Assembly (NCBI GenBank): GCA_945860225.1
Contig: CAMAPT010000003.1
Location: forward strand, 62,001 to 126,000
DNA from: Chitinophaga pinensis
GTDB lineage: Bacteria > Bacteroidota > Bacteroidia > B-17B0 > Aurantibacillaceae
Length of the DNA: 64,000 bases
Reading direction: 5' to 3'
Shown: in pieces, positions 1-64,000 of the stretch
Layout of the letters: each line of letters opens with the position of its first letter
Numbering within the stretch: the first letter of the stretch is position 1
Program-made: the position numbers and the translations under genes
Notes under the pieces: generated by a model
The model's database searches: none
What the model saw: the letters and a program-made list of their open reading frames with translations, nothing else
What the model was told of the DNA's origin: nothing

Positions 1-1282
1 AAATAGCTTTAAACTCCTTTTTACCTTCCCTTAAATGCAATACCTTTTCTGCAAATTCATTGGCATATTCGCAAAGAAAATTTTTGTTATCATTATTAAA
101 CTTAAACAGTATGAACCCTCCTCGGGTACTATTGATGATGGAATGCAACAGTTTTTCATTTTCTTCGATTTTTGCCGCACTGTTTTTTAAATCAGTAATA
201 TCAACCGAAAAACCAAAAAGATTATAATTTCCTTTTTCTTGATTAAAAATGGCTTTTTTACCACATAAAAAATGTTTGGTTTGATACCCAAAATCCACAT
301 CCATCTCAAACTTTATCAAAGATTCGGGTTGCTGTATGGCCAAAGAATCGGTATCTTTTAATTGCAAGACACAATTTTTTGGAAAAAGATTGGTATCTGA
401 TTGAGAAAGTACATCAGAACCTAATGTTTTTTGCATAATCTCATTGGCATGCAGGTAATTACCATTTTCATCTTTAATGTATAAGCAGATGGGTACTGAA
501 TTAAAAACTGTTTGTAATAATTTTTCCTGCTCAATAATTTTATCGATAGCCTGTTTTTTTTCGGTCACATCTCTAAAAAAGGCATGTGTAGCTACCATTT
601 GCCCATTTTGCAACAATGGCACCACATTCCCTTCTAATAAATAACGTTTTCCACTTTTAGAAACAAATTCTACACCAACATCTTTTAAAGCTTTTCCTGA
701 TAAAACCTCTTGAAACATGAGCGAACAGTGGGGTTTATATTCATCTGCAATAATGTCAAATAGGTTCATATTAGCCGCTTCCTCTTCTGTATATTCCAAT
801 TTTTGATGCCAAATAGCATTACAAAACAATAACTTACCTTCTGAGTTAAAACTTTGAATAATTTCGGGACTATTATCTATGAAATCTTTGTATTTTTTTT
901 CGCTTTCCGCCAACTTTCCTTTTGATAGAATAAGCTCAGTGATATCAACCACCGAACCAACAATCAACATATCTTGATTTGTTTCCTGATACAAATCTGA
1001 ATTAACTGATACTGTAATCAAATTACCCGATTTGCTTTTGGCTTTCAAGTGGTAATTCTTCAAATACTTTTTACCATCTAACTCTTTCAGAAAACGAGTT
1101 CTTTCATCTGAATCAAGGTATAATACAGAAGTGTTGAGCTGAAGTAATTCATCTTTGGATTGGTAGCCAAAAATATTAGCAAAAGAATCGTTACAGTCTT
1201 TTAATTGACCACCAATGGTACTGATATAAAAACCTGTTTGACTATTCTTAATCAGAATGTTTTCTAGTTGACTGTACTGCAT
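1..1282 (-). CDS. Multi-PAS sensory protein (3' part outside window)
   Basis: An open frame starts at the ATG at 1282 and runs off the left edge, giving 427 codons without a stop. The translation shows successive PAS-like modules at about residues 5-120, 130-245 and 255-375, with a fourth beginning near 385. Each is followed by the typical PAS/PAC exit motif: VVDIT near 111, FFRDVTEKK near 235, and a later SVDITDLKN. No signal peptide or membrane segment precedes the first PAS, so the visible part looks cytoplasmic. The output domain is not visible; a histidine kinase or GGDEF domain would be usual. The gene is divergent from the ClC gene. The PAS calls are firm; the protein's function is open. 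Confidence 0.8.
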   Translation of the reverse strand, partial: MQYSQLENILIKNSQTGFYISTIGGQLKDCNDSFANIFGYQSKDELLQLNTSVLYLDSDERTRFLKELDGKKYLKNYHLKAKSKSGNLITVSVNSDLYQETNQDMLIVGSVVDITELILSKGKLAESEKKYKDFIDNSPEIIQSFNSEGKLLFCNAIWHQKLEYTEEEAANMNLFDIIADEYKPHCSLMFQEVLSGKALKDVGVEFVSKSGKRYLLEGNVVPLLQNGQMVATHAFFRDVTEKKQAIDKIIEQEKLLQTVFNSVPICLYIKDENGNYLHANEIMQKTLGSDVLSQSDTNLFPKNCVLQLKDTDSLAIQQPESLIKFEMDVDFGYQTKHFLCGKKAIFNQEKGNYNLFGFSVDITDLKNSAAKIEENEKLLHSIINSTRGGFILFKFNNDNKNFLCEYANEFAEKVLHLREGKKEFKAI

Positions 1283-1443
1283 AAGAAAGTGAAGTTAAGA
1301 ATAAATAAAACATACTGACTTTTTAAGAACTATATTAATTGTAAGAATTTACTTAAATATTAACCATCATTTTTCATTAACTTTGAATTAACACATCCTG
1401 TAAATTAAATACTATTATTTAGTGCAGGTTAGATTTTTTTTGA

Positions 1444-3225
1444 ATGAAATTACCATTTTACAAAAAAATAAACGATAGCATCGAATGGACTCAAACCAAA
1501 CTGTCCAAAAACCAATTTATTATTTTTTCGAGCATCCTTGTAGGATTATCAGTAGGATTAGCGGCCATTCTTTTGAAAATGTTTGTTCACTATATTTTTA
1601 TAATAGCTACTTATAAAGGATTTGGAAATTTACATTACTCGTTTCTTGTTTTGCCTATTATCGGGATCTTACTAACCGTTATAACAGTTCAAAAGGTTCT
1701 AAAAGGAAAGCTGGAAAAAGGCTTATCTCACATCCATTTTGCATTGGCAAAAAAATCCAGTATTGTCCCTCGAGAACAAATGTATGCTCAAATCATAACG
1801 AGTTCACTGACTGTTGGCATGGGTGGATCGGCCGGTTTAGAAGCTCCCATCGTTATTACGGGGGCCGCATTTGGATCTAATTATTCACGAACTTACCGGT
1901 TAAACCATCAAGACAGAACCTTATTACTTGCCTGTGGTATAGCATCCGGTATAGGGTCTGCGTTTAATGCCCCGATTGCCGGTGTATTATTTGCCTTAGA
2001 GGTTTTACTCATTGATATCAGCATTTCGGCATTTACGCCACTTATTATTGCTGCGGCTACCGGTGCGCTTATTTCGAAAATTATCCTACAAGGCGATATA
2101 CTTTTATCTTTTAACTTACAACAATCTTTCAACTACCTCAATGTTCCTTTTTACGTATTATTAGGTTTGTTAGCGGGTTTAATTTCGGTTTATCATTCAC
2201 GCATGTTCTCAAAAATTGAAAATCATTTCAGTAATTTCAAAGGACATGAATACGTTAATGTGTTTGTTGGAGGTAGTTTACTAGCAGCCTTACTATTCAT
2301 TTTCCCCTCTTTATTTGGAGAAGGATACCAAAGTATCAAACAACTTTCGTTGCAACAACCTGAAAATTTATTAAACAATAGTATTCTCGAAAATTACAAA
2401 CATAATGAATGGGTCGTATTAAGCTGTGTTGGCGTGCTTATTTTTGTAAAAGCCATAGCTACTGCCCTAACAATTGGAAGTGGTGGTAATGGTGGCAATT
2501 TTGCACCATCGCTATTTGTAGGTTCATATCTAGGTTTTTTTCTTTCAAGAGGATTAAACAAATTACATATAGCAACTTTACCTGAAAGCAATTTTACTAT
2601 AGTAGGTATGGCGGGCATATTGAGTGGTCTTTATCATGCTCCGTTAACTGCTATATTTTTGATTGCAGAAATAACAGGAGGTTACGTTCTTATGATTCCT
2701 TTAATGATTGTATCTTCCATTAGCTATGCCATTTCAAAATACTTTGAACCCTACTCGATGGACACTAAAAAATTGGGGAAAAGCGGAAAAATATTCACCT
2801 ACGACAGAGATCACAATATTTTAACAACCATTAGAACTTCGCAACTTATTGAAACTAATTTTCAAAAAATAGCACCAAACGACACATTAGGTAGTTTGGT
2901 TGATATTATTTCTAAATCAAAAAGAAATATTTTTCCCGTAACAGACGCCAGCAACAGACTGCTTGGTATTATTATTTTAGATAACATTCGTGATATTATG
3001 TTTAAAAACGAGCTTTATCATAAAATAACCGTCAAAGAACTAATGACAAAACCACCGGCTACTATAACCTCACATCAAGACATGGAATCGGTGATGAAAT
3101 TATTTGACGAAACAGGTGCTTGGAATTTACCGGTTATAGATAACGGACAATACGTAGGTTTTATTTCAAAGTCAAGTGTGTTTTCGAGTTACAGAACCAA
3201 ATTAAAATCTACCACTATTACCTAA
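1444..3225 (+). CDS. ClC-family chloride channel with C-terminal CBS pair
   Basis: A polytopic membrane protein of 593 residues. The ClC anion-pathway motifs are present: GGSAGLEAP (gating glutamate E133), FNAPIAGVLFALEV around 174-187, and GSGGNGGNFAPSLF in the second half. A CBS pair fills about residues 465-588 and probably senses nucleotides or ionic strength. In E. coli ClC exchangers the second glutamate of IIEE is the internal proton glutamate; here that position is V187, as in eukaryotic ClC channels. This suggests passive chloride conduction rather than Cl-/H+ exchange. The usual GSGIP loop is poorly conserved (EKGLSH near 91-96). The family is firm; the channel mechanism is inference. 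It stands alone, upstream of pabB. Confidence 0.9.
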   Translation: MKLPFYKKINDSIEWTQTKLSKNQFIIFSSILVGLSVGLAAILLKMFVHYIFIIATYKGFGNLHYSFLVLPIIGILLTVITVQKVLKGKLEKGLSHIHFALAKKSSIVPREQMYAQIITSSLTVGMGGSAGLEAPIVITGAAFGSNYSRTYRLNHQDRTLLLACGIASGIGSAFNAPIAGVLFALEVLLIDISISAFTPLIIAAATGALISKIILQGDILLSFNLQQSFNYLNVPFYVLLGLLAGLISVYHSRMFSKIENHFSNFKGHEYVNVFVGGSLLAALLFIFPSLFGEGYQSIKQLSLQQPENLLNNSILENYKHNEWVVLSCVGVLIFVKAIATALTIGSGGNGGNFAPSLFVGSYLGFFLSRGLNKLHIATLPESNFTIVGMAGILSGLYHAPLTAIFLIAEITGGYVLMIPLMIVSSISYAISKYFEPYSMDTKKLGKSGKIFTYDRDHNILTTIRTSQLIETNFQKIAPNDTLGSLVDIISKSKRNIFPVTDASNRLLGIIILDNIRDIMFKNELYHKITVKELMTKPPATITSHQDMESVMKLFDETGAWNLPVIDNGQYVGFISKSSVFSSYRTKLKSTTIT

Positions 3226-3316
3226 TATTAGTGTTATTTTGATTTATTTTTGTTTTTACACTGGACGACAAACTTTAAAACTCCAATTTTTTTTATATTC
3301 AAATCACTAACAATGA

Positions 3317-4447
3317 ATGACTATGGCTGATGTTCAAGGATATTTAAACAATTACCGTTTTTTTGGTTTATTTCAGTCAAATAGCGAGGATATTGAAAAA
3401 AACATCATCCTTTTATCAAATAAAAATCCTGAAAATAAAATTCAACCAAACAAAAATTATATAGCATTTATTAATTATGATTATAAAAATACCATTGAAC
3501 AATTTCCTGAAAAACACAATAATCCTTTAAATTTCCCCCAACAACTACTCATAGAAATTGAAAAAACTGTTCCTTTACACGAGGTAAATCTAGGTATCGA
3601 ATCCGGTACCGGATCAACTATTCGTGTTCAAGCTACAGTGACAAAAGAGGAATATGTGCAACATGTCAATGCGTTAAAACAACACATTCAAAAAGGAGAC
3701 ATATACGAAATTAATTATTGCATTACTTTTGAGGCCCATGAGGCTACTATTAATCCTCTTAGCTTATACCAAAAACTAAATAATATTAGCCATGCCCCTT
3801 ATGCAGCGCTAATAAAATTGAATGACCTGTTTATTATTTCATCGAGCCCTGAGTTATTTTTAGAAAAAAGAAATCAAACACTTTACACTAAACCAATCAA
3901 AGGAACCGCTAAAAGAGGTCTAACCCATAACGAAGATTTAGCCATTAAGGAAGCTTTACGTATCAACCTAAAAGAACGAACAGAAAATGTAATGATTGTG
4001 GATGTGGCTAGAAATGATTTATCTCGAATAGCCGAAAAGGGAACCGTTGTCGTCGATAAATTATTTGACATAGAGTCTTACCAGCAAGTTCATCAAATGG
4101 TAAGTACTGTGAGTTGCCAATTAAAAGATAACACTTCATTTAACGACGTAATAAAAGCTACTTTTCCGATGGCGAGTATGACAGGCGCTCCTAAGATAAG
4201 AGCCATGGAATTAATTGACCAATATGAAGTTTATAACAGAGGCCCTTACTCTGGGGCATTAGGCTATATTCAAGAAAATGGTGATTTTAACCTCAGTGTA
4301 TTAATTCGAAGTATTTTCTACAATCAAGACAAAAAATATTTAAGTTTTACGGTAGGAAGTGCCATTACAGCTATGTGCAATCCGGAAGATGAATATGAAG
4401 AATGCCTCTTGAAAGCTAAAGCCATGATGCAAGTACTTGGCGGGTAA
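3317..4447 (+). CDS. pabB: Aminodeoxychorismate synthase component I
   Basis: A chorismate-binding enzyme of 376 residues that makes 4-amino-4-deoxychorismate for folate synthesis. It shows the family motifs GDIYEINYC (127-135), PIKGTAKRG (193-201), ENVMIVDVARNDL, FPMASMTGAPK and SGALGYI. PIKGT carries the lysine (K195) typical of PabB; anthranilate synthases have PIAGT, which separates this from TrpE. It is shorter than E. coli PabB (453) because the N-terminal part is reduced, as is common in Bacteroidota. No pabA or pabC is next to it. The ATG at 3317 is followed two codons later by a second ATG, so the exact start is uncertain. Confidence 0.88.
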   Translation: MTMADVQGYLNNYRFFGLFQSNSEDIEKNIILLSNKNPENKIQPNKNYIAFINYDYKNTIEQFPEKHNNPLNFPQQLLIEIEKTVPLHEVNLGIESGTGSTIRVQATVTKEEYVQHVNALKQHIQKGDIYEINYCITFEAHEATINPLSLYQKLNNISHAPYAALIKLNDLFIISSSPELFLEKRNQTLYTKPIKGTAKRGLTHNEDLAIKEALRINLKERTENVMIVDVARNDLSRIAEKGTVVVDKLFDIESYQQVHQMVSTVSCQLKDNTSFNDVIKATFPMASMTGAPKIRAMELIDQYEVYNRGPYSGALGYIQENGDFNLSVLIRSIFYNQDKKYLSFTVGSAITAMCNPEDEYEECLLKAKAMMQVLGG

Positions 4448-4495
4448 AAGACTTCAAACTAGAATGACGAAACACCATCATTAAAAAAAGTATGA

Positions 4496-4693
4496 AAGCT
4501 TGGTCAATATGAGAAGTCATTTCAAGATGCAACAAAAGCTGTTCAAATAAATCCTAAATACGCGTATGGCTATATTGTTCTCGGACAGGCTAAACAAAAA
4601 CTTGGGATGCAAGATTTCTGTGTAGATTTTTATACCGCCAAAAAGTTCGGCGAACCAGATGCAGATATCGCAATCAAAGAATACTGTAAATAA
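4496..4693 (+). pseudogene. 3' relic of a TPR-repeat gene
   Basis: This open stretch of 65 codons ends in TAA but has no start. It opens just after a TGA at 4493-4495, and its only in-frame ATG lies deep inside. The translation begins KLGQYEKSFQDATKAVQ, continues through INPKYAYGYIVLGQAK, and ends in KEYCK. Spacing and residues match the end of a tetratricopeptide repeat plus its capping helix. It is best read as the tail of a TPR gene whose 5' part has been deleted. It lies between pabB and the convergent metalloprotease gene and is unlikely to be expressed as a protein. Confidence 0.6.
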
Positions 4694-4714
4694 ATATTGA
4701 AGGGGATCAAACGA

Positions 4715-6049
4715 CTATTGTAACATTAACCTTTTTACTTTGTAACCGGATAAAGTTTGCACAGTCACAAAATACATTCCGGGATTAATATCTGATAAAT
4801 CCATTGAAATTTTACCGCCGGATGTATGTATTTGTTGAACTTGTTTAATCGTCTGTCCAAGAGCATTCAATACAGAAATTGTATAATCTTGTATATTCAT
4901 TAAAGAAACATCTATATACAATTCACCATTTGTAGGATTAGGATATACCTCAAAAGATACAGACGATTCATATTCAGAAATAGCAGTTGGAATGGCACAT
5001 ACTGTAGAAGAATTTAAAGAACTTCTGCGCACACAACTCCCCATAACAGTTTGCATCCGTGCTTTCTGGCTTGTAGTAAACATGACCATACATTTATCAT
5101 CTGAATAGTCCATATAATTTTGATACATTTTACCAGGAGGATTTGGACTCGCCGAGCAGCCCGAAGCATTTGTAATTCCAGCCGAAGCTGGACAACCACT
5201 TGATAAATCTTTTTGAGTAGGCGTGTCTGAACAATAATCATTACCACAATTGGAGTCGCCATTTATGTGATACAAACCTAACCAATGGCCTATTTCATGG
5301 GCAGCTGTTCTGCCCTTATTAAATGGAGCCTCCGCAGCACCAGTATTACCTAATGCTCTGTACTCCAAAACCACACCATCCGTATTAGCTGCTCCCCCTG
5401 CTCCGTTCAAATCTCCTATAGTAGTATTTGATGGATTTGGTATTGTTGGAAACTGAGCATAACCCAAGGTATTATCATTCATATAAACAACCCAAATATT
5501 TAAATATTTAGCCGGATCCCAATAAGAGTTAGGCTTAATCGTTGATTCGATGTATGTATCAACATAAGGCGGATTAGTCCATCCTTTAGATGAGGCTTGA
5601 ATACGATTAATGCCTGGTTCGGCTAACAAAGCGCCTGTGGGAGATACCTTTGCCAAACAAAAACTAATCTCACAATCTGCCGAGACAGAAGAAAATGCTG
5701 ACTGAGTAACCCACGAACTAAAATCCGCATTTAATTTTCTATAATCTTCATTCAAAGTCGTTATTTGTGAAATAACTTGAGCCTCACTAATGTTATACAA
5801 TGTGCCTATAGTTTGACCAGAATGAATAATATGAAAAACAACCGGTATATTATACACAACTGAAGCTTGCCTATCATTAGCAAATTTTTGATTTTTTTGC
5901 AATAGAGTCTGAAACGCCTCCTCGTATTGGATACTCATCTTGGGCGTACCACACTTTCTACCTATTGTTTCTTGAATGGCTGTATTTTGTCCAATTGCAC
6001 TATTAAAAAATACACTAAAAAAAGCTATAATTATATAAATTCTGTTCAT
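4715..6049 (-). CDS. Secreted M43 (pappalysin-type) zinc metalloprotease, T9SS cargo
   Basis: This 444-residue protein has a signal peptide (residues 1-20, hydrophobic, ending SAIGQ). The catalytic zinc site HEIGHWLGLYH is at 251-261, followed by a cysteine-rich segment and the Met-turn NYMDYSDD. This layout is typical of M43/cytophagalysin peptidases. The last ~75 residues form a type A T9SS sorting domain (YPNPTNGEL ... KRLMLQ), so the enzyme should be exported across the outer membrane and either released or anchored. It stands alone, and the substrate is unknown. The family call is strong. Confidence 0.92.
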   Translation of the reverse strand: MNRIYIIIAFFSVFFNSAIGQNTAIQETIGRKCGTPKMSIQYEEAFQTLLQKNQKFANDRQASVVYNIPVVFHIIHSGQTIGTLYNISEAQVISQITTLNEDYRKLNADFSSWVTQSAFSSVSADCEISFCLAKVSPTGALLAEPGINRIQASSKGWTNPPYVDTYIESTIKPNSYWDPAKYLNIWVVYMNDNTLGYAQFPTIPNPSNTTIGDLNGAGGAANTDGVVLEYRALGNTGAAEAPFNKGRTAAHEIGHWLGLYHINGDSNCGNDYCSDTPTQKDLSSGCPASAGITNASGCSASPNPPGKMYQNYMDYSDDKCMVMFTTSQKARMQTVMGSCVRRSSLNSSTVCAIPTAISEYESSVSFEVYPNPTNGELYIDVSLMNIQDYTISVLNALGQTIKQVQQIHTSGGKISMDLSDINPGMYFVTVQTLSGYKVKRLMLQ

Positions 6050-6219
6050 ACGTCTTTAATAACTCATTATTAAATTCAATCTAATTATCAATCTGAAAAC
6101 AGACATATTTACAAAATATATTTGATATAATGAACTCTTAATTAGTTTTTAATTTAAATTAGGGCTTATTTAAGTTTATAAAATGAACTTAAAACACTCT
6201 CTAACTTGTACAAAGAAAA

Positions 6220-6906
6220 ATGGCTTTTAGAATTTTAATTATTGAAGATGAACAATCCCTTTTAGAAACATTAAAACTAAATTTAGATTTAGAAGGATAT
6301 GATGTTTTTACTTGTAACAATGGTTTACAAGGGGTCTCTTCAACAACTATTCATCAACCGGATCTTATCCTACTCGATATCATGTTACCTGAAATTAGTG
6401 GAATTGATATCTATAAACAATTAAAAAAAATGCATATTAATACTCCTGTCATTTTTTTAACAGCCAAAAACACCGTACAAGACAAAATTGAAGGATTAAA
6501 ATTAGGCGCCGATGATTATATCACTAAACCTTTTGAATTGGAAGAATTACTTTTGAGAATCCAAAACGTTCTCAAAAGAAATCAAACCAAAAAAGAAAGC
6601 TCAACAATTTTTGAATTTAACGATTGCGCCATTAATTTCTCCACATTTCAAGTCGTTTCTATTGAAGGAAAAAAAGAAGATTTATCCAAAAGAGAAATCG
6701 CTTTACTTAAAATGTTAGTTGAAAACCTTAATAAGGTTGTATCGAGAGATGATATCTTAGAAAAATTATGGACCAAAGAAGAAACCTCCTCATCCAGAAC
6801 GATTGATAATTATATCTTAAATTTCAGAAAATTATTTGAACCAAATCCTAAAGAACCCATTCACTTTTTATCCATTCGAGGTGTAGGTTATAAGTTTTGT
6901 GTTTAA
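6220..6906 (+). CDS. OmpR/PhoB-family response regulator
   Basis: A 228-residue two-domain regulator. The receiver domain (1-115) has the acidic pair D10/E11, phospho-acceptor D53 in LLDIMLPE, T81 and K103 in the ITKPFE motif. The C-terminal winged helix (about 130-228) has the OmpR recognition-helix pattern SSSRTIDNYILNFRKLFE and ends in GVGYKF. No histidine kinase lies next to it, so the partner sensor is elsewhere. The ATG at 6220 puts the receiver domain right at the N-terminus, as usual. Confidence 0.93.
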   Translation: MAFRILIIEDEQSLLETLKLNLDLEGYDVFTCNNGLQGVSSTTIHQPDLILLDIMLPEISGIDIYKQLKKMHINTPVIFLTAKNTVQDKIEGLKLGADDYITKPFELEELLLRIQNVLKRNQTKKESSTIFEFNDCAINFSTFQVVSIEGKKEDLSKREIALLKMLVENLNKVVSRDDILEKLWTKEETSSSRTIDNYILNFRKLFEPNPKEPIHFLSIRGVGYKFCV

Positions 6907-6947
6907 TCATTAAAAGAACAATGTTCTCTTCGCGCCTCTAGGTATTT

Positions 6948-7172
6948 TTATCGAATTTTCTGGAATCGTTTTTGCTCTACCCCATCAATTATTACTGTTT
7001 CTTGAAACATTTTTAAGGGACGAACCCACAAATTTTCACCCTCTGCTTGATACGTAGCTTTATACACTACTAAATCTTCTAATGTTTCGCTATGTTTAGC
7101 AATACCTATCACTTCGTAGCTGTTTCCTTTATAGTGCTTATACAATCCCAACTCTAAATGCATCTTCATCAA
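6948..7172 (-). CDS. DUF1653 family small protein
   Basis: A protein of 74 residues matching the DUF1653 pattern: GLYKHYKGNSYEVIGIAKHSETLE, then LVVYKA, then LWVRPLKMF. The family is small, cytoplasmic and widespread, with no established function. Two ATGs (residues 1 and 2) sit at the start. It reads towards the OmpR-type gene and lies about 90 bases downstream of the DUF4440-like gene, separated by T-rich low-complexity sequence. Confidence 0.75.
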   Translation of the reverse strand: MMKMHLELGLYKHYKGNSYEVIGIAKHSETLEDLVVYKATYQAEGENLWVRPLKMFQETVIIDGVEQKRFQKIR

Positions 7173-7264
7173 TTTTGTTTGTTACATATCCTTAATCCCT
7201 TAAATCTCTTTAATCATTGTAGTTCTTTTAATCCTTTATTACTCAAAATCTCTTTCAAATTTCA

Positions 7265-7687
7265 CTAACTGGTATGATCCGCTACAATTACCCACTTATG
7301 ATTAATTTTCTGCCATAATAACGAAAAATGTCCTCCGGTTGGTTTATCTTTTTTTAATTCCCACTTACCAATAACATAAATAGTGTTTCTGGATAATTGC
7401 CTGGTTTCTAATAGCGTAAAAGTTAAAATCCCCATAGCATCCTTATTTGGATATCCTTTCAAATAATTATCGAACGTTTTTTGCCAACCATAAGTTATCC
7501 CCTTGCTTCCAATAAATTTTAAACTATCGCTCTTCCAATAATACTCCATAAAACCTCTTACGTCACCATTATTCCAGGCAGTTTCTTGAATTTCCATATT
7601 CTCCATTACCTTGTTAATAGCCTTATTAACTTGAGCCACTGATGATAAATTAACCATCAAGCAGCATAAAAAAATCAAACGAGTCAT
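7265..7687 (-). CDS. Exported SnoaL/DUF4440-like protein
   Basis: A 140-residue protein with a short signal peptide (MTRLIFLCCLMVNLSSVAQ). It is followed by an NTF2-like cone fold: an initial helix with the pattern QETAWNNGDVRGFMEYYW, a middle segment FIGSKGITYGW, and a C-terminal strand run ending LLWQKINHKWVIVADHTS. This is the DUF4440/SnoaL-like arrangement, often used as a periplasmic ligand-binding domain or minor enzyme. The specific role is not known. It is the divergent neighbour of the metH leader. Confidence 0.7.
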   Translation of the reverse strand: MTRLIFLCCLMVNLSSVAQVNKAINKVMENMEIQETAWNNGDVRGFMEYYWKSDSLKFIGSKGITYGWQKTFDNYLKGYPNKDAMGILTFTLLETRQLSRNTIYVIGKWELKKDKPTGGHFSLLWQKINHKWVIVADHTS

Positions 7688-7725
7688 ATTATAAAAAATT
7701 TAAAAAAATATAGCAGAAAATTGAA

Positions 7726-7760
7726 TTTGCCGTAAAATTAGGTAAAATGTTATATCTTTA
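7726..7760 (+). promoter_or_regulatory. Candidate promoter of the metH leader
   Basis: TTTG at 7726-7729 and TATCTTTA at 7753-7760 are separated by 23 bases. This fits the Bacteroidota sigma factor pattern TTTG/TAnnTTTG, with one mismatch in the last base. It lies just upstream of the SAM-I riboswitch, where the metH leader transcript must begin. Confidence 0.4.
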
Positions 7761-7778
7761 GGCCGCGTTCTTTAACAC

Positions 7779-7945
7779 ACTTATTAAGAAAAGCAGAGGG
7801 AAACGCCCGTTGAAGCTTTACCAACCCTTACGAAGTGAGAAGTTGGATTTTAGAAGTTAGATTTTGTAAATCTCAATTCTTAAATCTCAATTCTTAAATC
7901 ATAAAGAAGGTGGGAATTCGTCTCGGTTAACTGAGAAAAATAAGT
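7779..7945 (+). promoter_or_regulatory. SAM-I (S-box) riboswitch controlling metH
   Basis: The closing helix P1 pairs ACTTAT (7779-7784) with ATAAGT (7940-7945). The conserved S-box core follows in order: GAGGGA (7796-7801), GAAGC (7812-7816), AACC (7823-7826), and GGTGGGAATTC at the 3' side of P3 (7909-7919). A small P4 hairpin lies within 7921-7935. SAM binding should favour the downstream terminator and switch metH off. P3 is unusually long: between its two sides lies about 80 bases containing a 15-nt sequence (CTCAATTCTTAAATC) repeated in tandem, which can pair imperfectly with GATTTTAGAAGTTAGATTT just upstream. The class is clear; the P3 extension is odd. Confidence 0.85.
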
Positions 7946-7985
7946 CGGAAAACAATTAGTAAAAGCATAAAATAATATAAACACT

Positions 7986-8022
7986 AATCCCTTCTGACTA
8001 TAAAAACAGAAGGGATTTTTTA
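7986..8022 (+). terminator. Riboswitch-controlled intrinsic terminator
   Basis: An 11-bp perfect stem, AATCCCTTCTG (7986-7996) with CAGAAGGGATT (8007-8017), is followed by TTTTATT. It lies between the SAM-I aptamer and metH. ATTAGT (7955-7960) can pair with ACTAAT (7983-7988), which overlaps the left arm, so a competing helix is possible. Read as a transcription-attenuation expression platform. Confidence 0.8.
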
Positions 8023-8049
8023 TTAAACCAATATAAATACAAATTACGT

Positions 8050-8081
8050 CCATCCCTTTTGGGGAGGATTGAGGAGGGGCT
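8050..8081. repeat. GC-rich repeat at the metH start
   Basis: The stretch CCATCCCTTTTGGGGAGG followed by ATTGAGGAGGGGC is conspicuously GC-rich in an AT-rich leader and contains the mini-hairpin CCC-TTTT-GGG. It ends one base before the metH ATG and so provides the purine-rich run in front of it. In composition and layout it resembles the two arms flanking the DUF559 insert inside metH (10320-10350 and 10758-10788). It may be a solo copy or remnant of that element's end. Confidence 0.5.
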
Positions 8082-8082
8082 T

Positions 8083-11000
8083 ATGAGCACAATACAACAG
8101 GAATTAGAAAAAAGAGTTTTGGTCATTGATGGTGCAATGGGAAGTATGATACAACAATACAAACTCACCGAAAAAGATTTCAGAGGGAAACGCTTTGCTG
8201 ATTGGCATAAAGATTTGCAAGGTAATAACGACTTGTTATCAATCACTCAGCCTCAAATCATTAAAACCATTCATAAAGAATACTTAAAAGCTGGTGCTGA
8301 TATCATTGAAACCAATACTTTCAGCGACACTACGATTGCTATGGCTGATTACGACATGCAAGAGTTTGTCTATGAATTAAATTTTGAATCGGCTAAAATT
8401 GCTAAAGAAGCCATTGCTGAATTTAGAATCGAATTCCCTGAATTTGCTTCTATTCCCAAATTTGTTGCTGGAGCAATCGGGCCAACCAATCGAACCTTGT
8501 CTTTATCACCTAATGTCAACGACCCAGGTTTTAGAGCTATTACATTTGATGAATTAGTAGAAGCGTATACCGAACAAGTGCGCGGCTTAATTGATGGTGG
8601 AGCCGATTTACTATTAATTGAAACCATATTTGATACCTTAAATGCAAAAGCCGCTTTGTTTGCGATTCAAAACTATTGCGAAAAAATAGATAAAAAAATG
8701 CCGGTGATGGTATCGGGAACCATCACAGATGCTAGCGGTAGAACCCTGTCAGGACAAACGACAGAAGCTTTTTTAAACTCTGTTTCTCATGTTGATTTAT
8801 TGAGCGTTGGTTTAAACTGTGCGCTTGGAGCAAAAGATATGCGCCCATATTTAGAAGAACTTTCTAACAAAGCGCCATTTTATGTAAGTGCTTATCCTAA
8901 TGCGGGTTTACCAAATCAGTTTGGTGAATACGATCAAGATGCTCATGAAATGGGACATCAAATAGAAGACTTCTTAAAAGCGGGATTTTTAAATATTGTT
9001 GGTGGATGTTGCGGAACAACCCCTTCACATATAAAACGTATTGCTGAAATTGCCAAAGACGCAAAGCCTCGCAAAAAACCACAGCCTGATACCTTGATGC
9101 ATTTAAGTGGATTAGAACCTTACACCCTCACTCCTGAAAGTAATTTCTTAAATGTTGGTGAACGAACAAATGTTACTGGTTCTAAAAAATTCTTACGCCT
9201 AATTAAAGAAGGCAATTACGAAGAAGCCTTGTCTATTGCGCGTGAGCAAGTAGAAGGCGGTGCTCAAGTCATCGATGTCAATATGGATGAAGGAATGTTG
9301 GATAGCGAACAAGCCATGACAACTTTCTTGAATTTAATTGCATCCGAACCAGACATTTCTCGTGTACCCATTATGATTGACTCTAGTAAATGGAGTGTGA
9401 TTGAAGCTGGATTAAAATGTGTGCAAGGAAAAGCAATTGTTAATTCAATCTCTTTAAAGGAAGGTGAAGAAAAGTTCATTGAGCAAGCTCATAAAATAAA
9501 ACAATATGGTGCTGCTATGATTGTGATGGCATTTGATGAAGTTGGACAAGCAGACACCTTAGAACGCCGAAAAGAAATTTGTAAACGAGCGTATGATATT
9601 TTAGTAGATAAAGTTCATTTCCCTGCTCAAGATATCATTTTCGATCCAAACATATTCCCTGTAGCCACAGGAATGGAGGAACATCGCTTAAATGCCTTAG
9701 ACTTTTTTAATTCAACCAAGTGGATTAAAGAAAATTTACCACATGCAAAAGTCAGTGGCGGTGTGAGTAATGTTTCTTTTTCTTTCAGAGGAAATGACCA
9801 TGTGCGCGAAGCCATTCACTCAGCCTTTTTATTCCATGCTGTGAAAAATGGAATGGATATGGGTATAGTAAACCCCGCGCAATTAGTAGTGTATGATGAT
9901 ATTGATAAAACCTTATTAGAATTAGTAGAAGATGTTTTATTAAACAGACGTGATGATGCCACAGAACGATTAGTTGAACATGCAGAATCTTTAAAAGGAA
10001 TTACCAAAGAAAAAACTGAAAAAGACGAAGCTTGGAGAAAAGGAACAGTTGAAGAACGTTTGAGTCATGCATTGGTAAAAGGAATTGTAGAGTATATTGA
10101 TGCAGATACTGAAGAAGCCCGCCAAAAACTAGGAAGGCCATTACATGTTATTGAAGGTCCGTTAATGGACGGAATGAACGTGGTTGGTGATTTATTTGGT
10201 AGCGGAAAAATGTTCTTACCACAAGTTGTAAAAAGCGCACGTGTAATGAAAAAAGCGGTGGCCTATTTGGAACCTTATTTATTAAAAGAAAAGGAAGATA
10301 ACGCCAAAGCTGCAAAGAACCTATCCCTTGCCCTTTCCGAAGGAAAGGGGACTGAATACGGTTATGAATGGGCAGATCCTCAATATTATGATTTACTAAA
10401 AGATTTTGTTGCTAAACATAGAAATAATCCAACTCAGGCGGAAACAATTTTATGGGAAAGTATTAAGTCAAAAAAATTAGATGATTTTAAATTCAGAAGA
10501 CAGCATATTATTGGAAAATATATTACAGATTTTGTTTGTCTAAAAAAACGATTAATCATTGAAGTCGATGGTTTAATACACCAATTACCAGATGTTAAAG
10601 AAAATGATGAAATACGACAAGCTTGGCTTGAATCAAAAGGTTTTAAAGTAATTCGATTTACGAATAACGAAGTCATAGGTAATTTGGAATATGTGCTTTC
10701 TGAAATAAAAATGGTTTTAGAAGCGCAAAAAGATTACAACGAAGAGAGTGCAGTGGAGGTTCCTCCTTCGGGGGCTAGGGGGCGTGGGAAGATTCTACTC
10801 GCCACCGTGAAAGGCGACGTTCATGATATTGGGAAAAACATTGTGGGTGTTGTATTAGCTTGTAATAACTACGAAATCATTGACCTAGGCGTGATGGTTT
10901 CTTGCGATAAAATTTTAGAAGAAGCGAAAAAAAATAACGTTGATATTATTGGATTAAGTGGGTTAATTACGCCTTCCTTAGATGAAATGGTTCATGTAGC

Positions 11001-12261
11001 CAAAGAAATGGAGCGTTTAAATTTCAAATTACCATTAATGATTGGTGGTGCTACAACTTCTAAAGTCCATACAGCAGTTAAGATTGCGCAAAATTATTCA
11101 GGACCAGTTATTCATGTCAATGATGCCAGTAAATCAGTTCCTGTAGCAAGTAGTTTAATTTCAAATGAATTACGAGATGCGTTTATGGCCGATATCAATA
11201 AAGATTATGAGCGTGTGCGAGAACAAAATAAAAATGCTCAGTCTCAAAATAAATTAATTTCAATGGCGGAAGCCAGAGAAAATAAATTCCCAATTGATTG
11301 GAACAAAACAGAAATCGCTAAGCCAAATTTTATAGGCAATAAAGTATTTGACAATTACGATTTAAAAGAAATTTCTGAATACATTGATTGGACACCATTC
11401 TTTCATAGCTGGGAATTAAAAGGCTCTTATCCGAAAATTTTGAGTGATGCAACGCGTGGTGCAGAAGCCACGAAATTATTTAATGATGCGCAAACAATGC
11501 TTAATAAGATCATTTCTGAGAAATGGTTACAAGCAAAAGCAGTGATTGGTATTTATCCTGCAAATACGGTAAATCATGATGACACAGAAGTATATGATGA
11601 ACAAGGAAATGTAATGGCTACATTCTATTCATTACGTCAACAAAGTAAAAAACCTGCTGGGCAATATAATGTGGCTTTGGCTGATTTTATTGCGCCTAAA
11701 GATGCTCCTTCGAGCGTATCACTTCGAGCGGAGTCGAGAAGCGAGAAGAAAGATTACATAGGTTCATTTGCCCTCACTACTGGCATTGGCATAGATGAAC
11801 ACGTAACTCGTTTTGAAAATGACCATGATGATTATAGTGCGATTATGCTAAAAGCTTTAGCTGATAGATTAGCAGAAGCCTTTGCAGAGTTATTACATAA
11901 AAAAGTTCGTACTGAAATTTGGGGCTATGCCAAAGATGAAAACTTTAGAAATGAAGATTTAATTAAGGAAGAATACGCCGGTATTCGACCTGCTCCAGGT
12001 TATCCTGCGCAACCCGATCATACTGAAAAGAATACCATTTGGAAATTATTGGATGTAGAAAAAAATACGGGTATTATTTTAACGGAGAGTTTGGCAATGG
12101 TTCCAACGGCTGCGGTGAGTGGTTTATATTTATCTCATCCGCAATCTCACTATTTTGGAATTGGTAAAATAAATAAAGAACAAATTGAAGACTACGCCAA
12201 ACGTAAAAACATGAGCATAGTAGACGTCGAGCGTTGGTTAGGTAGTGTTTTAGCGTATTAA
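8083..12261 (+). CDS. metH: Cobalamin-dependent methionine synthase with in-frame DUF559 insertion
   Basis: MetH transfers a methyl group from methyltetrahydrofolate to homocysteine through cobalamin. The ATG at 8083 is chosen (1392 residues): it gives the usual N-terminus and places the zinc ligands at C246, C309 and C310, one residue off E. coli numbering. A longer TTG start at 8059 would lie within a repeat. Modules in order: homocysteine domain (3-330), pterin domain (about 345-620), cobalamin cap (about 650-740), insertion (747-902), cobalamin domain with GDVHDIG (H914), and the AdoMet reactivation domain (about 1080-1392, [12 protein letters not shown]). E. coli has the cobalamin histidine at 759, so about 156 residues are extra; they form a DUF559 nuclease domain. 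A second small insert is at about 1208-1223. All catalytic motifs seem intact and the frame is open, so the enzyme is probably functional. Confidence 0.96.
10320..10788 (+). mobile_element. DUF559 (Vsr-like endonuclease) element nested in metH
   Basis: This block replaces the flexible linker between the cobalamin cap and the cobalamin-binding domain, keeping the metH frame. Its arms are GC-rich mini-hairpins in inverted orientation. The left has CCCTTTCC-GAA-GGAAAGGG (10331-10349); the right has CCTCC-TTC-GGGGG (10762-10774). The 8-mer CCGAAGGA at 10337-10344 recurs inverted at 10764-10771. Between the arms lies a complete DUF559 domain (MetH residues about 770-880): [28 protein letters not shown] (D816), IIEVDG (E827, D829), H833 and [18 protein letters not shown]. 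These are the D, E-x-D and H positions expected of the Vsr-like nuclease fold. No intein splice residues are at the borders, so it probably stays in the MetH polypeptide. Confidence 0.75.
11708..11741. repeat. Short palindromic repeat inserted in frame in metH
   Basis: CTTCGAGCG occurs twice (11708-11716 and 11722-11730). The second copy is part of an imperfect palindrome, CTTCGAGCGGAGTCGAGAAG. It encodes an extra, charged segment ([13 protein letters not shown], about residues 1210-1222) in the reactivation domain, where other MetH proteins go almost directly from the IAPK motif to DYIG. The 15-mer TTCGAGCGGAGTCGA recurs with one change at 16238-16252, outside any gene. Confidence 0.6.
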
Positions 12262-12275
12262 TGAAAATAAAAAAC

Positions 12276-12310
12276 ATCCGTGTTGACAGTAATGTATATA
12301 CAACACGGAT
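12276..12310 (-). terminator. Hairpin downstream of metH
   Basis: A perfect 10-bp stem, ATCCGTGTTG (12276-12285) with CAACACGGAT (12301-12310), has a 15-base loop. On the plus strand it is followed by ACTATTAAAA, not a T-run. On the minus strand it is followed by GTTTTTTATTTT. It is therefore a better terminator for transcripts coming from the right, antisense to metH, although it may also stabilise the metH 3' end. Confidence 0.5.
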
Positions 12311-12406
12311 ACTATTAAAATACAAGTAACTATTTTTTGACAAAACTCAATACGATGGATGATTTATATAATGTTTAATAAAAATTGAACGTTATACATT
12401 CATTGT

Positions 12407-12829
12407 ATGGTTAATTTGTCTGAATTTAATTTAAACTTTGCAGAATTCTTTCTGCGTTTTTTTTTAGGTATCTTATTTATTTTTCAGGGTTACGACAAAT
12501 TATTTGTTCTGAAAATCAAACATGTCGTATTAACTTTTCAGGAGGATGCCACGCGAAAAGGTATTCCGATGTACTTAATTACTTTTGTATCCTACTATAC
12601 CTCTGTTATTGAATTTTTTGGTGGTATTGCGCTTGTTCTTGGATTTTTTCATGAATTAGCGTACCTATTGTTGGCATTCAATTTATTAATAGTAGCAGTC
12701 GCCTTTTCTGTAATGAAACCAGTTTGGGACTTACATCATGTTTTTCCTCGAGTCATATTGCTAACCCTCATTATTATTTTATCCAAACACTTCCTATTCG
12801 GACTTGATACATTATTTAGTTTAAATTGA
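12407..12829 (+). CDS. DoxX-like integral membrane protein
   Basis: A small hydrophobic protein of 140 residues with about four membrane helices. Near the N-terminus it has the DoxX-type motif FFLRFFLGILFIFQGYDKL, followed by a loop and IEFFGGIALVLGFF. DoxX-family proteins are poorly characterised membrane subunits linked to respiration or redox stress. Nothing in its neighbourhood defines a role. It converges on the next gene with an 8-base gap. Confidence 0.65.
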   Translation: MVNLSEFNLNFAEFFLRFFLGILFIFQGYDKLFVLKIKHVVLTFQEDATRKGIPMYLITFVSYYTSVIEFFGGIALVLGFFHELAYLLLAFNLLIVAVAFSVMKPVWDLHHVFPRVILLTLIIILSKHFLFGLDTLFSLN

Positions 12830-12837
12830 TAAATCAC

Positions 12838-13197
12838 CTAAATCTGACTTAATTCCATTCCTTCCTCATTTTGTTTTTTCAAAGACCAACCATCGGTAAA
12901 TGTAGTTTCTAACCAAGTTTTACCAGATTTTCTGAACACCTGTGCTGATAACCTAAAAAAATCCATAAACTGTTTTTCTAATTCAGCCACTTTCATATCT
13001 CCATGAATCATCATTACCCTTCCTGATAGGGACGGGCTAATCATAAAATCATGTTCGATAATATCCTTTCTTGCAGATCCCTGCAATGGTAAATGCGATT
13101 TCTTAAAAAATTCAAGTTTCAGAAATGGAAATTCTTCATTAAATAGTTTTTTAACTTCTGATACCTTCATTGTCCTATCGATCCTTATCTCTCTCAT
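12838..13197 (-). CDS. Conserved hypothetical protein
   Basis: A 119-residue protein from the ATG at 13197; an upstream in-frame TTG at 13221 would add eight residues. It starts MREIRIDRTMKVSEVKKLF, has a central segment with positive charges and small residues (LPLQGSARKDI), and a second half with DMKVAELEKQFMDFF and GKTWLETTFTDGWSLKKQNEEG. The sequence is well balanced and looks like a real soluble protein. The MKV-E-KK-F pattern occurs twice (early and middle), hinting at two related halves. No signal peptide or known catalytic motif is visible. I do not recognise a characterised family. Confidence 0.6.
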   Translation of the reverse strand: MREIRIDRTMKVSEVKKLFNEEFPFLKLEFFKKSHLPLQGSARKDIIEHDFMISPSLSGRVMMIHGDMKVAELEKQFMDFFRLSAQVFRKSGKTWLETTFTDGWSLKKQNEEGMELSQI

Positions 13198-13317
13198 GCA
13201 ATTTGTGTTTGAACCAAACAAAGATGATTGTAATTCATGTATTTATTACTGACCTGTATCAGTTCAGAAACTGATTTTTGTCAATAGTTCAACACAAAAG
13301 CCGAAGATTCAGAGAAA

Positions 13318-14262
13318 TTACAAATAGGTATTTGATATCGATTTAATGACTGCATTATATTCTAAAACAAGTTCATCAAATACTTCTTGAACAGTTTGAA
13401 CAGAATGAATACTGGTCGAAACTTGTCCAATTTCCAATTCTCCTTCTACTAAATCCCCTTCAAACATACCCTTTTTTGCGCGTCCCCTTCCCAACAACTC
13501 AGAAAGTTCTTCTAAATCCGCTCCCCTTTTTTCAAATTGATTTACTTTCTCAAAAAACGGATTTTTAAGTAACCTAACTGGCGTTAATTGTTTTAAAGCC
13601 AATTGTGTATCTCCCTCTTTAGCCTCAACAACAGATTGCTTAAAATGAGGATGAGCTGACGATTCATGGGTAGCTACAAACCTACTTCCGATTTGCACTC
13701 CATCTGCTCCTAAAGCCATAGCCGCAGCAATGGCCCTACCCGAACCAATACCGCCGGCAGCGATTAATGGAATTTTACAATGCTTTTTTACTTCTGGAAT
13801 CAATACCAACGTGGTTGTTTCTTCTCTTCCATTATGTCCACCTGCTTCAAAACCTTCTGCTACTATGGCATCAACGCCAGCTTCCTGTGCTTTGATAGCA
13901 AACTTAATATTAGACACCACATGAACCACCGTAATACCGTGTTGCTTCAAAAGTGGAGTCCACGTTTTGGGATTACCAGCAGACGTAAAAACAATCTTCA
14001 CTTTTTCATCTATAATGGTATTGATATGTTCTTCGATATTTGGATACAATAAAGGTAAATTAACCCCAAATGGATTATGGGTAGCCTGCTTACATTTTTT
14101 GATATGCTCTTTCAAAATATGAGGATACATAGAGCCTGCCCCTATGAGCCCTAATCCGCCCGAATTGGAAACCGCCGAGGCTAGCTCCCAACCACTACAC
14201 CATATCATCCCTCCTTGTATGATAGGGTATTTAATGTTGAATAATTCTTTAACCAAGTTCAT
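13318..14262 (-). CDS. Nitronate monooxygenase / FabK-like FMN enzyme
   Basis: A TIM-barrel flavoprotein of 314 residues. It has the N-terminal IKYPIIQGGMIWCSG motif, SNSGGLGLIGAG, the active-site loop AEGFEAGGHNG, and the FMN phosphate-binding motifs AAGGIGSGRAIAAAMALGAD and GVQIGSRFVAT. These are shared by nitronate monooxygenases and FabK-type enoyl-ACP reductases, and sequence alone does not separate the two safely. It probably acts as an FMN-dependent oxidoreductase in the cytoplasm. It is divergent from the DUF6089 gene. Confidence 0.82.
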   Translation of the reverse strand: MNLVKELFNIKYPIIQGGMIWCSGWELASAVSNSGGLGLIGAGSMYPHILKEHIKKCKQATHNPFGVNLPLLYPNIEEHINTIIDEKVKIVFTSAGNPKTWTPLLKQHGITVVHVVSNIKFAIKAQEAGVDAIVAEGFEAGGHNGREETTTLVLIPEVKKHCKIPLIAAGGIGSGRAIAAAMALGADGVQIGSRFVATHESSAHPHFKQSVVEAKEGDTQLALKQLTPVRLLKNPFFEKVNQFEKRGADLEELSELLGRGRAKKGMFEGDLVEGELEIGQVSTSIHSVQTVQEVFDELVLEYNAVIKSISNTYL

Positions 14263-14270
14263 AATGTTAT

Positions 14271-14302
14271 TTTGGGTAAAGTTAAAGATTTTACTATTTT
14301 TG
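14271..14302 (+). promoter_or_regulatory. Promoter of the DUF6089 gene
   Basis: TTTG at 14271-14274, a 20-base spacer and TATTTTTG at 14295-14302 match the Bacteroidota promoter pattern exactly. The start codon at 14328 would then have a leader of about 20 nt. Confidence 0.55.
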
Positions 14303-14327
14303 TATAAAGTAATTTCTAGTCAAATCG

Positions 14328-15251
14328 ATGAAATACCTCATTTTAATTCTCTCCTTATTTGTTTGCACGTTGTCAAAAGCACAATGGCTATGGGATTACG
14401 GTGGAACACTTGGAGTATCTAATTATTTGGGAGATATTGGCGGGAAAGAAGGCACCAGAAAGGATTTTGCTGCCGACTTAAAAATGGCCAGCACAAGACT
14501 AAATGTAGGAGGTTTTGCACGTTACAAACTTCGTCGTAAAATTTCTGTTAAAGCAGCCTTAGATTATTTACGCATTCAAGGGGATGATAAATTATCTGCC
14601 AACAAGGCTCGTAATGCACGTAATTTAAGTTTCAGAAACGACATCATTGATTTAGGATTTACCGGAGAATATTTCTTTTTTGAAGATAACGACTTGGGTA
14701 ATACTTACAGAAATCAATTTGGATTTAGAGCTTATGTATTTGGAGGATTTGGAGTATTTTATACCAACCCTAAAGCTCTATACAATGGTTCTTATGTGAG
14801 CTTAAGGCCTTTAAAAACGGAGGGAGTTTCTTATTCGCCTATTGGCTTAAATCTTCCGCTTGGTGTTGGATTTTATTTTACGATTATGAAAAAACATCGT
14901 ATCGGCTTTGAAATCAATAACAGAATTACATTTACTGATTATCTGGACGATGTATCAAACGGTTGGGGCGACCCGAAAAATATGACACCAGAAGGTGTCG
15001 CTTTATCTAATAGAACCGTTGAACTAACTAATTTAGATCCTAATTACGCTAAAAATTTTGGTTACAATCCCGAAACTAATCCTTTAAATAAACGAGGAGA
15101 TAAAAACCATAACGATTCTTATTTAACGATGAGTCTTTCATACAGTTATGTGTTAAGGGGTAAATCGAGTTTTTACAGAGGTAATTACGGTCACTTCTTT
15201 GAAAAAGGCAAGAAAAACAAGGTTAGAAGCACGATCAGGTCTAAGTTCTAA
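14328..15251 (+). CDS. DUF6089 outer membrane beta-barrel protein
   Basis: A protein of 307 residues with a signal peptide (MKYLILILSLFVCTLSKAQ). It continues with WLWDYGGTLGVSNYLGDIGG and alternating strands rich in aromatic residues (FGFRAYVFGGFGVFY, PIGLNLPLGVGFYF, GFEINNRITFTDYLDDVS), the signature of the Bacteroidota DUF6089 family. It is predicted to be a small outer-membrane beta-barrel. Its role is unknown. The C-terminal tail is basic (KGKKNKVRSTIRSKF). It converges on xerD, with only 4 bases between the two stops. Confidence 0.8.
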   Translation: MKYLILILSLFVCTLSKAQWLWDYGGTLGVSNYLGDIGGKEGTRKDFAADLKMASTRLNVGGFARYKLRRKISVKAALDYLRIQGDDKLSANKARNARNLSFRNDIIDLGFTGEYFFFEDNDLGNTYRNQFGFRAYVFGGFGVFYTNPKALYNGSYVSLRPLKTEGVSYSPIGLNLPLGVGFYFTIMKKHRIGFEINNRITFTDYLDDVSNGWGDPKNMTPEGVALSNRTVELTNLDPNYAKNFGYNPETNPLNKRGDKNHNDSYLTMSLSYSYVLRGKSSFYRGNYGHFFEKGKKNKVRSTIRSKF

Positions 15252-15255
15252 ACCA

Positions 15256-16176
15256 TTATTGTTTCGTTGTATTTCTTGGATGATAACTCAAGATATTTTC
15301 CCTCAAAAAATATTGGTCTAAATGTGTATAAATTTCGGTTGTTGTAATACTTTCATGACCTAACATTTCCTGAACGGCTCTTAAATCAGCGCCTCCTTCA
15401 ACTAAATGAGTGGCAAAGGAATGCCTGAATGTATGGGGACTTAATGGCTTTTTAATACCGGATTTTTCGGCCAAGTCTTTGATAACATAAAACACCATTT
15501 GTCTTGTAATAGGGCCACCACGTTTACTTAAAAAAATCATATCCTCATTTTTTTTCTTAATGGCAATATGCTGACGGTGATGCGTCGTGTAATTGTGTAT
15601 TAATCGTATGGCAGACTTACCGATAGGAATCAAACGTTGCTTATCCCCTTTTCCAATTACGCTGACAAAGCCTTCATCAGTATGCAAATCACTTAATTTT
15701 AAATTAATCAATTCAGATACGCGTAATCCGCAACTATACATGGTTTCGAGCATGGCCAAATTTCGTTCTCCTTCAGGCGTACTTCTATCTATGTGGGATA
15801 GCATTAAATCAATTTCCTCTACCGATAAAAAAATGGGTAATTTTCTTTTAATTCGTGGGGTTTCCAACAACTCTGCCGGACTATTTTGCAAATAATTTTC
15901 TAGTACCAAAAACCTAAAAAAATGCTTGATACCTGAAATAATTCGCGATTGAGTAGTTTCTGTGAAATGAAATTCGGCAATGTATTTCAAAAAATGTTGT
16001 AAATCTTGGAACGAAATATCTGATGGTTGTTTAGAAGACAGGCATAATTCAGCATAGTTCATCAGTTTCTGAATATCACTTTCATAAGAAACAACCGAAT
16101 TTTCGGAAAGCGACTTCTCCATCTGGAGGTAATACTTAAAATCCTTAATATATGCTTTCCATTGTTTCAATACCAA
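15256..16176 (-). CDS. xerD: Site-specific tyrosine recombinase XerD
   Basis: A 306-residue tyrosine recombinase with an N-terminal SAM-like core-binding domain (about 1-105) and a catalytic domain. The catalytic set is complete: R152 in CGLRVSEL, K176 in GKGDKQR, H248 and R251 in HTFRHSFATH, H274 in LGHESITTT and nucleophile Y283. It acts in chromosome dimer resolution at dif. There is no ATG before the conserved WKAYIKDFKYYL segment, so translation probably starts at TTG (16176 or 16170). It is divergent from aroQ. Confidence 0.92.
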   Translation of the reverse strand: MVLKQWKAYIKDFKYYLQMEKSLSENSVVSYESDIQKLMNYAELCLSSKQPSDISFQDLQHFLKYIAEFHFTETTQSRIISGIKHFFRFLVLENYLQNSPAELLETPRIKRKLPIFLSVEEIDLMLSHIDRSTPEGERNLAMLETMYSCGLRVSELINLKLSDLHTDEGFVSVIGKGDKQRLIPIGKSAIRLIHNYTTHHRQHIAIKKKNEDMIFLSKRGGPITRQMVFYVIKDLAEKSGIKKPLSPHTFRHSFATHLVEGGADLRAVQEMLGHESITTTEIYTHLDQYFLRENILSYHPRNTTKQ

Positions 16177-16237
16177 ACAGAATTTAGTGTTTATATATAC
16201 AACTGTTTAAATTTAATTCTAAAAATAATATTGTCTG

Positions 16238-16252
16238 TTCGAGCGAAGTCGA
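16238..16252. repeat. Copy of the TTCGAGCGRAGTCGA repeat
   Basis: TTCGAGCGAAGTCGA lies in the xerD-aroQ intergenic region. It differs in one base from the palindromic repeat inserted in frame in metH at 11723-11737, suggesting a dispersed repeat family. Confidence 0.5.
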
Positions 16253-16415
16253 TAATCATGTAATTCCATTTCCTAAAAATGACCGTTCGTGTAATGTATC
16301 ATAAAGTTTTGAATTAAAATTTAAACACTTACTAATATCAATATTTTTTTTGTTTTAGCACCCGGTATTAACATTTCTCGATGGGAATAAGTAATTTAGA
16401 TTTCAAAAAAATACC

Positions 16416-16844
16416 GTGTTAAAGCTAGCTATTATAAATGGGCCAAATTTAAATCTTTTAGGGAAAAGAGAAGTTGAAATATATGGCGCACAATCATTTG
16501 AAGATTACTTCGCTATACTCCAAGCAAAGTTTAAAAATGTAGCGCTTCATTATTTTCAAAGCAATATAGAAGGTGAACTCATCAATCAGCTACATGCTAT
16601 TGGATTTGATTATGATGGCATTATTTTAAATGCAGGTGCCTATACCCACACATCTGTTGCCATGGCCGATGCCGTTGCAGGTATCACAACTCCAGTTATT
16701 GAAGTTCATATCAGTAATATTTTTGCCAGAGAAGATTATAGACATGTATCTTATATAGGCAAACACTGCAAAGGAAGTATTTCCGGGTTTGGACTTGTAG
16801 GTTACGAAATGGGTATTGAATATTTTTTGAAAGGGATAAAATGA
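16416..16844 (+). CDS. aroQ: Type II 3-dehydroquinate dehydratase
   Basis: Catalyses the third step of the shikimate pathway. This is a 142-residue protein of normal length with the family motifs IINGPNLNLLGKRE (7-19, R18), catalytic Y23, YFQSNIEGELI, ILNAGAYTHTSVA, VEVHISN-type (VIEVHISNIFARE) and GSISGFGLVGY. The best start is GTG at 16416, which puts the conserved motif at residue 7; there is no in-frame ATG nearby. Divergent from xerD. Confidence 0.93.
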   Translation: MLKLAIINGPNLNLLGKREVEIYGAQSFEDYFAILQAKFKNVALHYFQSNIEGELINQLHAIGFDYDGIILNAGAYTHTSVAMADAVAGITTPVIEVHISNIFAREDYRHVSYIGKHCKGSISGFGLVGYEMGIEYFLKGIK

Positions 16845-17153
16845 GAAAAGCTGAAAATGATATTTTGAAAATAGATTTTAGCTAAGTTTATAGAACCCTT
16901 CTGAAAATATTTTAAGGAGTTGAGGCTATTATTAAATATTAAACTTCTTTTACCTATAAAATAAATCAGCTATAACATGCACAGTTGTATTTAAATCAAA
17001 TCAAAAAAATTATACATGATTTTAAATAGTTTAATCGTAATTATTGACTAACTAATTGTTCAATAAAAAGGGGTATTTAGTTAATTAAATTTCATTATAA
17101 AATTAAAATATTTGTAACTCAATAATGAATCAAAATATTTATAAATCAGATTT
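16845..17153. other. Gene-free AT-rich interval
   Basis: About 300 bases between aroQ and the convergent nuclease-like gene. The sequence is very AT-rich with many stops in all frames. No RNA gene, strong hairpin or repeat was recognised in it. Confidence 0.5.
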
Positions 17154-18629
17154 TCAATTATTAAAATTATTTTCAATAGATTTTTCTATTTGCTTTATAA
17201 CATCAGATAAATTATAGCCAGGGTTTACAAATATCAAATGGCAATTATTTTTTAAACAGAGTTGTTTTTTGACTTCATCCCTTTGTTTATTTTTAATAAA
17301 TGAGGCCTCTCCTCCAAAAAAATCAATAGGATAATAATGCTGGTCACCTTGATACTCAATTCCAATATTAAATTTTGGGAAATAAATATCTAGATGCTGT
17401 TTTCCTAGCCAGTTAGGTCGTCCATGATGAACAACAAGTTCATAAATAAAATGAGATTTAATTTCATAAAATAAATTTGTTTCAGAAATCCAACCCTCAC
17501 CTATTTTTGGTAACCCAAACAATGAACGAATTTCATTTTCAGGCTCATTAAATGTTGCTAAATACTCATGAATCAATATTTCATCATTGAAAACATCTTG
17601 TAATTTTAAATTAAAATTTAATGGAAATTTAATAGGAATAACATCGGTATCAGAATTAGAATTTATATATTTCAAATAATTAAAATATACATTGTCATAC
17701 TGGCCCTTTTCATTAATGTAATTGAATTTGTTTCTCAATTCAAATAATGGAACTTTACCAAATACCAAACATTCTGCGTTTACTACAACATTGCTAGTTT
17801 TCTTGTTTTCATACTGAGAAATTATTTTACGAATATTTTCATTAAAAAAATAATCGTTTAAAACATCAAGATATGAATAATTAGATTTGCTTTTTAATTT
17901 TAGCTTAGAATAGTATTCTTTTTCTAATTTTTTTATTTTTTCGTCTGATTTCGGGCATTGAATATGACAGCCAGTTTCTTCTACAAAATAATAAAGTTCA
18001 GTCAAATGCCCATACTTTTCATAAAAACTGATACTATATTCAAGTAAATCAAATGCAGCATCTAAACAATTGGGAAACTTGTTTATACCATGAAAACAAA
18101 TTTGATCTGCGACTATCCATTTCCAATCTACTTGACCTTGAATAAAAAACCTTTTTAATGAACTTTTCAAGCGTAGTTTTATTAATTCACATTCTAAATC
18201 AAAATCTTCATTTATCTTTTTCTTTATTACACTTGATAATCCAGTAACCCCACAAAAAACATTTGAAAAGATACCAAATTCATTTAATTGTTCATATCCA
18301 TTTTGAAAATCACCTCTTAGAATTTCAGGAAGCTCATCTTTATTTTTCAAACGCATTGATAATCCAAAATCATCAGTTGGGGCATAAAACAAAGATGTTG
18401 TATGAAATTCAAAATGCTTATAAATACTATACTCGATATTATAATTTTCCTTAAAATAATCTTCAATATATTTAAATAAATTTACTTTACCATTATTAGT
18501 ATCTACTGATGATAATGGTGTATATATAAATTTGTATTTCTCTGAAAATTCTTCGTAATACTTTTTTACGAGTACAGGAAATTCCTCATATAATAGTTTA
18601 TCTAATCTTATAATACGGTTTTCGGTCAT
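17154..18629 (-). CDS. Orphan protein with C-terminal Vsr-like nuclease domain
   Basis: A 491-residue soluble protein. The N-terminal ~390 residues match nothing I recognise; they are rich in Lys, Asn, Phe and Tyr and contain three scattered Cys/His sites around 225-235 (ETGCHIQCPKS). The C-terminus has the nuclease core: HLDIYFPKFNIGIEYQGDQHY with D414, E425, Q427 and H431, then GGEASFIKNKQRDEVKKQLC and a strand LIFVNPG. The spacing D-x10-E-x-[D/Q]-G-x2-H equals that of the DUF559 domain nested in metH, which supports a Vsr-like/PD-(D/E)xK fold with Q in the lysine position. The gene is isolated, very AT-rich and next to a gene relic, which suggests an accessory locus. A defence or DNA-processing role is possible but unproven. 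Confidence 0.7.
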   Translation of the reverse strand: MTENRIIRLDKLLYEEFPVLVKKYYEEFSEKYKFIYTPLSSVDTNNGKVNLFKYIEDYFKENYNIEYSIYKHFEFHTTSLFYAPTDDFGLSMRLKNKDELPEILRGDFQNGYEQLNEFGIFSNVFCGVTGLSSVIKKKINEDFDLECELIKLRLKSSLKRFFIQGQVDWKWIVADQICFHGINKFPNCLDAAFDLLEYSISFYEKYGHLTELYYFVEETGCHIQCPKSDEKIKKLEKEYYSKLKLKSKSNYSYLDVLNDYFFNENIRKIISQYENKKTSNVVVNAECLVFGKVPLFELRNKFNYINEKGQYDNVYFNYLKYINSNSDTDVIPIKFPLNFNLKLQDVFNDEILIHEYLATFNEPENEIRSLFGLPKIGEGWISETNLFYEIKSHFIYELVVHHGRPNWLGKQHLDIYFPKFNIGIEYQGDQHYYPIDFFGGEASFIKNKQRDEVKKQLCLKNNCHLIFVNPGYNLSDVIKQIEKSIENNFNN

Positions 18630-18738
18630 TTAGTCAAACTAAATAAAAAATTATAAATATTTTCAATTAACAAAATATTTTTTCATGTGTAAATCTACAC
18701 TTTAAATAGTTCCAAAATAATAGTCAATGCACTGATGA

Positions 18739-18996
18739 CTATATAGACCCATAATACAGCGTATTGTTTTTGCCAAATTGAATGTGTTTGTATTTCTTGA
18801 AAAAGCATACATAATCAAACTCTCCAATGACTCTATAAATAAATATTCCGGCAATAATCCACAAACCATATTGATACACAGGATATAGCCATAATACAGA
18901 TTTTAAATAAATAGCCATAGCATTTAACCATATAACACTACCAAAGACTAAAAAATCAAAACAATTGTTGTGGTGGTATTCAACTGAAAATTTTGA
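18739..18996 (-). pseudogene. 3' relic of a DUF3995-like membrane protein gene
   Basis: An open stretch of 85 codons begins right after a TAA and ends in TAG, with no in-frame start before residue 27. It reads FGSVIWLNAMAIYLKSVLWL, then GLWIIAGIFIYRVIGEFDYV and CFFKKYKHIQFGKNNTLYYG. These are the last two membrane segments and the tail motif of DUF3995-type proteins, which normally have about four helices. The 5' half is missing, so this is a truncated remnant rather than a working gene. Confidence 0.55.
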
Positions 18997-19016
18997 TTAG
19001 AATTTCAAAACAACAC

Positions 19017-20111
19017 CTATTTCTTGTAATATTCCTTAAGAAGACTTGTTTCGTTAAACAAATGATACAATTCTTTATAAGTAATTAAAAAACTTGGGCT
19101 ACCTGCCGCATATGGTCCTATTTCGTATTGATTAAACGTAAACATCAAACCTGAGTTGGTTATTAAAAAGTTTTCGGTGATGTTAAATTTTCCTGGCTCA
19201 AAATCCCAACCTTCTCTGCCAAATTCTTGAACAAATTTTTTCTCTCCGATTGCATTCAATTCGTTTTTATAATTCTTAATAAACAAATCTGCCAGTTGTA
19301 ACACATGACCATTCTCTAAACTAAAATTTGAATAACCGATTCCTGCGGAAGGATGAGCGGCACCAAAATAATAACTTGAATTTACAAACGAAAAAGAAAT
19401 CACTTTTGAGTCGACCATTAACGGATCGCATATATACTCTTCATTAAATCCACTCTCACTGCCAGATTGAAATTTTGCTTTTTTAAAGGCCTCTATGGTT
19501 TTATATTCTTTCCCAATAAGTAATTCAAGGAGTTGTCTATTAATTTTATCTTCAACAATTTTGTTATTGTATTTTATAGTTGCCGTTTCTATAGTTAAGG
19601 TGGAACACAAGGTGTCATGATACTCTATTTCATCTGCAGGTTTCAACTTATTATTCGCAACCCTATCACAATCTTCTGAATATATGTTTGAAAATTTAAT
19701 GCCGGGGTAATTTTGTGCGACTTCTTGCAATTTTACAGGGAGTGTTTTCTTGGTTTTAGGATTTTTCCACGTTCCCTCAACAATAGATTCAGAAACCATA
19801 AGGCATTCAAATATTCCGGTAACGTCACCTTTATTGTTAAATTCAGTCATCTCTACCCGATTATTCTTTTTTATCTGACCTTCAATTTGAATTGGAGTGC
19901 CAATTTTCACATAATAATAACTCCCGTAAACTTTATTTTTATTCGTTATTAAATCAACGATGATCGGAATATTGCCAATAGTTCCACTATACTTTTTATA
20001 CGTTTTTTGATTTTCCTTTACTGTAATTCTTGCTCCACGACAACTGTTTGAATATATGGAACTTGAAAAATAGGGTATAATACAAAAGGCTAATAACAGA
20101 AAGAATTTCAT
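19017..20111 (-). CDS. Exported DUF3298-containing protein
   Basis: A 364-residue protein with an N-terminal signal peptide (MKFFLLLAFCIIPYFSSSIYS). The first third is a beta-rich segment with YKKYSGTIGNIPIIVDL and GSYYYVKIGTPIQIEG. The second half matches the DUF4163/DUF3298 arrangement of RsiV-like and lipoprotein-type proteins: SFSFVNSSYYFGAAHPSAGI, LADLFIKNYKN, and LMFTFNQYEIGPYAAGSP. DUF3298 domains bind ligands such as lysozyme in RsiV; here there is no membrane anchor or anti-sigma part. The role is unknown. Confidence 0.8.
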   Translation of the reverse strand: MKFFLLLAFCIIPYFSSSIYSNSCRGARITVKENQKTYKKYSGTIGNIPIIVDLITNKNKVYGSYYYVKIGTPIQIEGQIKKNNRVEMTEFNNKGDVTGIFECLMVSESIVEGTWKNPKTKKTLPVKLQEVAQNYPGIKFSNIYSEDCDRVANNKLKPADEIEYHDTLCSTLTIETATIKYNNKIVEDKINRQLLELLIGKEYKTIEAFKKAKFQSGSESGFNEEYICDPLMVDSKVISFSFVNSSYYFGAAHPSAGIGYSNFSLENGHVLQLADLFIKNYKNELNAIGEKKFVQEFGREGWDFEPGKFNITENFLITNSGLMFTFNQYEIGPYAAGSPSFLITYKELYHLFNETSLLKEYYKK

Positions 20112-20311
20112 TTGAATTGCTTATTTAATTTTAAAGTTATAATTATTTTAACTAATCTCTAGTTTAAATACTGAAGATTATATGTGATGAAACAGCTTAT
20201 TTGTCGCGCTGAAAACCGAACTATTAAATATTATTTTAACACATGTTAAATGTAATAAAAGTTACATTAATTTAGGTTTGCCTTCTTTACCTTTACTAAA
20301 AATTTAGAACT

Positions 20312-20725
20312 ATGCTTATCTATAATATCCTCTACTCCATGTTAACCAATAAATGCTCAAGATGTCATCAGGGCGATGTATTTGAATCTAGCAATCCCTA
20401 TAAGTTATCTAAAATATTTAAGATGCACGAAAAATGTAGTCATTGCGAATTGGTATACGAAGACGAACCAAGTTTTTTTTATGGTGCTATGTACGTATCT
20501 TATGGTATCTCATCGGGTTGGTTCATCATTTGGTTTACCTTACAAAATTATTTTCTAAATTGGGAGTTACTGCATTTTGCATTATTCGTAACAGGTTTCA
20601 TCATTGCGGTGGCGCCATTAACTTTGAGATGGTCGCGCATTATTTGGTTAAACTTATTTTACAAATACAACAAACAGTACAAAGAACATACCCATCAAAC
20701 CGTTACTGAAAAAATAAATTCTTAA
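20312..20725 (+). CDS. DUF983 family membrane protein
   Basis: A protein of 137 residues. Two CxxC-type pairs (CSRCHQGDVF near 15 and CSHCELVYEDEPSFFYGAMY near 42) suggest a bound zinc. They are followed by two membrane helices (SSGWFIIWFTLQNYF and FALFVTGFIIAVAPLTL) and SRIIWLNLFYKY. This is the DUF983 pattern. Function not established. It opens a short co-directional set with rhodanese and thioredoxin, 11 and 29 bases apart, which suggests a thiol or sulfur-related context. Confidence 0.85.
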   Translation: MLIYNILYSMLTNKCSRCHQGDVFESSNPYKLSKIFKMHEKCSHCELVYEDEPSFFYGAMYVSYGISSGWFIIWFTLQNYFLNWELLHFALFVTGFIIAVAPLTLRWSRIIWLNLFYKYNKQYKEHTHQTVTEKINS

Positions 20726-20736
20726 TCTTATCCATC

Positions 20737-21048
20737 ATGTTACATATCCTTAAAAACGCATTAGGTTTAGGACCTAAAACAAATTATCAAGAATTGATAA
20801 AAAATGGTGCTCAAATTATTGACGTTAGAAGTCGCGGCGAATATGCATCTGGACATATTGTTAAGAGTATCAATATTCCTTTAAACGAATTATCTACTCA
20901 AGTTAGCAACATCAAAAAAAATGTGCCAATAATAACTTGTTGTGCCAGTGGCATGAGAAGCGCGGCGGCCAAAGCAACATTAAAATCGTTGGGTTTTACG
21001 GATGTATACAACGGCGGAGGCTGGATGAGTTTAAACGGTAAGCTATAA
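20737..21048 (+). CDS. Single-domain rhodanese
   Basis: A rhodanese-like sulfurtransferase of 103 residues. It has the substrate-side motif IIDVRSRGEYASGHI (27-41) and the active-site loop CASGMRS with catalytic C69 and R74. The domain ends with the usual VYNGGGW motif. It is probably cytoplasmic; there is no clear signal peptide. It lies 29 bases before thioredoxin, a likely reductant of its persulfide or disulfide forms. The in vivo sulfur donor is unknown. Confidence 0.9.
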   Translation: MLHILKNALGLGPKTNYQELIKNGAQIIDVRSRGEYASGHIVKSINIPLNELSTQVSNIKKNVPIITCCASGMRSAAAKATLKSLGFTDVYNGGGWMSLNGKL

Positions 21049-21077
21049 CATCATAACACCACTATAATTAACTACCT

Positions 21078-21374
21078 ATGAATAACTTTAATCATATCAT
21101 TAATTCAGACAAACCAGTATTGGTTGATTTTTTTGCAGAATGGTGCGGCCCTTGCAAAACTATGGCTCCTATTTTAAAAGATGTAAAAACACAACTACAA
21201 GATAAGGCAACAATTATAAAAGTAGATGTAGATAAAAATCCGGAAGCTGCTCAAGCCTACCAAATACGAAGTGTTCCGACACTCATTTTATTTAAAAATG
21301 GGCAACCAGTTTGGAAACAATCAGGTGTTGTACCAAGTCAAGAATTAGTCAAACTGTTTCAACAATTTCAATAA
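21078..21374 (+). CDS. trxA: Thioredoxin
   Basis: A 98-residue thioredoxin fold with active site EWCGPCK (C23 and C26), the cis-proline motif RSVPTLILF, and a final helix. It lacks the N-terminal extension of longer thioredoxins. It is last in the DUF983-rhodanese-thioredoxin set and is followed by a strong hairpin. It is likely a small cytoplasmic disulfide reductase. Confidence 0.93.
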   Translation: MNNFNHIINSDKPVLVDFFAEWCGPCKTMAPILKDVKTQLQDKATIIKVDVDKNPEAAQAYQIRSVPTLILFKNGQPVWKQSGVVPSQELVKLFQQFQ

Positions 21375-21379
21375 AAAAA

Positions 21380-21404
21380 GGGTGTCCGAAAATTCGAGAC
21401 ACCC
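21380..21404 (-). terminator. Intrinsic terminator between convergent genes
   Basis: The stem GGGTGTC (21380-21386) with GACACCC (21398-21404) is extended inside by CGAA/TTCG around an AA loop. A run of seven A precedes it on the plus strand, so on the minus strand the hairpin is followed by a T-run. It therefore terminates the coiled-coil gene and may also act on the thioredoxin transcript. Confidence 0.8.
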
Positions 21405-21425
21405 ATTTCACAAAACTCAAATCTA

Positions 21426-21809
21426 TTACATCCACTTTGCCGCAAATGTTTTAAACTCGCCTCTTATTTCATTAAAATTTTTCTCAAAACTTTCAACGGC
21501 TTCTTTTTCTTTATTATGATATTCTGATTTTCGGTGATCAACAGCTATCGGATTATTTTTAATTTCAGTTTGTAAAGCTTCCTCGTTTAATTTTACAACA
21601 TGCGTAATTTCATCAATATTATTTTTTTGAATAATCATCTGATTTTGGAAACGTTCAACCTGCGACAATACCTCTGCTTTATTATTTTTTGACACTAAAT
21701 CTTCTAAGCGATTCTTAATAATAGAAATTTCATCTGTATAAAATTTCAATTTACTAATCCACTCACTGTTTTCTTCATGCTGAGTATAAATACTTTCTTG
21801 TGTTTTCAT
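21426..21809 (-). CDS. Coiled-coil hypothetical protein
   Basis: A 127-residue, highly charged, helical protein. Heptad-like patterns run through EISIIKNRLEDLVSK, VERFQNQMIIQKNNIDEITHVVKL and EKEAVESFEKNFNEIRGEF. It has no signal peptide, no cysteine and no known catalytic motif. It looks like a small structural or stress-related coiled coil found in Bacteroidota. Function unknown. It has its own terminator at 21380-21404. Confidence 0.65.
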   Translation of the reverse strand: MKTQESIYTQHEENSEWISKLKFYTDEISIIKNRLEDLVSKNNKAEVLSQVERFQNQMIIQKNNIDEITHVVKLNEEALQTEIKNNPIAVDHRKSEYHNKEKEAVESFEKNFNEIRGEFKTFAAKWM

Positions 21810-21960
21810 AGGCTTTATTTTTAATGAATTAAATATTATTATTCTAACACAAAGCTACATGCATGCTCTCTAAAATACTTGACATTAATCATAATCTTAA
21901 TTGATAATTGTCAGTCTAGCTCAATCGCAATATGCAGAAATTTGTCAAAAAACTAATATT

Positions 21961-23133
21961 ATGCCTATCTATCAAAAACAAGGAAAAACACCAAACAAAA
22001 GACATGTTGTGTTTCGTAAGCCTAATGGAGAGTTATACCACGAAGAATTATTTGGAACAGAAGGTTTTTCAAGTACCTCATCGTTGATTTACCATTTATA
22101 TCCACCTACTATGGTGAAAGAAATAGGAAAAGCTCATTGGGCCAGACCGGAAGTAGCTATTGAAGATAACTTAAAAGCTTTGAGTTTTATGGGATATGAT
22201 GTTCCGGCAGAAGATGATTATTTGGAAAGCCGTAAAGTATTTTTCTTTAATGATGATATGCAAATAGGCATGGCTTGTCCTTCAAAATCAATGGATGACT
22301 ATTTTTTCAAGAATGCTGATTCTGACGAAATGTTGTTTATTCATAAAGGAAGTGGCAGATGCAAAACAATGTACGGTACAGTAGATTTTGAATATGGTGA
22401 TTATGTTATCATTCCTCGCGGCACTATATATCAATTAGAATTTGACACAGCCGAGAATAAAATTTTGTTTGTAGAATCTCATAGCCCTATCAGAACTCCT
22501 AAAAGATACCGCAACGAGTTTGGTCAACTATTAGAGCATTCACCGTTTTGTGAACGAGATTTTAAATTACCCTACAATTTTGAGACACACGATGAACATG
22601 GGGATTTTAAAATTATGATTAAGAAAAAAGGCATGATTTATCCTTATGTGTATGAAACACATCCTTTTGATTTAATTGGTTGGGATGGCTACAATTATCC
22701 TTACGCGTTCTCTATTTTTAATTTTGAACCTATAACAGGAAGAATTCATATGCCTCCTCCTATTCATCAACAATTTGAGGGAAGAAATTTTGTGATTTGT
22801 TCATTTGTTCCGAGGATGTACGATTATCATCCGAATGCGATACCTGCACCTTACCACCATAGCAATATTGATGCTGACGAAATTTTATATTATGTAGATG
22901 GCGACTTTATGAGCAGAAACGACATCAAACATGGTCAGTTTACTTTACATCCTGCCGGAGTTCCTCATGGCCCGCACCCAGGAGCTATTGAAAGAAGTAT
23001 CGGCAAAAAAGAAACTAAAGAATTGGCGGTTATGATTGATCCATTTAATCCTTTAAAAATAACAACCGAGGCATTGAAATACGAGGTGAAAGATTATTAC
23101 AAATCATGGTTAAGTAAACCTGAGTTAGTATAA
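21961..23133 (+). CDS. hmgA: Homogentisate 1,2-dioxygenase
   Basis: Opens the ring of homogentisate to maleylacetoacetate in tyrosine catabolism. The ATG at 21961 is chosen because it yields the conserved N-terminus MPIYQKQGKTPNKRHVVF; an upstream in-frame TTG (21901) would add a non-conserved 20 residues. The 390-residue cupin carries the iron-site segments HHSNIDADEILYYVDGD and HPAGVPHGPHPG near the C-terminus. First gene of a long co-directional run, 51 bases before hppD, which makes its substrate. Confidence 0.94.
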   Translation: MPIYQKQGKTPNKRHVVFRKPNGELYHEELFGTEGFSSTSSLIYHLYPPTMVKEIGKAHWARPEVAIEDNLKALSFMGYDVPAEDDYLESRKVFFFNDDMQIGMACPSKSMDDYFFKNADSDEMLFIHKGSGRCKTMYGTVDFEYGDYVIIPRGTIYQLEFDTAENKILFVESHSPIRTPKRYRNEFGQLLEHSPFCERDFKLPYNFETHDEHGDFKIMIKKKGMIYPYVYETHPFDLIGWDGYNYPYAFSIFNFEPITGRIHMPPPIHQQFEGRNFVICSFVPRMYDYHPNAIPAPYHHSNIDADEILYYVDGDFMSRNDIKHGQFTLHPAGVPHGPHPGAIERSIGKKETKELAVMIDPFNPLKITTEALKYEVKDYYKSWLSKPELV

Positions 23134-23184
23134 ATGAAATTCAAAAATTAAAATTTAAAAAACTAAACCTTAAAACAAATAATT

Positions 23185-24342
23185 ATGGCAGTAGCAGATT
23201 TAACACAAGTAAAAAATTATGATTACAGCGGAGCAAAAGTATTTGACAAAGCTCAGGATTTTTTGCCGATAAACGGAACTGATTATGTTGAATTGTATGT
23301 TGGGAATGCTAAACAAGCGGCTCATTTTTACAAAACAGCTTTTGGTTTTCAGGAGTTAGCATATGCAGGCTTAGAAACAGGCTCTCGTGACAAAGTATCT
23401 TATGTATTGGTTCAAGACAAAATAAGATTAATACTAACTTCTCCGTTTGATCCAAACAGCGAAATTTCACATCATATTCGCCATCATGGTGATGGTGTAA
23501 AGGTGATTGCTTTATGGGTAGATGATGCGCGCAAGGCTTTTGAGGAAACAACAAAAAGAGGCGCTAAACCATATTTAGAACCTACAGTTCTAACCGATGA
23601 ACACGGAGAAATTGTAAAATCCGGTATTCATACTTATGGAGAAACGATTCACCTCTTTGTTGAACGTAAAAATTATAAGGGCGTATTTATGCCCGGTTTT
23701 GTAAAATTAGATTCAGAATACAAACCTACACCAACCGGATTGAAGTACATTGACCACATGGTAGGAAATGTAGAAATGGGTGCCATGAATAAATGGTCTA
23801 AATTTTATGAAGATGTGATGGGATTTGCGAATTTAATTACGTTTGACGATAAAGATATTTCTACAGATTATACTGCTTTAATGAGTAAAGTAATGACTAA
23901 CGGAAATGGGCGTATCAAATTCCCAATTAATGAACCGGCAAATGGTAAAAAGAAATCTCAGGTTGAGGAATATTTAGATTTTTATCATGGACCAGGTTGT
24001 CAGCACATTGCAGTAGCAACAGATGATATCGTATTTACAATTTCCGAAATGCGTAAACGTGGTGTTGAATTCTTATATGTTCCCGGAACTTATTATGATA
24101 CCGTAAAAAATCGTGTTGGTATAATTGAAGAGGATTTAGAGGTATTGAAAAAATGGGGAATTATGGTTGACAGAGATGAAGATGGATATTTATTACAGAT
24201 TTTCACTAAACCAGTAGAAGATAGACCAACTTTATTTTTCGAAATCATTCAACGTAAAGGTGCCAAATCATTTGGAAAAGGAAATTTCCAAGCATTATTC
24301 GAATCAATAGAGGCTGAGCAAGCTAGAAGAGGCACCCTTTAA
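23185..24342 (+). CDS. hppD: 4-hydroxyphenylpyruvate dioxygenase
   Basis: Converts 4-hydroxyphenylpyruvate to homogentisate. This 385-residue protein has two vicinal-oxygen-chelate halves. The three iron ligands are visible in the C-terminal half: His in YIDHMVGNV, His in GPGCQHIAVAT and Glu in LFFEIIQRKG. Product and substrate link it directly to the preceding hmgA. Its stop codon overlaps by two bases the left inverted repeat of the following four-helix-bundle element. Confidence 0.95.
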   Translation: MAVADLTQVKNYDYSGAKVFDKAQDFLPINGTDYVELYVGNAKQAAHFYKTAFGFQELAYAGLETGSRDKVSYVLVQDKIRLILTSPFDPNSEISHHIRHHGDGVKVIALWVDDARKAFEETTKRGAKPYLEPTVLTDEHGEIVKSGIHTYGETIHLFVERKNYKGVFMPGFVKLDSEYKPTPTGLKYIDHMVGNVEMGAMNKWSKFYEDVMGFANLITFDDKDISTDYTALMSKVMTNGNGRIKFPINEPANGKKKSQVEEYLDFYHGPGCQHIAVATDDIVFTISEMRKRGVEFLYVPGTYYDTVKNRVGIIEEDLEVLKKWGIMVDRDEDGYLLQIFTKPVEDRPTLFFEIIQRKGAKSFGKGNFQALFESIEAEQARRGTL

Positions 24343-24376
24343 TTTATGATATATGAATTGTGATTTTTGATTTGTG
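24341..24376. repeat. Left inverted repeat of the S23-type element
   Basis: AT-rich arm beginning AATTTATGATATATGAATTG. It pairs with 24796-24831 (27 of 36 positions, no gaps). Confidence 0.6.
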
Positions 24377-24414
24377 GTAAATTATTCAAACGGTTATTTT
24401 TTATAAAAAACAAT

Positions 24415-24783
24415 ATGAATAAAATCGACTTACAAAAAAGAACAAAGCAATTCAATATCAATGTTATTAAAATTTGTGAAACCTTACCAAGGAATGCCGT
24501 AGGATTCGAATTAGCTAAACAAATAATTCGATCCTCCGGCTCTGTTGGTGCTAATTACAGAGCGACGCAAAGAGCGAAATCAAAGGCAGATTATATTTAC
24601 AAGTTAGAAATTATTATTGAAGAAGCGGATAAAACAATGTATTGGTTGGAAGTAATGAGTGAAACTAGATTGATAGATACTAAAATTGCTTCAGCTTTAA
24701 TTAAGGAAGCCAATGAATTAGTTTCAATTTTTGTTGCAACTGTTAAAACAACCAAAACAAATAATCCCATTAAAAAACAGTAA
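24415..24783 (+). CDS. Four-helix-bundle protein (S23 / 23S rRNA intervening-sequence family)
   Basis: A 122-residue all-helical protein; the ATG at 24415 gives the usual start MNKIDLQKRTKQF. Family motifs are IIRSSGSVGANYRATQRAKSK and DYIYKLEIIIEEADKTMYWL, followed by a last helix with IKEANELVSIFVATVK. These proteins are encoded in intervening sequences of 23S rRNA in some bacteria, or stand free in Bacteroidota genomes; the same fold is used by Avd of diversity-generating retroelements. No reverse transcriptase or rRNA is nearby. It is unrelated in function to the catabolic genes on both sides. Confidence 0.85.
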   Translation: MNKIDLQKRTKQFNINVIKICETLPRNAVGFELAKQIIRSSGSVGANYRATQRAKSKADYIYKLEIIIEEADKTMYWLEVMSETRLIDTKIASALIKEANELVSIFVATVKTTKTNNPIKKQ

Positions 24784-24795
24784 GCGAGTTTATTT

Positions 24796-24831
24796 CACAT
24801 ATCAAACATCTTAAATCTCATATCATATATG
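24796..24831. repeat. Right inverted repeat of the S23-type element
   Basis: AT-rich arm ending CATATCATATATG, where the last three bases are the start codon of haaO. It is inverted relative to 24341-24376. Confidence 0.6.
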
Positions 24832-25365
24832 CTTGCACCCTTTAATTTAAAAAAATGGATTGATGAAAATCGACATTTATTAAAACCTCCAGTTGGTAAT
24901 CAAGTTGTTTATAAGGATGCTGAATTTATTGTAATGATAGTTGGCGGACCAAATGCCAGAAAAGAATTTCATTACAATGAAAGCGAAGAATTCTTTTATC
25001 AGCTAGAAGGTGATATGCAATTACCTATAAGAGAAAACGGAAAAAAAAGAGTGATTGATATTAAAGAAGGTGATATTTTTTTATTACCACCAAAAGTAGA
25101 ACATTCACCCCAACGTTTTCCAAATACCGTAGGTTTAGTGTTTGAACGTCAACGACAAGCTAACGAATTAGATGCGTGCACATGGTATTGCGAAACTTGT
25201 GATCATGAATTATATAAAGCCACTTTTCAATTAAACGATATAGTGGATCAATTACCAAAACTAATGCAATCCTTTTATGATAACAGTTCTTTAAGAACAT
25301 GCAAAAAATGTGGGACAATGATGGATATACCAACATTGAGAACAGAAAAGACAATTAAACAATAA
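24829..25365 (+). CDS. haaO: 3-hydroxyanthranilate 3,4-dioxygenase
   Basis: Opens the ring of 3-hydroxyanthranilate, giving the precursor of quinolinate and NAD in the kynurenine pathway. This 178-residue cupin has the iron-site region EFHYNESEEFFYQLEGDMQL and LLPPKVEHSPQRF, plus the second metal site of bacterial enzymes: CETC (near 123) and CKKCG near the C-terminus. Its start codon lies at the edge of the upstream inverted repeat. Followed after 12 bases by kynurenine monooxygenase. Confidence 0.93.
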   Translation: MLAPFNLKKWIDENRHLLKPPVGNQVVYKDAEFIVMIVGGPNARKEFHYNESEEFFYQLEGDMQLPIRENGKKRVIDIKEGDIFLLPPKVEHSPQRFPNTVGLVFERQRQANELDACTWYCETCDHELYKATFQLNDIVDQLPKLMQSFYDNSSLRTCKKCGTMMDIPTLRTEKTIKQ

Positions 25366-25377
25366 TCAATTCTACCG

Positions 25378-26733
25378 ATGAAACAAGCAACAATTATAGG
25401 CTCTGGTTTAGTAGGCTCGCTTTGGGCAGTTTATCTTTCACACGCCGGCTATAATGTAAAAATAGTTGAAAGGCGTTCTGACATGAGAAAAGAAAAAATG
25501 TCTGCCGGAAAATCCATTAATTTAGCTACTTCACACAGAGGCTGGAAAGCATTAGATGAAATGGGAATTGGTGATGAAATTAGAAAAATTGCCATTCCTA
25601 TGTATGGACGAACAATGCACGATTTAGGAGAAAATACCACCTATCAGCCCTATGGCATCAATAATCAGGCAATTTACTCTGTATCTCGTGGCGAAATAAA
25701 CTGCAAACTGATAGATATTGCTGAAAAGAAAGGTAATGTAGAATTCTTTTTTAATGAAGAGTGTATAGGGGCAGATTTAAAAAATGGTATAGTACAACTT
25801 AAAAATACACAAACAGGACATTTGAGTGAAATTAAATCAGATGTTGTATTTGGAACCGATGGCGCTTTTTCTGCTATTCGCTATCATGCTATGCAAAAAT
25901 TAGATCGGTTTAGTTATAGTCAAAATTATATAGAGGATGGGTATCGCGAAATTTTATTGCCAGCCAACGAAGATGGTAGTTATAAACTCGATAAAAACAC
26001 ATTGCACATTTGGCCTCGTGGTAGATTTATGTTAATTGCCCTCCCGAATTTCGACGGTTCATTTACATGTACCTTATTTATGCCTTTTGATGGACATGAA
26101 TATTGTTTTAATGCCTTAACCTCTAAAGAGAAAGTAGAAAACTTTTTCAAAAAAGTATTTCCTGATTTTTTCAAATTAATGCCTCATGTTGCCGATACAT
26201 GGGAAAATCATCCTTTATCATCCTTAGCAATTATCAGATGTTTTCCATGGACACATGGTAAAACAGCCTTGATGGGAGATGCTGCTCATGCTACTGTGCC
26301 TTTTTTTGGTCAAGGAATGAATGCCGGCTTTGAAGATTGCACAGTGATGTACTCATTAATGAAAAAACATGAAGAAAACTGGGATTTAATTTTTAAAGAA
26401 TACGAAATTGTAAGAAAACCGAATGGTGATGCTGTTCAGGATTTATCATTACTCAATTATGTGGTCATGAGAGATAAAGTAACAGACCCAACATTTTTAT
26501 TACAACAAAAAGTAGAAAGAAGAATGGCAGAATTATATCCTGGTCAATATTTCCCAATGTATTCCATGGTTTCTTTCAGCGAAATTGAATATCAGGTAGC
26601 ATTAAATAAAGGAACAAAACAAGATGAATTAATCAAGGATTTAATTGATGAACACAACCTTACAGAGGAGCATGGGTTAGAAGAAATAGATGAATTTATA
26701 CATGATTTTTTCAATAAAAATACCACACTTTAA
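25378..26733 (+). CDS. kmo: Kynurenine 3-monooxygenase
   Basis: An FAD-dependent aromatic hydroxylase of 451 residues acting on L-kynurenine. The N-terminal dinucleotide-binding motif is GSGLVGSLWAVYLSHAGY (8-25). SAGKSINLATSHRG follows, then FGTDGAFSAIR and the second FAD motif LMGDAAHATVPFFGQGMNAG. The C-terminus has no evident membrane anchor, as in bacterial enzymes. It lies in a tight cluster: 12 bases after haaO and 9 bases before tryptophan dioxygenase. Confidence 0.94.
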   Translation: MKQATIIGSGLVGSLWAVYLSHAGYNVKIVERRSDMRKEKMSAGKSINLATSHRGWKALDEMGIGDEIRKIAIPMYGRTMHDLGENTTYQPYGINNQAIYSVSRGEINCKLIDIAEKKGNVEFFFNEECIGADLKNGIVQLKNTQTGHLSEIKSDVVFGTDGAFSAIRYHAMQKLDRFSYSQNYIEDGYREILLPANEDGSYKLDKNTLHIWPRGRFMLIALPNFDGSFTCTLFMPFDGHEYCFNALTSKEKVENFFKKVFPDFFKLMPHVADTWENHPLSSLAIIRCFPWTHGKTALMGDAAHATVPFFGQGMNAGFEDCTVMYSLMKKHEENWDLIFKEYEIVRKPNGDAVQDLSLLNYVVMRDKVTDPTFLLQQKVERRMAELYPGQYFPMYSMVSFSEIEYQVALNKGTKQDELIKDLIDEHNLTEEHGLEEIDEFIHDFFNKNTTL

Positions 26734-26742
26734 ATTAAGAAA

Positions 26743-27657
26743 ATGACAGAAATACAAGAAAAGATTGTAGAACGCATCAATCAAAAATATCAAGCTATCA
26801 ATCAAAATCCGGATGTTCATTTAGAAGGTTTAGTTTGGTCGAACCCCATAACCTATTGGGATTATATTTTACCGGACGCATTACTAAATTTACAAATACA
26901 ACGTACCAACCAGCCTGATGAAATGGTATTTATCATGTATCATCAAATTAACGAATTGTTATTTAAAATGGTATTATGGGAAATAGATCAAGTTAGCAAC
27001 CATACGAATATAACAGCACCTTTTTTTACTGAAAAACTCAGAAGAATTAGTCGCTATTTCGATATGTTATCTTCCTCCTTTAGCATTATGGGTGATGGGA
27101 TGGAAAAAGAACAGTATATGAATTTCAGAAATACCCTTACTCCTGCAAGTGGTTTTCAAAGCGCCCAATACCGATTAATAGAATTTGCATCTACAGAATT
27201 AATTAACTTGATTGATTACAGATTTAGAGCCACCATTGACCGAGATACGCCATACGAGCATGCCTATAATCATTTATACTGGCAAGCCGCAGGCAAAGAC
27301 CATGTAACCGGAAAAAAAACTACCCTAATACAATTATTTGAAAATAAGTATAAAGCAGACTTTTTACTTAAAATGAAAAAATATAATACCTCTAATTTGT
27401 GGACTAAATTCCAATCATTGCCTGAGGATATAAAAAATGATACGACTTTAATTCATGCCATGCGTCATTATGATTATACAGTAAATGTTACTTGGGTAAT
27501 GGCACATTATCATGCGGCCGAAAAATACTTAGGAACATCGGAAGCCACCGGGGGAAGCGATTGGAGAAAATACATGCATCCAAAATACCAACGCCGTATT
27601 TTCTTTCCTGATTTATGGTCGAAAGACGAATTGGAAAATTGGGGAAGTCAAGTTTAA
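26743..27657 (+). CDS. kynA: Tryptophan 2,3-dioxygenase
   Basis: A haem enzyme making N-formylkynurenine, the first step of tryptophan breakdown. The family pattern is present in 304 residues: PITYWDYILPDALLNLQIQ, then DEMVFIMYHQINELLFKMVLWEID, ASGFQSAQYR, and near the C-terminus VMAHYHAAEKYLG and ATGGSDWRKYM. The sequence is a divergent Bacteroidota form but retains the substrate-side and glycine-rich loop motifs. It supplies the pathway for kmo and haaO. No kynureninase or formamidase gene is in the window. Confidence 0.9.
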   Translation: MTEIQEKIVERINQKYQAINQNPDVHLEGLVWSNPITYWDYILPDALLNLQIQRTNQPDEMVFIMYHQINELLFKMVLWEIDQVSNHTNITAPFFTEKLRRISRYFDMLSSSFSIMGDGMEKEQYMNFRNTLTPASGFQSAQYRLIEFASTELINLIDYRFRATIDRDTPYEHAYNHLYWQAAGKDHVTGKKTTLIQLFENKYKADFLLKMKKYNTSNLWTKFQSLPEDIKNDTTLIHAMRHYDYTVNVTWVMAHYHAAEKYLGTSEATGGSDWRKYMHPKYQRRIFFPDLWSKDELENWGSQV

Positions 27658-27683
27658 TCGGAACTCAGTTTTTTACTATAAAT

Positions 27684-27971
27684 ATGGGAGAGAAAACCAT
27701 TTCAGATATCCGTCAAGAATTTGATGACATTGATAAGAGCATTTTAGTTCTTTTAGATATGCGTCAAAAATTATCAAAAGAAATAGCTGTTATTAAGCGT
27801 CTTCATGATTTGCCGGTATTACAAAATGAAATTTGGAATACTCATTTAAAAAGACGTATTCAAGAAAATCAAACAATTAAACTTAATGATGATTTCTTGA
27901 ATCAAATTTTCAACTTATTACACAAAGAATCAATTAGAATTCAAAATCAGGAACTGGAAAAAACAATATGA
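27684..27971 (+). CDS. Chorismate mutase-like protein (AroQ class), active-site residues partly missing
   Basis: The ATG at 27684 gives a 95-residue helical protein of normal AroQ-class length. It keeps the equivalents of E. coli R11 (ISDIRQEFD), R28 (LDMRQKLS), K39 (AVIKRLHD) and Q88 (ESIRIQ). In the segment that is normally PVxDxxRE it has PVLQNEIW, so the D48, R51 and E52 equivalents are absent. Activity may be weak, altered or lost. Its last four bases overlap the U32 gene (ATGA), so the two are probably translationally coupled. Normal product would be prephenate. Confidence 0.75.
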   Translation: MGEKTISDIRQEFDDIDKSILVLLDMRQKLSKEIAVIKRLHDLPVLQNEIWNTHLKRRIQENQTIKLNDDFLNQIFNLLHKESIRIQNQELEKTI

Positions 27972-29209
27972 CACGAACAATCGAATTAATGTCTCCTGCT
28001 GGATCATATGAATCTCTAATGGCAGCCATTAAGGCAGGATGTAACTCTGTATATTTTGGAATCGAACAACTAAATATGCGTGCACGATCCAGTAACAACT
28101 TTACTTTAGAAGATTTAAAGCATATAGCTAATATTGGAAGAGAAAATCAAGTTAAAACCTACTTAACACTCAATACCATTTTATATGATCACGACATCTC
28201 TTTAATGAAACGCATAGTTGATGAGGCAAAAACCTGCGGTATAACAGCCATTATTGCTTCAGACCATGCGGTAATGAATTACGCTAAGAAAATTGGCATG
28301 GAAATCCATGTATCCACCCAATCCAATGTTTCCAATATTGACACTGTTGAATTTTATGCCAACTATGCTGATGTTGCGGTTTTAGCCCGAGAATTGAGTT
28401 TAAAACAAGTTGCTGATATTAGCAAAGAAATTAAACGACGAAACATTATAGGACCCTCTGGTAAATTAATAGAATTGGAGATATTTGCTCATGGAGCACT
28501 TTGTATGGCTGTTTCCGGAAAATGTTATTTAAGTCTTCACTCCCATTTTGCATCAGCTAATAGAGGTGCCTGTATTCAAAATTGCCGAAGAAGTTATATC
28601 GTAACCGATAAAGAAGAAGGAATAGAATTTGAAGTAGATAATGAATTTATCATGTCGGCCAAAGATTTATGTACTATTGATTTTATTGATAAAATTTTAG
28701 ATGCCGGAGTTAAAGTTTTAAAAATAGAAGGACGTGGGCGATCTGTAGATTATGTTCATACCGTTACTAACTGTTATAACGCAGCTATTAATAGCTATTT
28801 AGAAGACACCTATACAAAAGAAAAAACAGAATTATGGAAAACTCAACTAGCAACAGTATTTAACCGTGGTTTTTGGGATGGGTATTACCTTGGACGAAAA
28901 ATGGGTGAATGGTGCGATGAAAATGGTTCTAAATCATCTAAACGAAAAATTTATTTAGCTAAAGGAATCCATTATTTTGATAAAGCAAACGTAGGAGAAT
29001 TTAAATGCGAATCGCATAGCTTATCACTTGGTGATGAAATTATGATTTCCGGACCAACAACCGGATACTTAGAACTTACTATTAGCGAGCTACGCGTAAA
29101 CGGGCAAGCAATAGAAAAAGTGGTAAAAGGCCAATCGTTTACAATACACACTCCCGAGCGCATTCGTCCATCAGATAAACTGTATAAGTTAGTTCCCGAA
29201 GCATCATGA
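27968..29209 (+). CDS. U32-family protein, probable tRNA 5-hydroxyuridine synthase (TrhP/YegQ-like)
   Basis: A 413-residue U32 'collagenase-like' protein. It shows LMSPAGSYESLMAAIKAG (8-25), a TIM-barrel core, the U32 signature around EIFAHGALCMAVSGKCYL, and two more cysteines in NRGACIQNCRRSY, together four cysteines fit for an Fe-S cluster. E. coli TrhP (YegQ) makes 5-hydroxyuridine at tRNA position 34 and needs prephenate and Fe-S clusters. Here the gene overlaps a chorismate mutase-like gene upstream and a ferredoxin gene downstream by 4 bases each, which supports that role. RlhA (23S rRNA) is the alternative within the family. Confidence 0.8.
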   Translation: MTRTIELMSPAGSYESLMAAIKAGCNSVYFGIEQLNMRARSSNNFTLEDLKHIANIGRENQVKTYLTLNTILYDHDISLMKRIVDEAKTCGITAIIASDHAVMNYAKKIGMEIHVSTQSNVSNIDTVEFYANYADVAVLARELSLKQVADISKEIKRRNIIGPSGKLIELEIFAHGALCMAVSGKCYLSLHSHFASANRGACIQNCRRSYIVTDKEEGIEFEVDNEFIMSAKDLCTIDFIDKILDAGVKVLKIEGRGRSVDYVHTVTNCYNAAINSYLEDTYTKEKTELWKTQLATVFNRGFWDGYYLGRKMGEWCDENGSKSSKRKIYLAKGIHYFDKANVGEFKCESHSLSLGDEIMISGPTTGYLELTISELRVNGQAIEKVVKGQSFTIHTPERIRPSDKLYKLVPEAS

Positions 29210-29433
29210 TTCGAATCATACAACAACGTGTAAAATGCATAGGCTGTAATGCTTGTGTAGAAGCAGCTGATTATCGTTGGAGAATATCCACTAAAGATGG
29301 AAAATGCACCTTAGTTGGAGGCATTGAAAAAAGAGGTTTTTTTTCGGTGATAGTTAACCATCACGAACTGAATGATAACTTAAAAGCTGCCCAAAATTGT
29401 CCGGTGAATATTATTAAAATTCATGAATTTTAA
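29206..29433 (+). CDS. Small [Fe-S] ferredoxin
   Basis: A 75-residue protein with CIGCNACVEA (C11, C14, C17) and a distant fourth ligand in NCPVNII. One [4Fe-4S] (or [3Fe-4S]) cluster is expected rather than two. The start ATG overlaps the U32 stop codon (ATGA). It probably donates electrons to, or helps assemble the cluster of, the U32 protein, but this is inferred from context only. Confidence 0.85.
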   Translation: MIRIIQQRVKCIGCNACVEAADYRWRISTKDGKCTLVGGIEKRGFFSVIVNHHELNDNLKAAQNCPVNIIKIHEF

Positions 29434-29548
29434 TTCATCAATTCTATTACATATCATCTTTAATTTACGATAACCGCCTGCATCTCTTCTATGCTGTTCA
29501 TTGAAAAACAGAAAAACTATCACCATAAAATTATTATAAAATATAGAT

Positions 29549-30628
29549 ATGCAAACTGTAAAATTCGCCAGCCACAATAAAATAGACAAACAATTTGTAG
29601 CGACGTTAAGAAAAAACGTTAATGATTATTTTAAAGAAAACAACCTATCTACCAAAGCTAATGTGACTATGGTTATTAAAACCATAACCCTCATTGCGTT
29701 ATATATTATTCCCTATATTTTAATTTTAACTATGCCAATGTCAACTTGGATAGGATTAGGCTTAACAATAGTGATGGGAATTGGTATAGCAGGTGTTGGC
29801 ATGGGTGTTATGCATGATGCTTGTCATGGGGCTTATTCTAAAAAACATTGGATAAACCAAACATTATCCGGAACACTCTATTTATTAGGAAGTAATGTGT
29901 TAAATTGGAAAATACAGCATAATGTATTACATCACACCTACACTAACATTTCCGGATTAGATGAGGATATTAATACAAAAGGGCCTATTCGTTTGGCGGA
30001 ACAAACACCTTTAAAATGGTACCATCGTTATCAGTTTATATATGCATTTATGTTTTATGGATTAATGACGATAGTAATGCTTGCTAATGATTTTACTCGT
30101 TTGTTTGAATATAGTAAAGCGGGATTAGTAAAAATCCAAAATAAAAAAATAACCAATGAATACATAAAAATGGCTTGTCGTAAAATGATTTATTTGTGCA
30201 TCGTTATAGGATTACCAATATGGCTAACCGATTTTAATTGGTACCAAATTGGAATAGGATTTTTTGTCATGCATTGGATAGCCAGTATCATTTTAAGTTT
30301 TGTATTCCAAATGGCCCATGTTGTAGAAGGTGCAGAGCAACCGACATTAGAAGAAGAATTAAATACAGATTGGCATATCCATCAATTAAAAACCACATCT
30401 GACTTTGCGCGAAACAGTAAATTATTAAGTTGGTATGTTGGCGGATTAAATTTTCAAATAGAACATCACTTGTTTCCAAACATTTGTCACATTCATTACC
30501 CTAAATTAGCCCCTATTGTTGAGAAAACCGCGCTAGAATTTGGTATTCCTTATAACTTGAAACCCAGTTTTGGAAGTGCCCTTATATCACATATTAAACG
30601 ACTAAAACAACTAGGAAGACCATTATGA
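29549..30628 (+). CDS. Membrane fatty acid desaturase
   Basis: A 359-residue acyl-lipid or acyl-CoA desaturase with three histidine boxes: HDACH near 92, HNVLHH near 128 and QIEHHLFP near 308. The Q in the third box is typical of front-end or linoleoyl-type desaturases. There is no N-terminal cytochrome b5 domain. Four hydrophobic segments are visible, in two pairs. It overlaps queD by 4 bases. Regiospecificity cannot be told from the sequence. Confidence 0.88.
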   Translation: MQTVKFASHNKIDKQFVATLRKNVNDYFKENNLSTKANVTMVIKTITLIALYIIPYILILTMPMSTWIGLGLTIVMGIGIAGVGMGVMHDACHGAYSKKHWINQTLSGTLYLLGSNVLNWKIQHNVLHHTYTNISGLDEDINTKGPIRLAEQTPLKWYHRYQFIYAFMFYGLMTIVMLANDFTRLFEYSKAGLVKIQNKKITNEYIKMACRKMIYLCIVIGLPIWLTDFNWYQIGIGFFVMHWIASIILSFVFQMAHVVEGAEQPTLEEELNTDWHIHQLKTTSDFARNSKLLSWYVGGLNFQIEHHLFPNICHIHYPKLAPIVEKTALEFGIPYNLKPSFGSALISHIKRLKQLGRPL

Positions 30629-31095
30629 CAACAAATATATTAAAAAAACAAACGGTGAGGGTAACAAAGAAATTCACCTTTGATATGGCTCATGCCTTAT
30701 ATGGTTATGATGGCCCTTGCAAAAATATTCATGGCCACACCTATAAATTAAGTGTAACCTTAAGAGGCAAGATTTATCAAGAAGAACTTCATCCAAAAAC
30801 AGGGATGGTCATCGATTTTACGGATTTCAAAAAAATAGTTCGGAAACAAGTCATTGATGTTTTTGATCATTCGTTGGTGCTAAATAGTAATTCTCCCCAT
30901 AAAACGATAGAGGGCCTTGATGAACACTTTGAAAAATTAAATTATGTGCCTTATCAACCTAGTTGCGAAAATTTACTGATTGATTTCATTAACCGTATTC
31001 TTCCCGAGCTACCAAATAACATTTCAATGAACAACATGAAATTAGAAGAAACACCTACCTCCTTTGCAGAATGGTTTGCCGAGGATAATATGTAA
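30625..31095 (+). CDS. queD: 6-carboxytetrahydropterin synthase (QueD/PTPS family)
   Basis: A 156-residue enzyme of the queuosine precursor pathway. Zinc ligands are in FDMAHAL and IHGHTYKL. The catalytic cysteine lies in GPCKNIHGH, and the C-terminal pterin-anchoring glutamate is in LEETPTSFAEW. A loop, GMVIDFTDFKKIV, matches the family. It begins inside the end of the desaturase gene (ATGA overlap), an unusual functional pair. A biopterin-type 6-pyruvoyl synthase is the alternative, though the cysteine context fits QueD. Confidence 0.85.
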   Translation: MTTNILKKQTVRVTKKFTFDMAHALYGYDGPCKNIHGHTYKLSVTLRGKIYQEELHPKTGMVIDFTDFKKIVRKQVIDVFDHSLVLNSNSPHKTIEGLDEHFEKLNYVPYQPSCENLLIDFINRILPELPNNISMNNMKLEETPTSFAEWFAEDNM

Positions 31096-31314
31096 TAAAA
31101 AAGTATAACTATTTTAAAATCAGTTCATACGTGTCATCTTTGTGTATTTTTGATTCCACCATTTTTATTCCTATTTTCGTTTGATTAACATAATGATATT
31201 CGAATAAAGCCTACTTAACACTAATTTTTAATTATGAATTTTGGTTCAATGATTAAAAATTAATTCCATTCATTTTGTTAATTCGAAAATCAACTAAAAC
31301 GATAAAGAATTAAA

Positions 31315-34300
31315 ATGAAGGATTTTTTTAAATATAGACTGCTGTTTTTTTGCTTATTTTTTATCGCCTCGTTATTTAAGCTTGAAGCACAATGTAACCT
31401 GATTTGTAATTCTGATTTTGAAGATTATAATATTGGAAGTGGGGTATTGCTAATTGATCAAAGTCTAGTTCCTTGTTGGAAAACCACGGATTCTGAGCAA
31501 GAAATAGAAATCTGGTACGTTGGTGCAAACTCTGTTCCTCCATTTTCAGGAAAACAGTATATTGAACTAAATGCAAATTCGGCCGCCACACTTTACCAAG
31601 ACTTTATGGCTACACCCGGAACATCTTTAAGTATTTCATTTGCTCACCTCGGACGCGCAGGTACAGATGTATTAAAAGTTGAAATTGGTCCTGTTGGTGG
31701 CCCTTACACATCATTAGGTAATTTTTCTGACGGAAATACGGCTTGGGGTTACTATACAGTTGGTACCATTCTTCCTGCAGGCTCTAATTACAGGTTGCAA
31801 TTTACTGCGATCTCTTCGAGTGGCCCTGACAATTCATATGGAAATTTCTTGGATGCCATTTCTATAACTGGCCCAAACTCTTCCACATTTTCTTTGAGTT
31901 CTCTATCATCGTGTAATACCTATTCTACTGGTAGTGCACAAGTTACATACACCACTGCAAATACGCCCGTTTCATATACATGGTCTCCTTACGGTGGCAA
32001 TGGAGCAACAGCCAATAACTTAAGTACCGGAAATTATTCGGTCAAGATTTTAGAATCTAATGGATGCATGTACACCAAAACTGTCAATATCGGTTCAAAG
32101 CCTAACCCAATAGTTACTGTTTCAAATGCTACTATTTGTGCCGGAAACTCAAAACTTTTGTCTGCCAACGGTGCCAGTACGTATGTTTGGAGTACAAGTG
32201 AAAATACCGCATCTATAACCGTAAATCCGGCTGCTACCACTATATATTCGGTAACCGGTACAACGAATGGCTGTATTCAAACAAAAACGTTAACCGTTTC
32301 GGTAACACCTAACCCCACATTAACAGTCAATAGCCCAACTGTATGCTCGGGTAATTCAACGACACTAACCGTAAGTGGTGCCACAACATATACTTGGAAT
32401 ACAGGGGCAACGTCCACGTCAATTACCTTCACTCCAACTTCATCATTAGTTTATACCGTAACGGGTACCAAAAATGGATGCAAAAACACAAAAACAGTTG
32501 ATGTATCGTTTGTCAATTCTCCTACACTCGCCGTTTCTAACCAAACGATTTGTAGAGGAAGCTCGGCTTACCTAGAAACATCGGGTGCAAATTCCTATAG
32601 CTGGAATCCGGGCGGCGCCATCACCTCGTCTATTGTAGTCACTCCTTCTGTTACTACCATATATACTGTAACCGGAAACAGTAATAATTGCTTAGCAAAA
32701 AAAACAGTAACGGTTACAGTTGGGATTATTCCTTCTATATCAGTGAGCGTAACAGGAACATTGAGTTGCTCAACCACAACAGTTACATTAAAATCTTCTG
32801 TTCCCAACTTAAGTTACACATGGAGTCCGCCAAGCACAGGAAGTGTTGTAAATCCAAATAATCAAAATACAACAGCTTCAGGACACGGAACTTATACACT
32901 TACGGCAACAACGCCTACAAGTGGATGCATTTACACAACGACACTTGCTGTAAAAGCTAATACGGTTATTCCTACTACAATCATTTCAGTCAGTAATACC
33001 CTAACTTGCTCCGCCAAAACGGCTTCATTAACCTCAACGCTGGCCGGAATGAATTATACTTGGTCTGCCCCAGCCTCGTTTAGTGTAACAAATAACAGTG
33101 TACAAAATACGATTGCAAATGGGCCAGGAGTTTATACATTAACGGTAAAAAATCCTACAACGAATTGTTATTACTCAACAACCGCTTCGGTTGAACAATA
33201 TACTGTAACTCCATTGGTTAACGTAACTAACCATACAATCACCTGCATCACACCTACTGTATCGCTCACAGGAACGGTTACCCCCGTAAACTCTAACATA
33301 AAATGGACCGGATTAAACATTTGCGGTTCAAATACCATCATTCCCACCTATGCTTGTTCTGCGGGAATCTATAGCTTAACAGCCACTGAACCTATGAGTG
33401 GGTGTTCAGCTACCTCAACCCTTCAAGTTTTTTCAAATAAAGTAGCCCCTGTTATTTCAGTTAATCAATTTACTAACGCTATTACTTGCACCAACACCTT
33501 GGTTGCTGTGAGTGCCACCTCCTCATTAACGTCGTTAACCTATACATGGTCGGGAGTAGGAATTTTATCGGGAGTCAATTCTCCTACGGTTACTGTTTCA
33601 CAAGGTGGTCTTTATACATATTCTGTTACTAATAGTGACAATGGTTGTGCTAGTTCAGCGACAGTTGCCGTCACGCAAAATACAGCCACACCTTTTACAA
33701 ACATTGTTGTAAGTGGCACATTGTCTTGTTCTTCCTCAACGGTTAGTTTAACAGCATCTAATCCAAATCTCACTTATACATGGACTCCTCCTCCTTCTGC
33801 TACTGTATCGCCAACAAATACTCAAATAATCAACGTTTATTCAGGTGGCATTTATTCACTAACTGTTACAAGTCCTACCAACGGCTGTATATATACAACC
33901 ACAGCATCAGTTACTCAATATACCACGGTGCCAACATCGAGTATTTCGGTTTCGGGGACATTAACGTGTTTAAGTAATTCTGTCAACCTAACTTCTCCAT
34001 TATCCGGAATGAGTTATACATGGACTGCTCCATCTACCGGTAATGTATCGAATCCAAACAGTCAAAACACATCCGTTCAGGGAGCGGGTATTTATACTTT
34101 AACCGTAAAACACCCTATTTCTTTTTGTTTATTCTCGGCGCAAGCAGAAGTTTTAGAAATTGTAAAAACACCTACTATCCTAACAGGCATAAATCCAACT
34201 ATCACTTGTTTATCTCCTAGCGTATCATTAACAAGCTCTGTTAGCCCAACGGATGCACTCGTTAACTGGAAAGGAATAAATGTATGTGGCACTTCAACCG

Positions 34301-37300
34301 ACGTATCAACTTATGCCTGTGCAGCAGGAATTTATACCGTAACAGCAACCGATGTTGAGAGCAATTGTGTAACCACTAAAACACTTCAAGTGTTTTCAAA
34401 TGAATTAGCCCCTGTTATTTCAGTTAATCAATATTCTAACGCGATAACTTGCACCAACACCTTGGTTGCTGTGAGTGCCACCTCCTCATTAACGTCATTA
34501 ACCTATACATGGTCTGGAGTAGGTATTTTATCAGGGGCCAATTCTCCTACGGTTACTGTTTCACAAGGTGGTCTTTATACTTATTCTGTTACTAATAATG
34601 ACAATGGTTGTGCTAATTCAGCGACGGTTGCCGTCACGCAAAATACAGCCACACCGTTTACAAACATTGTTGTAAAGGGCATCTTGTCTTGTTCTTCCTC
34701 TACGGTTAGTTTAACGGCATTTAATCCAAATCTCACATACACCTGGACTCCTCCTAGTTCGGTCACTTTATCGCAAACAAATACCCAAACAATTAGCGTT
34801 AATTCAGGTGGCATTTATTCACTAACTGTTACAAGTCCAACCAATGGTTGTATATATACAACCACAGCATCGGTTACTCAATATACCACGGTGCCAACAT
34901 CGAGTATTTCGATTTCGGGGACATTAACCTGTTTAAGCAATTCCGTCAATCTAACTTCTTCATTATCGGGTATGAATTATACTTGGACTGCCCCATCCAC
35001 CGGCAATGTATTGAATCCAAACAGTCAAAACACATCCGTTCAAGGAGCGGGTATTTATACTTTAACCGTAAAACACCCTATTTCTTTTTGTTTATTTTCA
35101 ACGCAGGCAGAAGTTTTAGAAAATGTAAAAACACCTACCATCGTAACAGGCATAAATCCAACAATCACTTGTTTATCTCCTAGCGTATCGTTAACAAGTT
35201 CAATTAGCCCAACAGATGCCATCATCAACTGGAAAGGGATAAATGTGTGTGGCACTTCAACCAACGTATCAACTTATGCCTGTTCAGCAGGAATTTATAC
35301 CTTAACAGCAACCGATGCTGAGAGCAATTGTGTAAGTACCAAAACACTTCAAGTGTTTTCTAATAAAATTGCCCCTGTTATTTCAGTTAATCAATATTCG
35401 AACACATTAACGTGCACACACACCGTCATTGTGACGTCGCTCACATCAACGCTCACAACCCTCACTTATACGTGGTCGGGCATTGGAATAACGTCTGGTA
35501 TTCACACACCAACCGTTACCATTATTCAAGGCGGAACCTACAACTATTCGGTAACAGATACTGATAATGGCTGTATCACATCAGGTTCATTAGCCATTCA
35601 ACAAAACACGGCTACTCCAGTTACCATAGCATCTGTTAATGGTACCCTAACCTGTTCAACTTCAACCGTAAACTTATTATCAACAGTTCCAAATTTAAGC
35701 TATACATGGTCAGCTCCACCAACTGCCAGCCTAACCAATACCGGGACTCAAAATACCATTGGGAATACCGCCGGTATTTATACCTTAACTGTTAAAAATC
35801 CTACAACGGCTTGTTTTTATGTTACCACAACCGAAGTTTTTGAAAACATCATTACCCCTACCATCAGCGCTTTATCGCATCAAACTATAACATGTTCTTC
35901 TCCAAGTGTCACACTCACAGGATCTGTTTCTCCAAGCAATTCTATCATTAAATGGTATGGACCAACAATATGTGGAACAAATACCACTACTAGTACTTTT
36001 GGTTGCTCACCGGGCATCTATAGTTTAACGGCTACTCATCCTATTAATAGCTGTGCAAGCTCTGCTACTCTTGAAGTTTTCTCAAATAAAGAATCTATTA
36101 CGGTAACCGTAAATCCACCAACTCATTCGCTTACGTGCACTCATACCTTAGTAACCGTTAGTATTAAATCCATAACACCATCGTATACTTATACTTGGTC
36201 TGGACCAGGTATATTAGGTGGCACAAACTCTCCAACAGTATCTGTCAACGAAAGTGGAACCTATTCATACTCCGTTACAGACACTAACAATGGGTGTGGT
36301 GGAACCGGAACTGTGTCTGTAGCACAAAATACGGTCATTCCTACTACCACCATTTCAGTAAATGGTACTTTAACGTGTGTTACCTCATCTATATCACTCA
36401 CCTCATCGTTGGCTAATACCAGTTACACTTGGTCTGCCCCATCCACATCTATCAGCATTACTAATGAAAATTTACAGGATATCATTATCTCTCATCCAGG
36501 CACTTATTCCTTAGTCGTTGAAGACATAACGAATGGATGCCACTTTGCAACCACGGCTAATGTTTTACAAGATACTATCACACCTATTACTAACATCATT
36601 TCAAGCGGAACAATCACTTGCGCTAATCCTACGGTTACCCTAAATTCCAATTTAGCTGGTATGAGTTACACATGGACTTCAGAGTCGGATATGAATGTAT
36701 CAAACTCTCAAAATACAATAGTTAATCAATCAGGAACTTACACATTAACCGTGTTAAATACTTTAAATGGATGCACTTATAAAGCGTTTGTTGATGCGAT
36801 AGAAAACAAACACAGGCCTGACTCTTCATTCTCAGCTAACCCGACATCTGGAATAGTACCTTTGGATGTTAATTTTACACCATTGAATCCGACATCTAAT
36901 AACGATTACTCATGGAACTTTGGCGATAATTACCAAAACACTTCCTCAAGTCAAAACCCAAGTCATGTCTATAATGATTTAAAAACATATATAGTCACCC
37001 TCGATGTAACAGACAAAACCTCCTTATGCCAAACTACCAATACATTGGCTATCACTGTTTATGAACAACCAAGTATCATTGTACCTAATGTATTTACTGC
37101 CAATGACGATGGCGCAAATGATATTTATAAGATTATCACGAAAGGTATCGTTGAGCTAAACATGGATATTTATAACCGATGGGGAACCAAAATTTTTAGT
37201 TTTACTGGCGTAAATGATTATTGGGACGGCGCGGAAAGCCCGGCGGGAACTTACTTTTATATTCTGAGTGCAATAGGAATAGACGACAAAACCTATCAGC

Positions 37301-37329
37301 AGCAAGGATTTATTACCTTATTTAAATGA
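31315..37329 (+). CDS. Giant secreted adhesin-like protein with Ig-like repeats and CHU_C/gliding C-terminus
   Basis: A protein of 2004 residues with a signal peptide (residues 1-24, ending LEAQ). The N-terminal domain (about 27-190) is a beta-sandwich lectin-like module with NSDFEDYNIGSG and GKQYIELN. It is followed by some twenty Ig-like units of about 80 residues, each with the recurring pattern LTC-x-S-V-x-LTS ... YTWSAP ... GIYTLTV. A PKD domain (about 1830-1900, NDYSWNFGDNYQN) follows, then the gliding-motility-type C-terminal domain (PNVFTANDDGANDIY, YNRWGTKIF, PAGTYFYIL) used as a type B T9SS signal. It contains a 321-residue super-repeat in tandem (see repeat entry). It is likely displayed on, or shed from, the cell surface. 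Its ligand is unknown. Confidence 0.9.
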   Translation: MKDFFKYRLLFFCLFFIASLFKLEAQCNLICNSDFEDYNIGSGVLLIDQSLVPCWKTTDSEQEIEIWYVGANSVPPFSGKQYIELNANSAATLYQDFMATPGTSLSISFAHLGRAGTDVLKVEIGPVGGPYTSLGNFSDGNTAWGYYTVGTILPAGSNYRLQFTAISSSGPDNSYGNFLDAISITGPNSSTFSLSSLSSCNTYSTGSAQVTYTTANTPVSYTWSPYGGNGATANNLSTGNYSVKILESNGCMYTKTVNIGSKPNPIVTVSNATICAGNSKLLSANGASTYVWSTSENTASITVNPAATTIYSVTGTTNGCIQTKTLTVSVTPNPTLTVNSPTVCSGNSTTLTVSGATTYTWNTGATSTSITFTPTSSLVYTVTGTKNGCKNTKTVDVSFVNSPTLAVSNQTICRGSSAYLETSGANSYSWNPGGAITSSIVVTPSVTTIYTVTGNSNNCLAKKTVTVTVGIIPSISVSVTGTLSCSTTTVTLKSSVPNLSYTWSPPSTGSVVNPNNQNTTASGHGTYTLTATTPTSGCIYTTTLAVKANTVIPTTIISVSNTLTCSAKTASLTSTLAGMNYTWSAPASFSVTNNSVQNTIANGPGVYTLTVKNPTTNCYYSTTASVEQYTVTPLVNVTNHTITCITPTVSLTGTVTPVNSNIKWTGLNICGSNTIIPTYACSAGIYSLTATEPMSGCSATSTLQVFSNKVAPVISVNQFTNAITCTNTLVAVSATSSLTSLTYTWSGVGILSGVNSPTVTVSQGGLYTYSVTNSDNGCASSATVAVTQNTATPFTNIVVSGTLSCSSSTVSLTASNPNLTYTWTPPPSATVSPTNTQIINVYSGGIYSLTVTSPTNGCIYTTTASVTQYTTVPTSSISVSGTLTCLSNSVNLTSPLSGMSYTWTAPSTGNVSNPNSQNTSVQGAGIYTLTVKHPISFCLFSAQAEVLEIVKTPTILTGINPTITCLSPSVSLTSSVSPTDALVNWKGINVCGTSTDVSTYACAAGIYTVTATDVESNCVTTKTLQVFSNELAPVISVNQYSNAITCTNTLVAVSATSSLTSLTYTWSGVGILSGANSPTVTVSQGGLYTYSVTNNDNGCANSATVAVTQNTATPFTNIVVKGILSCSSSTVSLTAFNPNLTYTWTPPSSVTLSQTNTQTISVNSGGIYSLTVTSPTNGCIYTTTASVTQYTTVPTSSISISGTLTCLSNSVNLTSSLSGMNYTWTAPSTGNVLNPNSQNTSVQGAGIYTLTVKHPISFCLFSTQAEVLENVKTPTIVTGINPTITCLSPSVSLTSSISPTDAIINWKGINVCGTSTNVSTYACSAGIYTLTATDAESNCVSTKTLQVFSNKIAPVISVNQYSNTLTCTHTVIVTSLTSTLTTLTYTWSGIGITSGIHTPTVTIIQGGTYNYSVTDTDNGCITSGSLAIQQNTATPVTIASVNGTLTCSTSTVNLLSTVPNLSYTWSAPPTASLTNTGTQNTIGNTAGIYTLTVKNPTTACFYVTTTEVFENIITPTISALSHQTITCSSPSVTLTGSVSPSNSIIKWYGPTICGTNTTTSTFGCSPGIYSLTATHPINSCASSATLEVFSNKESITVTVNPPTHSLTCTHTLVTVSIKSITPSYTYTWSGPGILGGTNSPTVSVNESGTYSYSVTDTNNGCGGTGTVSVAQNTVIPTTTISVNGTLTCVTSSISLTSSLANTSYTWSAPSTSISITNENLQDIIISHPGTYSLVVEDITNGCHFATTANVLQDTITPITNIISSGTITCANPTVTLNSNLAGMSYTWTSESDMNVSNSQNTIVNQSGTYTLTVLNTLNGCTYKAFVDAIENKHRPDSSFSANPTSGIVPLDVNFTPLNPTSNNDYSWNFGDNYQNTSSSQNPSHVYNDLKTYIVTLDVTDKTSLCQTTNTLAITVYEQPSIIVPNVFTANDDGANDIYKIITKGIVELNMDIYNRWGTKIFSFTGVNDYWDGAESPAGTYFYILSAIGIDDKTYQQQGFITLFK
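33445..35370 (+). repeat. Tandem 963-bp super-repeat within the adhesin gene
   Basis: The marker sequence encoding APVISVNQ starts at 33445, 34408 and 35371, exactly 963 bases (321 codons) apart each time. The first two units are nearly identical over long stretches, while the third copy diverges quickly. Each unit contains four Ig-like modules. This indicates a recent tandem duplication, with possible repeat-number variation between strains. Confidence 0.85.
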
Positions 37330-37351
37330 GAGATGTACAAAAAATTAAGCA

Positions 37352-37382
37352 TTTGATGCCTTCTACGTTTTTTTTACCTTTA
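37352..37382 (+). promoter_or_regulatory. Promoter of the ABC ATPase gene, possibly leaderless
   Basis: TTTG (37352-37355), 19 bases, then TACCTTTA (37375-37382). The ATG follows after only four bases, so transcription would start at or next to the start codon. Confidence 0.45.
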
Positions 37383-37386
37383 TAGC

Positions 37387-38115
37387 ATGGAACCTATCAT
37401 TGAGCTCAGCGATATAAAAAAAGAATATAAAATTGGTACAGAAGAAATACACGCCTTAAATGGCGTCTCGCTCAACATTTACCAAAACGAATACGTCGCA
37501 CTAATGGGGCCTAGTGGTAGTGGAAAATCTACGCTCATGAATATGTTGGGCTGTCTCGATTCTCCAACTTCAGGAGAATATATACTCAATAAACTAGCTG
37601 TTGCCAAAATGAGCGATAATGAATTGGCTGAAGTTAGAAACAAGCAAATTGGCTTTGTATTCCAAACCTTTAACCTATTACCACGCTCAACCACACTCGA
37701 AAACGTCATGTTACCTCTGGTATATGCCGGTATCGAAAAAAGTAAACGTGAAGAGATGGCCACTAATGTATTAAAACAAGTAGGTTTAGAAAATCGTATG
37801 CTTCACAAACCTAATGAATTATCGGGCGGACAGCGTCAACGGGTAGCTATTGCCAGAGCTTTAGTAAACAATCCGGCCATCATATTAGCCGATGAACCTA
37901 CCGGAAACCTAGACAGTAAAACATCCATTGAAATTATGGGTTTGCTCGAAGATATTCACAAAAACGGCAATACCATTATTTTAGTAACTCACGAAGAGGA
38001 TATTGCCATGCATGCGCACCGTATTGTTCGTTTAAAAGATGGAAAAATTGAATCGGATAATGCCAATACTACAATTACGACCTTTAAGTCAAGAATGGAA
38101 AATTATCATTCCTAG
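37387..38115 (+). CDS. ABC transporter ATP-binding protein (MacB/LolD type)
   Basis: A 242-residue ATPase with Walker [11 protein letters not shown]-loop [10 protein letters not shown], signature [15 protein letters not shown], Walker [13 protein letters not shown] and the H-loop LVTHEE. The tail is polar and short. The family drives MacB- or FtsX-like permeases that extract lipoproteins or export substrates. No permease gene is adjacent; ftsK follows convergently. The partner must be elsewhere. Confidence 0.9.
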
Positions 38116-38130
38116 CCTTGAGTTGAGCCG

Positions 38131-40836
38131 TCATTTTCCTTTAATACGTTTTATAATTTCATCTAATTGGTTCATATCCTTGCACCTTACTTCCCGTGCC
38201 TTTGAACCTTCAAATGGGCCAATGATTTCAGCAGCTTCTAATTGATCGACAATACGGCCTGCCCTATTATACCCTAATTTTAATTTACGCTGCAAAAAAG
38301 AAGCGGAACCTTGTTGAAACTGAACCACCAATTTAGCAGCTTCCTCAAACATCTTATCGCGCTCACTCAAATCAACCTCTTCCTTCAATCCTTCTCCATC
38401 TTCACCCACATATTCAGGCAACAAGAAAGCAGAAGGATAAGCCCTTTGCGAACCAATAAACTCGGTTATTTTTTCTGCTTCTGGTGTATCTACAAAAGCA
38501 CATTGAATACGAATCAAATCATTTCCAGTACTTAATAACATATCACCCCTACCTATCAATTGTTCGGCACCTCCGGCGTCTAAAATTGTTCGTGAATCTA
38601 TTTTACTCGTCACCCTAAAGGCAATTCGGGCCGGGAAATTGGCTTTAATTGTTCCGGTAATAATATTAACCGATGGACGTTGGGTAGCAATAATTAAATG
38701 GATACCTACTGCACGAGCCAACTGAGCTAAACGCGCAATAGGGGTTTCAACTTCCTTACCGGCAGTCATAATCAAATCAGCAAATTCATCTACTACCAGC
38801 ACAATATATGGCAAATATTTATGCCCTTCATTTGGGTTCAATTTGCGATTGATAAATTTGGCATTGTACTCCTTAATATTTCTTACCTGAGCATCTTGCA
38901 ATAAGGCGTAACGATTATCCATCTCTATACACAACGAATTGAGTGTATGAATGACTCGTGTATTATCTGTAATAATGGCTTCCTCAGAATTTGGTAATTT
39001 GGCTAAGAAATGACGTTCTATTTTATTGAACAAAGTTAACTCAACCTTTTTAGGATCAACCAATACAAATTTGATTTGTGCCGGATGTTTTTTATAGAGC
39101 AAAGAAACCAAAATCGCATTCAAACCAACCGATTTCCCCTGACCTGTGGCTCCTGCCATCAATAAATGCGGCATTTTAGCCAAATCAGCAATGAAAATTT
39201 CATTATTAATTGTTTTACCTAAAGCAATTGGTAAATCATGTGTTGTATTTTGAAATTTGTCAGAAGCTATGATATTTCTCATCGGAACCATTTCTGGTGT
39301 TTGATTAGGCACCTCAATACCTATAGTTCCCCTTCCCGGAATTGGAGCAATGATACGAATACCCAATGCCGCCAAACTCAATGCAATGTCATCTTCCAAA
39401 TTCTTGATTTTTGAAATCCGAACCCCTGCTGCCGGCACAATTTCATATAAAGTAACCGTTGGACCAACTGTGGCAGATATACGATCGATTTCAATACCAT
39501 AATTTTTTAAAGTATTTACAATCCTATCTTTGTTAGCCACCAATTCTTCATTATTAACCTTGCCATTACCTGTTCCATAATCAATTAATAATTCCGGACT
39601 AGGGAATTGATATTGACCTAAATCTAATGTTGGATCGTATTGACCAAATTCTTCTACCAACTGAGCAGCTTTTACCTCTTCATCTAAGGTAATGGTATTG
39701 ACAACAGGCGCTTCTTTCACAAATTCCGGTTCCTTTACAATTTCATCAGCACTAGGATTATTAATTTCAAATTCTAATGATTTTTTTTCTGGCTGAGTGG
39801 GGTTTTCATTCAAGTCCAAAGGAATATTTTCGGTTGACTCATTCAAAATAGGGGCTACTTGTTCCGGTTGTTCTGTTTCAATAGCTGGCTCTGTTTCTGA
39901 CGAAATAACTTTAAAATCCAATAATTGATCCTCCTCTTCCCTAGTCAAAATAGGTTCTTTTGTACTGGCATAAACCGTAGATGCACGTGCCGGGGATGGT
40001 ACATTGTTTTCCTCTTCAGTATCTGCTAATTCATTTTCAATAATCGCCTCATTATCCATATTCGGAATAACGTCTTTTCTGATATTCAAATTTAAGTTGA
40101 TACTCAACACCAAAAAAGCTAGAAAACTAAAAGCCAAAATAGCTAACGTGCCTATACTGCCAACATAATTTGATAGTTGTAAATTTAAGATATAACCATA
40201 CCCACCACCCAAATAAAACAATTTATCATGAAAGAAAAAGGCAAAAACCATACTGGTCCAAACAATAAAAAACAACCATTTGGCAGTAAAAGAAGACGGC
40301 TTGGCAATTGGACGGTTTAAAGCTTTTTGTAATCCATAAATAATAATAACCGGAACCAAAATAAACGAAGAAACACCAAACGTTTTATATATCAAAAAAT
40401 GAGAAACAAGCGCTCCAAATTTCCCTAACCAATTAAAAACCTTCGTGTCAACAGCAAATAATTCAGTTAATGAACCGAAAATTTTGTCTTGATCTTGTTT
40501 CCATGTAAAAATGTATGAAAGTAAGGCTATAAACAAAAAGCATCCAGTCATAAATAGCACTAACCCCACAATTTTCTGAGTTCGCTCATTTTGATATAAG
40601 GCTACTGCATTATTCCAACGTTCTAATAAGGATATTTTCTCATCATTAGTAGTTGCACTTTTTGGTTCATTTTTTTTATTGGAAGCAACTGTTTTAACAG
40701 TTTCAGTTTTCGCAGATTTTACTTTATTTTTTGAAACAACTGACACCGTCTCTTCAATATCATTTTTATCAATATTGTTAGATGAACGATCATCTTCGGT
40801 TGTTTTTTCTCTGAATTTGTTTTTTGTTGTTGCCAT
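38131..40836 (-). CDS. ftsK: DNA translocase FtsK
   Basis: A 901-residue protein. The N-terminal region is polar (about 1-85), then come four membrane helices (about 90-245) and an acidic, low-complexity linker (about 265-400). The motor domain has Walker A GATGQGKSVGLN, VLVDPKKVELTLF and Walker B VLVVDEFADL. The C-terminal winged-helix gamma domain (QRKLKLGYNRAGRIVDQLE) reads KOPS-like sequences. It moves DNA at the septum and activates XerD, also present in this window, for dimer resolution. Confidence 0.95.
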   Translation of the reverse strand: MATTKNKFREKTTEDDRSSNNIDKNDIEETVSVVSKNKVKSAKTETVKTVASNKKNEPKSATTNDEKISLLERWNNAVALYQNERTQKIVGLVLFMTGCFLFIALLSYIFTWKQDQDKIFGSLTELFAVDTKVFNWLGKFGALVSHFLIYKTFGVSSFILVPVIIIYGLQKALNRPIAKPSSFTAKWLFFIVWTSMVFAFFFHDKLFYLGGGYGYILNLQLSNYVGSIGTLAILAFSFLAFLVLSINLNLNIRKDVIPNMDNEAIIENELADTEEENNVPSPARASTVYASTKEPILTREEEDQLLDFKVISSETEPAIETEQPEQVAPILNESTENIPLDLNENPTQPEKKSLEFEINNPSADEIVKEPEFVKEAPVVNTITLDEEVKAAQLVEEFGQYDPTLDLGQYQFPSPELLIDYGTGNGKVNNEELVANKDRIVNTLKNYGIEIDRISATVGPTVTLYEIVPAAGVRISKIKNLEDDIALSLAALGIRIIAPIPGRGTIGIEVPNQTPEMVPMRNIIASDKFQNTTHDLPIALGKTINNEIFIADLAKMPHLLMAGATGQGKSVGLNAILVSLLYKKHPAQIKFVLVDPKKVELTLFNKIERHFLAKLPNSEEAIITDNTRVIHTLNSLCIEMDNRYALLQDAQVRNIKEYNAKFINRKLNPNEGHKYLPYIVLVVDEFADLIMTAGKEVETPIARLAQLARAVGIHLIIATQRPSVNIITGTIKANFPARIAFRVTSKIDSRTILDAGGAEQLIGRGDMLLSTGNDLIRIQCAFVDTPEAEKITEFIGSQRAYPSAFLLPEYVGEDGEGLKEEVDLSERDKMFEEAAKLVVQFQQGSASFLQRKLKLGYNRAGRIVDQLEAAEIIGPFEGSKAREVRCKDMNQLDEIIKRIKGK

Positions 40837-40928
40837 GGATAGTAATGCTTAAATATAAGAAGCACCCAGCCAAAGGACAGAAGAACCTGAAAATGTTTTA
40901 AACGTTTGTAAGTTAAGAAATAATCAAA

Positions 40929-42272
40929 TTATTGAGCGTATGCCACAAGATCGGCATTCACAAAACCATCTTCTGTAATCGACTTGGTTGAAATTGTAAT
41001 CGATTGATTAACAAGACTTTCATCAAATGGAAAAACGATTTTAACATAGTTTTCTGTAAATCCGTGCATCAAACCATTTTTATTTTCATGCTCAAACAAA
41101 ACGGTAAATTGTTTATTTAGATTTTGCTCGTAAAAATGATGTATTTTTTTGGCGGATAGCATCCGAAGCTGTTTATTACGACGCTTACGTTCGGCATAAT
41201 CAACGCTATCTTTTAAATGAATAGCCTCGGTATTAGCTCTTTCACTATAAGTGAAAACATGCAGATAAGATATATCTAAAACATTTAAAAATTCATATGT
41301 ATCCATAAAATGTTGATGGGTTTCGCCCGGAAAACCAACAATCACATCCACACCAATACAACAATGGGGCATTAACTCCTTGATTTTAGCTACTCTATCA
41401 GCATACAATTCACGTTTATAACGTCGTTTCATGGATGCTAAAATTTCATTATTTCCACTTTGCAATGGTATATGAAAATGAGGCATGAATTTTTTGGAAT
41501 TAGCTACAAATTCAATGACTTCATTTGTTAGTAAATTAGGTTCAATAGAGGAAATACGTATACGTTCAACACCTTCGACCTCATCCAATGCCTTAATTAA
41601 ATCTAAAAAGGTATATTGTTTACGTTTTCTGGTTTGGGCATCAATTTCTATTCCGTAACCAAAATCTCCTAAATTAACTCCCGTAAGCACAATTTCTTTC
41701 ACACCGCTGGCAACAATTTTTTCAGCATTCAATACAGCATTTTCAATGGTATCACTACGGCTCTTACCCCTTGCTAATGGTATGGTGCAAAACGTGCAAC
41801 TGTAATCACATCCATCTTGTACTTTAAGAAAAGAACGGGTTCTATCGCCTATCGAAAAAGAGTCGACAAATGTTTGAACATCTGAAATATCACAATTATG
41901 AATCTCGGTTTGAGTATTTTTTCCTGAAAAATGAATATAATTAAGTAATTTAAATTTTTCGGAAGCTCCTAAAACCACATCCACCCCTTCAATGTTTGAA
42001 ATCTCATCAGGTTTAAGTTGAGCATAACAACCAACAACGGCTATAAATGTATATGGGTTTTTGGAAAGAGCTGCTTTTACAATTTGTTTACATTCCTTAT
42101 CTGCATTTTCTGTTACCGAACAAGTATTAATAACGCATACATCTGCTCCCTGTTCAAACGCAATTTTCTGAAAACCTTTTTCCAGCATTAAACGAGCAAT
42201 GGTTGATGTTTCTGAAAAATTAAGTTTACAACCTAAGGTATGAAATGAAACGGTTTTTCCTACAAATGACAT
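40929..42272 (-). CDS. mtaB: tRNA-t6A37 methylthiotransferase
   Basis: A radical-SAM enzyme that adds a methylthio group to t6A37 of tRNA. The ATG at 42272 is chosen because the protein then begins MSFVGKTVSFHTLGCKLN, the usual N-terminus (447 residues); an ATG at 42320 would add 16 residues containing no conserved motif. The N-terminal Fe-S cysteines are in LGCKLN, NTCSV and GCYAQ. The radical SAM triad is CDYSCTFC, followed by PLARGKSRS. A TRAM-like domain ends the protein. A TATCTTTG element lies four bases before the ATG. Confidence 0.92.
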   Translation of the reverse strand: MSFVGKTVSFHTLGCKLNFSETSTIARLMLEKGFQKIAFEQGADVCVINTCSVTENADKECKQIVKAALSKNPYTFIAVVGCYAQLKPDEISNIEGVDVVLGASEKFKLLNYIHFSGKNTQTEIHNCDISDVQTFVDSFSIGDRTRSFLKVQDGCDYSCTFCTIPLARGKSRSDTIENAVLNAEKIVASGVKEIVLTGVNLGDFGYGIEIDAQTRKRKQYTFLDLIKALDEVEGVERIRISSIEPNLLTNEVIEFVANSKKFMPHFHIPLQSGNNEILASMKRRYKRELYADRVAKIKELMPHCCIGVDVIVGFPGETHQHFMDTYEFLNVLDISYLHVFTYSERANTEAIHLKDSVDYAERKRRNKQLRMLSAKKIHHFYEQNLNKQFTVLFEHENKNGLMHGFTENYVKIVFPFDESLVNQSITISTKSITEDGFVNADLVAYAQ

Positions 42273-42276
42273 GAAA

Positions 42277-42284
42277 CAAAGATA
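42277..42284 (-). promoter_or_regulatory. Promoter -7 element of mtaB, possibly leaderless
   Basis: TATCTTTG on the minus strand matches TAnnTTTG exactly and ends four bases before the mtaB ATG. No convincing TTTG upstream element was found. Confidence 0.35.
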
Positions 42285-42467
42285 CAATTTTTGGTATATA
42301 AGAGCCAGTTTAAAATTCATCTATTTTTTATTATCAGGACTTTTAACTAAACTCAATAATCAATTTCAACCCTCTATTTCGCTAGATTAGATTTTAGAAC
42401 TTTTTTGGAAAAATGTCAATAAATGTAAAATATCACTACATTTATGGAACAAGATATTTCGTGAATT

Positions 42468-44441
42468 ATGCAACGCATTTACATTGTTATTTACCTACTC
42501 ATTTGCTTTTACTGTTCCCATGCCCAAAGCAGTTTCCCACCAGGAACTTATAGCAGTACCAACAAAAAGGCCATTAAATTTCTGGAAGAAAGCAAAAGAA
42601 TGTTTATGGAACGAAAAGATAACGAAGCCGAGAAATTAATTAAAAAAGCCGTTCAAGAAGATCCGTCTTTTATCGAAGCTTATTCTGCCTACGCCGATTT
42701 TTTGATGGGTAAAAACAGAATCAAAGAAGCCATTCCTCTTTATGAAAAGGCCATTCAAATTAATCCAAAATTATATATTGATAACAATTTTTACCTTGGT
42801 GGCGCATTACTTCACGAAGCACAATATGAGAAAGCAATTCCTTGTTTTGAAACCATATTGCATTCAGAAAGAATGAGTCCAACACTCAAAGAGGAGGCTG
42901 AGCGTTATCTTAAAAATGCCCGTTTTGGCGCTGAAGCCATCAAAAATCCACAACCGTTTAAACCTATAAATGTTGGTCCAGGAATTAACACTAACGGTTA
43001 CGAATATTTTCCGGCACTTACGGCCGACGGAAATACATTTTTATTTACGAGAAACGTAAGACAGGTAGAACAAGAAGAAGCTCCTAGACAAGAAGATTTT
43101 TATGTGAGTAAAAAAATTAATCAAGTATGGCAAACTGCCAACCCGGTCACATCAGTTAATACAGTTGGCAATGAAGGAGCCCCATCGCTTAGTGCCGATG
43201 GAGAAATTATGTTTTTTGCATCTTGCATGGAAATGACTGGAGATTATGGCTCCTCTGACCGAAAAGGCTATGGCAGTTGCGATATTTTTTATTCACAAAA
43301 AATAAATGGTAAATGGACTAGACCTAGAAATGCAGGACCAACCATCAACACAAAAAATTGGGAAACTCAACCAAGTTTTAGCAGTGACGGAAAAACGTTA
43401 TATTTTATTAGAGGCGCTGTGGGACGAGATGGCATTAAAAATCCGGATATTTATTCGTCTACGATTGGGGCAGATGGCAAATTTACCGAACCCATAAGGT
43501 TATCAGATAACATCAATACTCCTCAAGGAGAGGAAAGTGTATTTATTCATCCAGATAACCAAACTTTATATTTTAGCAGTCAGGGTCACGCTGGAATGGG
43601 AGGATTAGATATTTTTGTTAGTAAAAAACAAGCCGATGGGAGTTGGGGACAGGCTGTAAACTTAGGTTATCCTATCAATACCTTCAACGATGAAAATAGC
43701 TTAGTAGTAGATGCAAACGGAAAACTAGCTTATTTTGCGAGCGAACGCGAAGGTGGTTTTGGAGGATTAGATATTTATCAATTTGAATTACCGGAAAATT
43801 TGCGTCCCGAAAAAATAACCTACGTAAAAGGCCTTACCTTTAATGCAAAAACTAAATCTCCGGTAGATGCCTCTATTGAATTAATTGATTTAGAAACACA
43901 ACAATCAGTTACTAATGCCTATAGCAATCATTTAGGTGAGTTTTTAGTTACTTTAACATCTAATCACAATTATTTAGTCAATGTGAGTAAACCTGGTTTT
44001 TTGTTTTACAGTGATAATTTTTCTCTAAAAAATAAAGAAGCCGATTACAACAAACCATATCAACTACAAATTCCATTACAGCCAATTGATACGGGCTACA
44101 CCATTGAACTAAAAAATATTTTTTTTGACATCAATAAGTGGGAATTAAAAGCTGAATCAAAAGCCGAAATGGAAAAAATTATTTCATTCCTCAAAATGAA
44201 TCCTACATTAAATATTGAATTTGGAGGACACACAGATAATACCGGAGATAAAGGCATAAACAAAACACTTTCTACAAATCGGGCTAAAGCAGTTTACGAT
44301 TATGTATTACAAAAAGGAGGAATTACGGCATCGAGAATTTCATATAAAGGATATGCCGATTCGAAACCTAAAGTTCCAAATGATTCACCCGAAAATAAAG
44401 CAATAAATAGGCGCACAGAACTTAAAATCATCAGTAAATAA
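42468..44441 (+). CDS. PorE-like T9SS protein: TPR, beta-propeller, CRD and OmpA domains
   Basis: A 657-residue protein with a signal peptide (to HAQS). Domain order: TPR repeats (about 30-150), a PD40/WD40-type propeller with DIY/DIF blades (FPALTADG, PSLSADGEIMFF, GGLDIFVSK, about 165-440), a carboxypeptidase-regulatory-like domain (about 450-530), and an OmpA domain (about 540-655). The OmpA domain has FGGHTDNTGD and NRAKAVYDYV for peptidoglycan binding. This is the architecture of PorE, which anchors the type IX secretion machinery to peptidoglycan. Bacteroidota have several paralogues, so the PorE label is probable rather than certain. Confidence 0.85.
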   Translation: MQRIYIVIYLLICFYCSHAQSSFPPGTYSSTNKKAIKFLEESKRMFMERKDNEAEKLIKKAVQEDPSFIEAYSAYADFLMGKNRIKEAIPLYEKAIQINPKLYIDNNFYLGGALLHEAQYEKAIPCFETILHSERMSPTLKEEAERYLKNARFGAEAIKNPQPFKPINVGPGINTNGYEYFPALTADGNTFLFTRNVRQVEQEEAPRQEDFYVSKKINQVWQTANPVTSVNTVGNEGAPSLSADGEIMFFASCMEMTGDYGSSDRKGYGSCDIFYSQKINGKWTRPRNAGPTINTKNWETQPSFSSDGKTLYFIRGAVGRDGIKNPDIYSSTIGADGKFTEPIRLSDNINTPQGEESVFIHPDNQTLYFSSQGHAGMGGLDIFVSKKQADGSWGQAVNLGYPINTFNDENSLVVDANGKLAYFASEREGGFGGLDIYQFELPENLRPEKITYVKGLTFNAKTKSPVDASIELIDLETQQSVTNAYSNHLGEFLVTLTSNHNYLVNVSKPGFLFYSDNFSLKNKEADYNKPYQLQIPLQPIDTGYTIELKNIFFDINKWELKAESKAEMEKIISFLKMNPTLNIEFGGHTDNTGDKGINKTLSTNRAKAVYDYVLQKGGITASRISYKGYADSKPKVPNDSPENKAINRRTELKIISK

Positions 44442-44488
44442 CTGCAATAACCATTTATACAAATATTATTAGCCCCTTCATTCTCTAA

Positions 44489-45151
44489 ATGATTATAGGA
44501 AAAGACATAAAAAAGCAATATGGTTCACTAGAAGTACTAAAAGGTGTTGATTTGCATATTAACGAATCTGAAGTTGTATCTATAGTTGGTTCTTCGGGAG
44601 CTGGAAAAACAACCTTACTCACCATATTAGGGACATTAGATAGACCAAGTTCAGGCGAAATTTTATTTAATAATGTAAACATTACTTCATTAAATGAAAA
44701 AAAAATGGCAGCTTTTCGGAATGAACATATCGGATTCGTGTTTCAATTCCATCATTTATTACCCGAATTTACTGCCCTTGAAAATGTGAGTATACCTGCC
44801 TTTATTCATAAAATACCAAAAAAACAAGCAGAATCAAAGGCTACGGAATTATTAGACTTATTGGGACTGAAACACCGAATACATCATAAGCCTTCTGAAT
44901 TATCTGGAGGAGAACAACAACGCGTAGCTGTTGCAAGAGCCTTAATTAATTCTCCGAAAGTAATATTTGCTGATGAACCAAGTGGTAACCTAGATAGTGA
45001 AAATGCTCACAATTTACATCAGTTATTTTTTACGTTAAGAGATGAACTAAAACAGACCATCGTTGTAGTAACACATAACGAAACCTTAGCCAATATGGCT
45101 AATAGAAAATTAACTATGAAAGACGGATTAATTCAAAACATCAGCCATTAG
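44489..45151 (+). CDS. lolD: LolD-like ABC transporter ATP-binding protein
   Basis: A 220-residue ATPase with Walker [14 protein letters not shown]-loop [18 protein letters not shown] (the LolD-typical [13 protein letters not shown]), signature [15 protein letters not shown], Walker [14 protein letters not shown] and the H-loop VVTHN. It powers lipoprotein release from the inner membrane together with LolC/E-type permeases, which are not next to it. The [10 protein letters not shown] motif is the main reason for choosing LolD over other MacB-like ATPases. Confidence 0.85.
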
Positions 45152-45233
45152 TTTAACAGATCACATATCTATTTCTGAACTCCGAGCAATTATTCATCGA
45201 AGAAAAGCCAGGAAACTATCGCGACTTAATAAA

Positions 45234-46307
45234 TTGTTGTTATGGCTAAATTATGCCTGTATTGTTGCTTTGTTGGGAGCTACAGCCTCTAAATACATTT
45301 CACCCAATCACTTTTGGATACTGGCATTTTTAGGGCTTGGATTTCCTATTGTGCTTTTACTTAATATATTCTTTGTAATTTATTGGTTTGCTCAGTTTCG
45401 TATACAAGCTATTTTTTCCTTTTGCGCTATTTTATTAAGTGCCAAAACCTGTTTAGGTTTTATTCAGATAGACCTAACTAAAGATGCTATTTCGAATCAT
45501 GACATTAAAATAATGAGTTATAATTCGATGTTATTTGACTTGTATAATTGGACAAAAAATAAAGAAAGCCGAAATATTATTTTAACTTCATTGGCCGAGG
45601 AAAACCCCGATATATTATGTTTACAGGAATTTTACACCTCTGAAGAAAAAGGGGATTTCAACAATATCGATACAGTAACAGGGCTACTTCATGCCAAACA
45701 ACATCATGTAGAATATACCACCACATTAAGAAAAAAAGACCATTGGGGTATTGCAACCTTCACGAAATATCCTATTATTAAAAAAGGGAAAATCGAATTC
45801 AATACGAGTGCTAATAATATTTGTATTTACACAGATATCCTAATCAACAAAGATACGGTGCGGGTATACAATATGCATTTGCAATCCATCCGATTCAGTA
45901 AAGCAGATTATAAATTCATTGACCAAGTCAAAAATGACACTACCGACACGCAAGATGAAATGGAAAAAAGCAAAAATATACTGAGGCGATTAAAACGAGC
46001 TTTTGTGAAAAGAGCCATACAAGCAGATGCTATAGCGTCTCACATCCAGCAGTGTAAATACAAAATCATCGTATGTGGCGACTTTAATGATACGCCTGCC
46101 TCATATGTCTATCATACCGTAAGAGGTAAATTAAAAGATGCTTATATCGAGTCAGGGTCTGGATTTGAACAAACTTATGCAGGCAAATTTCCAAGATTCA
46201 GAATTGATTATATTTTACATAGTACAGAATTTAAAAGTAAAAACTACCACCATCTTTCAGAATCTCTAACTGATCATTACCCTATAATCAGTTATATTTG
46301 TTTTTAA
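45234..46307 (+). CDS. Membrane-anchored endonuclease/exonuclease/phosphatase family protein
   Basis: A protein of at least 357 residues. Two or three membrane helices (about 5-85) are followed by an EEP domain with IMSYNSMLFDLY, DILCLQEFY (metal-binding Glu), HLQSIR, VCGDFNDTP and a final DHYPI. EEP enzymes cleave phosphodiesters or phosphate esters; here the domain would sit outside the membrane. The first usual start is TTG at 45234. The frame stays open back to 45132 and encodes a convincing basic segment (SELRAIIHRRKARKLSRLNK) with no ATG, GTG or TTG, so the true start may be ATT near 45171. Confidence 0.8.
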   Translation: MLLWLNYACIVALLGATASKYISPNHFWILAFLGLGFPIVLLLNIFFVIYWFAQFRIQAIFSFCAILLSAKTCLGFIQIDLTKDAISNHDIKIMSYNSMLFDLYNWTKNKESRNIILTSLAEENPDILCLQEFYTSEEKGDFNNIDTVTGLLHAKQHHVEYTTTLRKKDHWGIATFTKYPIIKKGKIEFNTSANNICIYTDILINKDTVRVYNMHLQSIRFSKADYKFIDQVKNDTTDTQDEMEKSKNILRRLKRAFVKRAIQADAIASHIQQCKYKIIVCGDFNDTPASYVYHTVRGKLKDAYIESGSGFEQTYAGKFPRFRIDYILHSTEFKSKNYHHLSESLTDHYPIISYICF

Positions 46308-48160
46308 TCAAAAAACAACCAATTAAAACCAAATTTAAAAGCTCTGTCGTTTTGAAAGTATCCAGGAATTAGCGAATAATTAGTGCCGAAAAAACCTTGA
46401 TTCAGATGGTCTATTTTTACAAAAAATCTCACCGGTTTAATACGAGCGTTTAAAAATAAATCTATAAAAGGATAATTACCAACCTTAGTATTAGTTTGCA
46501 CATAATATTGGTTAGTAGCAGGCATATAAGCGTATCCATAAAAATCGCTAAAATAAGTAGCGCTAAAACCTAGTTGCAACTGAAGGGCTTTTTTAAACAA
46601 ATTTCCTTGATAATATATACTACCATTCAAAACATGATTCGGAATACACACTAAAGACGGATAAGAAGATTGCTGATAGGTATAACTAGAATTCAACCCT
46701 AAATGACGAAATAGCAACACATCCTTTTGAATAAATCCTGAAAGATTTTGAACCGACAAATTTGTTTGCTGTGGCAAAGCCATTTCATTAAAATAAATAA
46801 AATTTTCAATATTTTGTGCTATAACTCCAATCTTAAACCGCTTATCCAACGTACCAAAACTCAATATAGATTGCGTTTTTTCGGTAGGTTTAAACATATT
46901 ACTCCATGCATAATGATTGCTTGACCATGTATTAAAAATAAAATCTGGATGACGTTTTTGAATTTGGGCATTCAACTCCAACACATAAACAGAATTAAAA
47001 ATAACCTTAGATGATGGACTCACATAACGGTGACTCGTTTCAATACTATAATCATTCTCATTTGTTCCTTTAAAAATATAATTCATCTTTATAAAACCAT
47101 CGTAATTCTTCATGGAAACATAAGTACCAATGTCAATATGTTGATTCGTAAATACAGAATCCATATACTGATAAATTTGATTAGCCTCATGCTTATACCC
47201 TATTTTAAGCTTGGTATGAAGTGGATTAATTTTCATAGTATAATTCAATCCGTTAGAAATACTTCTCCAGTGAGATGAATCTAATGTAGAAACAGGATTT
47301 ATATAAAATGACTTATAAAAATTTTCATTTCCACTATTAAAGTCGCTGTATTTCGTGTAATTCCCTGAATAGTGAAATTGATAGTCTATAAAATGTGAAA
47401 ACATGGTAGAACTATCTTCACGCTGATTAAGTCTGAACCAAGGGTTGATATCAATATTTAATTTTCTAAGTTCTCTTTTCGCATTATTTAAATTAACCGG
47501 CAACAACATCTTATTGATAAAAGGATTATCAATCAATAAACTATCATCAGTTACACCACCATTTTCCTGATGTCTTACTTTATTATAAACAAAATAAGAG
47601 AAATAACCCATGCGATGACGAGGTGAGGCATAATTGGATGTTAAATAAAGATTATTCGTAAAGCTTTGTTGTTTATTATAAAAACCTAAACCACTATACC
47701 TATTAAAAGCTAATGTTACATTAAGTTTTTTTTTAGAAGTTCCAGAAAACAATAATTTAAAAAGCTGTTCCTGTCTACTACCTGCAATACCAGTTAAATT
47801 AGCATAAGGACCTTTTGTTTGCATATACATCAAATCATCCACACCAAACATATCGTTTTCATAGGGTGTATTCAACATATTAAAACCTATTGGTAAAGAT
47901 TGGTAATTGATGAATAAAGGTGCAGAAGGCAAGCCAAGATGACCATTCGTATTTCGGTGATAATAATCTTGAACTCGAGTTATAGAAGAATCTATATTAT
48001 AGGAAGCAAATGCCTTAAAATGATCTTTATCAGGATGATTTATTACACGTATAAAATTAGTATCAGTCGGGTATAAAACCTGACCGTAAGCTAGTTGAAA
48101 ACACTGATATAAAAGATAAGGCAATAATTTGACATATATACTATAACATCTGCCTTTCAT
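46304..48160 (-). CDS. Putative outer-membrane porin
   Basis: A 618-residue protein with a signal peptide ending AYGQ. Its remainder is an alternating strand pattern rich in Tyr, Phe, Asn and His, consistent with a large beta-barrel. The stretch QTKGPYANLTGIAGSRQEQ followed by LFSGTSKKKLNVTLAFNR, and LYLTSNYASPRHRMGYFSYF, match the Bacteroidota 'putative porin' family. It ends in a phenylalanine-rich strand FKFGFNWLFFD, as expected for barrel assembly. Substrate unknown. It is 12 bases downstream of the patatin gene and may be co-transcribed. Confidence 0.8.
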   Translation of the reverse strand: MKGRCYSIYVKLLPYLLYQCFQLAYGQVLYPTDTNFIRVINHPDKDHFKAFASYNIDSSITRVQDYYHRNTNGHLGLPSAPLFINYQSLPIGFNMLNTPYENDMFGVDDLMYMQTKGPYANLTGIAGSRQEQLFKLLFSGTSKKKLNVTLAFNRYSGLGFYNKQQSFTNNLYLTSNYASPRHRMGYFSYFVYNKVRHQENGGVTDDSLLIDNPFINKMLLPVNLNNAKRELRKLNIDINPWFRLNQREDSSTMFSHFIDYQFHYSGNYTKYSDFNSGNENFYKSFYINPVSTLDSSHWRSISNGLNYTMKINPLHTKLKIGYKHEANQIYQYMDSVFTNQHIDIGTYVSMKNYDGFIKMNYIFKGTNENDYSIETSHRYVSPSSKVIFNSVYVLELNAQIQKRHPDFIFNTWSSNHYAWSNMFKPTEKTQSILSFGTLDKRFKIGVIAQNIENFIYFNEMALPQQTNLSVQNLSGFIQKDVLLFRHLGLNSSYTYQQSSYPSLVCIPNHVLNGSIYYQGNLFKKALQLQLGFSATYFSDFYGYAYMPATNQYYVQTNTKVGNYPFIDLFLNARIKPVRFFVKIDHLNQGFFGTNYSLIPGYFQNDRAFKFGFNWLFFD

Positions 48161-48172
48161 TAAACAACAATC

Positions 48173-49207
48173 TTAAAACTTATCGAAAAAATGTTCTTCG
48201 ACATCAAAAGTTGATTTAATACCAACTTGTTTAAAATCTGTTTCAAGCCATTTAGTAGCCGTTTGGCGTCCACGTTCTTTCAAACTCAACAAGAAGTCCC
48301 AAGAGGTATTCATTTTACTGCTATAATTTAATTGACTCAAAGCGTCGTATCCGGAAATGGTATGAACAAAAATTTCACGATTAGATTTGTCATCTGTTTT
48401 CAAAATACCATTTCTTAGCAATTCATTACGGTAATGAATCAACTTCATTTCATTTATTAAACTACTGTTAAATGAAATTTCGTTTACTCTATCAGCTATA
48501 TCTCGAGCAGTGGTAGGCACGGAATTAATATTGACCGAATTAATTTTAATTAAAACAATGTCGTGCAAATTGGTATTCGTTATTAATGGGAAAATAGGAG
48601 GATTTCCCATATAACCGCCGTCCCAATAATACTCCTCATCAATTTTTACAGCCTGAAATAAAAAAGGCAAACAGGCAGAGGCTAATACGGCATCCACTGT
48701 AATTTCTTTGTTACTAAATATTTTGGCCCTATTCGTTTTTACATTGGTGGCACAGATATATAATTTCTTTTTATTATATACTTGCAATTCCTTAAAATCT
48801 ATCAAATCATTTAATATATCCCTCAATGGATTATAATTAAACGGATTAAAATTATAGGGAGACATATACTGGGTCATATTATTAAAAAGCATATAACCCG
48901 GAGAATTATCAATATCTCCATTACTGTATAACTTATCGAAACCACTTGGTTTAAAAAGACTGCCTGTATTTGCTACCTTGCGCCACAAAGCATCCATTAA
49001 CTCTTTTGCTTTTTTAGGTCCGCCAATATGTAAACCATAAGCACACGTTACCGCATTAACTGCTCCTGCACTAGTTCCACACATAGCATCAGCTACAATA
49101 TGGTCAACTTCCAACAACTTATCTAACACTCCCCAGGTAAAAGCACCATGTGCACCACCACCTTGAAGGGCAATACCTACTTTTTTTATTTTAGAATCGG
49201 TAATCAT
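48173..49207 (-). CDS. Patatin-like phospholipase
   Basis: A 344-residue Ser/Asp lipid hydrolase. It has the oxyanion loop QGGGAHGAF (15-23), nucleophile S46 in GTSAG, and D196 of the dyad in WDGGYMGNPP. No signal peptide, so probably cytoplasmic or membrane-associated. The final third is the usual C-terminal helical extension. It precedes the putative porin gene in the same direction, which suggests a cell-envelope link. Confidence 0.92.
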   Translation of the reverse strand: MITDSKIKKVGIALQGGGAHGAFTWGVLDKLLEVDHIVADAMCGTSAGAVNAVTCAYGLHIGGPKKAKELMDALWRKVANTGSLFKPSGFDKLYSNGDIDNSPGYMLFNNMTQYMSPYNFNPFNYNPLRDILNDLIDFKELQVYNKKKLYICATNVKTNRAKIFSNKEITVDAVLASACLPFLFQAVKIDEEYYWDGGYMGNPPIFPLITNTNLHDIVLIKINSVNINSVPTTARDIADRVNEISFNSSLINEMKLIHYRNELLRNGILKTDDKSNREIFVHTISGYDALSQLNYSSKMNTSWDFLLSLKERGRQTATKWLETDFKQVGIKSTFDVEEHFFDKF

Positions 49208-49380
49208 TCGATTTACAACTATTTTTAATTGTTAAGACAATTCATCAATGTAATAGTTTATCAAAAATAACGAAATTAACCGAGTAAAAAAACAAAATAG
49301 ACGAGAGACGGCTATCAGTAGACAAACACATGGCCTTTAAAGTTAAAAAAATGAACAAATAAAATCGTAATTCGATATTA

Positions 49381-51561
49381 TCATAAATTTTCTTTAACGA
49401 ATTTGAGGACTTTATTATACAAGTGCGCTCGAGTAAACCCTCCATATATGCCGTGGTTTTTATTAGGGTATGCCATAAAATCAAAAGATTTATTACATTT
49501 AATGAGAGCATTTGCTAATTCCATCGAATTTTGAAAATGCACATTATCATCTCCGCTACCATGAATCAATAAAAAATTCCCTTTCATTTGTTTTACAAAA
49601 TTAACCGGTGAATTATCTTCATAACCACTTTTATTATCCTGAGGTTTACGCAAAAATCGTTCAGTATAAATGTTGTCATAAAATTTCCAATTCGTTACCG
49701 GAGCAATAGCAATAGCTGACTTAAAATAATCAGCTCCTTTAGTAATTAATAAAGATGCCATATATCCACCAAAACTCCAACCTTGAAATCCTATACGATT
49801 TTTATCGACATAAGATAAACTACCCAAATACTTGGCCGCATCAATTTGATCTAATGTTTCTAATTTCCCTAATTGTAAATACGTACAATTTTTAAATTCT
49901 CGACCTCTTCCGTACGTGCCTCTACCATCTATGCAAGCGACCATGTAACCTTCTTGATTTAATAAAGAATGCCACCAGTAGTCGAAATTTTCCCAGGCAT
50001 TGTTACATTCGTTAGAACCTGGCCCATTATACGCAAACATATAAACAGGATATTTTTTACTTGGATCAAAATTTTTCGGTTTCATCATCCAACCATTCAA
50101 TTCTACACCTTCTGTATTTTTAAACACAAAAAATTCTTTGGTTGATAGCGTATAATCTTTCATTTTGTTCTTTAATGCCAAATTATCTTCTAACACTTTA
50201 ATTAATTTCCCATCAGCACTATGTAATTCATATACCGGTGGAGTATTAGCATTCGAATAAACACTCACGTAATATTTAAGTCCCTTGCTAAAATCAGCAG
50301 AGGTTGTGCCTTCTGCTGATGACAATCGTTTTTTTGATGAGCCATCAAGTTTAACACTATAAATATCTCTATTCACTTGGCCTCTTTCAGTAGAAGTGTA
50401 AAAAAGAGTTTTAGTTTTTTCATCGTAACCATTAAAATCAATTACATCCCAAAAACCTTTTGTAATCTGATTAATCATTTTACCTGTGTTGTCATAGTAA
50501 TATAAATGATTGTAATTATCCTTTTCACTACTCCAAATAAACCCTTTATTACCAGCCAAGAATAATAAATTATCCGTAATATCAATATACGTTTTCGACT
50601 CTTCTGTCAAAATAACGTTTGTGGAACCATCATCAGCATTCGCATACAATAATTCTAATTTATTTTGCAAGCGATTTAAGCGCTGTAAGGATAATAGATT
50701 GGCGTCAGCAGTCCATTGAATTCTTGGTATATAAATATCGGTTTCTTTTCCGATATCAAGCATGGTTGTTTTCGCTTTTTCCAAATCATAAATATGAACC
50801 GATAATATCGAATTATCTTCTCCGGCTTTAGGGTATTTAAAAGTGATTTTATCAGGATATAAATGATTATTGTATGCATCAAAGGTGTATTCCTTAACTT
50901 TTGATTCATCAAAACGCACAAAAGCAAGCTTAGTTCCGTTTGCATTCCATTCAAAATAATTGGCTTTACTAAATTCTTCTTCATAAACCCAATCGGCCCA
51001 ACCATTTTTTATTTCATTTTTTTTACCATCTGTAGTTACTTGAACCTCCATACCATTATTCAGGTCCTTAACAAACAAATTATTATCTCTAACAAAAGCA
51101 ATTTTATTTCCAGTAGGCGAAAAAGTGGCAAACATCTGTTTACCCTTATCCGATAACTCTATGGTTTTAGATGTTTTAATGTCATAAACATAATTTTTTT
51201 CAAGACTAGAGCGGCGATAGATATTTTCGGGTTCTGTTGAAAAAAGCAATTTGGTTTCATCGGGACTAAATGAATAGGAGGTAATATCGATATACTTGTC
51301 TCCAACTTTTACATCAGCACCTTTTACTAAAACCGTGATTTTTTTACCTGATTTTAATTCATACTTAACAATATTTTTAAAGCTACCATCTTCTTCAAAA
51401 TCTGTATAATGTAATCCATCTTTCATGGCATTAAAACCACTTACCGTTGCGGGTCTAAATGCATAGTTCGTCCAAATATCCTCAATCGTTATTGTTTTTT
51501 GAGCTTGACTACTAACGTATAGACATGAACAAGCTATAATAAATATGAAAAAAGATTTCAT
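49381..51561 (-). CDS. S9 family dipeptidyl peptidase IV-like protease
   Basis: A 726-residue exopeptidase with a signal peptide (to SQAQ). The N-terminal beta-propeller contains the double-glutamate substrate clamp in WVYEEEF. The alpha/beta-hydrolase domain has the oxyanion tyrosine region YNGPGSNE, nucleophile S596 in GWSFGGYMAS, Asp in IHGSGDDNVH and His in NKNHGIYGG. The EE motif and these residues fit DPP IV, which releases X-Pro dipeptides in the periplasm. Single gene, normal length. Confidence 0.93.
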   Translation of the reverse strand: MKSFFIFIIACSCLYVSSQAQKTITIEDIWTNYAFRPATVSGFNAMKDGLHYTDFEEDGSFKNIVKYELKSGKKITVLVKGADVKVGDKYIDITSYSFSPDETKLLFSTEPENIYRRSSLEKNYVYDIKTSKTIELSDKGKQMFATFSPTGNKIAFVRDNNLFVKDLNNGMEVQVTTDGKKNEIKNGWADWVYEEEFSKANYFEWNANGTKLAFVRFDESKVKEYTFDAYNNHLYPDKITFKYPKAGEDNSILSVHIYDLEKAKTTMLDIGKETDIYIPRIQWTADANLLSLQRLNRLQNKLELLYANADDGSTNVILTEESKTYIDITDNLLFLAGNKGFIWSSEKDNYNHLYYYDNTGKMINQITKGFWDVIDFNGYDEKTKTLFYTSTERGQVNRDIYSVKLDGSSKKRLSSAEGTTSADFSKGLKYYVSVYSNANTPPVYELHSADGKLIKVLEDNLALKNKMKDYTLSTKEFFVFKNTEGVELNGWMMKPKNFDPSKKYPVYMFAYNGPGSNECNNAWENFDYWWHSLLNQEGYMVACIDGRGTYGRGREFKNCTYLQLGKLETLDQIDAAKYLGSLSYVDKNRIGFQGWSFGGYMASLLITKGADYFKSAIAIAPVTNWKFYDNIYTERFLRKPQDNKSGYEDNSPVNFVKQMKGNFLLIHGSGDDNVHFQNSMELANALIKCNKSFDFMAYPNKNHGIYGGFTRAHLYNKVLKFVKENL

Positions 51562-51642
51562 AAAAAATGTGTTTGTAATTAGGCAATGAAGATAATCATT
51601 ACCTTTTATCTAAAATGACAATTTTATTCACGATTTTAGATG

Positions 51643-51673
51643 TTTGAACAGTAGGATATTGCCTTTATTTTTG
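51643..51673 (+). promoter_or_regulatory. Promoter of the LytTR regulator gene
   Basis: TTTG (51643-51646), a 19-base spacer, and TATTTTTG (51666-51673), an exact Bacteroidota-type match. The gene starts at 51703. Confidence 0.55.
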
Positions 51674-51702
51674 TTAGATTAGCGTAATCCAAATATCACT
51701 TT

Positions 51703-52446
51703 ATGCAAACTTTCAAAGCCATTATTATAGACGATGAAGAAAACAGTCGTAGTAACACAAAAAGTATGTTAGCCAATTACTGCCCAGAGATAGAAGTTAT
51801 TGGAGATGCAAGCAGCGGAATGGAAGGAAAAAAAATGATTCAGGAACTTAAACCTGAAGTCGTTTTTTGTGATATTAATATGCCTGGAATGACAGGTTTG
51901 GAAATGATAGATGGTTTGGTTCATAGAGATTTTTGTTTGATATTTTTAACGGCTTATAGTGAGTTTGGGATCAATGCCGTGAAAGCCGGCGCTATTGATT
52001 ATCTATTAAAACCATTATTATTGAGTGAATTACAAGGCGCTGTAAAAAAAGTAGTCACCCACTATGAGCAAAAAGGAATGAATACTCATGCTGGCTCATA
52101 TGATAAAAACTTAGTATTAATTAATCACAGTAAAGGGTTCACGCTAATAGACTACAAAGACATTATTTGGTTAGAAGCTTCAGATAATTACACCAATATT
52201 TTTTTGAATAACACAAAGAAAATTGTTGCTTCAAAAACATTAAAAGAATTTGAAGCCATATTACCAACCCATATTTTCTTCCGCATACACCGCTCATCGC
52301 TTATAAATGTTGATTTTATCAAAGAATATTCTAATGCCGAAGGTGGAACAATCATCATGTCTGATGGCACGAATATTCAGGTCTCAAAAGCACGCTCTCA
52401 AGAATTTTCTGAATTTCTGAAAACAAAAGCGGTTACTCCGAAATAA
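51703..52446 (+). CDS. LytTR-family response regulator
   Basis: A 247-residue regulator. The receiver domain (1-120) has AIIIDDEENSR, phospho-acceptor Asp in VVFCDINMPGMTG and the lysine in YLLKPLL. The LytTR DNA-binding domain (about 150-245) has IIWLEASDNYTNI, TLKEFEAILP and FFRIHRSSLINVDFI. The cognate sensor, typically a LytS-like histidine kinase, is not adjacent. Confidence 0.93.
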   Translation: MQTFKAIIIDDEENSRSNTKSMLANYCPEIEVIGDASSGMEGKKMIQELKPEVVFCDINMPGMTGLEMIDGLVHRDFCLIFLTAYSEFGINAVKAGAIDYLLKPLLLSELQGAVKKVVTHYEQKGMNTHAGSYDKNLVLINHSKGFTLIDYKDIIWLEASDNYTNIFLNNTKKIVASKTLKEFEAILPTHIFFRIHRSSLINVDFIKEYSNAEGGTIIMSDGTNIQVSKARSQEFSEFLKTKAVTPK

Positions 52447-52478
52447 TCTGATTCTTAAATAGATTGATAGTGGTAATC

Positions 52479-52844
52479 TTAGTCGGAAGACAAATAAACC
52501 ATTAGATATTTTCCGAAAATAAAAATTGCGCAAATAATAGCAATTACAGAAGAAAACAATACAGCCCCTGCTGCCAAATCTTTTATTTTTCCTGCAACGG
52601 GATGATGGTTTGGCTCTATAAAATCAACTAACAATTCGATGGCTGTATTTATAATTTCAAAAGAGATAACAAGACCAATCAACATAAAAATCAAGCACCA
52701 TTCTACAGATGTAATTTCTATGAAGACACCACAACAAACTACCAAGGTGGCACAAGCAACATGAAATTTCATATTACGTTGTTTCAAACTTAACTTGATG
52801 CCATTTATGGCATAAATAAATGATTTAAAAAACGATCTCATCAT
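52479..52844 (-). CDS. dgkA: Diacylglycerol / undecaprenol kinase
   Basis: A small membrane kinase of 121 residues with three helices. It has the N-terminal amphipathic segment FIYAINGIKLSLKQRNMKFH and the catalytic stretch EIINTAIELLVDFIEPNHHP, followed by GKIKDLAAGAVLFS. The E-x3-NTA-x2-E and KDxAAGAV motifs are diagnostic. In Gram-positives the enzyme phosphorylates undecaprenol; either lipid is possible here. Confidence 0.92.
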   Translation of the reverse strand: MMRSFFKSFIYAINGIKLSLKQRNMKFHVACATLVVCCGVFIEITSVEWCLIFMLIGLVISFEIINTAIELLVDFIEPNHHPVAGKIKDLAAGAVLFSSVIAIICAIFIFGKYLMVYLSSD

Positions 52845-52973
52845 AATTAAACTTAAAGATAGATATTCTCACTAATTAATGGAAGGAGAAGGCATAAATA
52901 CTCGTGCTGATGCGCATGAAGGGTTCATGCATAAACTTTATAATCAAAATAGAAAAAGATCTGATTTTAATGC

Positions 52974-52981
52974 TATTTTTA
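52974..52981 (+). promoter_or_regulatory. Promoter -7-like element of ruvX, possibly leaderless
   Basis: TATTTTTA ends four bases before the ruvX ATG (52986), the same spacing as in mtaB and the 37387 ABC gene. No upstream TTTG was found. Confidence 0.3.
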
Positions 52982-52985
52982 TACT

Positions 52986-53402
52986 ATGGCAAGAATATTA
53001 GCAATAGACTATGGAAGCAAACGTGTTGGACTAGCTGTTACTGACCCTCTGCAAATTATTGCATCTGGTCTGACAACTGTTCACAGTAAAGATTTGATTT
53101 CATACTTAGAAAATTATCTAAAAAAAGAAAGTGTAGAATGTATTGTTGTTGGTGAACCAAAAACTCTTCAAAACGAAGCTTCAGATAGTGCTAGATATAT
53201 AGAACCTTTTGTAACTCATTTAACCCGAAAATTTCCTCACATAAAAATTGCCCGCTTTGACGAACGTTTTACTACAAGTATGGCGCACCAAACCATGTTA
53301 ATGGGAGGACTCAACAAAAAGGCTAGAGCCAACAAGGATACTGTTGACATGATAAGTGCCACAATTATCCTTCAGGATTATCTAACATTCATTGGCAAAT
53401 AA
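52986..53402 (+). CDS. ruvX: RuvX/YqgF Holliday-junction resolvase-like protein
   Basis: A 138-residue RNase H-like protein with AIDYGSKRVGLAVTDPL (first acidic site D7), VVGEPKTLQ (E), and DERFTTSMA and KDTVDMISATIILQ (last acidic residues). It processes 16S rRNA 5' ends and may resolve junctions. Full length. Convergent with the acyl-CoA dehydrogenase gene. Confidence 0.93.
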   Translation: MARILAIDYGSKRVGLAVTDPLQIIASGLTTVHSKDLISYLENYLKKESVECIVVGEPKTLQNEASDSARYIEPFVTHLTRKFPHIKIARFDERFTTSMAHQTMLMGGLNKKARANKDTVDMISATIILQDYLTFIGK

Positions 53403-53428
53403 TCAACCAAAAACGCAGAAAAATTTAA

Positions 53429-54571
53429 TTAGTCCGCTAATAAAGCTCTTGAAATAACTATACGTTGTACTTCGCTAGTACCTTCGTAAATTTGTGTAAT
53501 TTTTGCATCGCGCATCAAACGCTCAACATGATATTCCTTCACGTAACCATAACCGCCATGAATTTGAACGGCTTCGGTAGTAACCCACATCGCCGTTTCT
53601 GAAGCATACACTTTAGCCTGAGCACTTTCTTTATCACAATTCAAACCTCTGTCTTTTAACCAAGCGGCTCTGTAAATCAACAATCTAGCTACCTCAATTC
53701 GGGTCACCATATCAGCTAACTTAAACTGAATGGCCTGATGTTGCGAAATGTATTTTCCAAATGCTTTTCTTTCTTTTGAATAAGCCAATGCTAATTCGTA
53801 AGCCCCTTGAGCAATACCCAAAGCCTGAGACGCTATACCTATACGACCGCCACCTAGAGTTTTCATAGCAAACTTAAATCCAAATCCTTCCTCTCCTATT
53901 CTATTTTCTTTTGGCACTTTTACGTCTGTAAACATCAGTGAATGGGTATCACTTCCTCTGATTCCCATTTTATTTTCTTTAGGACCTATTTCAAAGCCCG
54001 GCATACCACGCTCAACGATTAAACAGTTAATTCCTTTATGACCAGCTTCTACATTCGTTTGAGCCATAACCAAATAAACAGATGCTGATGAACCATTCGT
54101 AATCCAGTTTTTTGTACCATTCAGTAAATAATAATCTCCTTTATCAATAGCTGTGGTTCTTTGAGAAGTAGCATCACTTCCTGCTTCGGGCTCAGATAAA
54201 CAAAAAGCCCCAATTATTTCTCCCTTCGCCAAAGGAACTAAATATTTTTGTTTTTGCTCCTCTGTTCCAAAATGCTCTAAACCCCAACAAACCAATGAAT
54301 TGTTCACACTCATTACCACGCTACAAGAAGCATCAATTTTAGAGATTTCTTCAACAGCCAACACATAGGAAATAGCATCCATACCGCCACCTCCATATTT
54401 TGGATCAACCATCATGCCCATAAAACCCAACTCACCTAATTTTTTCACTTGCTCAGCCGGAAATAACTGTTTTTCATCTCGTTCGATAACTCCCGGTTTA
54501 CATTCATTCTGTGCGAAGTCCCTTGCGGCTGACTGAATCATCAATTGCTCTTCTGTTAGTTGAAATTGCAT
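53429..54571 (-). CDS. Acyl-CoA dehydrogenase (short/branched-chain type)
   Basis: A 380-residue flavoenzyme of fatty acid or branched-chain amino acid oxidation. The ATG at 54571 is chosen because it gives the normal start MQFQLTEEQLMIQ; the earlier ATG (54601) adds ten non-conserved residues. Motifs: FCLSEPEAGSDAT, WITNGS, GRIGIASQALGIAQGAYE and the catalytic Glu in IYEGTSEVQR. The Glu position matches short-chain enzymes. It may use butyryl-CoA or similar, but specificity cannot be decided here. Confidence 0.9.
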   Translation of the reverse strand: MQFQLTEEQLMIQSAARDFAQNECKPGVIERDEKQLFPAEQVKKLGELGFMGMMVDPKYGGGGMDAISYVLAVEEISKIDASCSVVMSVNNSLVCWGLEHFGTEEQKQKYLVPLAKGEIIGAFCLSEPEAGSDATSQRTTAIDKGDYYLLNGTKNWITNGSSASVYLVMAQTNVEAGHKGINCLIVERGMPGFEIGPKENKMGIRGSDTHSLMFTDVKVPKENRIGEEGFGFKFAMKTLGGGRIGIASQALGIAQGAYELALAYSKERKAFGKYISQHQAIQFKLADMVTRIEVARLLIYRAAWLKDRGLNCDKESAQAKVYASETAMWVTTEAVQIHGGYGYVKEYHVERLMRDAKITQIYEGTSEVQRIVISRALLAD

Positions 54572-54706
54572 GGTATGTGTTTTTATATGTAAGTATTGCA
54601 AAAATACGAGATTTACAAAACGAATGGTATGATATGCCTATTTTTTTTAAAATTTAAGCATTTCTTATCACCAATCAAATTAATTATGAAAAGCGATGTG
54701 AAATAA

Positions 54707-54735
54707 AAAAGCCCTTTACAAACGAAAGGGCTTTT
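54707..54735 (-). terminator. Terminator of the HU gene
   Basis: The stem AAAAGCCCTTT (54707-54717) with AAAGGGCTTTT (54725-54735) has a 7-base loop. On the minus strand, the direction of the HU gene that ends at 54759, it runs into a T-run. Confidence 0.85.
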
Positions 54736-54758
54736 ACAATCCATATTAAAACTGCTGA

Positions 54759-55082
54759 TTATTTTTTAGCAGTAGCTTTAGGAGCTGCAGCTTTAGTAGC
54801 AGTAGCACCTTTGTTAACGCTAGTTGATAAATCAGTTCCAGCTTTAAATTTAACTACTTTTTTAGCAGCTATTTTAATTTCTTTTCCTGTTTGAGGATTA
54901 CGACCAGTACGAGCAGCACGTTTAGTTACTGAAAAAGAACCAAAACCTACTAATGAAATTCTGTCGCCTTTTTTCAATGCTTTTCCAACTGCTTCGATAG
55001 TTGAATCTAATGCACGACCTGCATCAGCTTTAGTTAATTTTGCACCATTTGCAATTGCTTCAATTAATTCTGCTTTGTTCAT
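54759..55082 (-). CDS. hup: HU-family DNA-binding protein
   Basis: A nucleoid protein of 107 residues. The core is standard [22 protein letters not shown], then [14 protein letters not shown] and [19 protein letters not shown]-terminal tail of Ala, Lys, Pro and Thr (about 92-107) is added, as in many Bacteroidota and actinobacterial HU proteins, and may modify DNA binding. It has a good promoter upstream and its own terminator, so it is probably highly expressed and monocistronic. Confidence 0.94.
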
Positions 55083-55126
55083 TTTTTGAGTGTTTAAGAG
55101 TTTAACAATTTTCGTGTTTATAAATA

Positions 55127-55156
55127 CAAATGTATGCTCATATCCTTATTTGTCAA
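55127..55156 (-). promoter_or_regulatory. Promoter of the HU gene
   Basis: On the minus strand TTG (55156-55154), 19 bases, then TACATTTG (55134-55127), an exact TAnnTTTG match. Leader of about 40 nt to the HU start codon. Confidence 0.55.
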
Positions 55157-55181
55157 GTGTTTCAAAGACAAAACCCTTTCT

Positions 55182-55214
55182 TTTGTTAATAAATAGGCGC
55201 TTTGTTAATAAATA
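55182..55214. repeat. Direct repeat upstream of HU
   Basis: TTTGTTAATAAATA occurs at 55182-55195 and again at 55201-55214, separated by GGCGC, a 19-base period (about two helical turns). It lies 45-90 bases above the HU promoter and could be a tandem protein-binding site. Confidence 0.5.
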
Positions 55215-55311
55215 CATTCGAAACACCCATATAATAGGCTCTTTCAAGTAAATGAATTAATCAGAAACTATATATAATTCAGATTATAGGCATTAAATTA
55301 TGGGTAAAGAT

Positions 55312-56256
55312 TTATGAATAGAAACGAAAATTTGCTTCAATATTAAAACCTCTTAAAAATTCTTCTGTTGACATCCGTTTTTTTCCTGCCATTTGTAATT
55401 CCTTGATATGAATAAATCCATTGAGACAAGCCACTTTTAAAAACGATTTACCATCGGTTTTAACATCTCCCGAGTGATGCTCATGAATAGTTTCTTCGGT
55501 TTCAGATCTAAAAATTTTCAATCCCATAAGTTGACCATGTTTATCTTTAAATTCTGTGTAGGCAGTTGGATAAGGTGATAAACCACGAACTAAATTATGA
55601 ATTTTTAATACATCATTAGTCCAATTTATTTTGCATGTTTCCTTAAATAATTTAGGAGCGTGAATGGAGAGTGCATCATCCTGCGGCTTTAATTCATAGT
55701 CACCACTTTCAATTGCCTTCACCGTTTTTAAAATTAAGTTGGCTCCTATTTCCATTAAAGCATCGTGTAATTCTCCTGCTGTAGTTGCTGGGGCAATGGG
55801 AGTTTTTTGTTGAAACAACATATTTCCGGTATCAATTTCATGTTTCAATTTAAAAGTAGTTACACCACTTTCTAGTTCTCCATTAATCACTGCCCAATTA
55901 ATAGGCGCAGCTCCCCTATATTTGGGTAATAAAGATCCGTGTAAATTAAATGTTCCTAATGGAGGCATATTCCAAACTACCTCTGGCAACATTCTAAATG
56001 CAACCACAATCTGAAGATCGGCTTGTAATGTTTTTAATTCATTTATAAAAGATTCTTCCTTTAATTTTTCGGGTTGCAATACTTTTAATCCTTTTTCTAA
56101 AGCATATTTTTTTACAGCCGATTGTTGTAATTGCTGACCACGACCTGCCGGTTTATCGGGTACGGTAACTACCGCTACAACCTCGTAATTGTTTTGAACT
56201 AAAATATCCAAACTTGCAACTGCAAATTCGGGCGTTCCCATAAATACAATTTTCAT
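55312..56256 (-). CDS. fmt: Methionyl-tRNA formyltransferase
   Basis: A 314-residue enzyme that formylates initiator Met-tRNA. The N-terminal formyltransferase fold has MKIVFMGTPEFAV, NLHGSLLPKYRGAAP (N104, H106) and D142 in HEIDTG, matching the E. coli catalytic triad with a two-residue offset. The C-terminal domain that contacts tRNA begins near 210. It reads away from the DASS transporter gene. Confidence 0.95.
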   Translation of the reverse strand: MKIVFMGTPEFAVASLDILVQNNYEVVAVVTVPDKPAGRGQQLQQSAVKKYALEKGLKVLQPEKLKEESFINELKTLQADLQIVVAFRMLPEVVWNMPPLGTFNLHGSLLPKYRGAAPINWAVINGELESGVTTFKLKHEIDTGNMLFQQKTPIAPATTAGELHDALMEIGANLILKTVKAIESGDYELKPQDDALSIHAPKLFKETCKINWTNDVLKIHNLVRGLSPYPTAYTEFKDKHGQLMGLKIFRSETEETIHEHHSGDVKTDGKSFLKVACLNGFIHIKELQMAGKKRMSTEEFLRGFNIEANFRFYS

Positions 56257-56443
56257 GCTACTTATTTAATAGATGTTATCAATATTGGTCTGATTGAAGA
56301 TAATCAGTGATTATAAATTACCGCTAAAAGTACATAGAAAGATGATAAGAAGAACATACCTCTTCTTTTTTTATAGCACCTCAAACGACTTCTAATATTG
56401 CCTCCATTGAACTGTTTAAATGTTAAATTTGTGATAGTTAGCC

Positions 56444-57913
56444 ATGAAACACTTTATTTCAAAATATGTCTTTATTATTTTAGGGCCACTTGCTGCCGGC
56501 TTGATTTGGTTATTTACAGATTTAGATTCGACAAATCCGCGAGTAACGCTTATGGCAGGTTTAGCTATTTGGATGAGTGTGTGGTGGTTTACCGAAGCCG
56601 TGCATTTAGCAGTTACAGCACTTATCCCTTTTTTGCTAATGCCAATATTAGGAATAGCCGACACTAAATCAGTAGCCCAACAATATACCGACAGTATCAT
56701 CTTTTTATTTATTGGTGGGTTTATGTTGGCATTTGCCATCGAAAAATGGCATCTACACAAACGCATAGCTATTAGAATACTATCGGTGGTTGGCACTAAA
56801 CCGCATCATATTTTATTAGGAGTTATGTTATCGGCCTACATCATTAGCAATTGGATTTCGAATACTGCTACTACCATGATGTTATTTGGTGCTGTTATGG
56901 CTTTAATCAATGAAACGGATGAATTTATTCTTGGAGAAAAAAGTAAAGGACGATTTGCCGCCGCCATTCTTCTCGGTCTTGCCTTTGCAGCAACCATTGG
57001 CGGAATGGCCACTCCGGTGGGAACGCCCCCTAATATGTACTTTTTTAAGGCTTACAAAGAAGCTTTCCCCAACTTAAATGATTTAAACTTTCTTAAATGG
57101 GCTTCAATTGGTTTTCCTTTATCTGGTTTATTTTTATTTTCTACGTTTTTGGTACTGCGTTTTTATTACTTACAAAAAAAAGTAACTATTACCCAATTAG
57201 ACAAACATCATTTCAAGAATACCTATACCCGTTTAGGGAAATGGACTTATGAAGAAAAATGGATAGCGTTGATTTTTATAAGTTGCATGTTACTTTGGTT
57301 TACCCGATCAGACATCGTGTTTGAATCGTTTACCTTTAAAGGATGGAACCACCTATTCGCCAATCCTAAATTAGTCGATGATGCCTCTGTTGCTATTTTA
57401 GCGGCTCTTCTATTATTTCTCATACCAAGTAAACAACATCAAGGCGAAGCTTTATTAGAATGGGATGATGCAAAAAAAATACGTTACGATATTATCCTCA
57501 TGTTTGGAAGTGGCTTTGCCTTGGCTTATGGGTTTGATGTTTCTGGTTTAAGTGATTGGCTGGCTCAATGCTTAAAATCATTAAAAGGCATACACATCAT
57601 TTTTATAATTTCAGGAATTTGTTTAATTGTAACCATTATTAGCGAATTTGCGTCTAATATTGCTAGTATTCAATTAGCTATTCCTGTCATGATTGCCTTG
57701 CAAAAAGACTTAAATTTACCCCCGCTGCTGTTGATGATTCCTGCAACATTTGCAGCGTCATTAGGTTTCATGTTACCTGTAGCTACTGCTGCCAACACCA
57801 TCGTTTTTGGCACGAAAAGAATTGATATGAAAGATATGTTTAAAGTAGGTTTAATACTAGATGTCATTGGCATCGTATTAATAACCATTTTTTGCTATTT
57901 GTACCTGAGTTAA
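56444..57913 (+). CDS. DASS/SLC13-family sodium-coupled anion symporter
   Basis: A transporter of 489 residues with about 11 membrane helices. It has the SNT-type motifs: NWISNTATTMM in the first half and SEFASNIASIQLA in the second (here SNI), plus GGMATPVGTPPN, the typical hairpin loop. C-terminal LPVATAANTIVFG also fits. Likely imports di- or tricarboxylates, or sulfate, with sodium; the exact substrate is not known. A TAAATTTG promoter-like site lies at 56424-56431. Confidence 0.9.
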   Translation: MKHFISKYVFIILGPLAAGLIWLFTDLDSTNPRVTLMAGLAIWMSVWWFTEAVHLAVTALIPFLLMPILGIADTKSVAQQYTDSIIFLFIGGFMLAFAIEKWHLHKRIAIRILSVVGTKPHHILLGVMLSAYIISNWISNTATTMMLFGAVMALINETDEFILGEKSKGRFAAAILLGLAFAATIGGMATPVGTPPNMYFFKAYKEAFPNLNDLNFLKWASIGFPLSGLFLFSTFLVLRFYYLQKKVTITQLDKHHFKNTYTRLGKWTYEEKWIALIFISCMLLWFTRSDIVFESFTFKGWNHLFANPKLVDDASVAILAALLLFLIPSKQHQGEALLEWDDAKKIRYDIILMFGSGFALAYGFDVSGLSDWLAQCLKSLKGIHIIFIISGICLIVTIISEFASNIASIQLAIPVMIALQKDLNLPPLLLMIPATFAASLGFMLPVATAANTIVFGTKRIDMKDMFKVGLILDVIGIVLITIFCYLYLS

Positions 57914-57951
57914 ATACAGAAAAACACATATCAATAAACAAAAAATACCTT

Positions 57952-58404
57952 TTACTCCCTGTTTTTACTGTCTATTAAAATTGTAACTGGGCCATCATTT
58001 ATTAAGCTGACTTTCATATCAGCTCCAAACTGACCGGTTTTAATGGGTTTTCCAAGAAGGTGAGTTAACAAAGCTATACAATGTTCATACAAAGGAATCG
58101 CTAGTTCAGGTCTTGCTGCTTTAGTAAATGAGGGGCGATTTCCTTTTTTGGTTGAAGCAAACAATGTAAATTGAGAGACTAATAACACCTCTCCATTAGT
58201 ATCTGTGAGAGACAAATTCATCTTACTAGCCTCATCACTAAAAATTCTCAAAGAAATCATTTTACGACACAGCCATTCAACATCTTCTCGGGTATCTGCT
58301 TCTTCAATACCAACCAATACCAAACAACCATGTTTTATTTCAGAATCAACCGTATTATCAATTTTAACAGACGCTTCCGAAACTCGTTGGATTACAAAAC
58401 GCAT
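57952..58404 (-). CDS. dtd: D-aminoacyl-tRNA deacylase
   Basis: A 150-residue homodimeric enzyme that removes D-amino acids from tRNA. It has the diagnostic motifs SQFTLFASTKKGNRPSF and a C-terminal GPVTILID, which provides the cross-subunit Gly-Pro dipeptide. Full length. It lies directly downstream of dsbD (start and stop adjacent), so the two are probably co-transcribed. Confidence 0.95.
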   Translation of the reverse strand: MRFVIQRVSEASVKIDNTVDSEIKHGCLVLVGIEEADTREDVEWLCRKMISLRIFSDEASKMNLSLTDTNGEVLLVSQFTLFASTKKGNRPSFTKAARPELAIPLYEHCIALLTHLLGKPIKTGQFGADMKVSLINDGPVTILIDSKNRE

Positions 58405-60528
58405 TTAATCGTGTTTTTTGAAGTGTTTAATCCCTTCATCTAACCATTTAATGTACTCAGATATACTAGGATTATATCCTCTGATTGGTGCCAATACTTG
58501 CTCATTGCCGTCGACCATCACATACAAAGGTTGTGTGCTTTGACCGTATAATTTTTCCTGCATGTATTTGAATTTATCACCAATATCTGTAATCTGCCTA
58601 GTTTTTCCATACCACTCTACAGTCATAAATTCTTTTGGATCTAACGACCTTTTATCATCCACATATAACGACACTAAAACCACTTCATCATTTAATCGTT
58701 TGGTCACTTCTATATCCGGCCAAACATAATCTTCCGTTTTACGGCAATTGGCACATGCATGCCCCGTAAAATCAATGAGTAAAGGCTTACCTACTTTTTT
58801 TGAATATGCCAAAGCATGTTCATAATCATTTTTAAAATGAACAATACCATTTTTATTAACCTCCATAAATTGACTGTATTCAGTATCTTGAGAAATAGAA
58901 TTGGAAGGATGTGCAGATATATGAGAACCTCCGAAGCCATGTGGCGATTCAGAATACTCTAATGGAGGTAATATTCCTGAAAATAATTTTAGGGGTGCAC
59001 CCCACATACCAGGAATCAAATACATAGTGATGAAAAATGAAATAATAGCCACAAAAAGCCTTCCAACGGAAATGTGTTTCAAATCACTATCATGAGACGT
59101 TTTGAATAAACCAATTAAATACATTGATAATAAGGCAAAAATGACAATCCATAAGCCTATGAATACTTCTCGTGTTAAAATTCCTGCCTGTACTACCAAA
59201 TCGGCATTAGAGGCGAATTTTAAAGCAAGGGCCAATTCTAAAAATCCTAACGTAACCTTTACCGCATTTAACCAACCACCCGACTGAGGTAAGGAATTTA
59301 ACCAACCCGGGAATGCAGCAAACAACCCAAACGGCAAAGCTAAAGCCAATGAAAACCCAAACATTCCCCAAAAAGGACCAGAAACATTGCCGGTTGAAGA
59401 CGCTTCGACTAATAAAGTTCCTATGATTGGGCCTGTGCAAGAAAATGATACCAAAGCTAAAGTGAATGCCATAAAGAATATACCCACATATCCACCTTTA
59501 TCAGATTTAGCATCCATTTTATTAACAAAACTACTCGGCAACGTTATTTCGAATGCTCCTAAAAATGACATAGCAAATACCAATAATAATACAAAAAATG
59601 CCAAATTGAACCACACGTTAGTAGATAAACTATGTAATGCGCCGGCTCCAAAAATTAACGTCACACCTAAACCTAAACTCACATATAAAATAATAATTGA
59701 TACCGCATACAACAAGGCATTTTTGATACCTTCAGATTTTGTTTTACTTTGTTTGGTAAAGAAACTCACATTCATTGGTATCATCGGAAATACACATGGA
59801 GTTAGTAAAGCCGCTAATCCACCGATAAATCCGGCAATAAAAATACCCCACCATGATTTACTACTTTGAACAGGGGATAATTTTTCATGGCTTTTCAACA
59901 CATTCACAGGCTCATGATTTGAATATTCAGCGCTAACGCTATCTGATTGTTTAGTGCTTTCTGATATATGACTTGTAGGAAGAATTGTTTGAGAATTTGA
60001 ATTAATGGCTATAGTCGATTTAGATAAATCTTCTTTCGTTAATAAAGCTTTTTCAGCATTCGTGCAATTGGGTGAACCTTCCAACGGAAATTCGAAATTT
60101 TCAGATGGTGGAAAAATACATTTTTCTTCCGTACAAGCCTGATATTCATAGGTTCCCCTGATACTGATTTTTTTATTGGTTTTTAATTTAATCCGTTGGG
60201 TAAATGTGGCTGCGTGCTCAAAATAATTCACAGTCATGTCAAACACCTTATCAAAGGCTTGCAACGGTTTACTTTCTTTTATATTACCAACCAATTCATA
60301 ATCGTTAGATTTAATAAAATTAAAAGCGGTGGGATTAGGGCCATCTTTAGCTGGGGCTAAAGAATACATGTGCCAAGTATCATCGATGGATACATTGAAC
60401 TGCAAATCATATTCACAATCTGCTATTTTTTTGACAGAAAATCTAAAATGAACCGGGATTTCTTGTGCAACTAAACTGAAGACTACTCCAAAAAGACATA
60501 AAATATTAAACAACAATTTCTTTAACAT
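58405..60528 (-). CDS. dsbD: Thiol:disulfide interchange protein DsbD
   Basis: A 707-residue membrane electron carrier. It has a signal peptide (to SLVAQ), then an N-terminal periplasmic domain (about 22-145) with EKCIFPPSENF, a linker, and eight membrane helices (about 215-500) with the conserved CVFPMIPMN. The C-terminal thioredoxin domain has the redox pair C592/C595 in HACANCR. It passes electrons from cytoplasmic thioredoxin to periplasmic thiol pathways and cytochrome c maturation. Confidence 0.93.
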   Translation of the reverse strand: MLKKLLFNILCLFGVVFSLVAQEIPVHFRFSVKKIADCEYDLQFNVSIDDTWHMYSLAPAKDGPNPTAFNFIKSNDYELVGNIKESKPLQAFDKVFDMTVNYFEHAATFTQRIKLKTNKKISIRGTYEYQACTEEKCIFPPSENFEFPLEGSPNCTNAEKALLTKEDLSKSTIAINSNSQTILPTSHISESTKQSDSVSAEYSNHEPVNVLKSHEKLSPVQSSKSWWGIFIAGFIGGLAALLTPCVFPMIPMNVSFFTKQSKTKSEGIKNALLYAVSIIILYVSLGLGVTLIFGAGALHSLSTNVWFNLAFFVLLLVFAMSFLGAFEITLPSSFVNKMDAKSDKGGYVGIFFMAFTLALVSFSCTGPIIGTLLVEASSTGNVSGPFWGMFGFSLALALPFGLFAAFPGWLNSLPQSGGWLNAVKVTLGFLELALALKFASNADLVVQAGILTREVFIGLWIVIFALLSMYLIGLFKTSHDSDLKHISVGRLFVAIISFFITMYLIPGMWGAPLKLFSGILPPLEYSESPHGFGGSHISAHPSNSISQDTEYSQFMEVNKNGIVHFKNDYEHALAYSKKVGKPLLIDFTGHACANCRKTEDYVWPDIEVTKRLNDEVVLVSLYVDDKRSLDPKEFMTVEWYGKTRQITDIGDKFKYMQEKLYGQSTQPLYVMVDGNEQVLAPIRGYNPSISEYIKWLDEGIKHFKKHD

Positions 60529-60653
60529 AGGCTATTTCAATAAGACAAATAAGTTTTATTAACTAAAATTTAAATATATAAGATTAACTGTAAATCTGAC
60601 ATATCTGCCAAAAGTGTTATATCATCTTGATTTTCCTTCAAAAATAGACAAAA

Positions 60654-60688
60654 AAAATGAGCGATTCTTTGAAGGAATCGCTCATTTT
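60654..60688 (-). terminator. Terminator of the second T9SS cargo gene
   Basis: A 14-bp perfect stem, AAAATGAGCGATTC (60654-60667) with GAATCGCTCATTTT (60675-60688), with a 7-base loop. On the minus strand it is followed by TTTTTTT. It terminates the 60730-62784 gene. Confidence 0.85.
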
Positions 60689-60729
60689 AACTTAATTTAT
60701 TTATAATTAATCAAATATCTAAGGATAGA

Positions 60730-62784
60730 TTATTTGTCAATGACTAATTTTTTAGTGATAGCTTTTTCATTTCCTGCTTTCACAGAGTAGAAATACATAC
60801 CTGCACTTAAATGGCTCAAATCTACATCTATTTTATTTAAACCTGAATTTCCATTCACACTAAGCGTATTAACAACTTGGCCTACACTATTCATAATAGT
60901 TACGTTTACTTTTGCTGTTTCATTCATTACCACTTCAACTGTACCATTGTTTGAAGCCGGATTTGGATAAAACCCTAAACCACGAACATTATTCGAATTT
61001 TCTTTAATGGAAGTCACAGAATTAGCACCGACTGTTGGTACTGTAAATTCAGAAACACTAAACTGATTGTCATTGATATAATAATAGCTAACGGCAGCAT
61101 CTCCGTTATATGGAGCTGCATTATTATTACTTCTTGTTACAGATGCAGGAATAATGAAAGTAGAAGGGTCTGGTTTAATAGCTTTATCAGCTGCGTAAAA
61201 AAAGTAAGCATTATACTCAATTTCCGATTTACCTAGTGTCATGTTTTTAGTTTCAGTCAATTTATCATTGGCCACATCATAGCCTTTCATAAAAATATTA
61301 GGTATAGAACTTTCTAAATTAGTAACAAGAGTTGGATCACTATCTGCCCAGCTGTAAAAGATATGGCCGCCATCCGTTGTTCTGCTAATTTGGAAACGGG
61401 CTGCGGAACCATATTTACTTCCAGTAGCTGTAACCCAATTAGATGTGCTGGTAGACGCGGTAGTTACAGGTTTGCATTTCATAGAGTCTAACACGATTGC
61501 AGACCAACCAGAAGCTGTGGTATTAAAATCTACAATGTAATTAAAAGAAGTTGTATAATTCGGCGTGTAAGAATAATTTAGACTATCTATGTGATCATTG
61601 TAACCAGACCTCATCGTGCAAATCAAATGCATATTACCATTTTTATCAACAGTTGCTGAAGCGCCTTCAGATGGATATACAAATGGTTTTAATACCACAT
61701 TAGCTGTTCTTCTTGCAGGATACAAACGATTATTTAAAGCCGGAATTGAAGAAAAATCAAATAATGCCCCATGACGATTCCAAGTGGTTCCTCCATCAGT
61801 AGTTTTATAACACATAGGTTGAAAACAGTTAGCAGAAGTCTCAGGTAAAGCATCTGCATCTACACCAAAAAATGTTAAATAGCCAATTTGACCATTTTCA
61901 CTCCAAGTCATTGTGTAACCTCCGTCATAAATACCTTGTACAGAATTACCACCCGCATCTTTGGTTGTGTACTTTTTGAAATTAGGTTTGATAGAATCTA
62001 ATTTCCAATCGAAAGAACCTGCACCAAGATGTGTACCGGTATTTAACATAACTCCTCTCCATTTAGTGTCATCTGCCATAATATCTTCCAACAAATCTCC
62101 AGTTACATGAATTTTCCCGTCGTTTGTTACCTGATAACTACCATTGACCCATGTTTGTTTGCGTTGATTTGATGCTAAGTTATTATTGTCAGCCCAAATA
62201 ACATTTCCATTATCGTTAGTACCAGGAAAAGACAGTTGCTTAGCTCCAAAATAACTTCCAACCCAAGCTGAACCATTTAAAATACCCGGCCCTGAAACTA
62301 CCGCAAAAGCGTTAGCCGGATCTGTATTTCCACTTGGATTGTACATCGCACCAGTAGGGTAACGACCTACATTTGTTGCGCCTGAAGATACAACTGTGGA
62401 ATCCCAAGTAGCGCCATTGTCTTTAGAATACGCATAGCAAATCGTACCAGAGTTCCCACCAGTTACTCCTGTCCAACCCGAACTTTTTCTCATAACCATC
62501 CCAACTGTATTAATTTCTTCCAAATATTTAAGTGCACGAGTATTATGGTCAGTTACACTTAATAAATTTGGCGAACCACCAATTCTTGGATAAACCCCAA
62601 GGCTCATTTTCGCAGAAGACTGAGATTTAGCATTTACATCATACGTTATTGGGGATTCCATGTAGGTATGAGGAAACACTTTTTCAACTTTTGAGATTTC
62701 TGGATTAACCAAAACTCTGCTGTTTTGCCCATTTAAGCCAATAGTAGCTAATGAAGCAAACGATAGAAGTAGTCGTTTTTTCAT
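60730..62784 (-). CDS. Secreted T9SS type A cargo protein with BNR-like repeats
   Basis: A 684-residue protein with a signal peptide (ending TIGLNGQ). The body has Asp-box/BNR-like motifs typical of sialidase-like propellers: SKDNGATWDS, TTDGGTTWNRHG and RTTDGGHIFYSW. The last ~80 residues are a type A T9SS sorting domain (GFYPNPASNNG ... SAGMYFYSVKAG ... KKLVIDK). It is probably a cell-surface or released propeller protein. Sialidase activity cannot be claimed, as no catalytic arginine triad was identified. Its own terminator follows. Confidence 0.85.
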   Translation of the reverse strand: MKKRLLLSFASLATIGLNGQNSRVLVNPEISKVEKVFPHTYMESPITYDVNAKSQSSAKMSLGVYPRIGGSPNLLSVTDHNTRALKYLEEINTVGMVMRKSSGWTGVTGGNSGTICYAYSKDNGATWDSTVVSSGATNVGRYPTGAMYNPSGNTDPANAFAVVSGPGILNGSAWVGSYFGAKQLSFPGTNDNGNVIWADNNNLASNQRKQTWVNGSYQVTNDGKIHVTGDLLEDIMADDTKWRGVMLNTGTHLGAGSFDWKLDSIKPNFKKYTTKDAGGNSVQGIYDGGYTMTWSENGQIGYLTFFGVDADALPETSANCFQPMCYKTTDGGTTWNRHGALFDFSSIPALNNRLYPARRTANVVLKPFVYPSEGASATVDKNGNMHLICTMRSGYNDHIDSLNYSYTPNYTTSFNYIVDFNTTASGWSAIVLDSMKCKPVTTASTSTSNWVTATGSKYGSAARFQISRTTDGGHIFYSWADSDPTLVTNLESSIPNIFMKGYDVANDKLTETKNMTLGKSEIEYNAYFFYAADKAIKPDPSTFIIPASVTRSNNNAAPYNGDAAVSYYYINDNQFSVSEFTVPTVGANSVTSIKENSNNVRGLGFYPNPASNNGTVEVVMNETAKVNVTIMNSVGQVVNTLSVNGNSGLNKIDVDLSHLSAGMYFYSVKAGNEKAITKKLVIDK

Positions 62785-62898
62785 AATTTTATAATTTTAA
62801 GTTAAACAATGCTTTACATCAAATTTAATAATCTTTAACAAGATTATCAATATTTACGCTGAATTTATTGTTAAATCTCGTTGTATTTTTAATTCAAA

Positions 62899-63999
62899 CT
62901 ACAAACAATCAACTACTTGCTCTAATTTCATGCCCCTAGAGCCCTTGATTAAAATAGTGGCATTAAAAATAGGGTGATTATTTAGAAATAATTTCAAATC
63001 CTGACCAGTTTCAAAAAATTGAAACTTAGAAACTTTGGTTTGAAAAAGCCCAAACTCTTTTCCTACCAAATAAACTTCATCTAAATTTGTCTCCAAAAGT
63101 TGTTTGATAATTTGCTCGTGTTCCTTTTCACTATAATCGCCTAACTCAAACATATCTCCAAGAATGAGCACTTTATTTTTAAGTGGCTGTTCAGCAAAAT
63201 TTTTAATAGCTAAATCCATACTACTCGGATTCGCATTATAAGCATCTAAAATAACCGTATTACTATCTGTTTTTTTTATTTGAGAACGATTCATTTCAGG
63301 AACATACTGCTCTAAAGCCTCATTAATTGCCTCTTCTCCAACCCCAAAATAATTTCCTATACAAACAGCACACAATACATTAACAAAATTATAATGTCCG
63401 AACATGTGAGTTTTAACTAATGGTTGAGTATCGAGAGATTGGCCTTTTGTATTCCATTTAAATTCAACAAATTCTGAATTTGACACCATCGCTCCAAAAA
63501 CATCGCATTCGGGCTTGTCGCCATAATAAATTTTCGATAATCCTTCACTGAGTTCTTTTAAAACAGTATCATTTTCATTGATGAAAATAGTTCCGTTTTT
63601 GAATTTCAAGTGTTTATATAATTCACTCTTTCCCTTCTTAACTCCTTCTTCACCACCAAAACCCTCTAAATGAGCCTTTCCAATATTAGTAATTACCCCA
63701 TAATCAGGGTCGGACAACTCACTTAGCATGGCAATTTCTCCTTGATGATTAGCTCCCATTTCTACAATAGCCATTTCATGAAAGGTGGTTAATGATAAAA
63801 GCGTAAGAGGTACACCTATATGATTATTCAAATTTCCTTTAGTGGCATACGTCTTATATTTTTTTGATAGCACCGCGTGTATCAACTCTTTATTTGTTGT
63901 TTTGCCATTACTTCCGGTAATACCGATGATAGGAAACTTTAATTGTTTTCTATGGTATTTAGCCAAATCCTGCAGCACTGCTAATACATTGTTTACCAA
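62899..63999 (-). CDS. murF: UDP-MurNAc-tripeptide D-Ala-D-Ala ligase (5' part outside window)
   Basis: The central and C-terminal domains of MurF, 366 residues, run off the right edge, so the N-terminal substrate domain is missing. The ATP site is GITGSNGKTTNKELI, followed by GNLNNHIGVPLTLL, VEMGANHQGEI and NIGKAHLEGFG. The nucleotide-binding DAYNANPSS motif is further on, and the final domain has LGDMFELG. MurF completes the peptidoglycan pentapeptide precursor. The true start lies beyond 64000. Confidence 0.93.
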   Translation of the reverse strand: MVNNVLAVLQDLAKYHRKQLKFPIIGITGSNGKTTNKELIHAVLSKKYKTYATKGNLNNHIGVPLTLLSLTTFHEMAIVEMGANHQGEIAMLSELSDPDYGVITNIGKAHLEGFGGEEGVKKGKSELYKHLKFKNGTIFINENDTVLKELSEGLSKIYYGDKPECDVFGAMVSNSEFVEFKWNTKGQSLDTQPLVKTHMFGHYNFVNVLCAVCIGNYFGVGEEAINEALEQYVPEMNRSQIKKTDSNTVILDAYNANPSSMDLAIKNFAEQPLKNKVLILGDMFELGDYSEKEHEQIIKQLLETNLDEVYLVGKEFGLFQTKVSKFQFFETGQDLKLFLNNHPIFNATILIKGSRGMKLEQVVDCL

Positions 64000-64000
64000 T

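Follow-up and report, generated by a model that had tools for sequence, protein, structure and literature searches.

A rare, AT-rich gene near aroQ encodes a two-part protein with a predicted Vsr-like nuclease module and an N-terminal region without a recognised family

The described enzymes that come closest to the protein reported here are the EDxHD/Vsr-like homing endonucleases, represented by I-Bth0305I and by the CapR-type outgroup of PMC12350094, a large set of EDxHD/Vsr-like homing genes that, according to this paper, carry CapR-like repeats; these enzymes have in common with our protein the fold, the acidic residues together with a histidine, and the succession of an N-terminal region and a C-terminal cutter. 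The same fold is found in the Vsr very-short-patch-repair endonuclease, and a Vsr-like fold can also act on RNA, binding it without cutting, as is seen in FASTKD4 according to PMC11879112. The DUF559 (PF04480) domains, one of which is located within metH on the same stretch of DNA, share the spacing of their motif with our protein. With regard to the genes that are located between the integrase and the repressor of phages, PMC7693887 reports that they protect against other phages in some cases, and that cloning of the three genes at this position in phage Dub35A did not confer phage resistance. No publication on the N-terminus described below, or on its nuclease module as a defence system, was found in the EDxHD, Vsr and DUF559 literature, among the matches listed.

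The window, i.e. the whole stretch of 64,000 nucleotides that was analysed, carries a single gene for a two-part protein, whose parts are located as follows:

17154..18629, reverse strand: two-part protein gene, 491 aa; intact open reading frame with an ATG start, stop included
17595..18629, reverse strand: N-terminal region, residues 1-345; new, fast-diverging and without a known fold
17157..17558, reverse strand: C-terminal nuclease module, residues 358-491; ENxxR helix, GEGWISET, D-x10-E-x-Q-G-x2-H, GGE and RDxxK
17337..17390, reverse strand: candidate active-site stretch from D414 to H431 (D414, E425, Q427, H431), by motif and conservation

Among the 27 window genes compared, this gene has both the lowest GC content (25.7%, i.e. 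0.257) and the lowest GC3 (0.171), the mean GC of the other 26 genes being 0.350 (35.0%) with a standard deviation of 0.025, in agreement with its description as AT-rich in the initial annotation; it is a rare, single gene, probably acquired from elsewhere.

The nuclease part is of a known kind. The residues D414, E425-x-Q427 and H431 had been correctly picked out beforehand (the second element reads E425-x-Q427-G), and the claim that they are spaced as in the DUF559 domain of metH holds, with D-x10-E-x-[QND]-G-x2-H being present in both. Shuffling the 491-aa protein 100,000 times yields this pattern in 39 sequences, while it is kept in all 32 distinct full modules (13 of which are rows used to build the profile) and in 77 of the 85 distinct nuclease domains collected; positions E383, D414, E425, G428, Q430, H431, G439, G440, D451 and K454 are reported as invariant in an alignment of 24 sequences. 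The conservation, the shuffles and the invariant residues indicate that the motif is real, and the stretch from D414 to H431 is therefore the likely active site.

The C-terminal ~130 residues are widespread, being matched in 50 plasmid records and 357 phage records (E<=1), in none of which does one place span 80% of the protein at the same threshold. The closest PHROG families, phrog_27771, phrog_19778 and phrog_34504, are phage proteins of unknown function that match the C-terminal ~110-115 residues (E 3e-25 to 1e-20) and stop short of residues 1-360; among the weaker PHROG matches are families annotated as HNH or homing endonuclease. In Pfam, NCBIfam and PADLOC, no model matches the protein at E<=1 except for one chance-level match: there is no Pfam match to the Vsr family model, none to PF04480, and 0 families of PADLOC 2.0.0 match at this threshold. 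When ten relatives were compared with PADLOC, matches occurred in L028 only (best E 0.0029), outside the nuclease core.

Two further nuclease-like domains of the same genome are worth describing in their own right. In the window, metH (8059-12261) contains an in-frame DUF559 nuclease-like domain at about 10315-10770, between two B12-binding domains, which matches PF04480 at E=1e-33; the metH of a congener (G080, L060) is without residues 753-904 and reads straight through. The insert resembles a selfish nuclease in a housekeeping enzyme, and no intein domain is found among the Pfam matches of metH. On contig C7 (L002; G000, 64800), a 565-aa frame combines repeated CxxC units with a distant copy of the nuclease domain and looks, by reading, like the CapR-type homing proteins of PMC12350094.

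The AlphaFold2 model of the 491-aa protein has been built on 24 aligned rows, 2 of which cover the N-terminus; by tens of residues, its pLDDT is 89-98 for residues 381-490, which are confidently predicted to form the nuclease domain, and 78-88 for residues 361-380. In the comparison with VIA-align 2, where the matching region is residues 379-490, the top match is the homing endonuclease I-Bth0305I (3r3p, Z 10.3, rmsd 3.0, 96 residues) and the second is Vsr (1cw0, Z 10.1; 1vsr, Z 9.4); three mitoribosomal proteins are found at Z 7.6-9.6, and below them, at about Z 7 and lower, come resolvases, VRR-NUC proteins and restriction enzymes. Foldseek alone gives Vsr at E 0.34 in the PDB, with no match at E<=0.001, and 41 matches at E<=0.001 among viral models (BFVD), several of them named restriction or homing enzymes. 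The Vsr-like nuclease tail of the initial annotation is thus supported by the sequence profile and by the predicted structure.

The N-terminal region had been described as unrecognised, and for residues 1-345 this description stands: no convincing match was found in Pfam, NCBIfam, PADLOC or PDB sequences, and a known housekeeping family, which the initial annotation had set against its own reading, was not matched in the libraries searched. The best Pfam match of this part, TopoV_HHH (E 0.096), has been discarded as chance. In the AlphaFold2 model, good pLDDT (about 78-90) is restricted to isolated helices at residues 1-30 and 131-160, and pLDDT is under 50 for 236 of the 491 residues; in a separate prediction of the N-terminus of the relative L003 (4 sequences), mean pLDDT is 36. 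No fold is therefore claimed for this region, and the structure searches of the PDB and BFVD mainly probe residues ~379-491. The best-conserved stretch, L-K-R-F-F-I-Q-G-Q-V-D-W, is located at residues 158-169 (18123-18158), and the pattern conserved across the N-terminal relatives is K-R-[FY]-[FH]-[IL]-x-G-x-[VM].

Relatives with the same N-terminus were sought in 87 genomes of the family, 394 of the phylum, 395 of the class, and 70 and 9 of two other families, with an additional scan across the genome-contig collection. Intact N-terminal relatives are present in three other genomes of the class, namely L003, L152 (G615) and L160 (G818), and the partial end of another is present in G813; the L003 contig is labelled as a Chryseobacterium gleum MAG, and its contig positions and protein are identical to those of G556. 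Of the 87 genomes in the family of the window genome, one has the gene intact, and single-sequence and profile searches found no intact copy in the other 86. Weak N-terminal matches in G084 and G066 from the single-sequence search were dropped, being absent from the profile search, and a scan of viral contigs with the N-terminal profile gave 395 pattern matches, 0 of which were confirmed.

Over aligned residues, the six pairs of the four relatives are 22-36% identical in the N-terminal region, against 47-67% in the nuclease. Compared with the best of 30 shuffles, the N-terminal pairwise scores are 14.9 against 1.9 bits for P0001-L152, 11.8 against 7.5 for P0001-L160, 10.2 against 0.2 for L003-L160 and 5.2 against 2.4 for L003-L152, while the similarity of L152 to L160 is not above the shuffles (-1.3 against 4.1 bits, best of 30); these comparisons give modest evidence for placing L152 and L160 in the N-terminal family.

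The four full copies are located at four unrelated chromosomal sites (gene names by reading, for L003 and L160): the window copy after aroQ; the L003 copy with an rpoN-like gene on one side and, on the other, a small ORF followed by a porU-like gene; the L152 copy next to genes for an IS200-like transposase and a GIY-YIG protein; and the L160 copy between a DAHP-synthase-like gene and glmS. In the 11 other genomes of the genus of G818 for which the DNA upstream of glmS was compared, no copy was found at that position. Also near the L152 gene, at a distance of about 2.1 kb, is a 1796-aa gene that by reading looks secreted, and this neighbourhood (L158 5658-8742) is a possible nuclease cluster. 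In the congener G081 (contig C18, L008 about 1510-1602), a 31-codon 5' remnant of a relative, 63% identical to residues 3-34, is located at a different site, between genes that by reading are accC-like and VWA-like; the likeness between the DNA upstream of the window gene and that upstream of this relic is not significant, its score being reached by 388 of 2000 shuffles.

The surroundings of the gene in the window comprise three further features:

16845..17153, no strand: 309-bp stretch separating aroQ from the gene, interrupted by stops in each of the six frames
18742..18945, reverse strand: DUF3995 gene relic, reduced to the C-terminal half (PF13160 profile positions 62-113 of 124)
19017..20111, reverse strand: DUF3298 gene, a neighbour that belongs to the same variable stretch

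Downstream of the gene, the stop-filled stretch is followed by aroQ, a name given on the basis of reading and of the gene's conserved position after xerD; the empty stretch of about 300 bp reported earlier is indeed closed in every frame. Upstream of the gene are located the DUF3995 relic and the DUF3298 gene. The relic, which the initial annotation had listed as a neighbouring gene remnant, is real (PF13160, E=7.7e-8), with 33.3 bits that fall slightly below the cut-off of 34.3 bits, and the DUF3298 gene has no match in the 19 other genomes of the genus (1 of 20, i.e. the window genome itself). The occurrence of the DUF3298 gene with the DUF3995 relic marks about 17.1-20.1 kb as a variable stretch. 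In the congeners read, xerD and aroQ stay together; beyond aroQ their gene order differs, so that no clean empty site can be defined. The proposal of a variable site is supported by these unmatched neighbours and by the lack of an intact copy in the rest of the family, and conservation of the locus in all relatives, which had likewise been set against that proposal, is not what we find.

The nuclease module itself has a wider range. In 32 distinct proteins examined, the full module is present from the ENxxR helix to the end, and comparison of their N-termini gives 5 linked groups, with 7 left unlinked (E<=0.01); the largest group, of 16 proteins, has cysteine pairs that by reading are zinc-ribbon-like in most members. 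Full modules are found on plasmids of Sphingobium, Arthrobacter, Arcobacter, Acinetobacter, Paracoccus, Agrobacterium and the archaeon Haladaptatus, as well as in a Staphylococcus phage and in viral contigs, where the best 80 of 165 confirmed loci were taken for context. In L076, L079, L083 and L085, the nuclease gene is immediately preceded, on the same strand, by a repressor-like gene, which matches HTH_3 in each case, with a weak Phage_CI_repr match in L076 and L079 and a Peptidase_S24 match in L083; it is separated from the nuclease gene by 52 nt in L076, 40 nt in L085 and 31-106 nt, depending on the start, in L079, and overlaps it in L083. On the downstream side, the next gene in L074, L079 and L085 is an integrase gene, which in L074 faces the nuclease gene. 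In total, a repressor-like or integrase gene adjoins the full module in 5 of 19 viral contigs, in a scan of 1-3 hand-chosen neighbours, taken singly, in 12 of the 19 and without a control set.

Other placements of the module are of a different character. In L077 and its near-copy L090, the gene is located two genes before a terminase gene, and proximity to a terminase gene is a common position of homing endonucleases. Full-module viral contigs have the module within 2.5 kb of a contig end in 5 of 16 cases against 1.9 expected, a count that omits 3 of the 19 contigs (L085, which is under 20 kb, and L094 and L128, which were not tabulated). When 120 neighbours were compared with PADLOC, 96 families matched at E<=1e-5, without a control, so that no enrichment is claimed; the 25 families listed include homing endonuclease, TIR-like, reverse-transcriptase and RmrA models. 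The 120 are what remained of 133 neighbour ORFs once 13 had been taken out manually, namely two drug-resistance genes, one neighbour of L158 and five from the surroundings of each of L003 and L163.

The gene thus combines a two-domain layout, a predicted nuclease fold and a conserved motif with a patchy, single-gene distribution at unrelated sites. Our preferred reading, held with moderate confidence, is that of a horizontally moving, stand-alone two-part DNA endonuclease, encoded by a single gene and most likely serving in defence against phage or plasmid DNA; the proposal of the initial annotation, a single-gene defence or DNA-processing system, is partly supported in this way. The steps that we infer for it concern DNA cleavage, the roles of single residues, N-terminal recognition and defence itself: the C-terminal 130 residues would act as a nuclease module of the Vsr/EDxHD type, whose active-site residues are invariant and in which D414 and E425 probably hold the metal, while E383 and H431 would help hydrolysis; the N-terminal ~345 residues would be a variable recognition part, choosing the DNA or sensing infection; and the cell would be defended against incoming phage or plasmid DNA without an adjoining partner protein or methylase. 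The repressor-like and integrase neighbours of module relatives in viral contigs lend this reading indirect support. Against defence, the nearest characterised relatives of the nuclease domain are homing enzymes, PMC12350094 attributes homing to a large related group, the argument from location draws on relatives that have other N-termini (zinc-ribbon-like by reading), no PADLOC model matches the protein, the cloned Dub35A genes conferred no resistance according to PMC7693887, L077 and L090 lie close to a terminase gene, and no more than 5 of the 16 scored contigs have the module within 2.5 kb of an end. The location of L152 beside GIY-YIG and IS200-like transposase genes also fits a cluster of selfish nucleases.

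The main rival reading, which we hold to be less likely, is a free-standing homing endonuclease: the N-terminus would bind a long target site, and the nuclease would cut alleles that lack the gene, into which the gene is then copied. This reading would account for I-Bth0305I being the top fold match, for the homing and HNH endonuclease families among the PHROG matches, and for the resemblance, by reading, of the relative on contig C7 of the same genome to the CapR-type outgroup of PMC12350094; yet homing predicts one site, whereas the four relatives occur at unrelated ones (their N-termini, and hence their targets, may have diverged), and no Pfam DNA-binding repeat is found in the protein or in L003. 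Defence is favoured over homing because of the unrelated sites, because the gene is intergenic, with no intron or intein seen, and because some of the viral-contig relatives adjoin repressor and integrase genes, at places that superinfection-protection genes can occupy. If it is a homing gene instead, it is an unusual chromosomal one, without intron or intein.

A toxin-like or regulatory nuclease, e.g. an abortive-infection or stress enzyme that acts on RNA or host DNA and is restrained by its N-terminus, is improbable: the large N-terminal region of unknown role, the binding of RNA by a Vsr-like fold, as in the FASTKD4 study (PMC11879112), and the 1796-aa secreted-looking gene about 2.1 kb from L152 would suit it, but every conserved candidate catalytic position is kept, no obvious antitoxin or partner gene adjoins, and the top fold matches, the mitoribosomal proteins aside, are DNA enzymes. 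It is very improbable that the protein is a Vsr-like repair enzyme nicking T:G mismatches, to which the rank of Vsr as second-best fold match (Z 10.1) would point; the Pfam Vsr model gives no match at E<=1, the gene lies between aroQ and the DUF3995 relic with the DUF3298 gene, with no methylase seen adjoining, and its intact presence in 1 of 87 family genomes is unlike that of a housekeeping repair gene.

Returning to the defence reading, we tentatively extend it to a broad, unnamed class of single-gene nucleases against mobile elements, occurring in bacteria and archaea, with one conserved Vsr-type module (ENxxR-GEGWISET-D-x10-E-x-Q-G-x2-H) and many exchangeable recognition parts, that of this gene being undescribed in the libraries searched. 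A fixed cutter with variable front ends would offer a simple route to what each front end recognises.

Compared with the known systems, the protein shares its motif spacing with the DUF559 domains and differs from them by having no PF04480 match (E<=1); it shares its fold with Vsr (Z 10.1), while being much larger and sporadic, with no Pfam Vsr match and no adjoining methylase seen. E383, D414 and H431, invariant in 24 sequences, are candidate counterparts of the E-D-x-H-D active-site residues of the EDxHD/Vsr-like homing endonucleases; the protein differs from these enzymes in that no intron or intein is seen, in having no Pfam repeat domain and in occupying four unrelated sites, and the full modules described here have an extra ENxxR/GEGWISET segment. 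What is new is the joining of this N-terminus to the nuclease, together with the picture of a single cutter that is combined with many different front ends and is located in mobile and variable places.
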